Shown here piece after piece: positions 1-49,518 of a stretch of DNA of 49,518 nucleotides (position 1 is the stretch's first letter; the number at the start of each line of letters is the position of its first letter). Below the pieces are notes generated by a model. That model was not told the DNA's origin. It did no database searches and was given only the letters and a program-made list of their open reading frames with translations. Made by a program: the position numbers and the translations under genes. The DNA comes from an uncultured Pelagibacteraceae bacterium (lineage in GTDB: Bacteria > Pseudomonadota > Alphaproteobacteria > Pelagibacterales > Pelagibacteraceae). The stretch covers positions 1 to 49,518 of the forward strand of contig CACGHU010000003.1 in the NCBI GenBank assembly GCA_902572945.1, in the 5' to 3' direction.

Positions 1-754
1 GACCAAATGTATGACCAAAGTTTAAAATTTTTCTTAAACCTTTTTCTTTAAAATCTTTTTCAACTATATTTTTTTTTATTATACAGCTTTTGTAAATTGA
101 TTTTTCAATATAGCCATTTTCCAAATTTAAAATCTTTTTAATATTTTTGTTCAAAAAGTTAAAAAAGATTCTATTTGAAATTAACGAGTGTTTAAATATT
201 TCGGCATACCCGCAAAGAATCTCTCTCTTTGGTAACGATCTTAAAAAAGAAATATCAGATATGACTATTTTAGGTTGATAAAAAGATCCTATTAAGTTTT
301 TTCCGTACTTTGTATTAATGCCTGTCTTTCCTCCAATAGAAGAATCGACTTGAGCAAGTAAGGTAGTAGGGATATTCACATAGAAAAGTCCTCTCTTAAA
401 TATACTTGCAGCATAAGCAGATAGATCTCCAATAATTCCACCCCCTATGGAGATGAGACAATCATTTCTATTAAAATTATTCTTGAGCATAAAATTTGTG
501 ATTTTTTCAACATTTTTTTGTGATTTATTTTTTTCACTAGATTTTAAAAAAATTAAATAAGTTTTTTTTTTTAAAGATTTTTTGATTTTGTTTATAAATT
601 CAACTGGCACTTTATTATCTATAACTAACAAGAATTTTGACGAATAAATTTTATTATTTTTTAGATGGTTTCCGAGATTATGACTTAAATTTTTGCCAAT
701 AAGTATGGGATACTTTCCATCAGAGGTATTAATTATAATTTTCTTCACTTTCAT
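1..754 (-). CDS. aroB: 3-dehydroquinate synthase, partial (3' end outside window)
   Basis: Reverse-strand translation from ATG at 754: MKVKKIIINTSDGKYPILIGKNLSHNLG...NRNDCLISIGGGIIGDLSAYAASIFKRGLFYVNIPTTLLAQVDSSIGGKTGIN; GGGxxGD and PTTLLAQVDSSIGGKTGIN are AroB signatures. Downstream of aroK, overlapping it. Confidence 0.93.
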   Translation of the reverse strand, partial: MKVKKIIINTSDGKYPILIGKNLSHNLGNHLKNNKIYSSKFLLVIDNKVPVEFINKIKKSLKKKTYLIFLKSSEKNKSQKNVEKITNFMLKNNFNRNDCLISIGGGIIGDLSAYAASIFKRGLFYVNIPTTLLAQVDSSIGGKTGINTKYGKNLIGSFYQPKIVISDISFLRSLPKREILCGYAEIFKHSLISNRIFFNFLNKNIKKILNLENGYIEKSIYKSCIIKKNIVEKDFKEKGLRKILNFGHTFG

Positions 755-1247
755 AAATTTTCAAAATTTTTTTTGCTATTTGGAATTTATTTAAATTATC
801 ACAATTTATTTTAAAATCTGCTTTTAAATATATTTTAATTCTAGAATTAATTATTTTAATAATATCTTTGCTGCTTAAATTGTATAATATAGGTCTTTTT
901 TTACTATTTGATATTCTATTTAAAATTATTTCATTTTTGCAATTTAACCAAAATGAAATGCTGTTTTTAAAAACATTCAATCTAATTTTTTTATTAATAA
1001 AAGAACCACCTCCTAGTGCAACAACCTGATTAGATGATTTCAAAGTTTTTAAAACTACTTTCTCTTCTATAGATCTAAAAAAAGCCTCACCTTTTTGCTC
1101 AAATATATCTTTAATTTTCATTTTTTCGTGATTTTCAATTAATAGGTCTGTATCTTTGAATTTAAGGCTACTTTTTTTAGAGATTTCTTTTCCAATTGTC
1201 GTTTTACCCGAACCCATCATTCCTATTAATACTAGGTTTTTTTTCAT
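729..1247 (-). CDS. aroK: shikimate kinase
   Basis: P-loop GMMGSGKTTIGKEIS, DTD motif, GGGSF motif; adjacent to aroB. Confidence 0.95.
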   Translation of the reverse strand: MKKNLVLIGMMGSGKTTIGKEISKKSSLKFKDTDLLIENHEKMKIKDIFEQKGEAFFRSIEEKVVLKTLKSSNQVVALGGGSFINKKIRLNVFKNSISFWLNCKNEIILNRISNSKKRPILYNLSSKDIIKIINSRIKIYLKADFKINCDNLNKFQIAKKILKIYESEENYN

Positions 1248-1308
1248 ACTTAAATTTCAATGTTGAAAAAACACAAATTTGTCTTAATTTGAAATTATTA
1301 AACGATAT

Positions 1309-1494
1309 ATGCATTTTTATAAAAAGACAAGTATAGGTAAATCAAATAATTATATTAAATTATTAATTAAACTAATCTTAGCATTTTTACTTTTCATAGC
1401 TATACTTTTTATGTTAGATCAAATTAATTTTCCAGCTCCAAATAAAAAAATTGAAAATTTAATACCGAATGAAAATTTTAAAGTTATTAAATAA
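1309..1494 (+). CDS. small single-TM hypothetical protein
   Basis: 61 aa ORF with hydrophobic segment LLIKLILAFLLFIAILFML; divergent from aroK; overlaps next ORF. Confidence 0.55.
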   Translation: MHFYKKTSIGKSNNYIKLLIKLILAFLLFIAILFMLDQINFPAPNKKIENLIPNENFKVIK

Positions 1495-3223
1495 AAAGTT
1501 TTTATCATATTTTTTATTTTTAACATTCATTTTAGGTCATTCCAATTCAAATGAGCCAGTTGACATATGGAATTTGGAAAATGTAAAAAAAAACGATAAC
1601 TCAAAAATAGAAACTAAAATAGAAACCTCTAATTCAAAAAATAACAACATATCTAATCTTAATAGTTCAAATTTGATGAACATTGAACAAGATGAAAAAA
1701 TAGAATCTAATCAGTTAAAATTAGTTGGTTTATATGATCCAGCTGAAAATGACTTAAATTTGAATATGTGGGAATTTTCTGATGGAGAAAAAATTCTTCA
1801 AATAAATAAAAAATTACAAAAAATTAAATTATCTAAAGATGCTCAAAATATTTATAAGAAACTTTTGTTAACGAATGCATTCCCACCTGAAAATAATATT
1901 AATTTCGATGAATTTGTTGACCTCAAAATTAATTGGTTATTAAAAAATGATGATTTGAATCTAATAAAAGAATTTATTATTAAAAATAGTCAAGAAAAAT
2001 CAAATAATATACTTATAAAATACTATTTAGATAAGAATTTATCTCTAGGTAAAATTGATAATGCATGTGAAATATTTTCTGAAATTAATACAATTCCCGA
2101 TATAAATTATTTTGTTAAGTATAAGATTTATTGCCTAATTCATCAGGATAAAAAAGAGATTGCTCAACTCCAATATGATTTAGCAAAAGAAGCAGATTTT
2201 AAAGATAAATCTTTCGATAAAAGTTTTAATTTTCTTATGGGTTATACAGACAATCCAGATATAAAATTGTCTGAAAAAAGTTTATTAGATTTTCATTTAT
2301 ATTATCTATCAAAAAAAGATTTTTTATATGAACCGAGTCAAAATACTAAAAAAATTATTTGGCAATACTTATCTTCGAATAATCTTCTCACAAAGGTAAA
2401 TGATATCGATTTAGAAGATAGAGAAAAAGTAAAGTCTTTTGAGAAAGCAACAAACGAAGGAAGTTACGATGAATCAGATTTATTAGATTTGTATACAAGA
2501 TTTCAATTCAATATTTACCAAATAATATCTGTTTTTGACTCATATAAGCTTTTACCAAATCATGAGGCAAGAGCACTTCTATATCAGTCCTTCTTAGTTT
2601 CTAAAGAAGCAGATACTCAAATTAAATTATTAGAGATTTTAAAAAAAGAATTTGATGATGATAATTTGAATAAAGCTTTTGATAAGGAACTGTTAAGATT
2701 AATACAAACAATTGATAAGGATAAAATTTCATCTGGATACTTGGAGTTTTATGAAGCTCAATTAGCTAAGCTAAATAATACTAATTTAAAAATTAAGTAT
2801 AATAATAAAATTTTACATCAATCAAAGTTGATAAATTACTTTAACGGGGAAATATCTAAAGAAAAAACTGAAAAAGATTTGGATAAAATGTTTAAAAAAT
2901 TAAAAAAAAATAAGAAATATTACTTTTCAACTAAAGATAATATTTTAATTGAGTCCTTCATTTCGGATGGGATAATGATTTCAGAAAAGTATCAAAGTAT
3001 GCTCGAACTAAATAAGTCGAATATTCCTACTGATATCGAAGTAATGATTAATGACGGAGAAATAGCTATGATTTTGCTCAGATTAGTTGAAATAATTGGA
3101 GAGGACAATTTAAATGATCTTGGTACAGAAACACTATATTTTATCATTAGCACTCTCAATAAGCTAAATATTGATAAGATAAGAAATGATATTATCCTTC
3201 AAGTTATTCCAACAAAAGTGTAA
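1469..3223 (+). CDS. hypothetical exported protein, helical/TPR-like
   Basis: 584 aa ORF with N-terminal hydrophobic signal-like segment (KKFLSYFLFLTFILGHSNS); no confidently recognised domain. Confidence 0.8.
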   Translation: MKILKLLNKKFLSYFLFLTFILGHSNSNEPVDIWNLENVKKNDNSKIETKIETSNSKNNNISNLNSSNLMNIEQDEKIESNQLKLVGLYDPAENDLNLNMWEFSDGEKILQINKKLQKIKLSKDAQNIYKKLLLTNAFPPENNINFDEFVDLKINWLLKNDDLNLIKEFIIKNSQEKSNNILIKYYLDKNLSLGKIDNACEIFSEINTIPDINYFVKYKIYCLIHQDKKEIAQLQYDLAKEADFKDKSFDKSFNFLMGYTDNPDIKLSEKSLLDFHLYYLSKKDFLYEPSQNTKKIIWQYLSSNNLLTKVNDIDLEDREKVKSFEKATNEGSYDESDLLDLYTRFQFNIYQIISVFDSYKLLPNHEARALLYQSFLVSKEADTQIKLLEILKKEFDDDNLNKAFDKELLRLIQTIDKDKISSGYLEFYEAQLAKLNNTNLKIKYNNKILHQSKLINYFNGEISKEKTEKDLDKMFKKLKKNKKYYFSTKDNILIESFISDGIMISEKYQSMLELNKSNIPTDIEVMINDGEIAMILLRLVEIIGEDNLNDLGTETLYFIISTLNKLNIDKIRNDIILQVIPTKV

Positions 3224-3235
3224 TAGTTCAATCCT

Positions 3236-3760
3236 ATGACAATCAAAAAATTAATCACGGTACCAGATGAATTGCTAAGAAAAAAATCACAGAATATCGA
3301 AAAGGTAAGTACTGATGAAAAAAAATTAATCAAGGATTTATTTGAAACAATGTATCATCATAAAGGAATTGGATTGGCAGCTATTCAAGTAGGTATACCC
3401 AAAAAAATTATAGTTTTGGATGTAATGCAAAAAGACGACAAAAAAAATCCTTTATGTTTTATTAACCCAGTAGTTAAAAAAATAGGTAATGAAAAATCTA
3501 AATACGAAGAAGGTTGTCTATCTATTCCAAATACATTTATAGAGATTGAACGCCCTAAAACTTGTATAGTCGAATATGTAGATATTGATGGAAAAAAAAA
3601 AATTATGGAATGTGATGGTCTTTTATCTACATGTATTCAACATGAAATTAATCATCTAGATGGTAAACTGATTATAGATTTTTTATCTAAATTAAAAAAA
3701 GACCTCATTATAAAAAAGCTTTCAAAAACAAAACGAAACACAGATAGAATTATAGTATAA
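3236..3760 (+). CDS. def: peptide deformylase
   Basis: GIGLAAIQVG, EGCLSIP, QHEINHLDG motifs. Confidence 0.97.
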   Translation: MTIKKLITVPDELLRKKSQNIEKVSTDEKKLIKDLFETMYHHKGIGLAAIQVGIPKKIIVLDVMQKDDKKNPLCFINPVVKKIGNEKSKYEEGCLSIPNTFIEIERPKTCIVEYVDIDGKKKIMECDGLLSTCIQHEINHLDGKLIIDFLSKLKKDLIIKKLSKTKRNTDRIIV

Positions 3761-4690
3761 ATGTTAAAAAAAATTGTTTTTATGGGATCACCAATATTTG
3801 CTGTGCCCATATTAAAATCATTATATCAAAACGGATATCCGGTTTCTGTGGTTTATACACAGCCTCCAAAGAAATCAAATAGAGGAATGAAAACTCAAAA
3901 ATCACCAGTACATAATATGGCTGAAACTTTAAACATTGATGTTAGGACTCCAGAAAATTTAAAAGGAAATTTAGCTGAGTATAATTTTCTTGAAGAACTT
4001 GGTGCTGATTTAGCAATAGTGGTTGCTTATGGTAAAATATTACCTGAAAATTTTCTACCTTTGGCAAAAAAGGGTTTTATAAATATACACGCATCAATCT
4101 TACCTTCTTGGAGGGGCGCTGCTCCAATACAAAGATCAATAATGAATTTAGATAATAAAACAGGAATAAGCATTATGAAAATTAGTAATAAATTGGACTC
4201 CGGACCAATATGCAACAAATATGAAATTGAAATTAAAAAACAGGATAATGCAGAGATAATTTCTGAGAAGCTTTCAATGCTTGCCTCTATAAAAATACTT
4301 GACGAAATAGATAACATTATAGACGGTAAAGCAAATTTTGTTGAACAAGATCATAAAAAAGCAACTTATGCCAAGAAAATTGAGAAAGCTGAGGGCATGG
4401 TAAATTGGAATAAAAGAGCAGATGAAATTTTAGGTTTAGTTAATGGTTTATTTCCAACACCTGGAGCTTGGTTTATTTACAAAGGTGAGAGGCACAAAAT
4501 TCTTAAAGCAGAGGTAGGAAACGCAACTGGAGAACCAGGGATCGTCTTAGGCGAAAATTTAGAGATAGGATGTAAGGAAAAATCTTTAAAAATAACTGAA
4601 ATTCAAAGAGAGGGAAAAAGGGCTCAAAAATCAGGAGAATTCTTACTTGGATCCAAAATAATAAAAGGTTCAAATCTAAATAATGTTTAG
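3761..4690 (+). CDS. fmt: methionyl-tRNA formyltransferase
   Basis: MGSPIFAVPIL, INIHASILPSWRGAAPIQRSI; directly after def. Confidence 0.97.
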   Translation: MLKKIVFMGSPIFAVPILKSLYQNGYPVSVVYTQPPKKSNRGMKTQKSPVHNMAETLNIDVRTPENLKGNLAEYNFLEELGADLAIVVAYGKILPENFLPLAKKGFINIHASILPSWRGAAPIQRSIMNLDNKTGISIMKISNKLDSGPICNKYEIEIKKQDNAEIISEKLSMLASIKILDEIDNIIDGKANFVEQDHKKATYAKKIEKAEGMVNWNKRADEILGLVNGLFPTPGAWFIYKGERHKILKAEVGNATGEPGIVLGENLEIGCKEKSLKITEIQREGKRAQKSGEFLLGSKIIKGSNLNNV

Positions 4691-5423
4691 ATATCAGATT
4701 TTAATTGAATATGTTGGAACGAGGTTTATTGGTTGGCAATCTCAACCAAAAGGTAAATCAGTTCAGAAAACTATTGAAAATTCGTTAAAAAAAATCTTGA
4801 AAGAAAAAATATCATTAGTAGGTCAAGGAAGATTAGATGCTGGTGTTCATGCAATTTCACAATCTGCTCACTTTGATACAAAAGATAAAATTTTAGATAT
4901 CAATAGATTTTTAAAAAGATTAAATTTTTTAGTAAATAAGAGTTTTATTTCTATATTAAGTATAAAAAGAAGAAATGAAAAATTTCATTCTAGATATTCA
5001 GCAAAAGCAAGAATTTATAAATATATAATATTGAATAGAGAAAGTTCTCCAACTATTAATAAAAATAGAGTTTGGCATATAAAAAAAAAAATTAATTTAG
5101 AAAGTATCAAAAAAGGTGCAAAATTTTTAATTGGAAAAAGAGATTTTTCTACTTTTAGGGCCTCAGCATGTTCAGCAAAAAGCCCTATAAGAACTTTAGA
5201 AAAAGTGAATATATTAAAAAAAAAAAATGAAATATTGATTGAATTTAAATCTAGATCATTTCTTCACACTCAAGTTAGATCGATGGTTGGTTGTCTAAAG
5301 TACTTAGGTGAGGGAAAATGGAACTTTAAGAAATTTAAAAATGTAACTTTATCAAAAAAAAGAACATTATGTGCGCCTCCTGCACCACCACATGGCTTAT
5401 TTCTTAAAAAGGTTATTTATTAA
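4683..5423 (+). CDS. truA: tRNA pseudouridine(38-40) synthase
   Basis: YVGTRFIGWQ, GRLDAGVHA, RSFLHTQVRSMVG motifs. Confidence 0.96.
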   Translation: MFRYQILIEYVGTRFIGWQSQPKGKSVQKTIENSLKKILKEKISLVGQGRLDAGVHAISQSAHFDTKDKILDINRFLKRLNFLVNKSFISILSIKRRNEKFHSRYSAKARIYKYIILNRESSPTINKNRVWHIKKKINLESIKKGAKFLIGKRDFSTFRASACSAKSPIRTLEKVNILKKKNEILIEFKSRSFLHTQVRSMVGCLKYLGEGKWNFKKFKNVTLSKKRTLCAPPAPPHGLFLKKVIY

Positions 5424-5883
5424 TCCTTGAGGTTTTTCTAAATTTTTTATTTATTCTCCATCGACTTTCAGACCTAACTATATAACCACAACAATTTTTT
5501 GCACGACACTTACATGGGAACTGCTTATAATCTTCATCATATGAAAATCCATAATCATAAGTAAGTTCCTCATTTTTCCCAATATCTTTTATTGCTGTCA
5601 CATAAATTTTATATCCTGTACCATCAACCTCACAGTTTGGATCGCAACTATGGTTAATGTTTTTAGCAATATTCCATGAAAAATCACCATCTAGGGAATA
5701 TCTTTTATTAATATCAAATAAGTATATATCTTTGTCATTGTCATATTTAGGGTTTCGCTCAACTTCACTATTAGTAATAATTTTACCTTTGTATTGAATT
5801 ATTCTAGTGCCAGCTTTAATATTTTTTGAAGCGTAAAGACCTTTTTTGTCGATATTTGATTTTTTTACTTTATATAATTTCAT
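5413..5883 (-). CDS. SET-domain protein (putative lysine methyltransferase)
   Basis: GLYASKNIKAGTRIIQYKG, NHSCDPNC, ELTYDYGFSY, post-SET-like CKCRAKNCCG. Confidence 0.92.
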   Translation of the reverse strand: MKLYKVKKSNIDKKGLYASKNIKAGTRIIQYKGKIITNSEVERNPKYDNDKDIYLFDINKRYSLDGDFSWNIAKNINHSCDPNCEVDGTGYKIYVTAIKDIGKNEELTYDYGFSYDEDYKQFPCKCRAKNCCGYIVRSESRWRINKKFRKTSRINK

Positions 5884-6806
5884 ACTTTATTTTCATCTAA
5901 GGCGTTTACATGATTAAAAGCACTTTCTGCAAGAGCATTAAGGTCGTACCCACCTTCTAATACTGATATAACTTTGCCTTTAGTAAACTCATTAGTAGCT
6001 TTAAGGGTTCTCCTTGTAATTTCATAAAAATCTTCAGACTTTAATTCAAATTGAGCAAGTGGGTCAGCAATATTTGCATCAAAACCCATACTAAAAATTA
6101 AAAATTCAGGTTTAAATTCAACTAGTTTATCCAAAACTTTATCTAATGCATTCATATATTTCTCAGTATTAGTTCCAGCTGGTAGAGGAACATTAAAAAT
6201 ATTATTATAATTTCCTTTTTCTTTGTCGCTACCGGTTCCCGGGTAAAATGGATATTGGTGAGTTGATAAGTATAAAACATTTTTATTGTTATAAAAAATA
6301 TCTTGTGTTCCGTTTCCGTGGTGAACATCAGGGTCAAATATAGCTATTCTTTTATAATTAAATTTTTCAATAAGATAATGAGCTGCAACTGCACAATTAT
6401 TATAAATACAAAATCCCATTGCTTTATTTTTTTCTGCATGATGTCCCGGAGGACGTACTGCACAAAAAGCATTTTTAAATTTTTTAGATTCAACACCATC
6501 AATTGCTTTAATTACAGATCCTACAGCATCTATTGTAGCATCTTTACTACCCGGGGAGATAATTGTGTCACCATCTAAAAATTTAATTCCCTCACTTGGG
6601 AAGCTTTTTTGAACCATATTGATATAATTTTCATCATGAGCTTTTTTTAAAATATTATGGTTAAAATTACTTGGCTTATCCCAAATTAGATTTTTTTGTT
6701 TTTTTAGTTTTTCAGTGATTGCCACAACTCTTTTTGGTTGTTCTGGATGACCATCACCTGTTAAATGATTTATAGATGTGTCTGATGAAATTATTGCAGT
6801 TTTCAC
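5880..6806 (-). CDS. histone deacetylase-like (HDAC/AcuC/acetylpolyamine amidohydrolase) family protein
   Basis: RPPGHHAEKNKAMGFCIYNN, FDPDVHHGNGTQDIFY, STHQYPFYPGTG, FSMGFDANIADPL. Confidence 0.93.
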   Translation of the reverse strand: MKTAIISSDTSINHLTGDGHPEQPKRVVAITEKLKKQKNLIWDKPSNFNHNILKKAHDENYINMVQKSFPSEGIKFLDGDTIISPGSKDATIDAVGSVIKAIDGVESKKFKNAFCAVRPPGHHAEKNKAMGFCIYNNCAVAAHYLIEKFNYKRIAIFDPDVHHGNGTQDIFYNNKNVLYLSTHQYPFYPGTGSDKEKGNYNNIFNVPLPAGTNTEKYMNALDKVLDKLVEFKPEFLIFSMGFDANIADPLAQFELKSEDFYEITRRTLKATNEFTKGKVISVLEGGYDLNALAESAFNHVNALDENKV

Positions 6807-7960
6807 AAAAAATACTTATCTAAAATTAAAGAATAAATTTTTGTTAATTTTTTCAAATCATTTAAAGATACTGCTTCATCAACTTTGTGCATAGTTTTTC
6901 CAACTAATCCAAATTCTAAACATGGAGATATGCTTTTTATGAATCTTGCATCTGAAGTTCCACCAGTCGTAGAAAGTTTTGGTTTTATTTTGGTTATTTT
7001 TTTTACAATATTTTGTATCATAAATGTTGTAGTATTTTGTTTTGTTAAAAATGCTTCTCCAGATACTCTATATTGTATTTTAAATTTAGATTTATTTTTT
7101 TTACTAATTTTATAGAAGATTTTATTAAGTTTTTTTTTCAAAGAACTTGATGAATGCCTATCATTATATCTAATATTAAAAGTTGCTTCAGCTTGCCCTG
7201 GAATAACATTATCAGCATTATTATTTATATTTATTTTCGTAACTTCTAAATTTGATGGTTGAAAATTTTTTGTACCTTTATCAAATCTGATATTTTTTAA
7301 TTTACTTAAAATTTTTATTAATGTGGTTGAAGGATTATTTGCTCTATGTGGATAAGCAACATGTCCTTGAATACCAAGTATTGTTAGTTTTCCAGTTAAA
7401 CTACCTCTTCGACCTATTTTAATCATTTCACCTAATTTATTTGGATTAGTAGGTTCTCCAACTAGACAAAAATTAATTTTTTCCTTTTTCTTTTTAAGGT
7501 ATTCTACAACTTTTTTTGTTCCATTAATTGCATCACCTTCTTCATCTCCTGTAATTAAAAAACTAATTGATCCTTTAAAATTTTTGTTATTATTTAAAAA
7601 TATGCTAACAGCTGAAACAAAAGCAGCGATAGAACTTTTCATATCATTTGCACCTCTGCCGATAAGATGACCTGCTTTAATCGATGGCCTAAAAGGATTA
7701 ACAGTCCAGTCTTTAATATTACCTGGAGGCACAATATCTAAATGTCCTGCAAAGCAAAAATTTGGAGTTTTATTTCCCAACCTGGCATATAAATTTTTTA
7801 CTGGTTTAGATTTCTTTTCTCTAAATTCTAATATTTTTGTTCTAAAACCAAGTTTTTTTAATTTCTTTTCTAAAAATCTCATCACACCAGCATCTGTTGG
7901 TGTTATAGATGGAAACCTTATTAGCTCTTTAGCTAATTGAAGCTCATTAATTTTTTGCAT
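6803..7960 (-). CDS. dapE: succinyl-diaminopimelate desuccinylase
   Basis: FAGHLDIVPPG, GRGANDMKSSIAA, TGDEEGDAINGT, TTGGTSDARFI; next to dapD. Confidence 0.96.
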   Translation of the reverse strand: MQKINELQLAKELIRFPSITPTDAGVMRFLEKKLKKLGFRTKILEFREKKSKPVKNLYARLGNKTPNFCFAGHLDIVPPGNIKDWTVNPFRPSIKAGHLIGRGANDMKSSIAAFVSAVSIFLNNNKNFKGSISFLITGDEEGDAINGTKKVVEYLKKKKEKINFCLVGEPTNPNKLGEMIKIGRRGSLTGKLTILGIQGHVAYPHRANNPSTTLIKILSKLKNIRFDKGTKNFQPSNLEVTKININNNADNVIPGQAEATFNIRYNDRHSSSSLKKKLNKIFYKISKKNKSKFKIQYRVSGEAFLTKQNTTTFMIQNIVKKITKIKPKLSTTGGTSDARFIKSISPCLEFGLVGKTMHKVDEAVSLNDLKKLTKIYSLILDKYFL

Positions 7961-7962
7961 TT

Positions 7963-8790
7963 TTACTCTCTTAAAAGATCATTAATTGATGTTTTTGATC
8001 TAGTTTTTTCATCAACTTGTTTAATTATTACTGCACAACTTAGTGATGGTGCAGTTGGATTATTCTTATCAGGCAAAGATCCAGGAACAACTACAGAATA
8101 AGGAGGAATTTTTCCATAAGATATTTCACCAGTCTTTCTATTAACAATTTTTGTTGATTGACCTACATACATTCCCATACTTAAAACTGATCCTTCTCCA
8201 ACTATTACACCTTCAACAACCTCAGACATTGCTCCAACAAAAACGTTATCTTCAATTATAGTTGGAAGAGCTTGAGCTGGTTCTAAAACTCCACCAATAC
8301 CTGATCCAGCTGATATATGACAATTTTCTCCAATCTGACAGCAGCTCCCAGCACGGCTGAAGGTATCCATCATTGTTCCAGCTCCAACGTACGCACCAAT
8401 ATTTACATAACAAGGCATAAGAACGGCATTCTTTCCAATAAAAGACCCAGGACGTACGGGACTATTTGGCGTCATACGAAAGCCCGCAGCTTCATGTTGC
8501 TCTTTTGTCCAGCCCGCAGTTTTACCTTTTAATAAATGAGCTTTGTCATACCAACTACTGTACGGACCATTTAAATTTTCCATGGGATAAATTTTGAAAC
8601 TTAACATAATTGCTTTTTTAAGATGTTGATGAGTTTTCCATTCACCATTAATCTTTTCTGCAACACGAGATTTACCACTATCTAAATCACTTATAACTTG
8701 GTTAATTGCATCTTTTAAAGATTGATCTGAATCTTGATTTACTTGATCTTTATTTTCCCAAGCTTCATTTATAATTTTTTCAATAGTCAT
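7963..8790 (-). CDS. dapD: tetrahydrodipicolinate N-succinyltransferase
   Basis: Hexapeptide-repeat protein with VRPGSFIGKNAVLMPCYVNIGAYVGAGTMMDTFSRAGSCCQIG. Confidence 0.96.
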   Translation of the reverse strand: MTIEKIINEAWENKDQVNQDSDQSLKDAINQVISDLDSGKSRVAEKINGEWKTHQHLKKAIMLSFKIYPMENLNGPYSSWYDKAHLLKGKTAGWTKEQHEAAGFRMTPNSPVRPGSFIGKNAVLMPCYVNIGAYVGAGTMMDTFSRAGSCCQIGENCHISAGSGIGGVLEPAQALPTIIEDNVFVGAMSEVVEGVIVGEGSVLSMGMYVGQSTKIVNRKTGEISYGKIPPYSVVVPGSLPDKNNPTAPSLSCAVIIKQVDEKTRSKTSINDLLRE

Positions 8791-8793
8791 AGT

Positions 8794-9465
8794 TTATTCA
8801 CTTTTTAATAACCTTATTTCTTTTAAAAATAAAGATAGATTTTCAATTTTATAATCAATGTAATCCTTATCGGACTCCATTTTACCCCACCGTTCATCAT
8901 TTATTAACCAAACAGTTGTGCAACCTCTTTTTTTGCCTATTGATAAATTTTTAGCAATATCTTCTACATAAATTGTGTTATTTGGATCTATCCCAAATTT
9001 TTTTACCATCAAATCAAATGCTTTTGGTTCGGGTTTAGGTCTATATTCTGCATCGCTGATATCAAATATTCCCTCAAATAAATCCTCAATACCCAAATGG
9101 CTAAGCACATTTTTTGCATGATCAGTACTTCCATTTGTAAAAATTAACTTTCTCATATCTAAATTCTCTAATTGTTCTCTTAAAACTGTATCTTTCTTCA
9201 TAAAGGAAAGATCTATATTATGAACATATTTTAGGAATTCTTTTGGTGGAATATCGTGATGTATCATCAATCCATTGAGACTAGTATTATATTTATAAAA
9301 ATAATTGGTTTGTAATTCTTTGGCTTTAATTAAGTCTATATTTAATTTTTCAGAAATATATTTTGTCATTAATCTAGAAACCTGTCCAAAAACAGCTTCT
9401 AAATCTTGATAAACAGTTCCATCTAAATCTAATAATAAATTTTTTTTAGTTTTAAGCTCTTCCAT
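8794..9465 (-). CDS. HAD-family hydrolase, pyrimidine 5'-nucleotidase-like
   Basis: LLLDLDGTVYQ, FTNGSTDHA, RPKPEPKAFD, YVEDIAKNL. Confidence 0.85.
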   Translation of the reverse strand: MEELKTKKNLLLDLDGTVYQDLEAVFGQVSRLMTKYISEKLNIDLIKAKELQTNYFYKYNTSLNGLMIHHDIPPKEFLKYVHNIDLSFMKKDTVLREQLENLDMRKLIFTNGSTDHAKNVLSHLGIEDLFEGIFDISDAEYRPKPEPKAFDLMVKKFGIDPNNTIYVEDIAKNLSIGKKRGCTTVWLINDERWGKMESDKDYIDYKIENLSLFLKEIRLLKSE

Positions 9466-9474
9466 TTTAAGTAA

Positions 9475-10323
9475 TTATCTAATTAAAGTTCCTGAACCTT
9501 TATCAGAAAAAATTTCAAATAGAACGGAGTGCTTTTTTCTTCCATCAATAATAGCAACAGCAGTAACACCATTATTTATTGCATCTAAACATGTATTTAT
9601 TTTAGGTATCATGCCTTCAGTGATAGTTCCATTTTTAATCATTTCTAAAATTTCAGATGTGGATATTTCTTGTATCAGTTTTTTATTTTTATCCAATACA
9701 CCTTCAACATTTGTCATTAACAATAACCTTCGTGATTTAAGAGACTTTGCTATAGCCCCAGCAGCATTATCCCCATTTATATTATATGCTTGGTTATTAG
9801 TTCCAAGTCCAAGTGGAGATATTATTGGAATTAAATTATTTTCAATTTTGTCCTTAATTATATGAACATTAATTTTGTCTGGTATTCCTACAAATCCAAG
9901 CTCCTTATCCTCTGGAATTATTTCAATTACACAGTTCTGCTTTGTATTTAAAGATATAGCTTTAACACCTTTTTCTTTTAAAGACGAAACTATATCTTCG
10001 TTAAATTCAATTAATACTTTTTCAACAATATTTATTACTTTTGCATCTGTAACACGTAAGCCCCTGATAAATTTAGAAGTTATATTTGATTTATCCAACT
10101 CCCTTTTAATTCGAGGACCACCGCCATGGATTATTACAATTGATAAACCTAACTTATTTAAAATACTAATGTCTTCGATAAAATTATTAAAAATATTTCT
10201 ATCAATAAAAACATTTCCTCCGTATTTAATAACTATCAAATCATTTTTATATTTTTCAATATATTTAGAAACCTGATCTATTGGAGGACCATTTTCAGGT
10301 AAAATTTTTTTAAGGTCCATCAA
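9475..10323 (-). CDS. argB: acetylglutamate kinase
   Basis: IVIKYGGNVF, IIHGGGPRI, NGDNAAGAIA, GMIPKINTCLDAI. Confidence 0.97.
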   Translation of the reverse strand: MMDLKKILPENGPPIDQVSKYIEKYKNDLIVIKYGGNVFIDRNIFNNFIEDISILNKLGLSIVIIHGGGPRIKRELDKSNITSKFIRGLRVTDAKVINIVEKVLIEFNEDIVSSLKEKGVKAISLNTKQNCVIEIIPEDKELGFVGIPDKINVHIIKDKIENNLIPIISPLGLGTNNQAYNINGDNAAGAIAKSLKSRRLLLMTNVEGVLDKNKKLIQEISTSEILEMIKNGTITEGMIPKINTCLDAINNGVTAVAIIDGRKKHSVLFEIFSDKGSGTLIR

Positions 10324-10325
10324 TT

Positions 10326-11996
10326 CTAGGTAGTTTTTACTTTAGTCTGCTTCATGATCACAACTTGTTGAGCCATAGTTAATACGTTGTTTATTGTCCA
10401 ATAGATAACTAGACCAGATGGAAATGGCGCCAAGATAATTGTTAAAAATAAAGGAAAAAACATAAAGATTTTTTGCTGTATTGGATCCGGTGGTGTAGGA
10501 TTTAATTTTTGTTGTAAATACATTGTCAAACCCATAAGACAAGGCCAAACACCAATAATCAAAAATGATGGAGGATCCCAGGGTATTAAACCAAAAAGAT
10601 TAAAAATTGATGTTGGATCTCTCTCTGACAAATCCTCAATCCAACCATAAAATGGTTGGTGCCTCATTTCTAAAGTGACGAAAAGAACTTTATAAATTGC
10701 AAAGAAGAACGGTATTTGTATAAAAATTGGCAAACAACCAGAGACTGGGTTTACTTTTTCTTTTTTATATAATGCCATCATCTCTTGTTGTAGTTTCATT
10801 TTATCATCTTTGTGCAATTCTTTAAGTCTTGTCATTTCAGGTTGTAAAACTTTCATTTTAGCCATGGACCTAAAAGAATAATTTGCTAATGGAAAAAATA
10901 ATATTCTTATACAGATTGTAATTAGAATTATAGCAATTCCAAAGTTTCCAGTAAGTTTAAAAAAATAATCTATTGCAAAGAAAAAGTTTTTTGTAAAAAA
11001 ATAAAACCAGCCCCAATCAATCGCCAAGTCAAATTTTGCAATTTTTGAACTTTCCGCATATCCATCAATTACATCTACTTCTTTTGCTGCAACTATAACT
11101 CTTACATTGCTTGAAACAGTTGCATTTGGACTCAGTTCAAGAGGTTTAGTCTCAATAAAGTTCGCCCTAAATTTGTCTTTGAAATCGAAATCTGCTCTAA
11201 AAGACTTATTCTCTTCTGGAATAAGTGTTGTTATCCAGTACTTATCTGTGATTCCAAGCCAACCAGTGTTTGCGTTTTTAGAGAATTCTTTTTCCCTAAT
11301 ATCTTCATAATCTTCCTCCACTAATTGTTCGTCAAAAACACCGATAAGTCCCTCATGAAGAATATAAAAATTAGTTATTTCAGGTGCCTTATTACGAATA
11401 ATCTGACCGTAAGAATAAAAATCATAAGATTTATCAGATTTGTTTGTAACTGTTTGATCAATAGAAAATAAAAATTTTTCATCTATTTTAATTATTTTTT
11501 TAAAATTAATACCTTGTTTGTTGCTCCAAGATAAGGTTACTGGTTGATTAGGAGCAAGTTTCTCGTTACCTTCAACTTTCCAAACAGTTTGAGAACTCGG
11601 CAAATCAATATTTTTACTACTACTGACCCATCCTGTTTCAACATAGTAACCTTGACCAAATTTTTTTGGATGCAGTAGTGTGATTTTATTTTTACCATCT
11701 AAAGTTTCTGTGTAATTTTTAAAAACTAAATCATCGATTGTACCACCTAACAAGGAAATCGAACCTTTAATATTTTTATTTTCAAATTTTACTCTTTCAC
11801 TTTCTTTAATTGCATCTTCTCTTGAAATTTCAATAAATTTATCACTACTATCAAGCTTCGGCGCCTCTGAGTTTAAAACAGTCTTTTCTTGATTTAAATT
11901 ATTTATTTCTTTTGGAGGTGGCGCAAAAAATAAACCATATAATATTATTACTGCTGCGCTTAATGATATAGCTGCAATTACATTCTTGGTATCCAT
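10326..11996 (-). CDS. yidC: membrane protein insertase YidC
   Basis: N-terminal TM, periplasmic domain, then GNFGIAIILITICIRILFFPL...SMAKMKVLQPEM; next to yidD-rnpA-rpmH. Confidence 0.97.
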   Translation of the reverse strand: MDTKNVIAAISLSAAVIILYGLFFAPPPKEINNLNQEKTVLNSEAPKLDSSDKFIEISREDAIKESERVKFENKNIKGSISLLGGTIDDLVFKNYTETLDGKNKITLLHPKKFGQGYYVETGWVSSSKNIDLPSSQTVWKVEGNEKLAPNQPVTLSWSNKQGINFKKIIKIDEKFLFSIDQTVTNKSDKSYDFYSYGQIIRNKAPEITNFYILHEGLIGVFDEQLVEEDYEDIREKEFSKNANTGWLGITDKYWITTLIPEENKSFRADFDFKDKFRANFIETKPLELSPNATVSSNVRVIVAAKEVDVIDGYAESSKIAKFDLAIDWGWFYFFTKNFFFAIDYFFKLTGNFGIAIILITICIRILFFPLANYSFRSMAKMKVLQPEMTRLKELHKDDKMKLQQEMMALYKKEKVNPVSGCLPIFIQIPFFFAIYKVLFVTLEMRHQPFYGWIEDLSERDPTSIFNLFGLIPWDPPSFLIIGVWPCLMGLTMYLQQKLNPTPPDPIQQKIFMFFPLFLTIILAPFPSGLVIYWTINNVLTMAQQVVIMKQTKVKTT

Positions 11997-12000
11997 GTTT

Positions 12001-12237
12001 CTATTTATCCTTCTTTTTTAAGACTGGATCAAACCCATCACCACCGCCTAGAAATTTTATTGGATGACAAGATAAAATTCTTTTTATACCCATTAAGCTT
12101 CCTCTAAATATTCCGTGCTCATTTAAGCTGTCTATAAAGTAATCTGAACATGTTGGTAAATATCTACAACTATTTCCTAAGTAAGGCGATAATAAACGTT
12201 TATAAATTTTTATTATGAATATTAATATACTTTTCAT
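12001..12237 (-). CDS. yidD: membrane protein insertion efficiency factor YidD
   Basis: YKRLLSPYLGNSCRYLPTCSDYFIDSLNEHG...SCHPIKFLGGGDGFDPV. Confidence 0.96.
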   Translation of the reverse strand: MKSILIFIIKIYKRLLSPYLGNSCRYLPTCSDYFIDSLNEHGIFRGSLMGIKRILSCHPIKFLGGGDGFDPVLKKKDK

Positions 12238-12240
12238 TAA

Positions 12241-12582
12241 TTATTTAATTTTTTTAAAATTTAAAAATAACTCAGTCTTTATATCTTCAAATCTATCATT
12301 AAAAACATTTTTTTTTGCAATAATTAAGTATGAATATTCACTGTTTATTTTTACATTTTGAGATACATAGCGCATAATATTCTTAATTCTTCTTTTTATT
12401 TTATTTCTAATGATTGCGTTACCTAATTTTTTCTTTGCAATAACACTCAAATTTAATTTTTTTGAATTTAAATGATCTAATTTTTTGAAAAAAATTGTAG
12501 AATATTTGTTGTTTATTTTTTTTCCATTAAGAATAGATCTGAAATCCTCATTTTTAGACAATGAGCTAATTCTTAACTTCAT
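12241..12582 (-). CDS. rnpA: ribonuclease P protein component
   Basis: LSKNEDFRSIL; KKLGNAIIRNKIKRRIKNIMR; between rpmH and yidD. Confidence 0.93.
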   Translation of the reverse strand: MKLRISSLSKNEDFRSILNGKKINNKYSTIFFKKLDHLNSKKLNLSVIAKKKLGNAIIRNKIKRRIKNIMRYVSQNVKINSEYSYLIIAKKNVFNDRFEDIKTELFLNFKKIK

Positions 12583-12716
12583 TAAACTGTAAGTTTCTTT
12601 CTCCCTTTTGCTCTTCTTCTTGCAAGCAACTTTTTCCCCCCTTTGGTTTTCATTTTTGATCTAAAACCGTGGCGTCTTTTTCTGACTAATCTACTTGGCT
12701 GATATGTTCTTTTCAT
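12582..12716 (-). CDS. rpmH: ribosomal protein bL34
   Basis: Hand translation: [44 protein letters not shown]; 44 aa, too short for the supplied ORF track; stop overlaps rnpA start (TAATG). Confidence 0.98.
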
Positions 12717-12810
12717 AAAATATTGTTAAATTTTCTAATAAATTCCGCTCTTTATAATAACTAAATATATAAATAGCAAATAGAACATTTTACAATTACG
12801 ATTAAAATTT

Positions 12811-13533
12811 ATGGAAAAAGTAAAAAAAATTAAAATATCTATTGGCCTATTTTATCTGATCATCGTAGGAGTATTTCTTTATTACCTATTTTCTAAATTT
12901 AGTTTACAAGAACTTTCCTCCTATGAGTTTATAAAAGATAATGTTGAATATCTTTCAAAAATTAAAACAAAAAATATACTTTTATTATGTCTACTTTTTT
13001 TACTCTTTACAATATTATGGGTTTTTCCATTTTTAGGATTTGGATCTCCCGTTGCATTATTAGCGGGCTTCATTTTAGGAAAATGGTTAGGAACAATAAT
13101 AGTTGTTTTAGGCTTAAGTGTAGGTGCATCATTTTTATACATTTTCGCAAATTTTTTTTTAAAAGATATTGTTAGAGAAAAATTTTTAAATAAATTTATA
13201 AACTTAGAGGTAAAGTTTAAAAAATCAGAATTTATTTTTCTTTTAATCTATAGATTCATTGGCGGCATTCCGTGGCAAATAAGTTGCATATTGCCGACAC
13301 TATTTAATGTAAGAGTAACAAACTTCTTCCTAGCAACGTTAATAGGTATTGTTCCCCAAATTTTTCTTGTCGTTTCTATTGGAAACGGTTTAGAAACAAT
13401 TATTAGTCAAAATTTAAAACCACCTGGAATAATTGATATTATTACTTCACCAAATATTTATTTTCCGCTAGGTGCTTTTTTTATTTTGATTATTACTACA
13501 ATTTTTTTACGAAAATTATTTTATAAAAAGTAA
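12811..13533 (+). CDS. VTT/TVP38/DedA-family membrane protein
   Basis: FPFLGFGSPVALLAGFILGKWLGTIIVVLGLSVGASFLYIFANFF; YRFIGGIPWQISCILPTLFNV. Confidence 0.85.
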   Translation: MEKVKKIKISIGLFYLIIVGVFLYYLFSKFSLQELSSYEFIKDNVEYLSKIKTKNILLLCLLFLLFTILWVFPFLGFGSPVALLAGFILGKWLGTIIVVLGLSVGASFLYIFANFFLKDIVREKFLNKFINLEVKFKKSEFIFLLIYRFIGGIPWQISCILPTLFNVRVTNFFLATLIGIVPQIFLVVSIGNGLETIISQNLKPPGIIDIITSPNIYFPLGAFFILIITTIFLRKLFYKK

Positions 13534-13536
13534 TTG

Positions 13537-13612
13537 TGGTGCCCCTTGCCCGACTTGCACGGACGACTTTTTCCTTACCATGGAAATACTCTACTGCCTG
13601 AGTTAAAGGGGC
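13537..13612 (-). tRNA. tRNA-Thr(GGT)
   Basis: Reverse complement GCCCCTTTAACTCAGGCAGTAGAGTATTTCCATGGTAAGGAAAAAGTCGTCCGTGCAAGTCGGGCAAGGGGCACCA folds as a cloverleaf; anticodon loop ATGGTAA; encoded CCA. Confidence 0.95.
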
Positions 13613-13706
13613 AATACACAATTATAAATAGTGTATAAATAAATTTTTTTCAAATTATTGCCTTAATTTTTTTTGAAAATAAGTTATATTAATTATAGGT
13701 AATGTC

Positions 13707-13910
13707 ATGGGAATTCACTACGATTATAAATCGACTAGAGGCGCAAAGGCTATGGAAAAGCAAGCTAAAAGAGAAAAAAAGCTTGCTGAGCGAAAAGCAA
13801 AAAGAGCTGCCAAAGATGGATTGATTAAGCAAAAAGAAGAGACAAAAATGCACGATATATCTAAAACGATTACTCTTGAAGATTTAACAAATCCTGAAAA
13901 AAACAAATGA
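13707..13910 (+). CDS. small basic hypothetical protein
   Basis: 67 aa Lys/Arg/Ala-rich ORF MGIHYDYKSTRGAKAMEKQAKREKKLAERKAKRAAKDG; ATGA overlap with the following small ORF. Confidence 0.65.
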   Translation: MGIHYDYKSTRGAKAMEKQAKREKKLAERKAKRAAKDGLIKQKEETKMHDISKTITLEDLTNPEKNK

Positions 13911-14008
13911 ATAAAAAAGATAAAATTCTTAAACTTGAGATAGCGCTCAAAAAAAATCTAAAAAAAAGAAAACTCTTTCAACAAAAATTAAAAAAAAAGA
14001 GTAAGTAA
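13907..14008 (+). CDS. 33-aa Lys-rich microprotein candidate
   Basis: Hand translation [37 protein letters not shown] overlap upstream and TAATG overlap with dcd downstream, typical of translational coupling. Confidence 0.5.
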
Positions 14009-14562
14009 TGCCAGTCCAGTCTGACAAGTGGATAAAAAAAATGGCAATTAATCATAAAATGATTGAACCATTTGAAGATAAACAAATTAGGGGCAACAGT
14101 ATATCCTACGGTGTGTCATCATACGGTTATGATGCACGTGTTGGAAATGAATTTAAAATATTTACTAATGTGAATACAGAAATTGTTGATCCAAAAAATT
14201 TTAAGCCAACAAGTTTTGTAACAAAAAAAAGTTCAGAGTGTATAATTCCTCCAAACTCATTTGTTCTCGCAAGTACAGTTGAATATTTTCGAATTCCAGA
14301 TGATGTTCTGGTTATTTGCCTAGGTAAATCTACATACGCTAGATGTGGCATAATAGTAAATGTAACTCCGTTAGAGCCATCATGGTGTGGAAATGTTACT
14401 CTAGAATTTTCAAATACAACTCCATTGCCAGCAAAGATATATGCTAATGAAGGAGCATGCCAATTTATTTTTTTAAAAGGAAATGAAAAGCCCGAAACTA
14501 CCTATTCAGATCGTGAAGGTAAATATATGGACCAAAAAGGGGTTACGTTACCCAAAGTCTAG
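14008..14562 (+). CDS. dcd: dCTP deaminase
   Basis: [60 protein letters not shown]. Confidence 0.97.
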
Positions 14563-14564
14563 TT

Positions 14565-15827
14565 ATGGACAGATTTTTAATAAATGGTCCTTGTAAAATT
14601 AAGGGTGTAATAAACTTATCAGGTAGTAAAAATGCCTCTTTACCAATTTTAGCTGCAACAATTCTTTTTGAAGAACCTGTAGAAATTAAAAATTTACCCA
14701 ATGTAAAAGATATAAGAACAATGCTAGATCTGATAAAATCTCTAGGTTTTATTATAAAAAAAAATAAGACTAATAATTCTATTATAATTAAAAAAAAAAT
14801 TATTAAAACATTCGCCTCTTATTCCTTGGTTAAAACTATGAGAGCTGGAATTTTAGTTCTTGGTCCATTGATATCTAAATATAGAAAAGCAACCACTTCC
14901 CTTCCTGGAGGTTGTTTAATTGGTGCCCGACCGGTCAATTTTCATCTTGATGCTTTAGGAAAACTAGGAATGAAACACCGTATTAAAAAGGGATATATTT
15001 TTGCAAATGCAGAAAAAGGTTTAAAAGGTTCAATAATTAAATTTCCAAAAATTTCTGTGGGTGCTACAGAAAATGCAATTCTTGCTGCTACACTAGCTGA
15101 AGGAAAAACAATATTAAAAAATTGTGCAATTGAACCAGAGATCAGAATTGATTTGACAAATTTTTTAAACAAAGCAGGTGCAAAAATTAAGTGGAAAGGA
15201 AAAAGATCTGTTGAAATTGAAGGTGTAAAAAAATTAAATGGTATTAGTTACTCAGTTATGGCAGACCGCATAGAATGTGGTACCTTTTGTGTTGCAGCTG
15301 TAATATCAAAAGGTGAAGTAAAAATAAACGGTTTAAATCCGAAAATAATTAGCACAGAGCTAAAACTTTTAAAAAAAATTGGAGCAAAAATAAAAAATTT
15401 TGAAAATTCTATTTTAATTAAAGGACCAAAAAAAATAAAAAGCATAAAACTTTTAAAAACTAAAGAATATGATGGTTTCCCAACTGACCTGCAAGCACCA
15501 TTTATGGCGTTGCTATGTAAAGCAAATGGAAAGTCCGTAATCCAAGAAAGAATATTTGAAAACAGATTTACTCATGTTGGAGAATTGAAAAGGCTAGGGG
15601 CAAAAATATCTATCATTAAAAATAAAGCTATAATTAAGGGAAATTCAAATTTCGAGGGCGCTGAATTAATGTCCAGCGATCTTAGAGCTTCTGTAGCCTT
15701 GGTCATAGCTGCAATTGTTGCAAAAGGAAATTCAATTATTAATAGGATATATCATTTAGATAGAGGATACGAAAAAATAGAAAATAAACTTAGAAAAGTA
15801 GGTGTTAATATTAAAAGACTGTCTTAA
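14565..15827 (+). CDS. murA: UDP-N-acetylglucosamine 1-carboxyvinyltransferase
   Basis: GVINLSGSKNASLPILAAT, LPGGCLIGARPVNFHLDAL, GFPTDLQAPFMAL. Confidence 0.97.
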   Translation: MDRFLINGPCKIKGVINLSGSKNASLPILAATILFEEPVEIKNLPNVKDIRTMLDLIKSLGFIIKKNKTNNSIIIKKKIIKTFASYSLVKTMRAGILVLGPLISKYRKATTSLPGGCLIGARPVNFHLDALGKLGMKHRIKKGYIFANAEKGLKGSIIKFPKISVGATENAILAATLAEGKTILKNCAIEPEIRIDLTNFLNKAGAKIKWKGKRSVEIEGVKKLNGISYSVMADRIECGTFCVAAVISKGEVKINGLNPKIISTELKLLKKIGAKIKNFENSILIKGPKKIKSIKLLKTKEYDGFPTDLQAPFMALLCKANGKSVIQERIFENRFTHVGELKRLGAKISIIKNKAIIKGNSNFEGAELMSSDLRASVALVIAAIVAKGNSIINRIYHLDRGYEKIENKLRKVGVNIKRLS

Positions 15828-16225
15828 TGGTTAAAAAATATCTTAAAAAAATCATTGCTCAATCCCCACAAGATTTACAGGTGATTTCAGCATGTTGTGA
15901 AGGCGGAAAAATCAAAATTGATGAGATTAAATATTTACCTGAAAACAAAATTTTTTTCTTTTTAATTGAGAGAATTGCAAGAGAAAAAGGAAATTCAAAA
16001 GAAAAGGTAAAAAGTATAGTTAAATTTGAATATATAGAAAAATCAAAATCTAAAAATATTGACAGTAGAAAAATTGACTCATTTGTTGAATTAGCCGCAA
16101 TCAACCTTTTTAAAAATAATAAAAATTATGAAATAACACTATTATTTTCAAATAATGGAATTATAACATTAACAGCAGAAATTGTTGAGGCAGTATTAGA
16201 GGATCAAAATAAAATAAATGATTAA
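15827..16225 (+). CDS. DUF2948 family protein
   Basis: IIAQSPQDLQVISACCEGGKIKIDEIKYLPE...; located between murA and hisD as in other alphaproteobacteria. Confidence 0.75.
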   Translation: MVKKYLKKIIAQSPQDLQVISACCEGGKIKIDEIKYLPENKIFFFLIERIAREKGNSKEKVKSIVKFEYIEKSKSKNIDSRKIDSFVELAAINLFKNNKNYEITLLFSNNGIITLTAEIVEAVLEDQNKIND

Positions 16226-17492
16226 AATTATAAAATATAGAAATGGGTCGGGGCACAATTACTTGAAAAACTTTCTTGATAGAAGGAGAAATTCTAAAAA
16301 TACTGATGTTGATCTTGTAAATAAAATTATTAATGACGTCAAAAAAAATAAATTTAAAGCTCTAAAAAAATACGAGAATAAATATTCAAAAAATAAGGAA
16401 ATTAAGTTATCCAAAAAAAAAATTAGTAATACAATAAAAAATTTGGATAAAAATGTTAAAAAGGCTATTGATTATGCTTATGAAAGAATTTTTAAATTTC
16501 ACATACTTCAAGTCAAAAATTTTAAAAAAATAAGATTTATAGATAAATATAAAAATAAATTGGAGTATAAGTCTATTCCAATAGATTCAGTTGGAGTGTA
16601 CGTTCCTGGTAACTTGCCCTCAACTTTGTTAATGAATTGTATCCCTGCTAAGATTGCAGGAGTAAGAAGAATGGTATTAGCTACTCCAAAAATAAATAAT
16701 AAATTAAATCCTGCTGTTTTATATGCAGCAAAAAAATTAGGTATAAAAGAAATTTTTTCAATGGGAGGGGCTCAAGCGATTGCGAGTTTAGCATTTATTC
16801 AAAAAGTAAATAAAGTCGTTGGCCCAGGTAATAAGTATGTAGCAGAGGCCAAAAGGCAATTATCTGGAAAGATCTTGGGTACAGAAACAATGTATGCAGG
16901 AGCATCTGAGATATGTGTTCTTGCTGATAAAAAATCAGATTTATCTCAAGTTGCAACTTCCTTAGTTTCTCAAGCAGAACATGACCCAGATAGTCAGTGT
17001 ATATTAGTTACTAAAGATAAAAACTTGATAAAAAAAGTTCGAACAGAAGTAAAAAAAATCTTAAGTGATTTACCAAGAAAAATAATAGCTTCAAAGTCAT
17101 TAAAAAAAAATGGCTTATTTATTCTCGTAAAGAATGATAAACAAATAATTGAAACAATAAATGAAATAGCCCCAGAACATCTCGAGCTTAACGTAAAAAA
17201 TTTTAAAAAATATGAAAATAAGATTAAAAATGCCGGAAGTATTTGCAATGGACCAAATACTCCAATGAGTGCATCAGATTATACAGTTGGAACTAATCAT
17301 GTCTTGCCAACTGCAGGTTCCTCAAAATTTAGCTCAGGTTTAAATTTAAATGAATTTACCAAAAAAATATCAATTGTAACTTTGAGTAAATTAGGGGTAG
17401 AAAAAATTGCAAATCCAGCTATAACTCTTTCCGAGTTTGAACAATTACATGGTCATACTCAAAGTATAAAATCTAGAATAAGGAGAAACTAA
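16218..17492 (+). CDS. hisD: histidinol dehydrogenase
   Basis: [73 protein letters not shown]. Confidence 0.97.
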
Positions 17493-17494
17493 GT

Positions 17495-17710
17495 TTGTCA
17501 AAGCAAGATTTATTGGAGTTCAAGGGTAAAGTTATTGACCTGCTTCCGAATGCCATGTTCAGAGTTAAGTTAGAGAACAATCATATAGTCACAGCACATA
17601 CTGCTGGTAAACTTAGGAAAAATCGAATTAGAGTTCTTCAAGGTGATAATGTAACCGTAGAAGTGACACCTTACGATTTAACTAAGGGAAGAATAATTTT
17701 TAGATTTTAG
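17495..17710 (+). CDS. infA: translation initiation factor IF-1
   Basis: [60 protein letters not shown] start. Confidence 0.97.
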
Positions 17711-17715
17711 TCTAT

Positions 17716-17788
17716 GGGTCTCTGGTGTAGCTGGTGCGCACGAACGCCTGAAAAGCGTTAGGACCTGGTTCGTTTCCAGGGGGACCCA
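17716..17788 (+). tRNA. tRNA-Phe(GAA)
   Basis: GGGTCTCTGGTGTAGCTGGTGCGCACGAACGCCTGAAAAGCGTTAGGACCTGGTTCGTTTCCAGGGGGACCCA; 7-bp acceptor, anticodon loop CTGAAAA, 4-nt variable loop; followed by CCT, so CCA is not fully encoded. Confidence 0.88.
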
Positions 17789-17895
17789 CCTTAAAAATCA
17801 AAAATTAAACGCTTGCAATAAATTTTAAAATCTAATAACTAGTCTTCAGCTAATTTAGCTATAAGTAAACTATAAGAAGAAAGAGTAAAATAAGT

Positions 17896-18108
17896 ATGAG
17901 TACATTAAACGGGAAGGTCAAGTGGTTCAATGGTAAAAAGGGCTACGGCTTTATTGAGAGAGAAGACAAAGAAAAAGACGTGTTTGTTCACGCAAGCGCA
18001 GTTAGAGATGCAGGACTTCGTTTCCTAAATGAAGGTGACGAACTACAGTTTGAAATAGAAGATGGCCCTAAAGGACCTTCGGCTGTTAAACTTCAAAAGA
18101 AATCTTAA
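17896..18108 (+). CDS. cspA: cold-shock protein (CspA family)
   Basis: [31 protein letters not shown]. Confidence 0.96.
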
Positions 18109-18124
18109 TTTTCTAAAAATCAAT

Positions 18125-18170
18125 AATTGTAATAGGGATGAGTGGTTAAACTCCATATCCCTATACAATT
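18125..18170. other. long imperfect hairpin (possible cspA 3' terminator or structured RNA)
   Basis: AATTGT-A-ATAGGGAT-GAGT-GGTTAA-ACTC-CAT-ATCCCTAT-ACAATT: 18 paired positions with one bulged A and a 3-nt bulge. Confidence 0.6.
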
Positions 18171-18211
18171 AGCTGTTGCATTTAAAATTTTTTAAGGTAT
18201 TTACCTCACTA

Positions 18212-18286
18212 ATGATTAAAACAAATTACAAAATCGCAAATTCACACAGACATCATTTTCATGCTGGCTGCACGCTAGCAATTTAA
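18212..18286 (+). CDS. candidate His-rich leader peptide upstream of tRNA-His/hisS
   Basis: Hand translation of ATGATTAAAACAAATTACAAAATCGCAAATTCACACAGACATCATTTTCATGCTGGCTGCACGCTAGCAATTTAA = MIKTNYKIANSHRHHFHAGCTLAI*; four His codons in six codons; followed by tRNA-His, hisS, hisZ, hisG. Confidence 0.6.
   Translation: MIKTNYKIANSHRHHFHAGCTLAI
18263..18279 (+). promoter_or_regulatory. GC-rich hairpin just after the His codons of the leader ORF (candidate attenuator/pause hairpin)
   Basis: GCTGGC-TGCAC-GCTAGC: six contiguous pairs (one G-T), followed by AATTTAAT. Confidence 0.45.
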
Positions 18287-18335
18287 TCATATTATAAATT
18301 TAAAATTAACTACAATTAGTATAAAATAAAGAAAG

Positions 18336-18410
18336 GCCCTGGTGGTGAAATGGTTATCACGAAAGTTTGTGGAACTTTAGTTTTTGGTTCGATCCCAAGC
18401 CAGGGTACCA
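18336..18410 (+). tRNA. tRNA-His(GTG)
   Basis: GCCCTGGTGGTGAAATGGTTATCACGAAAGTTTGTGGAACTTTAGTTTTTGGTTCGATCCCAAGCCAGGGTACCA; anticodon loop TTGTGGA; encoded CCA; adjacent to hisS. Confidence 0.95.
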
Positions 18411-18414
18411 AAAA

Positions 18415-19812
18415 ATGGAAAAAAACAAAAAACTCATACCTGGACTACCTACAGGTTTTGAAGATAGATGGGACAAAAAATTATACCTCAAAAAGAAACT
18501 TCTTAGTTTAATTGAGGAAAATTTTATAAGATATGGTTTTGAACCATTGGAAACGCCATCTTTTGAAATCAGTGAAAACATCGGATCATTTCTTGCAGAT
18601 GATGAAAGTAATCCTATGTCTGATGTATTTACTTTTAACGATGGAGAAAAAAAAATTACACTTAGATACGACTTATCAAGTCCTCTAGCAAGATTTGTTG
18701 CACAGAATAATCAACAACTTCCTCTTCCCTATAAACGTTATGCTATACAAAATGTTTTTAGAAACGAAAAAGCTGGTAACGCTCGTTACAGAGAATTTAC
18801 TCAAGCGGATTGTGATATAGTTGGAAACGTAAATCCAGCACAATCAAATGCAGAATTATGTAATTTAATAGCAAGCACTTTAATAAATTGTGGGCTTAAA
18901 AAAGATCAATTTATCATTAACGTGAGTAATAGAAAAATAATCCAGGGTTTAATACAAGACTTAAAAATTCCAGAGGAAAAACAAGTTAAAGTTATGAGAG
19001 CAATAGATAAGCTTGATAAACCAGGTTTTGGATTAAAAGGTGTTGAGGATTTATTGAAAAAAGAAAGAAAAGATAAAAGCGGTGCAGTTACAAAAGGTGC
19101 AAATTTAAGCGATGATCAAGCATTTCAACTCATCGATTTCTTAAAAATTAAAGACCTTAAAGAACTAAAGAAAAATTTTCAAAATTCACTCACCTTAGAA
19201 GGCATCAATGAAATCGAGCAATTATATGAGATTTTAAGTTATGGAGATTATAGCGATCAGGTAAAAACTAATTTTACAATTGTAAGAGGTCTCGAATATT
19301 ATGACGGATTCTGTGTCGAAACTAATCTGAAATTTAAAGTTACTAACAATAAGGGCAAGGAGATTGATATTGGCAGCATTTGTTCAGGTGGTCAGTACAA
19401 CAAGCTAATATCAAGGTTTAAAGGAGTAGATATTCCAGGCACCGGATTTAGTATTGGAGTAGATAGACTATTGTTTGCAATTTTGCAGTTAGGACAAATA
19501 GAAGTCGATAGCAAGAAACCGGCAATTGTTTGCGTAATGGATAAAAAATACCTCAAGAACTATTACGAAATACTCAAAATTCTAAGAGATAACGGAATAA
19601 GCTCTGAAATTTTTTTAGATAGTGAAAAAAATCTTGGAAAGCAACTAACTTATGCAAATAAAAGAGGATGTCCGGTAGCGGTAATTTGTGGAGAAAACGA
19701 GTTTAAAGAAAATACTATTACACTAAAAAATTTGCTAGGTGCAAAAGGAGAAAGCAATCAAATTACAATTCCAAAAGAAAACTTAATCAATGAAATCAAA
19801 AAATTCGTCTAA
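18415..19812 (+). CDS. hisS: histidyl-tRNA synthetase
   Basis: IPGLPTGFEDRW, TLRYDLSSPLARFVAQN, KRYAIQNVFRNEKAGNARYREFTQADCDIVG, RGLEYYDGFCVETN. The track ORF start at 18367 lies inside tRNA-His; first ATG is at 18415 (MEKNKKLIPGLPTG). Confidence 0.95.
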   Translation: MEKNKKLIPGLPTGFEDRWDKKLYLKKKLLSLIEENFIRYGFEPLETPSFEISENIGSFLADDESNPMSDVFTFNDGEKKITLRYDLSSPLARFVAQNNQQLPLPYKRYAIQNVFRNEKAGNARYREFTQADCDIVGNVNPAQSNAELCNLIASTLINCGLKKDQFIINVSNRKIIQGLIQDLKIPEEKQVKVMRAIDKLDKPGFGLKGVEDLLKKERKDKSGAVTKGANLSDDQAFQLIDFLKIKDLKELKKNFQNSLTLEGINEIEQLYEILSYGDYSDQVKTNFTIVRGLEYYDGFCVETNLKFKVTNNKGKEIDIGSICSGGQYNKLISRFKGVDIPGTGFSIGVDRLLFAILQLGQIEVDSKKPAIVCVMDKKYLKNYYEILKILRDNGISSEIFLDSEKNLGKQLTYANKRGCPVAVICGENEFKENTITLKNLLGAKGESNQITIPKENLINEIKKFV

Positions 19813-20851
19813 CAAAATCCTTGCATTAATTAAATCGCAGGGATTTAACAAAATCGAACTCGACTCTGTTTTGGAAACCAAATACATTTTGCAAAGATCG
19901 GGGGAAAATTTTAGAAAATATCTATTTTCTTTTTATAACTCAAATGGCGAAGAGTTATGTTTAAGACCAGATTTAACAATTTCCTCAGTATTACGATACG
20001 CTCAAGGAAACAGATTTAATAAGGAAAAGGTGTTTTATACGGGCAGTGCATTTAGAAAATCTTATAATAAGAAAAATATTTTAATAAAACAAATAGGTAT
20101 GGAAATTTTTTCATCTAAAGATGAAAATAAAGATGATAGAGAAATAATAGATACATCCATTAAAGTTTTAAAAAAAATAGGTTTTAAAAAAGCTAAGGTT
20201 GAAATTGGTAATTTCAAGATATTCGAATTATTAATTCAAAAACTTTCCATACCCCAAAGATGGAAGGATCGTCTTATCAAATTTTATTGGAATAAAAAAT
20301 ATTTTTCACAGTTACTAAAAAGGTTAGATAGTAATTCAGATATAGACCCCTTCATTGTTGCTGGAGATCACAAAACATATCTGAAAATGAAAAAAGAAAA
20401 CCCTAAAAAAATGATTGCTGGAAGAACATATGAGGAAATAATTGAACGATATGAAAGAAAAATAAACGATCCAAGATTAACTAAAACAGGAAAAAAAAGT
20501 TCTAAGATAATTAAAGAATTTCTCCAAATTAAGTGTCCTTTAAAAGACGCACCAAAAAAACTAAACGCTTTTTATAAAAAATATAATTTAAATATTTCTG
20601 TTGCAAAAGAATTTTTTCCTATTTCAAAACTTAATCAAAAAGATCTTAAATTTGAATTTTCGACATCAAGTGGTAGAGGTAGAGAAGTGGAGTTTTACAG
20701 TTCGTTTATATTTTCAATAGATGTAAAAATAAAAGGTAAGACAAAAACATTTATTGCAGGTGGAAGATATAACGACTTGTCCTCAAAAAATTTAGGCCTT
20801 AGAAAAATACCAGCAGTTGGAGCGGCAGTAAATTTAGGAGTTTATGAATAA
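19790..20851 (+). CDS. hisZ: ATP phosphoribosyltransferase regulatory subunit HisZ
   Basis: HisRS-like: LCLRPDLTISSVLRYAQ, FYTGSAFRKS, IAGGRYNDL; followed by short-form hisG. Confidence 0.88.
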   Translation: MKSKNSSNKILALIKSQGFNKIELDSVLETKYILQRSGENFRKYLFSFYNSNGEELCLRPDLTISSVLRYAQGNRFNKEKVFYTGSAFRKSYNKKNILIKQIGMEIFSSKDENKDDREIIDTSIKVLKKIGFKKAKVEIGNFKIFELLIQKLSIPQRWKDRLIKFYWNKKYFSQLLKRLDSNSDIDPFIVAGDHKTYLKMKKENPKKMIAGRTYEEIIERYERKINDPRLTKTGKKSSKIIKEFLQIKCPLKDAPKKLNAFYKKYNLNISVAKEFFPISKLNQKDLKFEFSTSSGRGREVEFYSSFIFSIDVKIKGKTKTFIAGGRYNDLSSKNLGLRKIPAVGAAVNLGVYE

Positions 20852-21536
20852 AGATATTATTAATATAGGTATTGTCTCAAAAGGAAGACTTAAAGAAGAG
20901 TCTGAAAAAATTTTCAGAAAAAATAATTTAAAAATTTACACCGAAGATGGTGAAAGAGGGCTGGTAGCCAAAGTTAAGAGTAGAAAAAATATAAGAGTAT
21001 TATTTCTTCATGCTAGAGAAATTATTGATCAACTATCTTTAGGAAATATTGATTTAGGAATAAGTGGTTTTGATTTACTGATGGAGTCTGAGATAAATAT
21101 TCAAAAAAACATAAAAGTTGAAAAAAAACTTAAATTTGGCTTTGCCACTTTGCAGCTAGCTGTTCGAAAAGAATTTATCGATGTTTTCACAACTTTAGAT
21201 TTAGATGAAGTTGCAGAAGATTATAGAAGAAAAAACAAAAAACTAATTCGTATTGGTACTAAGTATCCAAATCTTACACGTGATGCTTTGTATAAGCGAG
21301 GAGTAACAAATTTTACTATTGTAAAGTCTCTAGGAAGTACAGAATTGATGCCTGCAATGGATACCGCTATGTTGATAAGCGATATTTCCAGCACAGGAAC
21401 TACAATGAAAAAAAATCACCTTAGACCTTTAAGTGATGGTGAAATACTAAAATCACAAGCTTGCTTGTTTAGCTCAAAAAAATCAAAAAGTAAAAAAGGG
21501 TTACAGGGTTTAATAAAGTTATTTTCTAAACAATAA
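20844..21536 (+). CDS. hisG: ATP phosphoribosyltransferase, short form
   Basis: IGIVSKGRLKEES, LGISGFDLLMES, RIGTKYPNLTRDALYKRGVTNFTIVKSLGSTELMP, ISDISSTGTTMKKNHL; 230 aa HisG-S type. Confidence 0.95.
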   Translation: MNKDIINIGIVSKGRLKEESEKIFRKNNLKIYTEDGERGLVAKVKSRKNIRVLFLHAREIIDQLSLGNIDLGISGFDLLMESEINIQKNIKVEKKLKFGFATLQLAVRKEFIDVFTTLDLDEVAEDYRRKNKKLIRIGTKYPNLTRDALYKRGVTNFTIVKSLGSTELMPAMDTAMLISDISSTGTTMKKNHLRPLSDGEILKSQACLFSSKKSKSKKGLQGLIKLFSKQ

Positions 21537-21675
21537 ATCTTTAAAATATATTAATATTATTTTTAAGACATCAAAATTACGTATCAACACGTATAAAGCT
21601 AATATTAAACTTATTAATACAAATAATTTAATTACTAATTCCATTTTATTCTATATTATCTCATATAATAGAATC

Positions 21676-22728
21676 ATGGATATATTAATAATTATTTTAG
21701 TAGTAGCTGTATTGTTTTTTAACGTTTACTTATTTTTTAGACTTCAAAAAAACTCAAATAAAGAAGATTTTACAGAATTGTCAAAAATTAAGGATGATAT
21801 CACAGGATTAAAAGTTTCACTTAACGAGTCTTTTAGCAATATGAGTAAAGAAGTTGCAAAAGATATGACGGGAACTTTATCAAGGGTAGATGAAAAAGTA
21901 GCCTCTTTTAATAAACAAGTTGAGGATATTCAAAATTCACAATCAAATTTTAGCAGAATTTTGGCGGGGGTTAAGCAGTATGGAGGTTTAAGCGAATTTT
22001 CACTAGCCAATTTGCTTCAAGATTTACTGCCGTCTTCGCAATACATCGCGAATGCTAAAATGAAACCAGATGAGACTAGAGATTTGGTTGAGTTCGCGGT
22101 TAAACTTCAAAATGATGTATTGTGCCCTATAGATAGCCATTGGCCGATTGAAAAATATAAGGCAGTTGATGAAGCTTTTCAAAACAAAGATAAAGAAGCA
22201 TTATTATCTGCTAGAAACGAATTGGCGTCTGCGTTTAGGTCGAAGTCAAAAGCTGTTAATCAAAAATATATAAATCCACCAATAACTTGCGATTTTGCGA
22301 TCATCTACGTTCCTACCGAAGGACTTTATGCTGAATTAGCAAGTTATAGAGATCCGAAAACTAAGGAACTTTTAATGGAGGAATTAAGAAAAAAATACAA
22401 GGTTACAATTGCAGGACCAAATACAATTTGTGCATTAATACAGTCTTTTCATTTAGGTTTTCAAACTCTAAAAGTTCAAAAACATGCTACTCAGATTTAC
22501 GACGATTTAAAAATCATATCGACACGTTTTACTAAACACTTTGATAACATATTGTTGTTAAGAAAAAAACTTGAAGAGGCAATGACTGTGGTTGATAACT
22601 TTGGTAAAGATGCGAGATCTATTTCAAGAACTTTAGAAAATATAAAAGATCCCGAACAAGTTGAAATTGCTACAAAAAATGAAAATGTTGAAAAATTTAC
22701 AGAAAGATCAAAACAACTTAAAAATTAA
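21676..22728 (+). CDS. rmuC: DNA recombination protein RmuC family
   Basis: N-terminal TM + coiled coil, then DETRDLVEFAVKLQN, PIDSHWPIEKYKAV, FAIIYVPTEGLYAEL, VTIAGPNTICALIQSFHLGFQTL. Confidence 0.93.
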   Translation: MDILIIILVVAVLFFNVYLFFRLQKNSNKEDFTELSKIKDDITGLKVSLNESFSNMSKEVAKDMTGTLSRVDEKVASFNKQVEDIQNSQSNFSRILAGVKQYGGLSEFSLANLLQDLLPSSQYIANAKMKPDETRDLVEFAVKLQNDVLCPIDSHWPIEKYKAVDEAFQNKDKEALLSARNELASAFRSKSKAVNQKYINPPITCDFAIIYVPTEGLYAELASYRDPKTKELLMEELRKKYKVTIAGPNTICALIQSFHLGFQTLKVQKHATQIYDDLKIISTRFTKHFDNILLLRKKLEEAMTVVDNFGKDARSISRTLENIKDPEQVEIATKNENVEKFTERSKQLKN

Positions 22729-22764
22729 TTTCATTTTAATATAAATAAACAATATAAGCATTGG

Positions 22765-23451
22765 ATGAAGTGGAATAACAAATTTAATTATCCTAAATCT
22801 TCCCGTTCAAATGAAGATGGTTTTAGAAAGTACTTATTTGGTGATAAAAAGCTTCCAAGCGTAACATCTATACTTTCGGCCACTAAGTCAGAGGAGGATA
22901 AAGCATCGCTTGAATTATGGAAGCAGCGTGTAGGCTACAAAGAGGCGAATAGAATAAAAACTGAAGCCTCATCTAGAGGTTCCTCTCTTCATTCATATAT
23001 TGAGGACTTTTTAAAGGGTAGAATAAATGAAAGTTTTTTTGAGAGTAATGAACAATATAAAATTATGGCTAAAGAAATAATAGAAAAAGGTATTAAGGGA
23101 AAATTAGAGGAGATTTATGGCATTGAGGAAACCGTTTTTTATCCTGAAAAATATGCTGGTACGGCTGATTTAATTGGAAAATTTATGGGTCAGGATGTGT
23201 GCATAGATTTTAAGCAAAGTAACAAGCCAAAGAAATCAGATTATATTCAGGATTACTTTTTACAACTTGCTGCTTACACTATGGCTCACGATGTTGTACA
23301 TGGAACAAAGATGAAAGCAGGAGTAATTTTATTATGTACTGTGGATAACTTATATCAAGAATTTAAAATTGAAGGAGCAGAATTAGAAATGTATCAAAAC
23401 CTATTTTTAGGAAGAGTTAAAAAATTTTATGAAATGAGTAATACTTCTTGA
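22765..23451 (+). CDS. PD-(D/E)XK nuclease, MGME1/phage-exonuclease-like
   Basis: LPSVTSILSAT, RGSSLHSYIEDFL, YAGTADLIGKFMGQDVCIDFKQSNKPK, QLAAYTMAHD: GxxD...DxK nuclease core. Confidence 0.75.
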   Translation: MKWNNKFNYPKSSRSNEDGFRKYLFGDKKLPSVTSILSATKSEEDKASLELWKQRVGYKEANRIKTEASSRGSSLHSYIEDFLKGRINESFFESNEQYKIMAKEIIEKGIKGKLEEIYGIEETVFYPEKYAGTADLIGKFMGQDVCIDFKQSNKPKKSDYIQDYFLQLAAYTMAHDVVHGTKMKAGVILLCTVDNLYQEFKIEGAELEMYQNLFLGRVKKFYEMSNTS

Positions 23452-23567
23452 CTTTATTAAATCAAGTAATAGAAGTATTTAAGTTAACTAGAAGCTACTT
23501 GTTTAGATGCAAAAAGTTAAATCCTTTTTACAATCCTAAATTTTAAAAAACTTCTAGAAGAAAAATT

Positions 23568-25001
23568 ATGAATATAGCTATATACGATATAGAGAGCACA
23601 GGAGCTATAACTGAGTGGAGTTCCATAATTGAGATAGGTGGAGTTCTAATTGACGAAAATTTCAAAGAAATTGACAGATTTAACTTAAGAGGAAGGATCC
23701 CTGAGGGAGAAATCCCACAAGCTAAAGCCTTATTGGTAAATGGAACTACAATTGATCAATTAACTAAATCAAATCTTTCAAATTACATGCTACTTGATCA
23801 AGTCGAAAAGATTTTTAAGAAGTGGTCGCCAGCAATTTTCATGGGCTTTTCCAATATAAATTTCGATTGTGAACTTATAAGAAAGTCTTTCTTTAAAAAC
23901 CTGAGATATCCCTACATAACTAACGCTTCTCCAAATAAACGTCATGATGCCTTGAATATTATAAGGGCAGCATATGGTGTTAATCCTAAAATATTGAAAA
24001 CAGAGCTAAATGAAAAAGGCAACGTCAGTATGAAGCTAGAATCTCTTAGCAGGCTTCAAGGTTTTGATGTATCAGCTGCTCACACAGCACAAGTAGACGC
24101 AATTAATACCTTTAAAATCCTAAAACTTGTAAAAGAAAAAAGCAAACCAGAACTATGGCCATCACTTTTAAGAACTTACAGCAAGGCAGACACAGAGACC
24201 ATTTTTAAAAAGGAGCAAATAATTACTTTAGTGGAATACTACTATGGTAAAAATAAATTTCATTTATGTGCACCTTTACATCCTAAATATTGTATTCATC
24301 CAGTTTATCAATGGGGACAAGCTGTGGACCTTAGGGTTGATCCAGTTCCATTACTTAATATGTCAATAAACGAGCTTAAGGTTGAAATGAAAAAATCACC
24401 TAAATTTTTAAGGACAATTAGATCTAATAAAGCCCCAGTGATTTTGGATGCCGAAGAAGGCATGAAGTTTGAACCATACAATGTAATGACAATGGATTTA
24501 TTAAAAAAAAGAGCAGAGTTGATAAGAAACAATGAAAAATTTTCTCAAAATATCTTAACTGCTTTAAGAGAAATTGCAGAGGAAAAAGAGCAAACTAAAT
24601 CCCAAGAGAATATTTATGCTGAGGAAAGCATATATACAAAATTTACTTCAAACAAAGATACAGCTTTATTTCCAGCCTGGCACAGTGCATCTTGGAAAGA
24701 TAAACTTAATCTACTTGATAAATTTGATGATGAAAGAATGAGAGCTTTTGGAAAAAAAATCATATATCAAGAATCGCCGGATACCTTACCGAAAGATATT
24801 TTTAACTCCGTAAAAAGGGGAATAGCTAAAAGAATTTTGAGTGAAAAAAAAGAAAGATGGTGGACTGTTAATATGTGTTTTTCAGAAATTGATACACTTA
24901 GAGATCAGTACGATAATGAAAACGATGCAGAAACACTTCAAACTTTAGAAACTATCAACAGTTATGTTATGTCAGTTCAGCAAAAATATGAAAATGCCTA
25001 G
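23568..25001 (+). CDS. sbcB: exodeoxyribonuclease I
   Basis: IAIYDIESTGAITEWSSIIEIGGVLID, FMGFSNINFDCELIRKSFF, HTAQVDAINTFKI; ExoI C-terminal region. Confidence 0.85.
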   Translation: MNIAIYDIESTGAITEWSSIIEIGGVLIDENFKEIDRFNLRGRIPEGEIPQAKALLVNGTTIDQLTKSNLSNYMLLDQVEKIFKKWSPAIFMGFSNINFDCELIRKSFFKNLRYPYITNASPNKRHDALNIIRAAYGVNPKILKTELNEKGNVSMKLESLSRLQGFDVSAAHTAQVDAINTFKILKLVKEKSKPELWPSLLRTYSKADTETIFKKEQIITLVEYYYGKNKFHLCAPLHPKYCIHPVYQWGQAVDLRVDPVPLLNMSINELKVEMKKSPKFLRTIRSNKAPVILDAEEGMKFEPYNVMTMDLLKKRAELIRNNEKFSQNILTALREIAEEKEQTKSQENIYAEESIYTKFTSNKDTALFPAWHSASWKDKLNLLDKFDDERMRAFGKKIIYQESPDTLPKDIFNSVKRGIAKRILSEKKERWWTVNMCFSEIDTLRDQYDNENDAETLQTLETINSYVMSVQQKYENA

Positions 25002-25035
25002 TTGACTTTCAATCATAATAATTTAAACAAATTAA

Positions 25036-25353
25036 ATGCTTATAGATTTTTCAGATAGCGACTTTGAAAGTAAAGTAAAAAATGAAGATGTTTCAATTCT
25101 TCAATTTTCAGCTTCTTGGTGCGGACCTTGCAAAGTTTTAAAACCAATTATGGAAAAGCTTTCAGATGAGTTTAAAGACAAAGCAAATTTTTACTATGCA
25201 GATATAGATGAGAAGGCAATTAATTCAGCATCTGCAGCTGCCGTGCGTGGAGTACCAACAGTAGTCGTCTATAAAAAAGGTGTCGAAGTTGCTAGAAAAG
25301 TTGGTGGTTTGCCTGAACAACAAATGAGAGATTTTCTAAAAGAAAATCTTTAA
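25036..25353 (+). CDS. trxA: thioredoxin
   Basis: FSASWCGPCKVLKPIMEKL (WCGPC), VRGVPTVVVYKKG. Confidence 0.97.
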   Translation: MLIDFSDSDFESKVKNEDVSILQFSASWCGPCKVLKPIMEKLSDEFKDKANFYYADIDEKAINSASAAAVRGVPTVVVYKKGVEVARKVGGLPEQQMRDFLKENL

Positions 25354-26618
25354 TTAAGATTTAGCACTTCTCCTGTTAAATAAATAGATCCAGTTATTAT
25401 AACAATATCATTTTGATTTAACCTTAAATTTTTTAATGCTTGCTCAATGTTTGCACTAAAACTTAAATTAGCGAAATTTTTAAATTTTTCTTTTAACTTT
25501 TTTCCGCTGATTGCATTTACTTGATTGGGTATATCAATCACAGTCAATGATGAAATGTCTTTAAAATAGCTTATGAATTTTTCATGATCTTTGTTCTTCA
25601 TCATTCCAATAATAACGTGCTTATTACAATTTAAAGTTTGAAGATACTTATTTAAAGATTTGGATCCGCCAGGATTATGAGAAGAGTCAACAATTAGCGT
25701 ATTATCTCTTACTAAATTCTTGAGTTTGCCAGATTTAATTTCCTCAAGCCTTGCTGAATTATAGGCCTTTTTTACCCCGTTTATTATGTGTTGATCTTTG
25801 ATATTTAAATTTTCTAATACTCGTAATGAGGCAATTGCTGTAGATGCATTTTCTAATTGAAACTGACCTTTCATGCTTGGTTTAGGTATTTTTAAGCCTC
25901 CATATTTATCCTCGTAATAAAAAAAATCGTTTTCTTTCATAACAAAATTATAATCTTCGTTAAAAAAACATTTATTCGCTTTATTTTTTGAAATATTTTT
26001 TTTAATACTTTCAGTAATTTCTTTAGATGATTGTTTTGCAACTATTATAATCGATTCAAGTAATGATGAAGTCTTTTCAAAAATAATTCTCTCTATATTT
26101 CTTTCATTTTCTGGCAACCAATCTAAATGATCTTCGCTAATTGACGTCACAATATTACAAAGATTTTTGTGTAAGATATTAACTGCATCTCCCCTTCCAA
26201 AAAGACCAAATTCTGCAAGAACGATATTATCTTTATATTTTCGACAACCGTAAAAAAAAGCAGCTGTAAGAGCCTCAAAATATGTAAGAGGTTGGCCGTC
26301 ATTTATATCCTCCACTTCCTTCAATAATTCTGCAAGTTCATCGTCGCTTATAATTTCATCATTATAAATAAATCTCTCATTAATTGACCTTACGTGAGGC
26401 GAGGTGTAAACATTACACTTTATTTTAGCCTCTTTAAGTATCGAATGTAAAAAAGAAATTGTGCTTCCTTTTCCGTTTGTTCCGCAAACCTGAATACAAT
26501 TTATATCGTTCTGAGGATTCCCTAATTTTTCGCAGAGGTTTTTTATACGATCTAAGCTAAGATCAATTTCTTTAGGATGCAACTTGTGAAAGTTGCTGAG
26601 TATTTTTTGAAGTTTCAT
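25350..26618 (-). CDS. folC: bifunctional folylpolyglutamate/dihydrofolate synthase
   Basis: LHPKEIDLSLDRIKNLCEKLGNPQ, QVCGTNGKGSTISFL, EFGLFGRGDAVN, DSSHNPGGSKSL. Confidence 0.94.
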   Translation of the reverse strand: MKLQKILSNFHKLHPKEIDLSLDRIKNLCEKLGNPQNDINCIQVCGTNGKGSTISFLHSILKEAKIKCNVYTSPHVRSINERFIYNDEIISDDELAELLKEVEDINDGQPLTYFEALTAAFFYGCRKYKDNIVLAEFGLFGRGDAVNILHKNLCNIVTSISEDHLDWLPENERNIERIIFEKTSSLLESIIIVAKQSSKEITESIKKNISKNKANKCFFNEDYNFVMKENDFFYYEDKYGGLKIPKPSMKGQFQLENASTAIASLRVLENLNIKDQHIINGVKKAYNSARLEEIKSGKLKNLVRDNTLIVDSSHNPGGSKSLNKYLQTLNCNKHVIIGMMKNKDHEKFISYFKDISSLTVIDIPNQVNAISGKKLKEKFKNFANLSFSANIEQALKNLRLNQNDIVIITGSIYLTGEVLNLN

Positions 26619-27507
26619 TTTCTGAAGTAGAATTTACCTCAGAATTTTTGTTAAGCAATATTGACAATAATGTCCCTATTTTTTCAGGCAAATCCTTCCT
26701 TGCTATTATGGTATCAATAAACCCACATTTCATTGTGTGTTCAGCAGTTTGGAAGTTTTCTGGTAATTCTTCTTTGATTGTAGATTCTATTACACGACGG
26801 CCAGCAAAAATTATTTCTGCTCCAGGTTCTGCTATGTGTATATCACCAAGCATTGCAAAGGAAGCGGTGACCCCACCACTAGTGGGCGAACACATACATA
26901 CAATATAAGGTAATTTTTTATTTTTAAGCTCGTTAACTGCTAACACTGTTCTTGTCATTTGCATCAAACTTAAACCAGACTCCATCATCCGTGCTCCACC
27001 AGTTGAAGTAAAAATTACAAATGGTATTGAATTGTCAATTGAGTGTTGGATGCCTGATATAATTGCTTCTCCTTCAGCAGTACCCATTGAACCACCAATA
27101 AAATTAAAGTTCATAGCTGCACAAACTAATTCAATATTATTTATTTTTCCTTTAGCTATTAATACACCGCACTCTTGATCATTTTTCTTTCTGGCATCTT
27201 TTAGTCTTTTTGTATAAGGTTTTGTATCCTTCCATGAAATTGGGTCATCGATTGGCATTGGTGTTTTAAGTATTTCGTAATTTTCTTTTCCAAAGAAAAC
27301 ATCAAATCTTTGATGTGAATTAATACGATGGTGTTTACCGCATAAATTACAGCACCACAAATTATCTTCTAAATCTTTTTTAAGCATTGGACCTTTGCAG
27401 CATGATGTCCAATCACTCTTTTCTATTTCCTCTTTTGTTGGTCTATGCTTGTTAATTAGTCTTTTTATTTTTTCACCAATTCGAAGAGTTTTTTTTATCC
27501 AGTTCAT
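26572..27507 (-). CDS. accD: acetyl-CoA carboxylase carboxyltransferase beta subunit
   Basis: Zn-ribbon CCKGPMLKKDLEDNLWCCNLCGKHHRI; FTSTGGARMMESGLSLMQM; SPTSGGVTASFAMLGDIHIAEPGAEIIFAGRRVIE. Confidence 0.97.
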   Translation of the reverse strand: MNWIKKTLRIGEKIKRLINKHRPTKEEIEKSDWTSCCKGPMLKKDLEDNLWCCNLCGKHHRINSHQRFDVFFGKENYEILKTPMPIDDPISWKDTKPYTKRLKDARKKNDQECGVLIAKGKINNIELVCAAMNFNFIGGSMGTAEGEAIISGIQHSIDNSIPFVIFTSTGGARMMESGLSLMQMTRTVLAVNELKNKKLPYIVCMCSPTSGGVTASFAMLGDIHIAEPGAEIIFAGRRVIESTIKEELPENFQTAEHTMKCGFIDTIIARKDLPEKIGTLLSILLNKNSEVNSTSENETSKNTQQLSQVAS

Positions 27508-28304
27508 ATTATCTTAGATTTAAGCTTTTTTACCATATTGTCTACTTTTGTGACAGGATTTTGTCTTTTTTGCAGACTTTTGGTAATTTCTTTACATATT
27601 GCGCTTCCAACGACCAGTCCATCAGCTGATTTTAATTTTGAAATAGTATTTTCGGTAATTCCAAAACCAATAACACAGTTTTTATTCGGATTGATTTTTT
27701 TTATTTTTTTGTAATTTGCTATGATCTTGGATGGTGAAACTTTTAACTTTCCACCTGTTGTTGAAAGCATTGAAATATAATAAATCATTTCATGAGAATC
27801 TTTTACTATAGATCTAAGTCTTTTGGATGACGTTGTTGGTGAAAGAAGTTGAATATAACAAATAGATCTACTTTTACACTTTTTAGCAAAATTTTTATTT
27901 TCTGGCCAAGGTAAATCTACTACAATTAGACCATCTACTTTATTTTTCTTGCAATGATTTAAAAACTTATTTTCTCCATATTGCAATATCATATTAAAAT
28001 ATCCCATAAGAATAATTGGTTTAGGAAATTTAGTTTTTTTAAATTTTTTAACTATTTGAAAAACATCTTTTATTTTTGTATCATTTTTTATGGCTCTATA
28101 AGCACTTGTTTGAATTTGTCCGCCGTCTGCTATGGGAGTATTATGTGCAAATCCTAACTCGCAAATATCAACATGTCTTGAAATTGACTTTAAAATTTCG
28201 AAAGATTTTTTTTTTGTGTAATCTCCTGCAACTGTATAAGTCAATAATGCGGGCCTATTTTGTTTTTTTGCAATATTAAATGCTCTAGTTATTGGACTAA
28301 TCAT
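27504..28304 (-). CDS. trpA: tryptophan synthase alpha chain
   Basis: CELGFAHNTPIADGGQIQTSAYRAIKN, PIILMGYFNMI, DGLIVVDLPWPE, GLVVGSAI. Confidence 0.96.
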   Translation of the reverse strand: MISPITRAFNIAKKQNRPALLTYTVAGDYTKKKSFEILKSISRHVDICELGFAHNTPIADGGQIQTSAYRAIKNDTKIKDVFQIVKKFKKTKFPKPIILMGYFNMILQYGENKFLNHCKKNKVDGLIVVDLPWPENKNFAKKCKSRSICYIQLLSPTTSSKRLRSIVKDSHEMIYYISMLSTTGGKLKVSPSKIIANYKKIKKINPNKNCVIGFGITENTISKLKSADGLVVGSAICKEITKSLQKRQNPVTKVDNMVKKLKSKII

Positions 28305-29533
28305 AATGAAATGCCTAATCTTTTTTTTAATATTTTCCTGTCTTTATATGCATCTCCACAACTATTGACTACAACAATAGTATCCTTAGAAAGTTTCTTG
28401 GCCTCAGTAATAGCCACAGAAAATGCATGGCTTGGTTCCAAGGATGGTCTTAAGTTTTCATATTTTGAAACTATTTTAAAAGCTAGTAAGGCATCTTCGT
28501 CACTCGCTGCGGTATATCTTGCGCGTTTTGTATCTTTCAGAAAACAATGAAGCGGTGATACTCCGGGATAATCTAAACCAGCAGAAATTGATTCCGTTTC
28601 TTCAATTTGACCATCTGAATTTTGATTAACATATTGTGCTGCACCATGAAGTACACCAATTTTTGAGCCATAAGTTAGTGGTGCAGCATGTTTTTTGCTT
28701 TTAGCTGGTCCTCCTGCTTCAACACCAATAAACTCCACTTGCTTTTTGTCATAATCCATAAACTCATTCCAAAAACCAAAACTCGAACTACCTCCCCCAA
28801 CGCAATTGTAAAGCTTCAATTTTTTTGGAATGCTTCCAAATTCTTCTAAAATTTGTTCTTTAAGTTCTCTCGAAATTTGACTGGTTGACCATCCGCATAT
28901 TCTAACAAAGATATTTGGCCCAACCGTCGAACCAACGCACATAGCAGTTGTATCGCAATTTGCGACCCAGAATCTCATACACTCAGAAACTGCATCAACT
29001 AAGGTTTGACTTCCGGTATACACTGGGACGACTTCTGCTCCATTTTTTTTCATTGCTTTTACATTTGGTTGCTGTCGCTCAATATCTTTTGCACCCATAA
29101 AAATTTTGCATTTGAGTCCAAATTTCTTCGCAGCCATACTTAGCATCTTGCCCGCATATCCTGCTCCCGTATCTCCACAGATTACCTTTTTCCCAGACCT
29201 TTTTGCCAATAAACAATGAACTGTAGCATTGTAAATTTTATGAGCACCACCATTTGCATCAGATACAACTTTAGACCAGATTTGAGCACCCCCTATGAAA
29301 TTAGTAAGATTATTTAATTTAACAAATCTCGTAGGCGCGCCAATCCAATTATTAAAATATTTATCTCTCTCTCTCAAAAATATTTTGTCCTTTTTCAACT
29401 TATCAAATAATAATTCAAGATCATAAATAGGTTTTTTTAGGGTTTCAGGAACAAAATTTCCACCAAATTTACCACCCCAAAAACCAAATTTATCATGTTG
29501 GTCTAAAACAGATATTTTTTTTTTTAATTTCAT
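28301..29533 (-). CDS. trpB: tryptophan synthase beta chain
   Basis: GKFGGNFVPETL, DTGAGYAGKMLSMAAKKFGL, CVGGGSSSFGFWNEF, GVEAGGPAKSKKHAAPLTYGSKIGVLHG. The usual enteric KREDLNHTGAHK loop appears as AQIWSKVVSDANGGAHKIYN. Confidence 0.95.
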   Translation of the reverse strand: MKLKKKISVLDQHDKFGFWGGKFGGNFVPETLKKPIYDLELLFDKLKKDKIFLRERDKYFNNWIGAPTRFVKLNNLTNFIGGAQIWSKVVSDANGGAHKIYNATVHCLLAKRSGKKVICGDTGAGYAGKMLSMAAKKFGLKCKIFMGAKDIERQQPNVKAMKKNGAEVVPVYTGSQTLVDAVSECMRFWVANCDTTAMCVGSTVGPNIFVRICGWSTSQISRELKEQILEEFGSIPKKLKLYNCVGGGSSSFGFWNEFMDYDKKQVEFIGVEAGGPAKSKKHAAPLTYGSKIGVLHGAAQYVNQNSDGQIEETESISAGLDYPGVSPLHCFLKDTKRARYTAASDEDALLAFKIVSKYENLRPSLEPSHAFSVAITEAKKLSKDTIVVVNSCGDAYKDRKILKKRLGISL

Positions 29534-30147
29534 ACCTTATTTATTTCAGATAAAAATTTATCAATTTTATCTATATTTTTTTTTCCATTAGTATCTTCAA
29601 GGCTTCCACTAACATCAATTATATATTTTTTATTTTTATAATTAAAAATATCATTGATTTGAATATTTCCCGCAATCATTTTTTTAAAATTATCTGGTAC
29701 ATTTTCTAGCATACTATGATCGAACCCTATAGACTTTTCATATCCCTTTGAGTCAAATAATATTATTTCAGAAAAGGGTAATAATTCTTTATATTTCTCT
29801 ATATCTGTTTTAGTTTCTACTGTAATTGCGGAAATTATCTTTTTATTATATTTGCTTTTTATAGACTTAATTTGTTCCGGGCTAGTGTCATAGATTTGAT
29901 AATAATCAAATTTTAAATCTTTTATTTTTTCTAATATATCTTCATTTGGTTTAACCAAAACAGCTACAAATTGTGAATTTCTTTTATCAATATTAATTAA
30001 CTTTTTAAGTTTATCTAATTCGACATAACGTTTTGATTTTGGGTAATTTACAATGAAACCAATAAATTGTGGTGAATATTTATGATTTACAATAAAGTTT
30101 AAAATTTTAGAGTCAGAAACCCCACATATTTTACATTTAAGTGTCAT
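29530..30147 (-). CDS. trpF: phosphoribosylanthranilate isomerase
   Basis: KCKICGVSDSKI, FIVNYPKSKRYV, QFVAVLVKP; upstream of trpB-trpA; divergent. Confidence 0.85.
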   Translation of the reverse strand: MTLKCKICGVSDSKILNFIVNHKYSPQFIGFIVNYPKSKRYVELDKLKKLINIDKRNSQFVAVLVKPNEDILEKIKDLKFDYYQIYDTSPEQIKSIKSKYNKKIISAITVETKTDIEKYKELLPFSEIILFDSKGYEKSIGFDHSMLENVPDNFKKMIAGNIQINDIFNYKNKKYIIDVSGSLEDTNGKKNIDKIDKFLSEINKV

Positions 30148-30818
30148 TTTTTTAAATGATCACTTAACTTTTTTAAATTATTTTTAATGTTACCTTGTGT
30201 TATAGGTCTTCCAATCACTAACCAGTCGCTTCCATTTTTCAAAGCTTTTTTTGGACTCATCACTCTTTTTTGATCGTATAACTTTGTGTCGTATCTTATA
30301 CCTGGTGTTATAATTTCTCTTTTAAATATTTTTCTTACAATTTTAACTTCTAGCGGACTACATACCATTGCATCTAATTTTACATCGGAGGCAAGTTTTG
30401 CTTGGGATCTTACTAGATGCTTAACTTTTTTATTAAAACCAATCTGTTTAAGTGATTTATCATCTAAAGAAGTAAGTATACTTACACCTACAAGTTTAAT
30501 TTTTCCTGATACCTTTTTTGCTGCTTTAAGGGCTTCGAGACCAGAGCTAATATGAATTGTGAGATAATTTATATTTAAATCTTTAATTGCTTTAATTGCT
30601 GATGCACAAGTATTTGGTATATCATGAAGTTTATAGTCAGCAAAAATTATTTTATTCTTAAGTTTAGATATAAAATTTCTTCCATGTTTTGAATTAAGAA
30701 ATTGTAGTCCAAATTTATATCCAATTTTAATATTTGAATTTTTTGTTTGATTTATTATTTTTTTTATTTTCTTAATATTTGTTGTATCACAAGCAACAAA
30801 TATCTTATTCTTCTTCAT
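30144..30818 (-). CDS. pyrF: orotidine 5'-phosphate decarboxylase
   Basis: IFADYKLHDIPNTCASAIKAI, LVGVSILTSLDDKSL, ITPGIRYD, WLVIGRPITQ. Confidence 0.95.
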   Translation of the reverse strand: MKKNKIFVACDTTNIKKIKKIINQTKNSNIKIGYKFGLQFLNSKHGRNFISKLKNKIIFADYKLHDIPNTCASAIKAIKDLNINYLTIHISSGLEALKAAKKVSGKIKLVGVSILTSLDDKSLKQIGFNKKVKHLVRSQAKLASDVKLDAMVCSPLEVKIVRKIFKREIITPGIRYDTKLYDQKRVMSPKKALKNGSDWLVIGRPITQGNIKNNLKKLSDHLKK

Positions 30819-31098
30819 TATTTATTTTTTTAAACAAATCCTTGGACATTTTAAAGTTAATTGTTTTTTTTTCAGGCGTATTCACTTTTTCCCCAGTTTT
30901 TGGGTTTCGCGATATACGCGCTTTTTGAATATTTGATGACCAAGTTCCAAATCCTCTTAATTCTACTCTATCTCCTCGTCTAAGAGAGTTTTTAATTTCT
31001 TTTAAAATTATATTAAAGAATTTATCTAAATCTTTCTTGTAAAAATTGGGGTAATTTTTATATATTTTTTGAAGTAGCTTTGATTTTACAATAGCCAA
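30805..31098 (-). CDS. ihfB: integration host factor beta subunit
   Basis: RGDRVELRGFGTWSSNIQKARISRNPKTGEKVNTPEKKTINFKMSKDL; adjacent to rpsA. Confidence 0.9.
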   Translation of the reverse strand: MAIVKSKLLQKIYKNYPNFYKKDLDKFFNIILKEIKNSLRRGDRVELRGFGTWSSNIQKARISRNPKTGEKVNTPEKKTINFKMSKDLFKKINNEEE

Positions 31099-31104
31099 TT
31101 TATA

Positions 31105-32841
31105 TTATTCTTTCTTTTTCTTATTCTCTTTTTTGTCTAATTTATCTGATAATGAAGAAAATGGAAGATTTTTTCCCGACAATGGAGAGCTAAATTTGGA
31201 TACTGCTTCTTTGTTTTGCAGTTCCTCTAATAATTTTATACTTAGGTTCACTTTTCTTTTTTTTAAATCTAATTCTTGGATGGCTGCATCTATTCTGTCG
31301 CCTTTAATAAATCTATTGGGCCTTGCATCAGAGGCGTTAATCGCTATTTGAGATTTTTTAATATGTAATTCGACTTTGCTTCCTTCTGGTATTACTAATA
31401 AACCTTTGTTGTCAATCTCAATTACTTTAACAGTTATTGCATCATTTACTTTTTTATCCTTAAACCAATCAATTGGGTCTTCTTCAGTTTGTTTAAGACC
31501 TACTCTTACTTTTTGTTGTTCAGGTTTTATTTCAAGAATTTTTACTTTTAATTTTTGATCTTTTTTATATTTTTTGAGTTCTTCCTCTGGTTTCTTATTA
31601 TATGTCAAATCATTCGCGTGCAGAAAACCATCAATATCAAAACCATCAATTTTTACGTATATTGCATAATCGTTTATCGATGTAACTGTTCCATCTACTA
31701 TACTATCAACTGGGTGCTTTTCATTTAGCTCCATAAACGGATTTTTTTCTGTTAGTCTGTGTGAAATCGATACTCTTCTCTTTTCTTTATCAATTTCTGT
31801 AATCACACAAGATATTTCGTCGCCTACTTTGAACAATTTTTTTGCGGACGGATTTTTTTTTGTCCAACTAAGTTCACTTGAGTGTAGTAAGGTTGTTAAT
31901 CCTGGCTCAAGTTCACAGAATGCTCCAAAATCCATAATTTTTACAACTTTCACTTTATAATTTTTATTCAATTCATAATTTGTTATGTGTTCAAATGGAT
32001 CTGGTGACAGTTGCTTGATTGAGCAACCTACTTGTTGCTTTTCCTTATCTACAGAAATAACTAATAAGTCGTGTTTCTCCCCAATATTAAATATTTCTTC
32101 TGGGTGATTTACCCTTGAATAACTTATTTCTTGAAGATGTACTAAAACATCAAGCTCAGAATTTACATCAAAAAAACAACCAAAAGAGCTATAACCTTTT
32201 ACTATTGCATTTTTAATTACATCACCAACTTTATACTTTTCAATTATTTTTGCTTTATCCTCTTTTTTACTTGATGATATTATTTGTCTTCTAGAAACAC
32301 ATGCATTGCCTCTAACTTTATCAAGTTTAATTAATGCGAACTTCTGCGGTTCATTCATTAAGTGAGATATGTCTTTTAATGGTTTATCAGATATTTGTGA
32401 TCCAGGACAAAACATTAGAGATCCGGTCTCGATATGCTCTACAATTACTCCACCTTTACATTTAGAGGTTATCTTACCCATTATAGGTGTGTTTTTTTCG
32501 TAGGCATCAACTAATTTATCCCATCCTTTTATTTTAAGAGCTTTAGATGCAGATACTACAACTTCACCATTTCTGTCTTCTATTCTTTCTAACAAAACAG
32601 AAATTGAATTACCCATTTTTATTTCCTCAGATAAACCCATGCCCTTAAGCTCGTTAATATCAATAACTGGCTCAGATTTTAGGCCTTCTATAAAAAGAAA
32701 TACAAATTTTTCAGTGATCTTTGTAATTTTACCTTCAATTATTTTACCTTCAGCAAGATCTTTAGTTTTTGATAGTTGACTATTTAGCAATTCTTTAAAT
32801 TCTTTAGATGCTTTTGTTTCAAGATTATTATAAATTTCCAT
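31105..32841 (-). CDS. rpsA: ribosomal protein bS1
   Basis: Multiple S1 domains (FGCFFDVNSELDVLVHLQEISYSR, FGAFCELEPGLTTLLHSSELSW); between cmk and ihfB. Confidence 0.97.
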   Translation of the reverse strand: MEIYNNLETKASKEFKELLNSQLSKTKDLAEGKIIEGKITKITEKFVFLFIEGLKSEPVIDINELKGMGLSEEIKMGNSISVLLERIEDRNGEVVVSASKALKIKGWDKLVDAYEKNTPIMGKITSKCKGGVIVEHIETGSLMFCPGSQISDKPLKDISHLMNEPQKFALIKLDKVRGNACVSRRQIISSSKKEDKAKIIEKYKVGDVIKNAIVKGYSSFGCFFDVNSELDVLVHLQEISYSRVNHPEEIFNIGEKHDLLVISVDKEKQQVGCSIKQLSPDPFEHITNYELNKNYKVKVVKIMDFGAFCELEPGLTTLLHSSELSWTKKNPSAKKLFKVGDEISCVITEIDKEKRRVSISHRLTEKNPFMELNEKHPVDSIVDGTVTSINDYAIYVKIDGFDIDGFLHANDLTYNKKPEEELKKYKKDQKLKVKILEIKPEQQKVRVGLKQTEEDPIDWFKDKKVNDAITVKVIEIDNKGLLVIPEGSKVELHIKKSQIAINASDARPNRFIKGDRIDAAIQELDLKKRKVNLSIKLLEELQNKEAVSKFSSPLSGKNLPFSSLSDKLDKKENKKKKE

Positions 32842-33494
32842 TAAACCAATATTTTCCTATCCATAATCGCTTTTATTTTTTCAAAGCATCGTTTTCTACT
32901 AAGTTTAGTAGTATTAATCAATATTGAATCTTTAGTTTTTTTAAGTGGACCATATTTTCTATTTTTATCAGATTTATCACGTTTTTTAATACTTTTAAGC
33001 ACCTGATTGAAGCTTATTTTTTTGTTTAGAGATTTATATTCCTTGTATCTTCTCATTGCTCGTACTTTTACATTTGCAGTTATATAAAACTTAAACATAG
33101 CATGTTTCATTTGAACGCTTGTAATATCTCTGCCATCCAAGACAGAACCAGAATATTTTAATGGTGGAGAAAAAGCTAATTTTTGTTGAAATTGATGCAC
33201 TAAATATCTTATTTTTTTATCTTTTGCAATTTTGGATGCTGCAGTAGCAACTTTATCTGATAACAAGCTTTTTTTTTTTAAGTCTTGAATTTTTAATTTT
33301 TGAATTATTTTTTTTAATTTTTTATAATTAAAATTATTTGAAGATTTAAGCTTCATATTACCAATCAGTCTATAAATTCTACCAGTATCAAGGTGTAAAA
33401 GATTATAATGTTTGGCAATTAACTTTGCTTGTGTACCGGCGCCAGCAGCAGCAGGAGAATCTATCGCTACTGTAATAAGTTTTCTTTTCTTCAT
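32841..33494 (-). CDS. cmk: cytidylate kinase
   Basis: VAIDSPAAAGAGTQAKLIAKHYNLLHLDTGRIYRLIG, SVLDGRDITSVQM; aroA-cmk-rpsA order. Confidence 0.93.
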   Translation of the reverse strand: MKKRKLITVAIDSPAAAGAGTQAKLIAKHYNLLHLDTGRIYRLIGNMKLKSSNNFNYKKLKKIIQKLKIQDLKKKSLLSDKVATAASKIAKDKKIRYLVHQFQQKLAFSPPLKYSGSVLDGRDITSVQMKHAMFKFYITANVKVRAMRRYKEYKSLNKKISFNQVLKSIKKRDKSDKNRKYGPLKKTKDSILINTTKLSRKRCFEKIKAIMDRKILV

Positions 33495-34825
33495 GAAAAT
33501 TTAACACCAAATTTATTTTTTAAAATTTTTGTAAAGGAAGGAAAGGATGTATTAATTGCTTCCGGATCATATATTTTCCACTTTCCACCCAAAGTTAAAG
33601 CAGCAACTGTGCACATTGCCATAACTCTATGATCTTTTAAATAATTTTTTATTTCATAATTCTTATCCAAACTAATATTTGGATTACCGTAAATTTTTAA
33701 GGAACTACTTGTAAGTTTTGTTTTGATCCCGATCATATTTAATATTTTTGATCCTAATTTTAATCTCGGGCTTTCTTTCTTATCCAATTCAGAGAGATTT
33801 CTAAAATAAGAAACTCCTTTTGATTTAGCAGCAACTAAAAAAATTATTAAAAATTCGTCTATAGCACTACTATTTAATGAGGGAGGGCAATTTATTGCTT
33901 TGAGTTTATCTTTACTTTTTACAATTATGTCACCACAATTCTCACCATTTATAGATTTAATTTTTTTTACTTTTATATTTGCACCCATTTTATTTAGAAT
34001 TTTTAAAACTCCTGATCTTGTTGGATTTAAATTTATATTTTTAAGAACTAATTTTGAATCTTTAGATAAAAGTGTTAATGCTATAAAAAAAGCAGCTGAA
34101 CTTATATCTCCAGGTATATTTAAATTGAATCCATTTAATCTGTCAGGACTTGAGGTTTTAATAATATCAATATTCTTTCTACTTTTTACTTTAATTGGAA
34201 TATTAAGATCATTGAACATTAACTCTGTATGATTTCTCGATCTTTTGGCAAAAATTTTCATTTCCCCAGGCGTATTTAAAGACGCCAACATCACACATGT
34301 TTTACATTGTGCAGAAGCTTTATTTTCATAATATGTTATTGGTCTTAAATAATTTGAGCCAATTATTGAGATTGGAAGTTTTTTTCTCCCCAAGGGATAA
34401 AATTTTGCACCAATTTTTTCTAAAGGCTCAATCACTCTTGAAAAGTCCCTTCTTGATAAACTTTTGTCACCAATTATTTTAATTTTATATGGTGTTTTTA
34501 ATAAAAGAGCCAAGATCAACCTTCCTGCGGTTCCTGAATTTCCAGCGTTCAAGGTAATATTTTTTTTGTATTTAAAGCCGTTAATTCCTCTTCCTTGTAA
34601 ATCGCAATTATTATTCGAAAATGAAATTTTAACACCCAATTCTTTAAGACACTTAATAGTATTCAAAACATCTTCAGATTTAAGTAAATTTTTAGCTCTC
34701 GAAACTCCTATAGCTTGTGATGCTATTAATAACCACCTAATCGAAATACTTTTATCTCCATCGACTTTTATTATTTTTTTAAATTTTTCAATTTTATTTT
34801 TAACTAACAAAAATTTTGCACTCAT
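33491..34825 (-). CDS. aroA: 3-phosphoshikimate 1-carboxyvinyltransferase (EPSP synthase)
   Basis: VDGDKSISIRWLLIASQAIG, LNAGNSGTAGRLILALL, PGDISSAAFFIALTLL, DHRVMAMCTVAAL. Confidence 0.95.
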   Translation of the reverse strand: MSAKFLLVKNKIEKFKKIIKVDGDKSISIRWLLIASQAIGVSRAKNLLKSEDVLNTIKCLKELGVKISFSNNNCDLQGRGINGFKYKKNITLNAGNSGTAGRLILALLLKTPYKIKIIGDKSLSRRDFSRVIEPLEKIGAKFYPLGRKKLPISIIGSNYLRPITYYENKASAQCKTCVMLASLNTPGEMKIFAKRSRNHTELMFNDLNIPIKVKSRKNIDIIKTSSPDRLNGFNLNIPGDISSAAFFIALTLLSKDSKLVLKNINLNPTRSGVLKILNKMGANIKVKKIKSINGENCGDIIVKSKDKLKAINCPPSLNSSAIDEFLIIFLVAAKSKGVSYFRNLSELDKKESPRLKLGSKILNMIGIKTKLTSSSLKIYGNPNISLDKNYEIKNYLKDHRVMAMCTVAALTLGGKWKIYDPEAINTSFPSFTKILKNKFGVKFS

Positions 34826-34829
34826 AAAT

Positions 34830-35606
34830 TTAGTTTATTTTAAAAGACTTTCCAAAATAAGCATTTTGTGCAACAGGATTATTAATAAGGTCTTTAGGGG
34901 TTCCTTGAGCAATTATTTTACAGTTTGATAATATCATTGCTATATCAACGCAAGAAAGTAAATCTCTTGCTTGATGATCACATATAATTATTCCAATTCT
35001 CTCTTCAGTTTGAAGGTTTACAATTATTTTTTGCAACATTTGGATGGTAAGGACATCTAATGCAGCAAAACATTCATCTAGTAAAAGAATTTTTGGATCT
35101 CCAAGTAAAGAAAGTGCTATAACTAATTTTTTCTTTTGTCCGCCTGATAAAACGGATGCCTTTATATTTCTTAAATAATCTAACTCGAATTTTGAAATAA
35201 GGTACTCTATTCTTGAATTTTGATCTCTTCTGTCTTTAATTAAAATTTCTGCCACAGCTCTTAAATTTTGATATGTAGTCAGATCTCCAAAAAAACCACC
35301 ATACTGAGGCACATAACCTATTTTAAATTCTCTTGTTCTTGTATAAATTGGGTAGTTAGTTGCATCTTTATTTCCAAATATTATTTTTCCATAGTCTGGT
35401 TTTAATAGGCCAGTTATTAAATTAAAAATGGTAGATTTTCCTGCACCGTTAGGCCCTAAGAGTCCTAAAATTTCTCCTGGATTTATTTTAAAAGATATGT
35501 TCTCTAAGATTTTTCTTTTTTCAAATGATATCGAAATATTTTTAACCTCTAATAGTGGATCAGTATTTTTAAAGGACTTAATTCTAAATTTTTTAATTAT
35601 TGCCAT
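34830..35606 (-). CDS. lptB: LPS export ABC transporter ATP-binding protein
   Basis: Walker A GLLGPNGAGKSTIF, VPQYGGFFGDLT, signature LSGGQKKKLVIALSLLGDPKILLLDECFAALD; next to lptC and kdsD. Confidence 0.92.
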   Translation of the reverse strand: MAIIKKFRIKSFKNTDPLLEVKNISISFEKRKILENISFKINPGEILGLLGPNGAGKSTIFNLITGLLKPDYGKIIFGNKDATNYPIYTRTREFKIGYVPQYGGFFGDLTTYQNLRAVAEILIKDRRDQNSRIEYLISKFELDYLRNIKASVLSGGQKKKLVIALSLLGDPKILLLDECFAALDVLTIQMLQKIIVNLQTEERIGIIICDHQARDLLSCVDIAMILSNCKIIAQGTPKDLINNPVAQNAYFGKSFKIN

Positions 35607-36215
35607 TTAGTTCTTTATTATTGCTTTTACCTTTTTATTTTTGTCTTTCATATATATTTGTGATGTTCTTTTTACTAAATCTAAATAGATCTCATCAGCT
35701 TTTAAAAAGTTATTATTGTAATTGTATTTTACATTATTAGTTATTTTTACCTCCTTATCTACATACTTTAAAAAAAGATCACCACTATTTATGAAATGAT
35801 CCAGATAAAGTAAATTTACTTCATTAAAAAAGTGTGTATCCAGTGTTAATTTATTATACTCTGCATTTTTAGATTTGATTTCAAAAGTACCATAGTCAAA
35901 AATTAAAATTTTTGCAGTGACATTTTTTAAAAATAATATATTTTCATTTTCTTCATCAATTGAACCAGAGACAGATTTAATTTCGTAAGTATTGCCTTTT
36001 TCGTCACTTGATCTGTATGATAAGTCCAAAATTTTATTTGATGACTGTTTATTTCCAGCGCTAGTAACCCCAAATTCAGTCTCATCTATGTTTTTCGATT
36101 TTATATCTTTTGAACTTAAATTCACATCTTTGTTTAAATAAGTAAATGTAAAATATCCAATTATCAGGATGATTGTTAATATACAGGTTTGAATTATTAA
36201 GGATTTATTCATCAA
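35607..36215 (-). CDS. lptC: LPS export protein LptC-like
   Basis: N-terminal TM plus OstA/LptC-like repeats (LSYRSSDEKGNTYEIKSVSGSIDEENENILFLKNV); between kdsD and lptB. Confidence 0.75.
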   Translation of the reverse strand: MMNKSLIIQTCILTIILIIGYFTFTYLNKDVNLSSKDIKSKNIDETEFGVTSAGNKQSSNKILDLSYRSSDEKGNTYEIKSVSGSIDEENENILFLKNVTAKILIFDYGTFEIKSKNAEYNKLTLDTHFFNEVNLLYLDHFINSGDLFLKYVDKEVKITNNVKYNYNNNFLKADEIYLDLVKRTSQIYMKDKNKKVKAIIKN

Positions 36216-37183
36216 GATATATTTCCATCCAATATATTATGAATATGAAGAATCCCAATTGTTTTTTTTGGACTATTTTTTTTATGAACACATAAGCTTG
36301 TTATTTTTTTTTCAGACATTATTGATAAACTTTTTACAGCTAACATATCTTTATCAACACTAATTGGATTCTTAGTCATAATTTTTTTTACAGCAAGTTC
36401 AACCAAGGTATTATTTTTTTGCGAACTTCTTCTAATTTGTCCATCTGTTATAATACCAGTAGTAATTTTATTTTTATTTATTGCTATCAAAACTCCTAAT
36501 TTCTTTTCAGTTATTAATTTAAACGCTTTCCTCATATTTGCATTTTCATTTATGAAGGGGATTTTTTTTCCTGAGATCATTAAATCTTCAACTGTTTTAA
36601 GTTTTGCTCCTAAGCTCCCACTCGGATGAAATTCTTTAAAATTGTGTTTTTTAAATCTTTTTTTATTCAATGCTGCAACAGCCAAGCAGTCACCAATTGC
36701 CAATTGCTCACTAGTGCTACTTGTGGGTACTATTCCTAGTCCTGCTTCTTTTACTTCAGGAATATTTAGTTTTATATCTGAAGCTCTATAAAGTAATGAA
36801 TTTTTTTTTGACACAATTCCTACAAGAGTAATCTTATTTCTATTTGCAAATCTTATTACCGGCTTAAGCTCTTGAGTTTCTCCAGAATTACTTATTAAAA
36901 TTAAAATATCTTTTCTTGATATGCTTCCAAGATTTCCATGAGAACAATCATTTGCAGAAAGAGAAAATGATGGACAACCAACAGAGGAAAGTGTAGCAGC
37001 AATTTTAGATGCAATTAAATAACTTTTTCCTACGCCGCAGAGAATTATTTTAGATTGACATTTTACTATTGCGTTCACAGCTTGATCAAAAGATCTATTA
37101 ATTGACTTTCTTAATTTTTTTAAAGCTAGAATTTCTAAATCAATTACCTTATGTGCAATTTTTTTATAACTATTAGATTTCAT
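36212..37183 (-). CDS. kdsD: arabinose-5-phosphate isomerase (KdsD/KpsF)
   Basis: ILCGVGKSYLIASKIAATLSSVGCPSFSL, HGNLGSISRKDILILISNSGETQEL, HPSGSLGAKL, tandem CBS domains. Confidence 0.93.
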   Translation of the reverse strand: MKSNSYKKIAHKVIDLEILALKKLRKSINRSFDQAVNAIVKCQSKIILCGVGKSYLIASKIAATLSSVGCPSFSLSANDCSHGNLGSISRKDILILISNSGETQELKPVIRFANRNKITLVGIVSKKNSLLYRASDIKLNIPEVKEAGLGIVPTSSTSEQLAIGDCLAVAALNKKRFKKHNFKEFHPSGSLGAKLKTVEDLMISGKKIPFINENANMRKAFKLITEKKLGVLIAINKNKITTGIITDGQIRRSSQKNNTLVELAVKKIMTKNPISVDKDMLAVKSLSIMSEKKITSLCVHKKNSPKKTIGILHIHNILDGNIS

Positions 37184-37191
37184 AAATATAA

Positions 37192-37806
37192 TCAGTGTTC
37201 AAAGATGCTTAGTTTAAAACCAGATACCTCCATATCTACTAATGTTGGTATTACCTTCATGCATTTTTCAAATAAATTTTTTCTATCTTCTCTTGTAAGC
37301 ATTTCTAAAAGCTTTTTTCTTATTTCAAAAAGATATTCCGTATCCTGGGCAGCGTAGTTAATTTGTTTTTCAGATAAATTTGGGTTTCCCCAATCGCTTT
37401 GTTGTTCTTTTTTAGAAATATCCTTTCCACAAATCTCTTTAACAAGATCTTTGTAACCATGAGTTGAGCTAGCAGTTCTTGCAATTTTTGATGCAACTTT
37501 TGTACAAAATATTTTTTTTGGACTTGCATTTAAATGGTATTTTAACCACAACAAGTCTTGTCGTGCGTAGTGCATTATAAATTCAGAATTTGTATTTTCT
37601 AATACTTTTACTAAGTTGGGCGCATTGTAGTTTTTTCTATTTAATTTTATAATAAAAAATCTTTTAGACTCTAAACCTAGCTGAATCAGAGTAAGCGGAT
37701 CTCTTCCTAATACAAGACCTAATGCCTCACAATCCAAACTTATTGTTTTTTCTTTAGATAAATCAATATCTGGTAAATCATTTTCAAAAACTTTAATGTT
37801 ATTCAT
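37192..37806 (-). CDS. rnd: ribonuclease D-like 3'-5' exonuclease
   Basis: ISLDCEALGLVLGRDPLTLIQLG, FIMHYARQDLLWL, QINYAAQDTEYLFEI (DEDDy core; short, about 204 aa). Confidence 0.85.
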   Translation of the reverse strand: MNNIKVFENDLPDIDLSKEKTISLDCEALGLVLGRDPLTLIQLGLESKRFFIIKLNRKNYNAPNLVKVLENTNSEFIMHYARQDLLWLKYHLNASPKKIFCTKVASKIARTASSTHGYKDLVKEICGKDISKKEQQSDWGNPNLSEKQINYAAQDTEYLFEIRKKLLEMLTREDRKNLFEKCMKVIPTLVDMEVSGFKLSIFEH

Positions 37807-37855
37807 ATTTGTTTAATATATATAAAGACTAAACAATATTGTCTATTTTTTGATA

Positions 37856-38809
37856 ATGATAACAAAAAAAATACTTATATTTGGAGCCAGTGGACAAGTT
37901 GGAAGGTATTGTATAAGAAGATTTGTCAAAAATAATTACAAAGTAATAGCTGTAACCAGAAACTCACATAAAAAAGGATATATCCTTAAAACCCAAGCTC
38001 CTATTGGATACATAGACATTATTGAGGCTAATATATTTGATGAACAAAAATTAAAAGATTTAATATCAAGCGTCGATGTTTGTGTAAATCTAATAGGTAT
38101 TCTGCATGAAAAAGGAAGGATAAGTACTTTTAAAAATATACACTCAGTTTTTCCGAAAAAATTGGCGGAAATTTGTAATTTTTTTAACGTTAAACTAGTT
38201 CATATTTCAGCTCTAGGTTTAGAAAATGCGCACGATTCTAAATATGCAAAAAGTAAAATTACTGGCGAAAATTCGATAAGAAATATTTTACCTTCTGCTA
38301 CAATTATCAAACCATCTTTAGTTTATAGTGTTGACGATAATTTTACTACAAAGTTTATGAGTTTATTAAGTTTGTTACCTATATTCCCGTTATATTACGG
38401 AGGTAAAACTAAATTTACACCAATTCATGTTTCCGAATTAGCAGAATTAATATTTTATGTAATTTCTAAAGAACTATACTCAAAAAATATAGAGGCCTTA
38501 GGCCCCGAAATATTAACTTTTAAAGATATTTTAAGAATACTTATGAGATGTATAAAAAAAAAATGCATACTCTTGCCTCTACCATTGCCATTGGCAAAAG
38601 GATCAGCATTTTTAATGAACTTTTTACCTAATCCTCCAATTACTATTGATCAAATTAAATTATTAAATTATGACAACATAAAATCTGAAAAAGGTTTCAC
38701 TAATTTTGATATTGGATGTCCAAGTAAAATAAAGTTTGAAGAAGCGGTTACTAAATATGCATATAATTGGACGGAAGGGGGTCAGTATTCAAACTTTTTA
38801 AAAAAATAA
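37856..38809 (+). CDS. NAD(P)-binding protein, complex I NDUFA9/39-kDa-subunit-like SDR family
   Basis: ILIFGASGQVGRYCIRRFVKNNYKVIAVTRN, CVNLIGILHEKG, VHISALG; ATG at 37856 preferred over TTG at 37850. Confidence 0.8.
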   Translation: MITKKILIFGASGQVGRYCIRRFVKNNYKVIAVTRNSHKKGYILKTQAPIGYIDIIEANIFDEQKLKDLISSVDVCVNLIGILHEKGRISTFKNIHSVFPKKLAEICNFFNVKLVHISALGLENAHDSKYAKSKITGENSIRNILPSATIIKPSLVYSVDDNFTTKFMSLLSLLPIFPLYYGGKTKFTPIHVSELAELIFYVISKELYSKNIEALGPEILTFKDILRILMRCIKKKCILLPLPLPLAKGSAFLMNFLPNPPITIDQIKLLNYDNIKSEKGFTNFDIGCPSKIKFEEAVTKYAYNWTEGGQYSNFLKK

Positions 38810-38821
38810 AAAGAAAAAATT

Positions 38822-39061
38822 ATGATAATAATTATTTATATTTTAATATTTTTAATACTTGTCTTTGTAGCTTTTATTGGTTTTAAGGCAGCCAGTTCTG
38901 GAATTGAAGCAAAGCAGAGAAATAAATTAAATAGAACAATTACGAAAAATTCAAAAAAAAATATTACTAAGGATTTATCTAAATTAAATCATCTTTTTAA
39001 ATCTGGAGCAATTACAAAAAAAGAATTTCAAATAGCAAAAAATAAAATTCTTAGAAATTAA
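38822..39061 (+). CDS. small membrane protein with SHOCT-like C-terminus
   Basis: N-terminal TM; C-terminal LSKLNHLFKSGAITKKEFQIAKNKIL resembles the SHOCT motif. Confidence 0.65.
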   Translation: MIIIIYILIFLILVFVAFIGFKAASSGIEAKQRNKLNRTITKNSKKNITKDLSKLNHLFKSGAITKKEFQIAKNKILRN

Positions 39062-39570
39062 GCTGATTTTATTTTTTTTTCAATAAACTTTGGCACCTCT
39101 TCATCTTTATCAACTGATTCTTCTTTTTTGCCTTTGGGTTGAAAAGCATAGAGTAGATGTAATTTACAATAAGAGAAGTCTTTTAAGGATTTCCTTCCAC
39201 AGAAATAAAATGAACTCTCATCAGGATGACCAATCGGCCATTTGCATGAATTATCGTCTAGCTCTTCAAGCTGCTTGGGATTCTCAGGTTCAAAATTGCT
39301 CTCAATTAATAAAGATTTAAATTTCGATCTTGATAATCTTTTTTTTCCTACACCTTTAGTTTCTGTAATGTTATTATCCAAGTTCTTAATAGAATTATTA
39401 TCTTTAAAACTTTTATTTTTAAGTTTCGCTGAAAGGTTTAATCTATGTGCTTTACCTATGACAGCGTTTCGGCTAATTCCCCCAATAATTTCAGCTATTT
39501 GGCTAGCTGTTTTTCCTTTCCCCCATAAATCTTTTAAAATTTTTACTTTTTCATCAGTCCACATATACAC
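39058..39570 (-). CDS. gcrA: GcrA cell cycle regulator
   Basis: MWTDEKVKILKDLWGKGKTASQIAEIIGGISRNAVIGKAHRLNL; C-terminal CKWPIGHPDESSFYFCGRKSLKDFSYCKLH. Confidence 0.96.
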   Translation of the reverse strand: MYMWTDEKVKILKDLWGKGKTASQIAEIIGGISRNAVIGKAHRLNLSAKLKNKSFKDNNSIKNLDNNITETKGVGKKRLSRSKFKSLLIESNFEPENPKQLEELDDNSCKWPIGHPDESSFYFCGRKSLKDFSYCKLHLLYAFQPKGKKEESVDKDEEVPKFIEKKIKSA

Positions 39571-39688
39571 TACATATTGTGTTTTTTTTTTTAAACAATA
39601 CTATATAAACACATATAAAAATCCGAAAAACAAGATTTAATTTTGTTTTTTCAACAAATTTAAAAAAAAGATATAGAAATGTAAATCT

Positions 39689-40501
39689 ATGGTTGAAATA
39701 CAAAAAAAATATAATTTAAAAGTAAATAAATTTGGTTTTATTAATTTTGTTGGCTTCATATCGCTATATTCTCGTGAATGTAGCAGATTTTTTGTGGTAT
39801 GGGCACAAACTCTTTTATCGCCATTAGTATCAAGTTTGCTTTTTTTGTCAGTGCTAAGTCTTGCGTTAGGCAATGAAAGAGGAGATGTATTAGATCATTC
39901 TTTTATTATTTTCTTAGCACCTGGACTAATTATCCAATCAATGATGCTCCAAAGTTTTTCTCATTCAACTAGTTCTTTGATGATATCAAAAATGCAAGGC
40001 AATATAGTTGATATTTTATATGCCCCTCTATCAGCATTTGAAGTATCAATTTCCATTATTTTAGCTGCTGTTACTAGAAGTATAATTATAGGCATTGTTT
40101 CAACTTTAGTTTTTTTTTTAATTGTGGATTTAAAAATTTCAAATTTTATTTATATTTTTTTTTCAGCATTTTTTGGATCTTTTTTTATTGGGAGTCTAGG
40201 TTTTGTAACAGGCTTGTGGGCTACAAAATTTGATCACACAGCTACTATTACAAACTTTATAATTACTCCGTTAGCTTTTTTGTCTGGTGTATTTTATACA
40301 ATAGATAGATTACCATCTATTTTCCAAACAATTAGTTATTATAATCCTTTTTTCCATATAATTAATATCTTTAGATTTGGATTTTTAGGTGTATCAGATG
40401 GAGAAATGTTGTTTGGAATGATTTATCTACCATTGCTATCTTTTATTGCATGGTTTGTTGCATACACTCTTTATAAAAATGGATATAAAATTAAAACTTA
40501 A
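39689..40501 (+). CDS. ABC-2 type transporter permease
   Basis: Six-TM permease, VWAQTLLSPLVSSLLFLSVL, FLAPGLIIQSMMLQSFSHSTSSLMISKMQGNIVDILYAPLS, FLSGVFYTIDRLP. Confidence 0.88.
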   Translation: MVEIQKKYNLKVNKFGFINFVGFISLYSRECSRFFVVWAQTLLSPLVSSLLFLSVLSLALGNERGDVLDHSFIIFLAPGLIIQSMMLQSFSHSTSSLMISKMQGNIVDILYAPLSAFEVSISIILAAVTRSIIIGIVSTLVFFLIVDLKISNFIYIFFSAFFGSFFIGSLGFVTGLWATKFDHTATITNFIITPLAFLSGVFYTIDRLPSIFQTISYYNPFFHIINIFRFGFLGVSDGEMLFGMIYLPLLSFIAWFVAYTLYKNGYKIKT

Positions 40502-41668
40502 ATGTCATATTTAGCAAATAATTATAACCGAAGAAAAATTTCGTTTAAAAGTGGAAAAGGAAGTTTTTTGTATTCCTCAAAAGGTATTAAGTATTTGGAT
40601 TTTATACAAGGAATTGCAGTAAATTCTTTAGGGCATTCTAATCCATATTTAAATAAAGCTTTATCTTACCAATCTAAAAAGGTCTGGCATGTGTCAAATG
40701 CATTTGAAATTCCAGAAGGTGAAAAACTTGCTAAAAGACTTTCTAAAAATTCATTCGCACAACATGTAATATTTCAAAACTCAGGAGCAGAAGCTACAGA
40801 AGTAGCAATTAAAGTTGCAAGAAAATATTTTTATACAAAAAAAAAATTTGATAAAAATAGAATTCTTTGTATTAAAAATTCATTTCATGGGAGAACTCTT
40901 GCTGCTATTCATGCAAGTGGATCAAAAAAAATGACAGAAGGTTTTGGTCCAAAAATTCCTGGTTTCGACCACTTTATATTTGGTAATCATGAATCTTTAA
41001 AAAAATCTATTACAAAAAAGACAGCAGCAGTTATGGTAGAACCTATAATGGGTGAAGGTGGTGTTAAAGTAATACCAAAATGGTGTTTAAAGGGTTTAAG
41101 AAAAATTTGCGACGAGAAAAATATATTATTAATTTGTGATGAGGTTCAGAGTGGAGTAGGTAGATCGGGTAAGCTTTTTGCATTTGAACACTCGGGAATA
41201 AGACCTGATATAGTACCTATAGCAAAAGGTATAGGTGGAGGTTTTCCCCTAGGTGCAGTTTTGATGAATAAAAAAGTGTCAATAGGCATGACTCCTGGAT
41301 CTCACGGTTCAACATTTGGCGGAAATCCGTTGGCTATGAGTATAGGGAATGCAGTATTAGACAAAGTTTTAAAAAAAAATTTTTTAAAAGGTGTTCAAAA
41401 AATTTCGAATTACTTTTTGAGAGAACTAAAAAAAATTAAAAAAGAATATCCTGAATTAATTAAGGAAGTTAGAGGTGTAGGATTATTAATTGGAATTCAA
41501 CTTTATGAAGATCAAACAAAATTCATTCAAAACCTTGAAAAAAATAGACTATTGGTAACTAAGGCAGCTGAAAATGTTATAAGAATTCTACCTCCTTTAA
41601 ATGTAAAAAAATCAGAGGTAGATTTATCTATTAAAATCATAAAAAAAGTTTGCAAACAATATAAATAA
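40502..41668 (+). CDS. argD: acetylornithine aminotransferase
   Basis: YLDFIQGIAVNSLGHSNP, FQNSGAEATEVAIK, SFHGRTLAA, ICDEVQSGVGRSGKLFAFE, GSHGSTFGGNPLAM. Confidence 0.95.
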   Translation: MSYLANNYNRRKISFKSGKGSFLYSSKGIKYLDFIQGIAVNSLGHSNPYLNKALSYQSKKVWHVSNAFEIPEGEKLAKRLSKNSFAQHVIFQNSGAEATEVAIKVARKYFYTKKKFDKNRILCIKNSFHGRTLAAIHASGSKKMTEGFGPKIPGFDHFIFGNHESLKKSITKKTAAVMVEPIMGEGGVKVIPKWCLKGLRKICDEKNILLICDEVQSGVGRSGKLFAFEHSGIRPDIVPIAKGIGGGFPLGAVLMNKKVSIGMTPGSHGSTFGGNPLAMSIGNAVLDKVLKKNFLKGVQKISNYFLRELKKIKKEYPELIKEVRGVGLLIGIQLYEDQTKFIQNLEKNRLLVTKAAENVIRILPPLNVKKSEVDLSIKIIKKVCKQYK

Positions 41669-41669
41669 G

Positions 41670-42596
41670 ATGAAACATTTTATTAACTTAAAGGATATTG
41701 AGTCTGAAGATCTAAAAAAGATTTTAACCGATGCAAAAAAAAGAAAATATAAAAGAAAAAATCTTAATAAACTTGATATAGATAAAGACTATCCTTTAAA
41801 AGGAAAAATTTTAATTCAAATGTTCGAAAAACCAAGCTTAAGAACTAGAATGAGTTTTTATTTAGCTATCAGACAATTGGGTGGGGGAACAATTACTTTA
41901 AGATCAAACGAACTTCATTTGGGCAAAGGTGGAGAAAGTTTAGCTGATACAGCAAAAATTCTCTCTACTTACGGAGATGGGTTTATGCTAAGAACAGATA
42001 GTGACAAAAAAATTTCCGAATTTGTAAAGTACATAAAAATACCGTTAATAAATGGATTAAGCCCCTCATCTCACCCAACACAAGTTCTTTCAGATATATT
42101 TACAGTTGAGGAAATTAAAAAAAAACCAATATCAAAACTTAATATCTGTTGGATAGGAGATTCTAACAATGTGCTCAATAGTTTAATTGCTGCTTCTGTA
42201 AAATTTTCATTTAAATTAAATATTGGTTGTCCAAAAAAATATACACCAAAAAAATCTGTATTAGATTGGGTAAAAAAAAATAAAAAAAAGGTTTTTATTT
42301 TTGACGACCCAAAAAAAGCAGTGAAAAATGCAGATGTTGTTTTTTCTGATAAGGTTATATCACTAAATGATAAAGTAGACGTTCAAAAGAAAACTAAAGA
42401 ATTTAAAAAATTTTATATAAATACTAACTTGTTAAAATTAGCACCCAAAAGTATATTTTTACATTGCCTTCCTAGAGGAAACGAAGTTTCAGATAATGTA
42501 TTTTTAGGAAAAAAATCGCATGTTTGGCAGCAAGCTTTAAATAGAGTTCATGTCCAAAAAAGCATTCTTATGTACTGTTTTAATAAATTAAGGTAA
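41670..42596 (+). CDS. argF: ornithine carbamoyltransferase
   Basis: FEKPSLRTRMSF, LSPSSHPTQVLSDIFT, FLHCLPRGNEVSDNVF. Confidence 0.96.
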   Translation: MKHFINLKDIESEDLKKILTDAKKRKYKRKNLNKLDIDKDYPLKGKILIQMFEKPSLRTRMSFYLAIRQLGGGTITLRSNELHLGKGGESLADTAKILSTYGDGFMLRTDSDKKISEFVKYIKIPLINGLSPSSHPTQVLSDIFTVEEIKKKPISKLNICWIGDSNNVLNSLIAASVKFSFKLNIGCPKKYTPKKSVLDWVKKNKKKVFIFDDPKKAVKNADVVFSDKVISLNDKVDVQKKTKEFKKFYINTNLLKLAPKSIFLHCLPRGNEVSDNVFLGKKSHVWQQALNRVHVQKSILMYCFNKLR

Positions 42597-43121
42597 TTCT
42601 TTAGGTTGACTACTGTTCTGATTTAAATAGAGCATTACAGATGCTCTATCTTTTTCATCTTTAAGTCCAGCGAACCCCATTTTATTTCCTTTGATCCATT
42701 TAGATGGTTTAACTAAAAATCCGTTCATTTCTTCCCAGTTCCATTCCTTTTTATATTCTGAGAGTGCTTTTGAATATTTGTAGTCAGATACAGCACCAAC
42801 TGGCCTAAACATAACATTCCACAGTTTTGGACCGATATTATTTCCACCACCTTCTTTAATGCTGTGGCAAGCTTTGCATTTTTTAAATACTTTTTGGCCG
42901 TGCTCAATATTTCCAAGGGCTAAAAGTGCTGATATGTCTAAATCACTCTCAGTACTTGCCATAGAAGCTTGTCCATCTACATCAGTCGACTCAACTTTAT
43001 ATGCTGCAACTGTTGGACTATCTACAGTAAACACATAGTCAGAGATTTTACCAATACCAATTATTACTAAAATAGTAATCAATATTGCTGCTATTATTTT
43101 GTTAAATTCAAACGAATCCAT
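42588..43121 (-). CDS. membrane-anchored class I cytochrome c (c552/CycM-like)
   Basis: N-terminal TM; KCKACHSIKEGGGNNIGPKLWNVMFRPVG (CxxCH), KMGFAGLKDEKDRASVMLYL. Confidence 0.92.
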   Translation of the reverse strand: MDSFEFNKIIAAILITILVIIGIGKISDYVFTVDSPTVAAYKVESTDVDGQASMASTESDLDISALLALGNIEHGQKVFKKCKACHSIKEGGGNNIGPKLWNVMFRPVGAVSDYKYSKALSEYKKEWNWEEMNGFLVKPSKWIKGNKMGFAGLKDEKDRASVMLYLNQNSSQPKELP

Positions 43122-43190
43122 TTTGTAAATATAATGTTTGAACGTATAACATGTAAATTGTTAAATTACCTAATTTTAAATTAATGATTT

Positions 43191-43207
43191 TGCGTCTGTT
43201 AGACGCA
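43191..43207. promoter_or_regulatory. 7-bp perfect inverted repeat upstream of kdsB
   Basis: TGCGTCT-GTT-AGACGCA between divergent cytochrome c and kdsB genes. Confidence 0.4.
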
Positions 43208-43222
43208 TAAAGTATATTGATT

Positions 43223-43963
43223 ATGAGCAACACATTAATAATAATACCCTCACGAATGTCTGCAAAAAGACTTCCTGGTAAGCCATTATTAAAAATTAAG
43301 GGTAAATCAATTATTACACGCGTATTTAAGAAGGCAAAAGAAAGTAGAATTGGTGATGTAGTGGTTGCAACTGAGGATAAGGTTATTGTGAATGAAGTAA
43401 ATAGAAATGGTGGTATAGCAATTTTAACATCAAAGAAACATAAATCAGGGACAGATAGAATTTGGGAAGCTTTTCAAAAAATTAAAGATAAAAAAATTAA
43501 ATATATTATAAATTTACAGGGAGATGAACCATTGATTGATGTTAATGATATAAAAAATTTAAATAAACTAGCTATAAAAAATAAGTTTAATATAGCCACA
43601 TTGGCAACAAAAATTAAAAATAAAAAGATACTTAATGACAAGAATATTGTAAAAGTTGCAACTAAAAGAAATATAGGTTACCAAAATCCACAAAAAGCAA
43701 TCAGTTTTTATAGGGCATTAAAAAATAATGAATCTAAAAAGCTTTACCATCATATAGGCATATATCAATATAGTGTAACTGCTTTAAAAAAATTTTTTAA
43801 TTTGAAAAGATCTACAAATGAGAAAAAAAATAAGCTTGAACAATTAAGAGCTTTAGATAATAAAATACCAATTTACGTAATCTTGGCTAAAAAAAATGTA
43901 GTAGGCATAGATACAAAAGAAGATTATATAGAGTTAAAAAGAATGTTTAAATATAAAACATAA
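43223..43963 (+). CDS. kdsB: 3-deoxy-manno-octulosonate cytidylyltransferase
   Basis: IIPSRMSAKRLPGKPLLKIKGKSII, NLQGDEPLID, HHIGIYQYS; ATG at 43223 preferred over TTG 43217. Confidence 0.94.
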   Translation: MSNTLIIIPSRMSAKRLPGKPLLKIKGKSIITRVFKKAKESRIGDVVVATEDKVIVNEVNRNGGIAILTSKKHKSGTDRIWEAFQKIKDKKIKYIINLQGDEPLIDVNDIKNLNKLAIKNKFNIATLATKIKNKKILNDKNIVKVATKRNIGYQNPQKAISFYRALKNNESKKLYHHIGIYQYSVTALKKFFNLKRSTNEKKNKLEQLRALDNKIPIYVILAKKNVVGIDTKEDYIELKRMFKYKT

Positions 43964-44797
43964 ATGAAAATTTTATATCAAGGGAACGAAGGAGCATATT
44001 CACAATTAGCTGCAGTAGAAATATTCCCTGATGCAAAACTAATTTCATGTAAAACTTTTGAAGAGTGTTTCAAAAAATGTATTGATGATGAAAATTTGAG
44101 AGCAATAATTCCAATTGAAAACTCAATTGCTGGAAGAGTGGCTGATATTCAATATTTAATGAATAAATATAAATTACAAATATATGCTGAACACTTTCAC
44201 CGGGTATCTCATAATTTAATTGCAAGACCTGGTGTAAAAATGGATGATTTAAAATATGTTAGATCACATTCACAAGCTATTTCTCAGTGTCAAAAATTAA
44301 TTAATGAACACAGATTAGAACCTATAATTGCTGCGGACACTGCAGGAAGCGCAAAATATATTAGTGAAAATCAAGTTAAAGATGAAGCAGCTATAGCATC
44401 TACACTAGCTGCTAAAATCTATAATTTGGAAGTTCTAAAAAATAATATAGAAGATGATAATAAAAATGTTACACGTTTTTTATTTATGGGAAAAAAAATT
44501 AAGCACCCAGAATTTAAAAAAAATGATAAATTTATTACAAGTTGTATTTTTAAAGTAAAAGATAAACCAGCAGCCCTTTATAAGTGTTTAGGTGGTTTTG
44601 CAACCAATGATGTGTCATTAAGTAAGTTAGAGAGTTTTTCTGACCAAAGTAGTTTTGAACAATACCTATTTTTATGTGATATAGTTGGACATATCGAAGA
44701 TCCAAAAGTTCAAAAATCTTTAGAGGAACTGGGATTTCATACTTTAAGCCTTGAAATACTTGGAGTCTATGACGCAAGTAAATTTAGAAATTTGTAA
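43964..44797 (+). CDS. pheA: prephenate dehydratase
   Basis: YQGNEGAYSQLAAVEIFP, IPIENSIAGRVADIQYLM, KNVTRFLFMG, ACT domain with LSKLESF. Confidence 0.96.
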   Translation: MKILYQGNEGAYSQLAAVEIFPDAKLISCKTFEECFKKCIDDENLRAIIPIENSIAGRVADIQYLMNKYKLQIYAEHFHRVSHNLIARPGVKMDDLKYVRSHSQAISQCQKLINEHRLEPIIAADTAGSAKYISENQVKDEAAIASTLAAKIYNLEVLKNNIEDDNKNVTRFLFMGKKIKHPEFKKNDKFITSCIFKVKDKPAALYKCLGGFATNDVSLSKLESFSDQSSFEQYLFLCDIVGHIEDPKVQKSLEELGFHTLSLEILGVYDASKFRNL

Positions 44798-44815
44798 TAT
44801 TGAAGATTTTGAAGG

Positions 44816-44845
44816 TTGAAGATTGAATTTTTTTACTGATATAAT
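44816..44845 (+). promoter_or_regulatory. candidate ffs promoter (-35 TTGAAG, 18-nt spacer, -10 TATAAT)
   Basis: TTGAAG 44816-44821; TATAAT 44840-44845; SRP RNA 5' end GGAG begins 7 nt after the -10. Confidence 0.6.
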
Positions 44846-44851
44846 AGATTT

Positions 44852-44935
44852 GGAGGCTAGAGGTGGATTCTGCTTGAACCCGATCAGATCTTAACAGAAG
44901 CAGTCGTAAAGACAGACTTTCAGGTTCTAGTCTCC
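44852..44935 (+). ncRNA. ffs: small bacterial signal recognition particle RNA (4.5S)
   Basis: GGAGGCTAGA...TCTAGTCTCC terminal pairing; domain IV GAACCCGATCAGATCTTAACAGAAGCAGTCGTAA matches the conserved CAGGUC-loop-GAAGCAG element; located just before dnaX. Confidence 0.9.
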
Positions 44936-44945
44936 TGATAAAATT

Positions 44946-46595
44946 ATGGATGTAAAGTCAAAAGTTTTAGCTTTAAAATATAGACCGGTAGTTTTTGAGG
45001 ATATAATTGGTCAAAAAATAATTTGCGATACAATTTTTAATTCAATTAAAAATAATAAAACGCCGAATGCTTATTTGTTTACAGGTATAAGAGGAATTGG
45101 AAAAACAACATTTGCAAGAATAGTTGCAAAAGCATTAAATTGTAAAAATCAAGTTGAAAAACTATGTAAAACAGAATTATGTGATAGTTGTTTATCGATC
45201 GCAAATTCCAATAATATCGATGTTATTGAAATAGATGCAGCAAGCAAAACATCTGTTGAGGATGTTAGAGATTTAATTGATTTATCACGGTACGGGCCAA
45301 CTAATTCAAAATATAAAATCTTTATAATTGATGAAGTACACATGCTTAGTAAGCAAGCATTTAACGCATTATTAAAAACATTAGAAGAACCACCAATGTA
45401 TGAAACTGGTGGTGGATTAAAATTTATATTTGCAACCACTGAAATTAAAAAAATACCTGTCACGGTTTTATCAAGATGTCAAAGATTTGATTTATCAAGA
45501 GTTAGATCGGAAGAGCTATTTAAGTATATAAAAAAGATATGTGAATTAGAGAATGGCAATATTGCAGATGATGCTTTGAAACTAATAGTAAAAATATCTG
45601 AAGGCTCAGTAAGAGATTCTTTATCTTTGTTAGATAGAGCTTTATTATCAAATGAGAATGATAAAAAACTACAATTATCAGATGTACAAAAAATATTTGG
45701 TTATTTTGATAAATCTTACTTAATTGAATTATTTGAACATATATTCAATGCTGACCAAAATAAAGTAATTAAGATTTATCGAAATATATATAATCAAGGC
45801 GTGGAACCAAAAATATTTTTAAATGATTTTTTAGAAATATTATATTATTTAAAAAATATTAATTATTTTGAAAAAGATTCAAATAATTTTGATTTAAACA
45901 ATGAGGAGTTTGAGAAAATTAAAAAAATTTCGAATGATTTAAATAATGAAATACTAATATTATTTTGGCAATTTACAATCAAGACTTTAGAGGAGTTAAA
46001 TTTAGTTGTCGATCAAAATATATCTATCGAAATGTTCCTTATACGGTTGCTTCATATAAGATCCATCAAAACCCAAACATCTAATGATAGCCACAATGTG
46101 GAATTAAAAATAGACAATCAAAACACTTTAATAGAAAGAAAAAAAAAATCAGAGCCTATAAATCAAATCAAAAATATTATTCAGGAAAAAGATTTAAAAA
46201 AGCCTGACATAAAAAATAAAGTTGAAGATATTAAAATTAAAAGTTTCAATGATTTAATAAAACTTTGTAATACTAAAAAAGAGATTAAATTAAAATATGA
46301 ACTCGAAAATAATGTAAATCTCGTAAGTTTTGAACATGGAAGAATGGAAATTTCCATTAATGAAAAGTTAGAAAAAGATTTTATAAAAATCCTTTCTACA
46401 AAGTTATTAGAATGGACAAATGAAAGATGGATGATTACGTTATCAAAAAAAATTGGTGAAAAGTCTAAAAAAGAATATGAGGCTGACACTAAAAAAAAAC
46501 TTTTTGAAGATGCAAAAAAAACGGAGGCTTATAATAAGTTTTTACAAACTTTTTCAGATGCTGAATTAGTTGAAATTGAGAACAAAGATGAATGA
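44946..46595 (+). CDS. dnaX: DNA polymerase III subunit gamma/tau
   Basis: LALKYRPVVFEDIIGQ, LFTGIRGIGKTTFARIVAKALNC, IIDEVHMLSKQAFNALLKTLEEPP. Confidence 0.97.
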   Translation: MDVKSKVLALKYRPVVFEDIIGQKIICDTIFNSIKNNKTPNAYLFTGIRGIGKTTFARIVAKALNCKNQVEKLCKTELCDSCLSIANSNNIDVIEIDAASKTSVEDVRDLIDLSRYGPTNSKYKIFIIDEVHMLSKQAFNALLKTLEEPPMYETGGGLKFIFATTEIKKIPVTVLSRCQRFDLSRVRSEELFKYIKKICELENGNIADDALKLIVKISEGSVRDSLSLLDRALLSNENDKKLQLSDVQKIFGYFDKSYLIELFEHIFNADQNKVIKIYRNIYNQGVEPKIFLNDFLEILYYLKNINYFEKDSNNFDLNNEEFEKIKKISNDLNNEILILFWQFTIKTLEELNLVVDQNISIEMFLIRLLHIRSIKTQTSNDSHNVELKIDNQNTLIERKKKSEPINQIKNIIQEKDLKKPDIKNKVEDIKIKSFNDLIKLCNTKKEIKLKYELENNVNLVSFEHGRMEISINEKLEKDFIKILSTKLLEWTNERWMITLSKKIGEKSKKEYEADTKKKLFEDAKKTEAYNKFLQTFSDAELVEIENKDE

Positions 46596-46905
46596 TTTTT
46601 CTAAAATATTAGATAAGGCAAAAGAATTAGAGGAAAAAATGAGAGAAAGCCAAGATAATATTAAAAAAATTTCTGTCGAAGGAACTTCAGGCACTGACTC
46701 TGTAAAAGTTACTTTAAATGGTAATGGAGAAATGGTTAAAATTTTTATCTCTCCTGAAACACTTAAGGAGGAAAAAATGATTATAGAAGATCTGATAACT
46801 GCCGCTCATAATAATGCCAAGGAAAAGCTTAAAGCCAAAACATCAGAGGAAATATCAAAAGCAACAGGTGGATTTGGTATTCCTGGATTTAAGTGGCCAT
46901 TATAA
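46588..46905 (+). CDS. ybaB: nucleoid-associated protein YbaB/EbfC family
   Basis: MNDFSKILDKAKELEEKMRESQDNI...VKVTLNGNGEM; ATG 46588 preferred; dnaX-ybaB-recR order. Confidence 0.93.
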   Translation: MNDFSKILDKAKELEEKMRESQDNIKKISVEGTSGTDSVKVTLNGNGEMVKIFISPETLKEEKMIIEDLITAAHNNAKEKLKAKTSEEISKATGGFGIPGFKWPL

Positions 46906-46909
46906 ACCT

Positions 46910-47518
46910 ATGCAAAATTTAAATGAAATAACTGAACTTATCAAAATAATCTCCAAACTTCCTGGATTAGGACCAAAATCAGCTAGAAGAATTATTCTTA
47001 AATTAATTTCTAACAGAGAAAATATACTTAAACCCATGATAAGAGCATTAAATGAAACTAATATAAATATCTCAAGATGTGAAAAATGCGGATCATTAAA
47101 ATCTATTAATAATTGCAGTAATTGTAATCAGCAGAATAAACAAATAAAGAAAATCTGTATTGTGGAAAATTTGGCAGACCAATGGAGTATAGAGTCTTCA
47201 AATATTTTTGATGGATATTTTCATGTTTTAGGTGGTACAATTAGCTCGTCATCTAATTCTAAAGAAAACCTTTTGATAAATTCTCTTTTACAAAAAGTAG
47301 AGAAGGAGAAAATCGAGGAAGTAATTATAGCAACTAGTGCCACTGTAGAAGGCCAAACTACAGCGTACTATATCAAGGATAGTCTTAAAAATTTCAAAGT
47401 AAAAGTTTCCAAGTTAGGCCTCGGAATACCTATAGGTGGTGAAATAGAGAATTTAGACGACGGCACACTTCACTCAGCTTTTAAAAATAGAGAAGGACTA
47501 GATCCGGGATCAGATTGA
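46910..47518 (+). CDS. recR: recombination protein RecR
   Basis: ELIKIISKLPGLGPKSARRIILKLI, CEKCGSLKSINNCSNC, Toprim region YHVLGGTISS..., GLGIPIGGEIENLDDGTL; ATG 46910 preferred over ORF-track start 46814. Confidence 0.95.
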   Translation: MQNLNEITELIKIISKLPGLGPKSARRIILKLISNRENILKPMIRALNETNINISRCEKCGSLKSINNCSNCNQQNKQIKKICIVENLADQWSIESSNIFDGYFHVLGGTISSSSNSKENLLINSLLQKVEKEKIEEVIIATSATVEGQTTAYYIKDSLKNFKVKVSKLGLGIPIGGEIENLDDGTLHSAFKNREGLDPGSD

Positions 47519-49518
47519 TTTCTTCATTATCCTATTAAAATGAAGCAAAGGTTCTGTGTACCCTGATGGTTGGCTTTTTCCATGAAAAACTAGATCACAT
47601 GCGGTCTTAAAAGCAATTGATTGGTGATAATTAGACCCCATTGATTGATATGGTGCTTGTCCTTTCATGCTTTTATCTTTAAGGTTTTGATTATCTACAA
47701 CTTTTGCCATTTTTTTCATTATTTCTAAAACTTGTTTTTTACTACATACTCCATGGTGCAACCAATTTGCTATGTGTTGACTGCTAATTCTACATGTGGC
47801 CCTGTCTTCCATCAGTCCTATACCGTTTATGTCAGGAACTTTAGAACAACCAACAGATTGGTCTATCCATCTAACAACATACCCCAATATCCCTTGTGTG
47901 TTATTTTTCAATTCTTCAGAAATTTCTGATTTGGACCATTTTTTTTTTGGAGAGTTTATTGGTATCTCAAGCAAGTCATCTAATTTTGCTTTTTTTCTTT
48001 TAATTATATCAATATGTTTCGAAAAGACGTTAACTTGATGGTAGTGCAAACTATGTATTGCAGCTGCCGTTGGCGAGGGAACCCAAGCACAATTAGCACC
48101 AGATTTTGGATGAGATATTTTTTGTTCCATCATATTTTTTAAAAGGTCTGGCATTGCCCACATTCCTTTTCCAATCTGCGCTACACCTGAAAATCCACAA
48201 GATAATCCGACATCTACATTATTGTTTTCGTAAGCACGTATCCATTTTGATGATTTCATTTCTCCCTTAAGTATCATTGGTCCAAATTCCATAGATGTAT
48301 GAATTTCGTCACCAGTTCTATCTAGAAAACCTGTATTAATAAAAAAAACTCTTTTTTTAAGAGCCCTTATACATTCTTTCAAGTTAATTGACGTTCTTCT
48401 TTCTTCATCCATGATTCCACAAAGAATTTGATTATTTTTTAAATTTAAAACTTTTTCTACTTTCTTAAAAATTAAATCTGTAAACGAGCATTCCTCTGGT
48501 CCATGCATTTTTGGTTTAACAATATAAATAGATTGTTTTCTTGAATTACCTCTTAATTTAAAATCATGCAAACATGCGGCTGAGGTTATAAAAGCATCAA
48601 GAATGCCCTCTGGGCACTCTGAACCATCTTTTAATAAAATGCACGGGTTAGTCATCAAATGACCAACATTTCTATTTAATAATAAAGATCTTCCATGCAG
48701 TTTTAAATTTGATCCTTTTGTTGAAATGTAAATTCTATCTTTGTTAAGTTCTCTATGGATAATTTTTCCATTTTTTAAAAACTTAGATTTTAATTTTCTT
48801 TTCATAAGTAATAACCAATTTCTATAACCAAGAACTTTATCTTCAGCATCAACAGCAGCAACACTATCTTCATGATCACAAATTGTAGTAAGCGCAGATT
48901 CCAAAAATATATCGTGAATTTTTAAAGGATCTTGATTTCCGTCTGGGTTATTAATTTCCATACTTCCTGAATGGTCGAATATAATATCAATATGTAAATT
49001 GTTATTTTTAAATAAAATGGACGAAATTTTATTTGATTTTTTTGAGTGACCAACAAATTGTTTTGGATTTAGCAAATCTAACTTTATCTTGTTATTTATA
49101 ATCTTAGGTATACTTTTAAGATTTTTCCAACTATTTTTCTTTAAAGGAATAATTTTATCCAAAACATTTCTTGAATATAAAATTACTTCTCTCCCTCTAA
49201 TTGGATTATATGTTTTTCCTTTAAGAGCGCCCCTGGTTTCTGGAATTATATCTGAACCGTATAGACTGTCATATAAACTTACCCATCTTGCATTTGCAGC
49301 ATTAAGCAGAAATCTTGCGTTTGAAACTGGACAAACTAATTGTGGTCCGCAAATACTCGAAATCTCATCATCAACATTCTTAGTCTCTATATTAAAATTG
49401 GGACCATTTGGTTTTATATAATCAATTTTTTTTAAAAATTTTTTGTAATCTTTTTTATTAAAATTCTTACCTTTGTTAAGCAAATGATAGCTATCAATAG
49501 ACTTTTGTAATTTATGCC
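47510..49518 (-). CDS. glcB: malate synthase G, partial (5' end outside window)
   Basis: GPQLVCPVSNARFLLNAANARWVSLYDSLYGSDIIP, GPEECSFTDLIF, GIMDEERRTSINLKECI, VGLSCGFSGVAQIGKGMWAMPDLL, PSPTAAAIHSLHYHQVNV; the frame stays open to the window edge (HKLQKSIDSYHLLNK). Confidence 0.95.
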   Translation of the reverse strand, partial: HKLQKSIDSYHLLNKGKNFNKKDYKKFLKKIDYIKPNGPNFNIETKNVDDEISSICGPQLVCPVSNARFLLNAANARWVSLYDSLYGSDIIPETRGALKGKTYNPIRGREVILYSRNVLDKIIPLKKNSWKNLKSIPKIINNKIKLDLLNPKQFVGHSKKSNKISSILFKNNNLHIDIIFDHSGSMEINNPDGNQDPLKIHDIFLESALTTICDHEDSVAAVDAEDKVLGYRNWLLLMKRKLKSKFLKNGKIIHRELNKDRIYISTKGSNLKLHGRSLLLNRNVGHLMTNPCILLKDGSECPEGILDAFITSAACLHDFKLRGNSRKQSIYIVKPKMHGPEECSFTDLIFKKVEKVLNLKNNQILCGIMDEERRTSINLKECIRALKKRVFFINTGFLDRTGDEIHTSMEFGPMILKGEMKSSKWIRAYENNNVDVGLSCGFSGVAQIGKGMWAMPDLLKNMMEQKISHPKSGANCAWVPSPTAAAIHSLHYHQVNVFSKHIDIIKRKKAKLDDLLEIPINSPKKKWSKSEISEELKNNTQGILGYVVRWIDQSVGCSKVPDINGIGLMEDRATCRISSQHIANWLHHGVCSKKQVLEIMKKMAKVVDNQNLKDKSMKGQAPYQSMGSNYHQSIAFKTACDLVFHGKSQPSGYTEPLLHFNRIMKKSI

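Follow-up and report, generated by a model that had tools for sequence, protein, structure and literature searches.

The enteric hisL leader, upstream of the his operon, contains several His codons in a row and can adopt alternative folds that exclude each other. The SAR11 leader described here is like hisL (Rfam His_leader, RF00514) in having a short ORF with clustered His codons, followed by a hairpin and histidine genes, and unlike it in having one conserved hairpin and hisS as the first protein gene. In the respective search, RF00514 gave no match to it, either at the gathering threshold or at E values up to 10.

His leader peptides have been predicted for hisS* and hisZ of Bacillus (Naville and Gautheret 2010, PMC2965389). 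These resemble the SAR11 leader in their short His-codon ORFs and in the hisS/hisZ gene family, but they belong to a different phylum, and in the passages compared, neither a tRNA gene within the unit nor a leaderless start is described. A leaderless attenuator is found in Sinorhizobium meliloti, where the first nucleotides of the trpL/rnTrpL RNA are the start codon of its leader ORF, an ATG (PMC7298713). It is likewise an alphaproteobacterial attenuator starting at the leader ATG but, on the contrary, it senses Trp, controls trpE(G), and forms terminator and antiterminator folds (PMC7298713). The T-box of Firmicutes also controls hisS through the charging of His-tRNA, but in this case the tRNA binds the RNA directly and there is no translated leader ORF; Rfam scans gave no T-box match upstream of hisS.

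The oceanic SAR11 bacteria, which rank with the most abundant cells on Earth, possess few regulators. The leader, which is without annotation in the sources searched, precedes their single histidine tRNA-charging gene. For Ca. Pelagibacter ubique, a structured-RNA survey listed candidate intergenic regions after removal of those containing tRNAs (PMC2704228), which may explain the leader's omission. The initial annotation of this DNA knew of no described leader of this architecture and, for SAR11, no earlier description of this kind was found in the open-access literature.

Organization of the Locus

The window, that is, the whole stretch of 49,518 nucleotides analyzed here, had been annotated with a short His-rich ORF alone in a 227-nt gap, carrying four His codons in six and followed on the same strand by His-related genes only. 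All these elements were recovered (table 1), and nearly identical named loci place the window in a SAR11 (Pelagibacter) genome. The gap (18109-18335) is bounded by the cold-shock gene and tRNA-His, and profile matches identify the subsequent genes as hisS, hisZ, and hisG; for hisZ, the top-scoring models are those of HisZ, yet the bit scores are lower than the curated cut-offs. Genes for the synthesis or charging of histidine follow the leader in the window, and in a second family of the order, hisS follows directly. The long hairpin at the start of the gap is probably the 3′ end signal of the cold-shock gene and, as sequence comparison showed, a U-tailed terminator takes its place in other clades.

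Table 1. Features of the Leader Region and Its Neighbors in the Window
Feature	Position	Strand	Remarks
hisD	16218-17492	as leader	upstream; infA, tRNA-Phe, and cold-shock gene in between
Long hairpin AATTGTAATAGGGAT...ATCCCTATACAATT	18125..18170	+	3′ of cold-shock gene; from fold and sequences
Candidate -35 box TTGCAT	18176..18181	+	36 nt before leader ATG
Candidate -10 box TATTTA	18198..18203	+	16-nt spacer; 8 nt before ATG
Leader ORF MIKTNYKIANSHRHHFHAGCTLAI	18212..18286	+	ATG 18212, TAA 18284-18286
His codon block CAC AGA CAT CAT TTT CAT	18245..18262	+	
Hairpin TGCTGGC-TGCAC-GCTAGCA	18262..18280	+	begins at last base of last His codon
Element ctacaattagTATAAAAT	18310..18327	+	before tRNA-His; -10-like (TATAAAA type), without -35 box
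tRNA-His (GTG)	18336..18410	+	in presumed regulated transcript (window's family)
hisS, histidyl-tRNA synthetase	18415..19812	+	TIGR00442, 344.8 bits
hisZ, ATP phosphoribosyltransferase regulatory subunit	19790..20851	+	overlaps hisS
hisG, ATP phosphoribosyltransferase	20844..21536	+	overlaps hisZ; TIGR00070, 153.2 bits

A chance origin of the leader ORF is unlikely, because four His in six codons within an ATG ORF came up only twice when the gap was shuffled 20,000 times with dinucleotides preserved. The leader is also alone in this property among the 487 short ATG ORFs of the window. In G298, the complete genome of a relative, at least three His in six codons are present in its ortholog and in no other intergenic short ATG ORF (438 in all). 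Rfam and NCBIfam gave no match for the leader, and a scan of G298 for other amino-acid leaders of this type, covering 15 amino acids (all but Phe, Leu, Ile, Lys, and Asn), revealed no convincing second case.

Conservation across the Pelagibacterales

Far stronger evidence than one sequence can give comes from the conservation of the leader throughout the order. An ORF with His codons is located upstream of hisS in essentially all Pelagibacterales loci examined (about 170 regions from two families and many genera), as found through genome searches at the family, order, and class level and comparison of the upstream regions. In detail, at least two His within eight codons are present in 167 of 169 Pelagibacterales regions and at least three in 100 of them, many of these regions being close relatives and thus not independent, whereas at least three were found in none of the 28 hisS regions of other alphaproteobacteria. 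All 80 named Pelagibacteraceae hisS loci (L052 included) carry a short His-containing ORF at the same position, and the leader is likewise kept in 20 more loci of the genus with a differing tRNA-His.

The peptides diverge strongly from genus to genus yet hold on to His, for instance HRHHFHAG, HSHSHRVHA, HSHHHFHA, HTHIHAG, and the 11-aa MFIIKHHHLHI. Leaders of other genera of the same family include HSHSHRVHAKLLLS, STHRHHPHAEHTLS, HSHHHFHAKHGLGN, and AKHHFAHARLLLS. In the second family, the leader is an 11-aa peptide (also MFKFKHYHYHI and MLIIKHHHSHI) which adjoins hisS, with no tRNA-His between them. The fewest His codons are found in one large subclade of the window's genus, where just two are left (THRNCFHSQ), and in L088 and L167, with one each.

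Among 151 genomes of the genus (66 positive), none carries the hallmark pattern of one leader type more than once, nor does any of 97 genomes of the order (36 positive) carry that of the second family more than once. Reversed patterns, used as controls for both, gave zero matches, and all matches compared with hisS coordinates lie just upstream of this gene. The initial annotation had named an in-frame ORF with His codons in orthologous intergenic regions as support for the leader, and its loss or frameshifting as refutation; the ORF is kept, and neither loss nor a frameshift was found in the His block of these regions. The order-wide conservation points to what may be a built-in gauge, matching hisS expression to histidine supply.

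The Hairpin and the Proposed Attenuation Mechanism

In the window's family, the last His codon marks the start of the hairpin, with the stop codon placed inside the hairpin or just after it (3 nt past it in the window). In the second family, the hairpin is set 6 nt downstream of the last His codon, immediately behind the stop. Its arms covary between groups (GCTGGC/GCTAGC, GCAAGC/GCTTGC, GCTAAGC/GCTTAGC, AGCC/GGCT, and TGCC/GGCA), as the initial annotation had anticipated for conserved stems, and no broken pair was met among the manually counted representatives. When four groups were each folded to a consensus, this hairpin emerged as the common helix, and no conserved competing antiterminator helix appeared. 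Consequently, the resemblance to enteric hisL logic that had been proposed holds for the His-codon ORF, the hairpin, and the His genes but not for alternative antiterminator folds, since only one hairpin is conserved. Leaders of the HAG* type (L041, L045-L047, and similar ones) have a second covarying hairpin within the ORF, upstream of the first (CTTTAAGA...TCTTAAAG), which is a possible pause site.

The locus is likely to encode a histidine-sensing leader-peptide attenuator, in which a ribosome stalled at the His codons masks the hairpin. Translation of the leader, stalling, and an effect on transcription are what we infer from the sequences. With plentiful His-tRNA, the ribosome would clear the His codons and leave, the hairpin would form, and less transcription would proceed into tRNA-His-hisS-hisZ-hisG. 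With scarce His-tRNA, the ribosome would stall at the His codons and cover the 5′ arm of the hairpin, and transcription would go on. As no competing fold is conserved, the stalled ribosome itself would be the antiterminator, and the compact design makes it easy to test whether a stalled ribosome can act in this way by itself. Translational coupling is unlikely in the window's family because the tRNA between the leader and hisS is cut from the transcript; in this family, transcription is the likeliest level of control.

The output of the sensor may be a different one. Rho access, RNA polymerase pausing, or cleavage or stability of the precursor RNA could be governed by the hairpin and the position of the ribosome, with the same His codons as the sensor, a reading which differs from the attenuator in its output only and which we regard as a serious contender, though with less than an even chance. 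The sequence after the hairpin speaks on both sides. The number of T in the following 8 nt is 4.0-5.6 in the window's genus, 3.3 in other genera of its family, and 0.17 in the second family, against a background of 2.84. The U-tract is modest in the window's genus, where the T-enriched tail argues for termination at the hairpin itself, and absent in the second family; an intrinsic terminator is not general, because the tail is not U-rich in the other genera of the first family and almost U-less in the second. Rho is encoded in all five genomes checked, and in the second family (L222-L228), a conserved C-rich, G-poor stretch (ACAACCCC) follows the hairpin, but it is short for a Rho site. The tRNA downstream of the leader in the window's family requires processing, but no cleavage signal was identified.

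A long-range pairing between the 5′ end of the RNA and the sequence behind the hairpin was also considered and rejected, since many clades are without it. It is strong in some leaders of the window's genus (-7 kcal/mol), but native tails show no more than a modest gain over swapped ones (mean -5.0 vs. -4.0). In L222-L228, another inverted repeat is located near the start of hisS.

Candidate Promoter Elements and a Probable Leaderless Start

Of 143 distinct leaders, 134 have a TTG[ACT][ACT] box (TTGCAT/TTGAAT type) located 33-38 nt, mostly 34-36 nt, before an in-frame ATG. As the -35 box stands about 35 nt and the -10 box 7-8 nt before the ATG, transcription would start at the ATG or within 1-2 nt of it, and the nascent RNA would open with the leader ORF. 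The leader ORF is thus probably leaderless, and ribosomes would load its RNA as a leaderless message, as far as the promoter spacing indicates.

The -10-like element preceding tRNA-His could serve as an additional promoter from which the tRNA and hisS are transcribed without passing the leader. That these two genes are transcribed mainly from it, so that the leader acts on a minor readthrough transcript, is unlikely. The ATAWAA motif is indeed present in 96 of 99 distinct segments between the leader and the tRNA, but a TTGnn box is found in just two of the 99, while in G298 TTG boxes do precede several of the other tRNA genes. The second family, moreover, keeps the leader without the tRNA. The TATAAAA-type element is conserved before tRNA-His, and no such element was seen ahead of the remaining tRNA genes in G298.

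Coding Signature of the Leader

In the window's clade, the substitutions across 38 distinct ORFs separate the leader into two parts. Codons 2-11 show 221 nonsynonymous and 30 synonymous differences, and this N-terminal part drifts freely, unconstrained. In the HRHHFH block of the same ORFs, 19 differences are synonymous and 13 nonsynonymous, and changes are predominantly found at the third position (27 vs. 9 and 4 at the first and second), in line with the synonymous bias that had been predicted for a genuine leader. At aligned His positions, the codon is either CAT or CAC, apart from one CAA. The length of the N-terminal part varies across the leaders while the His block remains in frame, and the stop codon is TAA, TAG, or TGA. 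A short ORF enriched in the regulated amino acid is the mark of a ribosome-mediated attenuator and, judging from the His enrichment and the coding-type substitutions, the leader appears to bear it.

It is very improbable that the product is a functional small His-rich peptide, for example a metal-binding one, or that the short RNA acts in trans like peTrpL/rnTrpL. The peptide does contain His and Cys, and trans roles have been reported for the Sinorhizobium trp leader (PMC7298713), but the leader is single copy and adjoins hisS, its N-terminus is without constraint, and the peptide of the second family has only 11 aa and a different pattern. A trans role on top of the attenuation is conceivable, however. 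An incidental ORF over a conserved RNA or DNA element comprising the hairpin and the gap is scarcely credible: the hairpin is well conserved, but the His codons stay though their nucleotides change, third-base changes are synonymous, the block keeps its frame despite the varying N-terminal length and stop codons, and no frameshifted His block was seen.

Exchange of tRNA-His and hisS behind the Leader

The genes behind the leader vary strongly between strains in some loci of one genus (L016, L025, L030, and L111-L130), where the identity of HisS falls to 41-63% while that of the cold-shock protein upstream is mostly 75-97%. For instance, L128 and the window share 93% identity in the cold-shock protein and 58% in HisS, and their tRNA-His differ. 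Clustering of tRNA-His at 80% gave 14 groups in the window's family. Since some groups represent shifted extracts of the same type, the distinct types are fewer, roughly ten. By these comparisons, tRNA-His and hisS are exchanged between strains of one genus behind a fixed leader. Co-transfer of tRNA-His and HisRS into SAR11 has been discussed earlier as possible (PMC3937112); what the present loci add is that the pair is exchanged among strains while the leader stays in place.

Tentatively, the order as a whole may possess a leaderless attenuator with a single hairpin. In it, the stalled ribosome would replace the antiterminator, and the gene of the sensed tRNA would be controlled together with its synthetase, the unit being fixed and the tRNA-His/HisS pair repeatedly exchanged. 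If true, such an order-wide translated sensor would directly illustrate the control of an essential gene in streamlined cells.

Two of these loci also differ further upstream. In L016 and L030, infA is at a divergent level of identity (60-63%) while hisD is 92-94% identical to that of the window, which suggests that infA may have been exchanged too. In L117, the gene after hisZ, in the place where hisG is expected, has a start like that of a sulfotransferase, which we presume it to be.

Follow-up and report, generated by a model that had tools for sequence, protein, structure and literature searches.

A tRNA-His gene as the probable excised leader of hisS in SAR11 bacteria

The window analysed here is a stretch of 49,518 nt from a SAR11 (Pelagibacteraceae) genome (G000; 678 kb, 55% complete). 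On its plus strand, a tRNA-His(GUG) gene occupies positions 18336-18410 and is recognized both by ARAGORN and by Rfam RF00005 (58.6 bits); it has G1:U72, A73 and a canonical elbow (G18G19 / UUC), and its CCA is encoded at 18408-18410. A plus-strand AAAA spacer (18411-18414) is all that separates this CCA from the ATG at 18415 that opens hisS, the gene for histidyl-tRNA synthetase (465 aa, 18415-19812, plus strand; TIGR00442, 344.8 bits against a cut-off of 286.75), exactly as a first-pass annotation of this DNA had placed these features. Relatives align with the N-terminus of the protein, MEKNKKLIPGLPTGFEDRW, from residue 1, and no relative in the alignment suggests a later start. Two further plus-strand genes follow. 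A hisZ-like gene for the ATP phosphoribosyltransferase regulatory subunit (19790-20851; its best families are HisZ models, at scores below their curated cut-offs) overlaps the end of hisS by 23 nt, a position kept in 80/80 named loci; it in turn overlaps hisG, encoding ATP phosphoribosyltransferase (20844-21536; TIGR00070, over cut-off), and the order hisS-hisZ-hisG is kept in 79/80 named loci. Upstream of tRNA-His lie hisD, a tRNA-Phe gene and a cold-shock gene; of the 80 named loci, 69 retain hisD and the csp gene as well.

The short distance between tRNA and start codon is widely conserved. A search of 197 family genomes detected hisS in 177; of the 70 loci examined, 69 allowed a measurement of the gap from CCA to ATG, and 64 of these have 3-6 nt (4 nt in 44, 5 nt in 18, and 3 or 6 nt in two), the exceptions being five loci with gaps of 11, 28, 29, 29 and 47 nt. 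Among 80 named close relatives, a set that shares some genomes with the family set, all gaps fall at 4-7 nt (4 nt in 64, 5 nt in nine, 6 nt in four and 7 nt in three). The constancy of the spacing, which the first-pass annotation had named as a point to check, is borne out, and the same-strand CDS start lies about 10 nt or less from the encoded CCA family-wide. The composition of the spacer is equally uniform, with 95% A overall and exactly AAAA in 102 of 144 close-gap loci. Judged from this comparison of loci, the 4-nt gap is not chance. A draw across the class gave 28 hisS loci from alphaproteobacteria outside SAR11, and none of them has a tRNA-His nearby, which argues for a SAR11 trait rather than an old alphaproteobacterial one. 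The five family loci at 11-47 nt show that so tight a junction can be dispensed with. In L035, L037, L038 and L046, tRNA-His and hisS stand 28-47 nt apart, and the spacer of L038 carries a terminator-like hairpin (GAGACG...CGTCTT).

A putative promoter shared by the tRNA and the genes behind it can be recognized upstream of the tRNA, where a -10-like box, TATAAAAT, lies at 18320-18327 on the plus strand, 16 nt before the tRNA begins. Of 148 loci, 143 carry the motif (T/G)ATAA between -22 and -9 relative to the start of the tRNA, as compared to 7.3% in control stretches farther upstream; the box is recognized by this comparison between loci, a consensus scan of the single sequence having scored it no better than shuffles. 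On the plus strand of the window, no terminator-like site was found between tRNA and hisS. Given a box upstream of the tRNA, no room for a promoter in the spacer and no terminator, one transcription unit is the simplest reading. The proposal that the tRNA and hisS are co-transcribed is therefore supported at the level of sequence, with a candidate promoter ahead of the tRNA and none in the interval before hisS; the two genes almost certainly share a transcript, as far as the layout of the DNA can indicate, and co-transcription of the whole tRNA-His-hisS-hisZ-hisG unit appears well supported. Neither a terminator after the tRNA, nor a downstream hisS start with its own ribosome-binding site, nor a variable gap, each of which the first-pass annotation had named as grounds for abandoning its idea, was found to hold.

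Short distances between genes are common in these genomes. In P. ubique, intergenic regions have a median length of 3 nt (PMC2704228), and in the complete SAR11 genome G003, 7 of 30 tRNAs are followed by a same-strand CDS start no more than 11 nt from the CCA. In that genome, a tRNA-Gln precedes a CCA-adding-enzyme-like gene, two tRNA-Leu genes precede NAD-kinase-like and acyl-CoA-ligase-like genes, a tRNA-Glu precedes a GIY-YIG-like gene and tRNA-Leu(UAG) precedes a trigger-factor-like gene, and tRNA-Pro and tRNA-Thr are also tightly joined to a CDS (the partners are named here from a reading of their translations, not from a database search). Two of these pairs extend across the family: tRNA-Gln lies 3-7 nt upstream of cca in 29/30 loci (L242-L271), and tRNA-Leu lies 4-16 nt upstream of tig in 26/30. 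The tRNA-Gln pair is another case in SAR11 of a tRNA joined to a gene of tRNA metabolism. Tight tRNA-mRNA junctions are, on this comparison of genomes, a feature of the lineage, and a 4-nt gap by itself is not exceptional for SAR11; hisS stands out only by its partner, the cognate tRNA, and by the A-rich spacer (95% A, vs 57% for cca). Since other tRNA-gene pairs are packed likewise in the same genomes, dedicated regulation of hisS, or a specific tie between maturation of the tRNA and synthesis of HisRS, is unproven. The low intergenic median would also suit an arrangement in which the juxtaposition has no consequence, with a promoter or start site hidden inside the tRNA driving hisS separately. 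The window tRNA-His contains no promoter-like match, however, and because the tRNA body can differ by up to ~50% between close relatives, a promoter inside it would have to arise anew time after time; we regard mere packing as very unlikely.

It had also been argued that hisS lacks room for a ribosome-binding site of its own, and that the only Shine-Dalgarno (SD)-like run, AGGG at 18402-18405 on the plus strand, lies within the 3' acceptor strand of the tRNA. This part of the argument fails. Counting the start codons of all window ORFs of at least 120 aa (n=47), an SD-like motif is found at -17 to -4 in 8.5%, vs 8.5-15% in control stretches; window genes are thus not enriched in SD motifs, and the absence of room for a binding site is not peculiar to hisS. 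Neither is AGGG conserved in other SAR11 tRNA-His genes, several of which have acceptor stems without any AGGG, e.g. CCCAGCTGTACCA. On these two observations, an SD sequence within the acceptor stem was rejected. A T-box or another leader type was likewise rejected, as Rfam returns only tRNA matches in the window at gathering threshold, and no riboswitch. Initiation farther upstream deserves a brief mention: in the window, the hisS frame remains free of stops for 69 nt before the ATG, and an in-frame TTG inside the tRNA (18367) would yield a protein of 481 aa. In several relatives, however, the tRNA contains stop codons or lacks a start codon, and spacers of 3-7 nt shift the frame among relatives, so that a start within the tRNA is not a conserved feature; on the strength of these frame shifts we rule it out and give such a start next to no credence.

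The arrangement is real, conserved and lineage-specific, and we suggest that its most plausible reading is a streamlined operon whose leader, the tRNA, is excised. In the mechanism we propose, tRNA-His, hisS, hisZ and hisG would be transcribed as a single unit from a promoter directly in front of the tRNA; RNase P and a 3' endonuclease, with RNase E/G as the one clear candidate found, would excise the tRNA; the remaining hisS-hisZ-hisG mRNA would start at or near AAAAAUG, and hisS would be translated from it by SD-independent, near-leaderless initiation. Extreme genome streamlining may be what keeps this layout, as for the other tRNA-CDS pairs of SAR11. A single promoter would then passively link tRNA-His to its synthetase and to the enzyme that opens histidine synthesis. 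We infer the single transcript, the processing step, the enzyme and the near-leaderless translation from the organization of the DNA, and consider the explanation as a whole probable. From the known footprint, a ribosome on the hisS ATG would overlap the acceptor stem, and efficient translation of hisS thus probably needs the tRNA to be removed. In folding predictions, the start region is 97% unpaired once the transcript is cut after CCA; with the tRNA attached, the start region is 89% unpaired and the 3' strand of the acceptor only 18%. The MFE fold of the whole leader does not recover the cloverleaf and is uninformative (z 0.16).

As to the enzyme, RNase E/G scores over cut-off in all 9 complete SAR11 genomes, while a canonical RNase Z does so in none of the 9 (one model, TIGR02651; remote matches lie below cut-off), which makes RNase E/G the likelier endonuclease. 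A cut inside AAAAAUG could destroy the hisS start codon. The lack of a canonical RNase Z over cut-off, together with the pairing predicted for the acceptor strand in the intact transcript, would also fit a scheme in which 3' exonucleases mature the tRNA only by destroying the hisS message, the competition between these two fates setting the level of HisRS. This we consider improbable, given that the RNase E/G present in all nine genomes could separate tRNA and mRNA, and that one transcript yielding both products is simpler.

Within the fixed junction, the tRNA itself turns over rapidly. On a tree of HisS from 87 loci, a quick tree that ignores recombination, the type of the adjacent tRNA-His changes ~22 times and the close or far spacing 4 times. 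L010 and L015 are 88-99% identical in both flanks and only 58% in their tRNA bodies; for L180 and L012, the near flanks are 99-100% identical and all nearby differences fall within the tRNA. Over the pairs L010/L015, L012/L180 and L141/L144, tRNA-His bodies are 49-83% identical, adjoining DNA is about 90-100% identical and the spacer is kept. Taking the 260 pairs whose hisS genes agree in at least 95% of their first 300 nt, tRNA identity falls below 75% in 19% of them and upstream identity in none (the pairs are not independent of each other). The alignments indicate that the tRNA body is swapped in cassette-like fashion in a fixed slot while the junction stays. A phage source was rejected for the exact cores of two swapped alleles, which were absent from viral contigs; other alleles or diverged copies may still have one.

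Through all these exchanges the end of the acceptor stem is retained: the 34 distinct tRNA-His alleles all have G1:U72, and 33 have A73, the exception being L046 with G73. The derived alphaproteobacterial (RRCH-type) tRNA-His/HisRS pair is characterized by A73 and no fixed G-1 (PMC3937112). The SAR11 tRNA resembles it in the A73 of nearly all alleles, the window allele included, and in having no conserved encoded G-1, the base before position 1 being T, A, G or C (G in the window); it differs from that type in its constant G1:U72, in the fast turnover of its body and in the A18:G55 elbow seen in many strains.

This retained stem, and a spacer that stays short and A-rich despite the turnover of the tRNA body, are what might be expected if the attached tRNA-His were an operator, with HisRS on the unprocessed leader blocking ribosome loading 4 nt farther downstream, or blocking leader processing, and free uncharged tRNA-His relieving this feedback on hisS. 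The overlap of ribosome and acceptor stem expected from the known footprint would suit such a role. So would a precedent in yeast, where HisRS acts on a tRNA-His anticodon mimic carried by its mRNA and represses that mRNA in a manner dependent on tRNA level (PMC6542539). Against it, the same junction links tRNAs to genes that are not cognate to them, loci with gaps of 28-47 nt exist, and mature tRNA-His should far outnumber the precursor and titrate HisRS. By analogy, HisRS feedback through the attached tRNA is conceivable and dedicated feedback on hisS is possible; we nevertheless hold the operator to be unlikely, and quite unlikely the specific form in which a genuine attached tRNA-His acts in cis and the A-rich 4-nt junction makes repression and tRNA maturation mutually exclusive.

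In the literature collection searched, nothing directly relevant turned up on tRNA-His/hisS adjacency or on operons of synthetases with cognate tRNAs. The closest known systems are the following. The thrU-tyrU-glyT-thrT-tufB unit of E. coli is a tRNA-mRNA co-transcript; as in our proposed operon, tRNA and a translation gene would share one transcript and be separated by tRNA processing, whereas in SAR11 the tRNA is joined to the gene for its own synthetase by ~4 nt, without leader or SD. The thrS gene of E. coli has a tRNA-like operator. As with yeast HisRS and thrS, a tRNA-like element would stand in a synthetase mRNA (that of HisRS itself in the yeast case), with the difference that the SAR11 element is the real tRNA gene. 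In Gram-positive bacteria, T-box leaders make the expression of synthetase genes respond to the state of the tRNA; in contrast, the SAR11 window has no Rfam T-box or riboswitch match. Compared with leaderless and near-leaderless mRNAs (PMC9031893), the predicted hisS 5' end would similarly lie a few nt from the AUG, and unlike theirs would arise from tRNA processing, not from a transcription start.

Few bacterial groups in the ocean are as abundant as SAR11. If tRNA-His and the genes behind it do form one transcript, one promoter would serve the supply of the tRNA, the enzyme that charges it and the step that opens histidine synthesis, with no regulator needed; if the proposed operon is true, tRNA processing would routinely make mRNA 5' ends in streamlined genomes. 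The cassette replacement of the tRNA and its A18-G55 elbow may matter more than the junction.

The elbow pair G18-U55 (Psi55) is near-universal in tRNAs. At the standard positions, 56 of 150 hisS-adjacent tRNA-His genes have A18-G55 and the rest G18-U55, with no mixture of the two; in 51 of the 56, U54:A58 is also replaced, by A54:U58 or G54:G58. The A18-G55 loci comprise L008 (1423-1496) and ~50 more, e.g. L007, L029, L033, L038, L046, L141, L157 and L203; L046, which has the D-loop AAAATTA and is the least certain alignment, has in addition an apparent U19:A56 replacing G19:C56. About 10 changes between the two states are placed on the HisS tree, and the A18-G55 form of genus g9, which is different in its remaining sequence, looks independent. 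In the complete genome G003, the sole tRNA-His is of the A18-G55 form: Rfam gives 33 tRNA matches there, and the 30 read by ARAGORN and two read by eye include no tRNA-His. ARAGORN misses most A54 tRNA-His forms, and the A18-G55 elbow is the reason why many SAR11 genomes show no ARAGORN tRNA-His beside hisS. A search with a broad anticodon-loop pattern gave mostly noise.

The exchange is not confined to tRNA-His; A18-G55 also occurs in tRNA-Phe, in tRNA-Val(GAC) and in the tRNA-Thr(GGU) of the window (13537-13612, minus strand; D-loop AGGCAGTA, T-loop TGCAAGT), which was found by ARAGORN and has no Rfam match at gathering threshold. In a survey of 113 distinct tRNAs, every tRNA with U55 has G18G19. 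The literature collection searched contained no paper on A18-G55 tRNAs, which is not proof of novelty; the replacement of G18-U55 by A18-G55 would amount to a natural experiment on what a tRNA needs from its elbow. The tRNA-Phe(GAA) of the window (17716-17790, plus strand), ~550 nt upstream of tRNA-His, has G18-U55 and a U at position 58, and across L003-L211 tRNA-Phe is highly diverse and often of the A18-G55 form.
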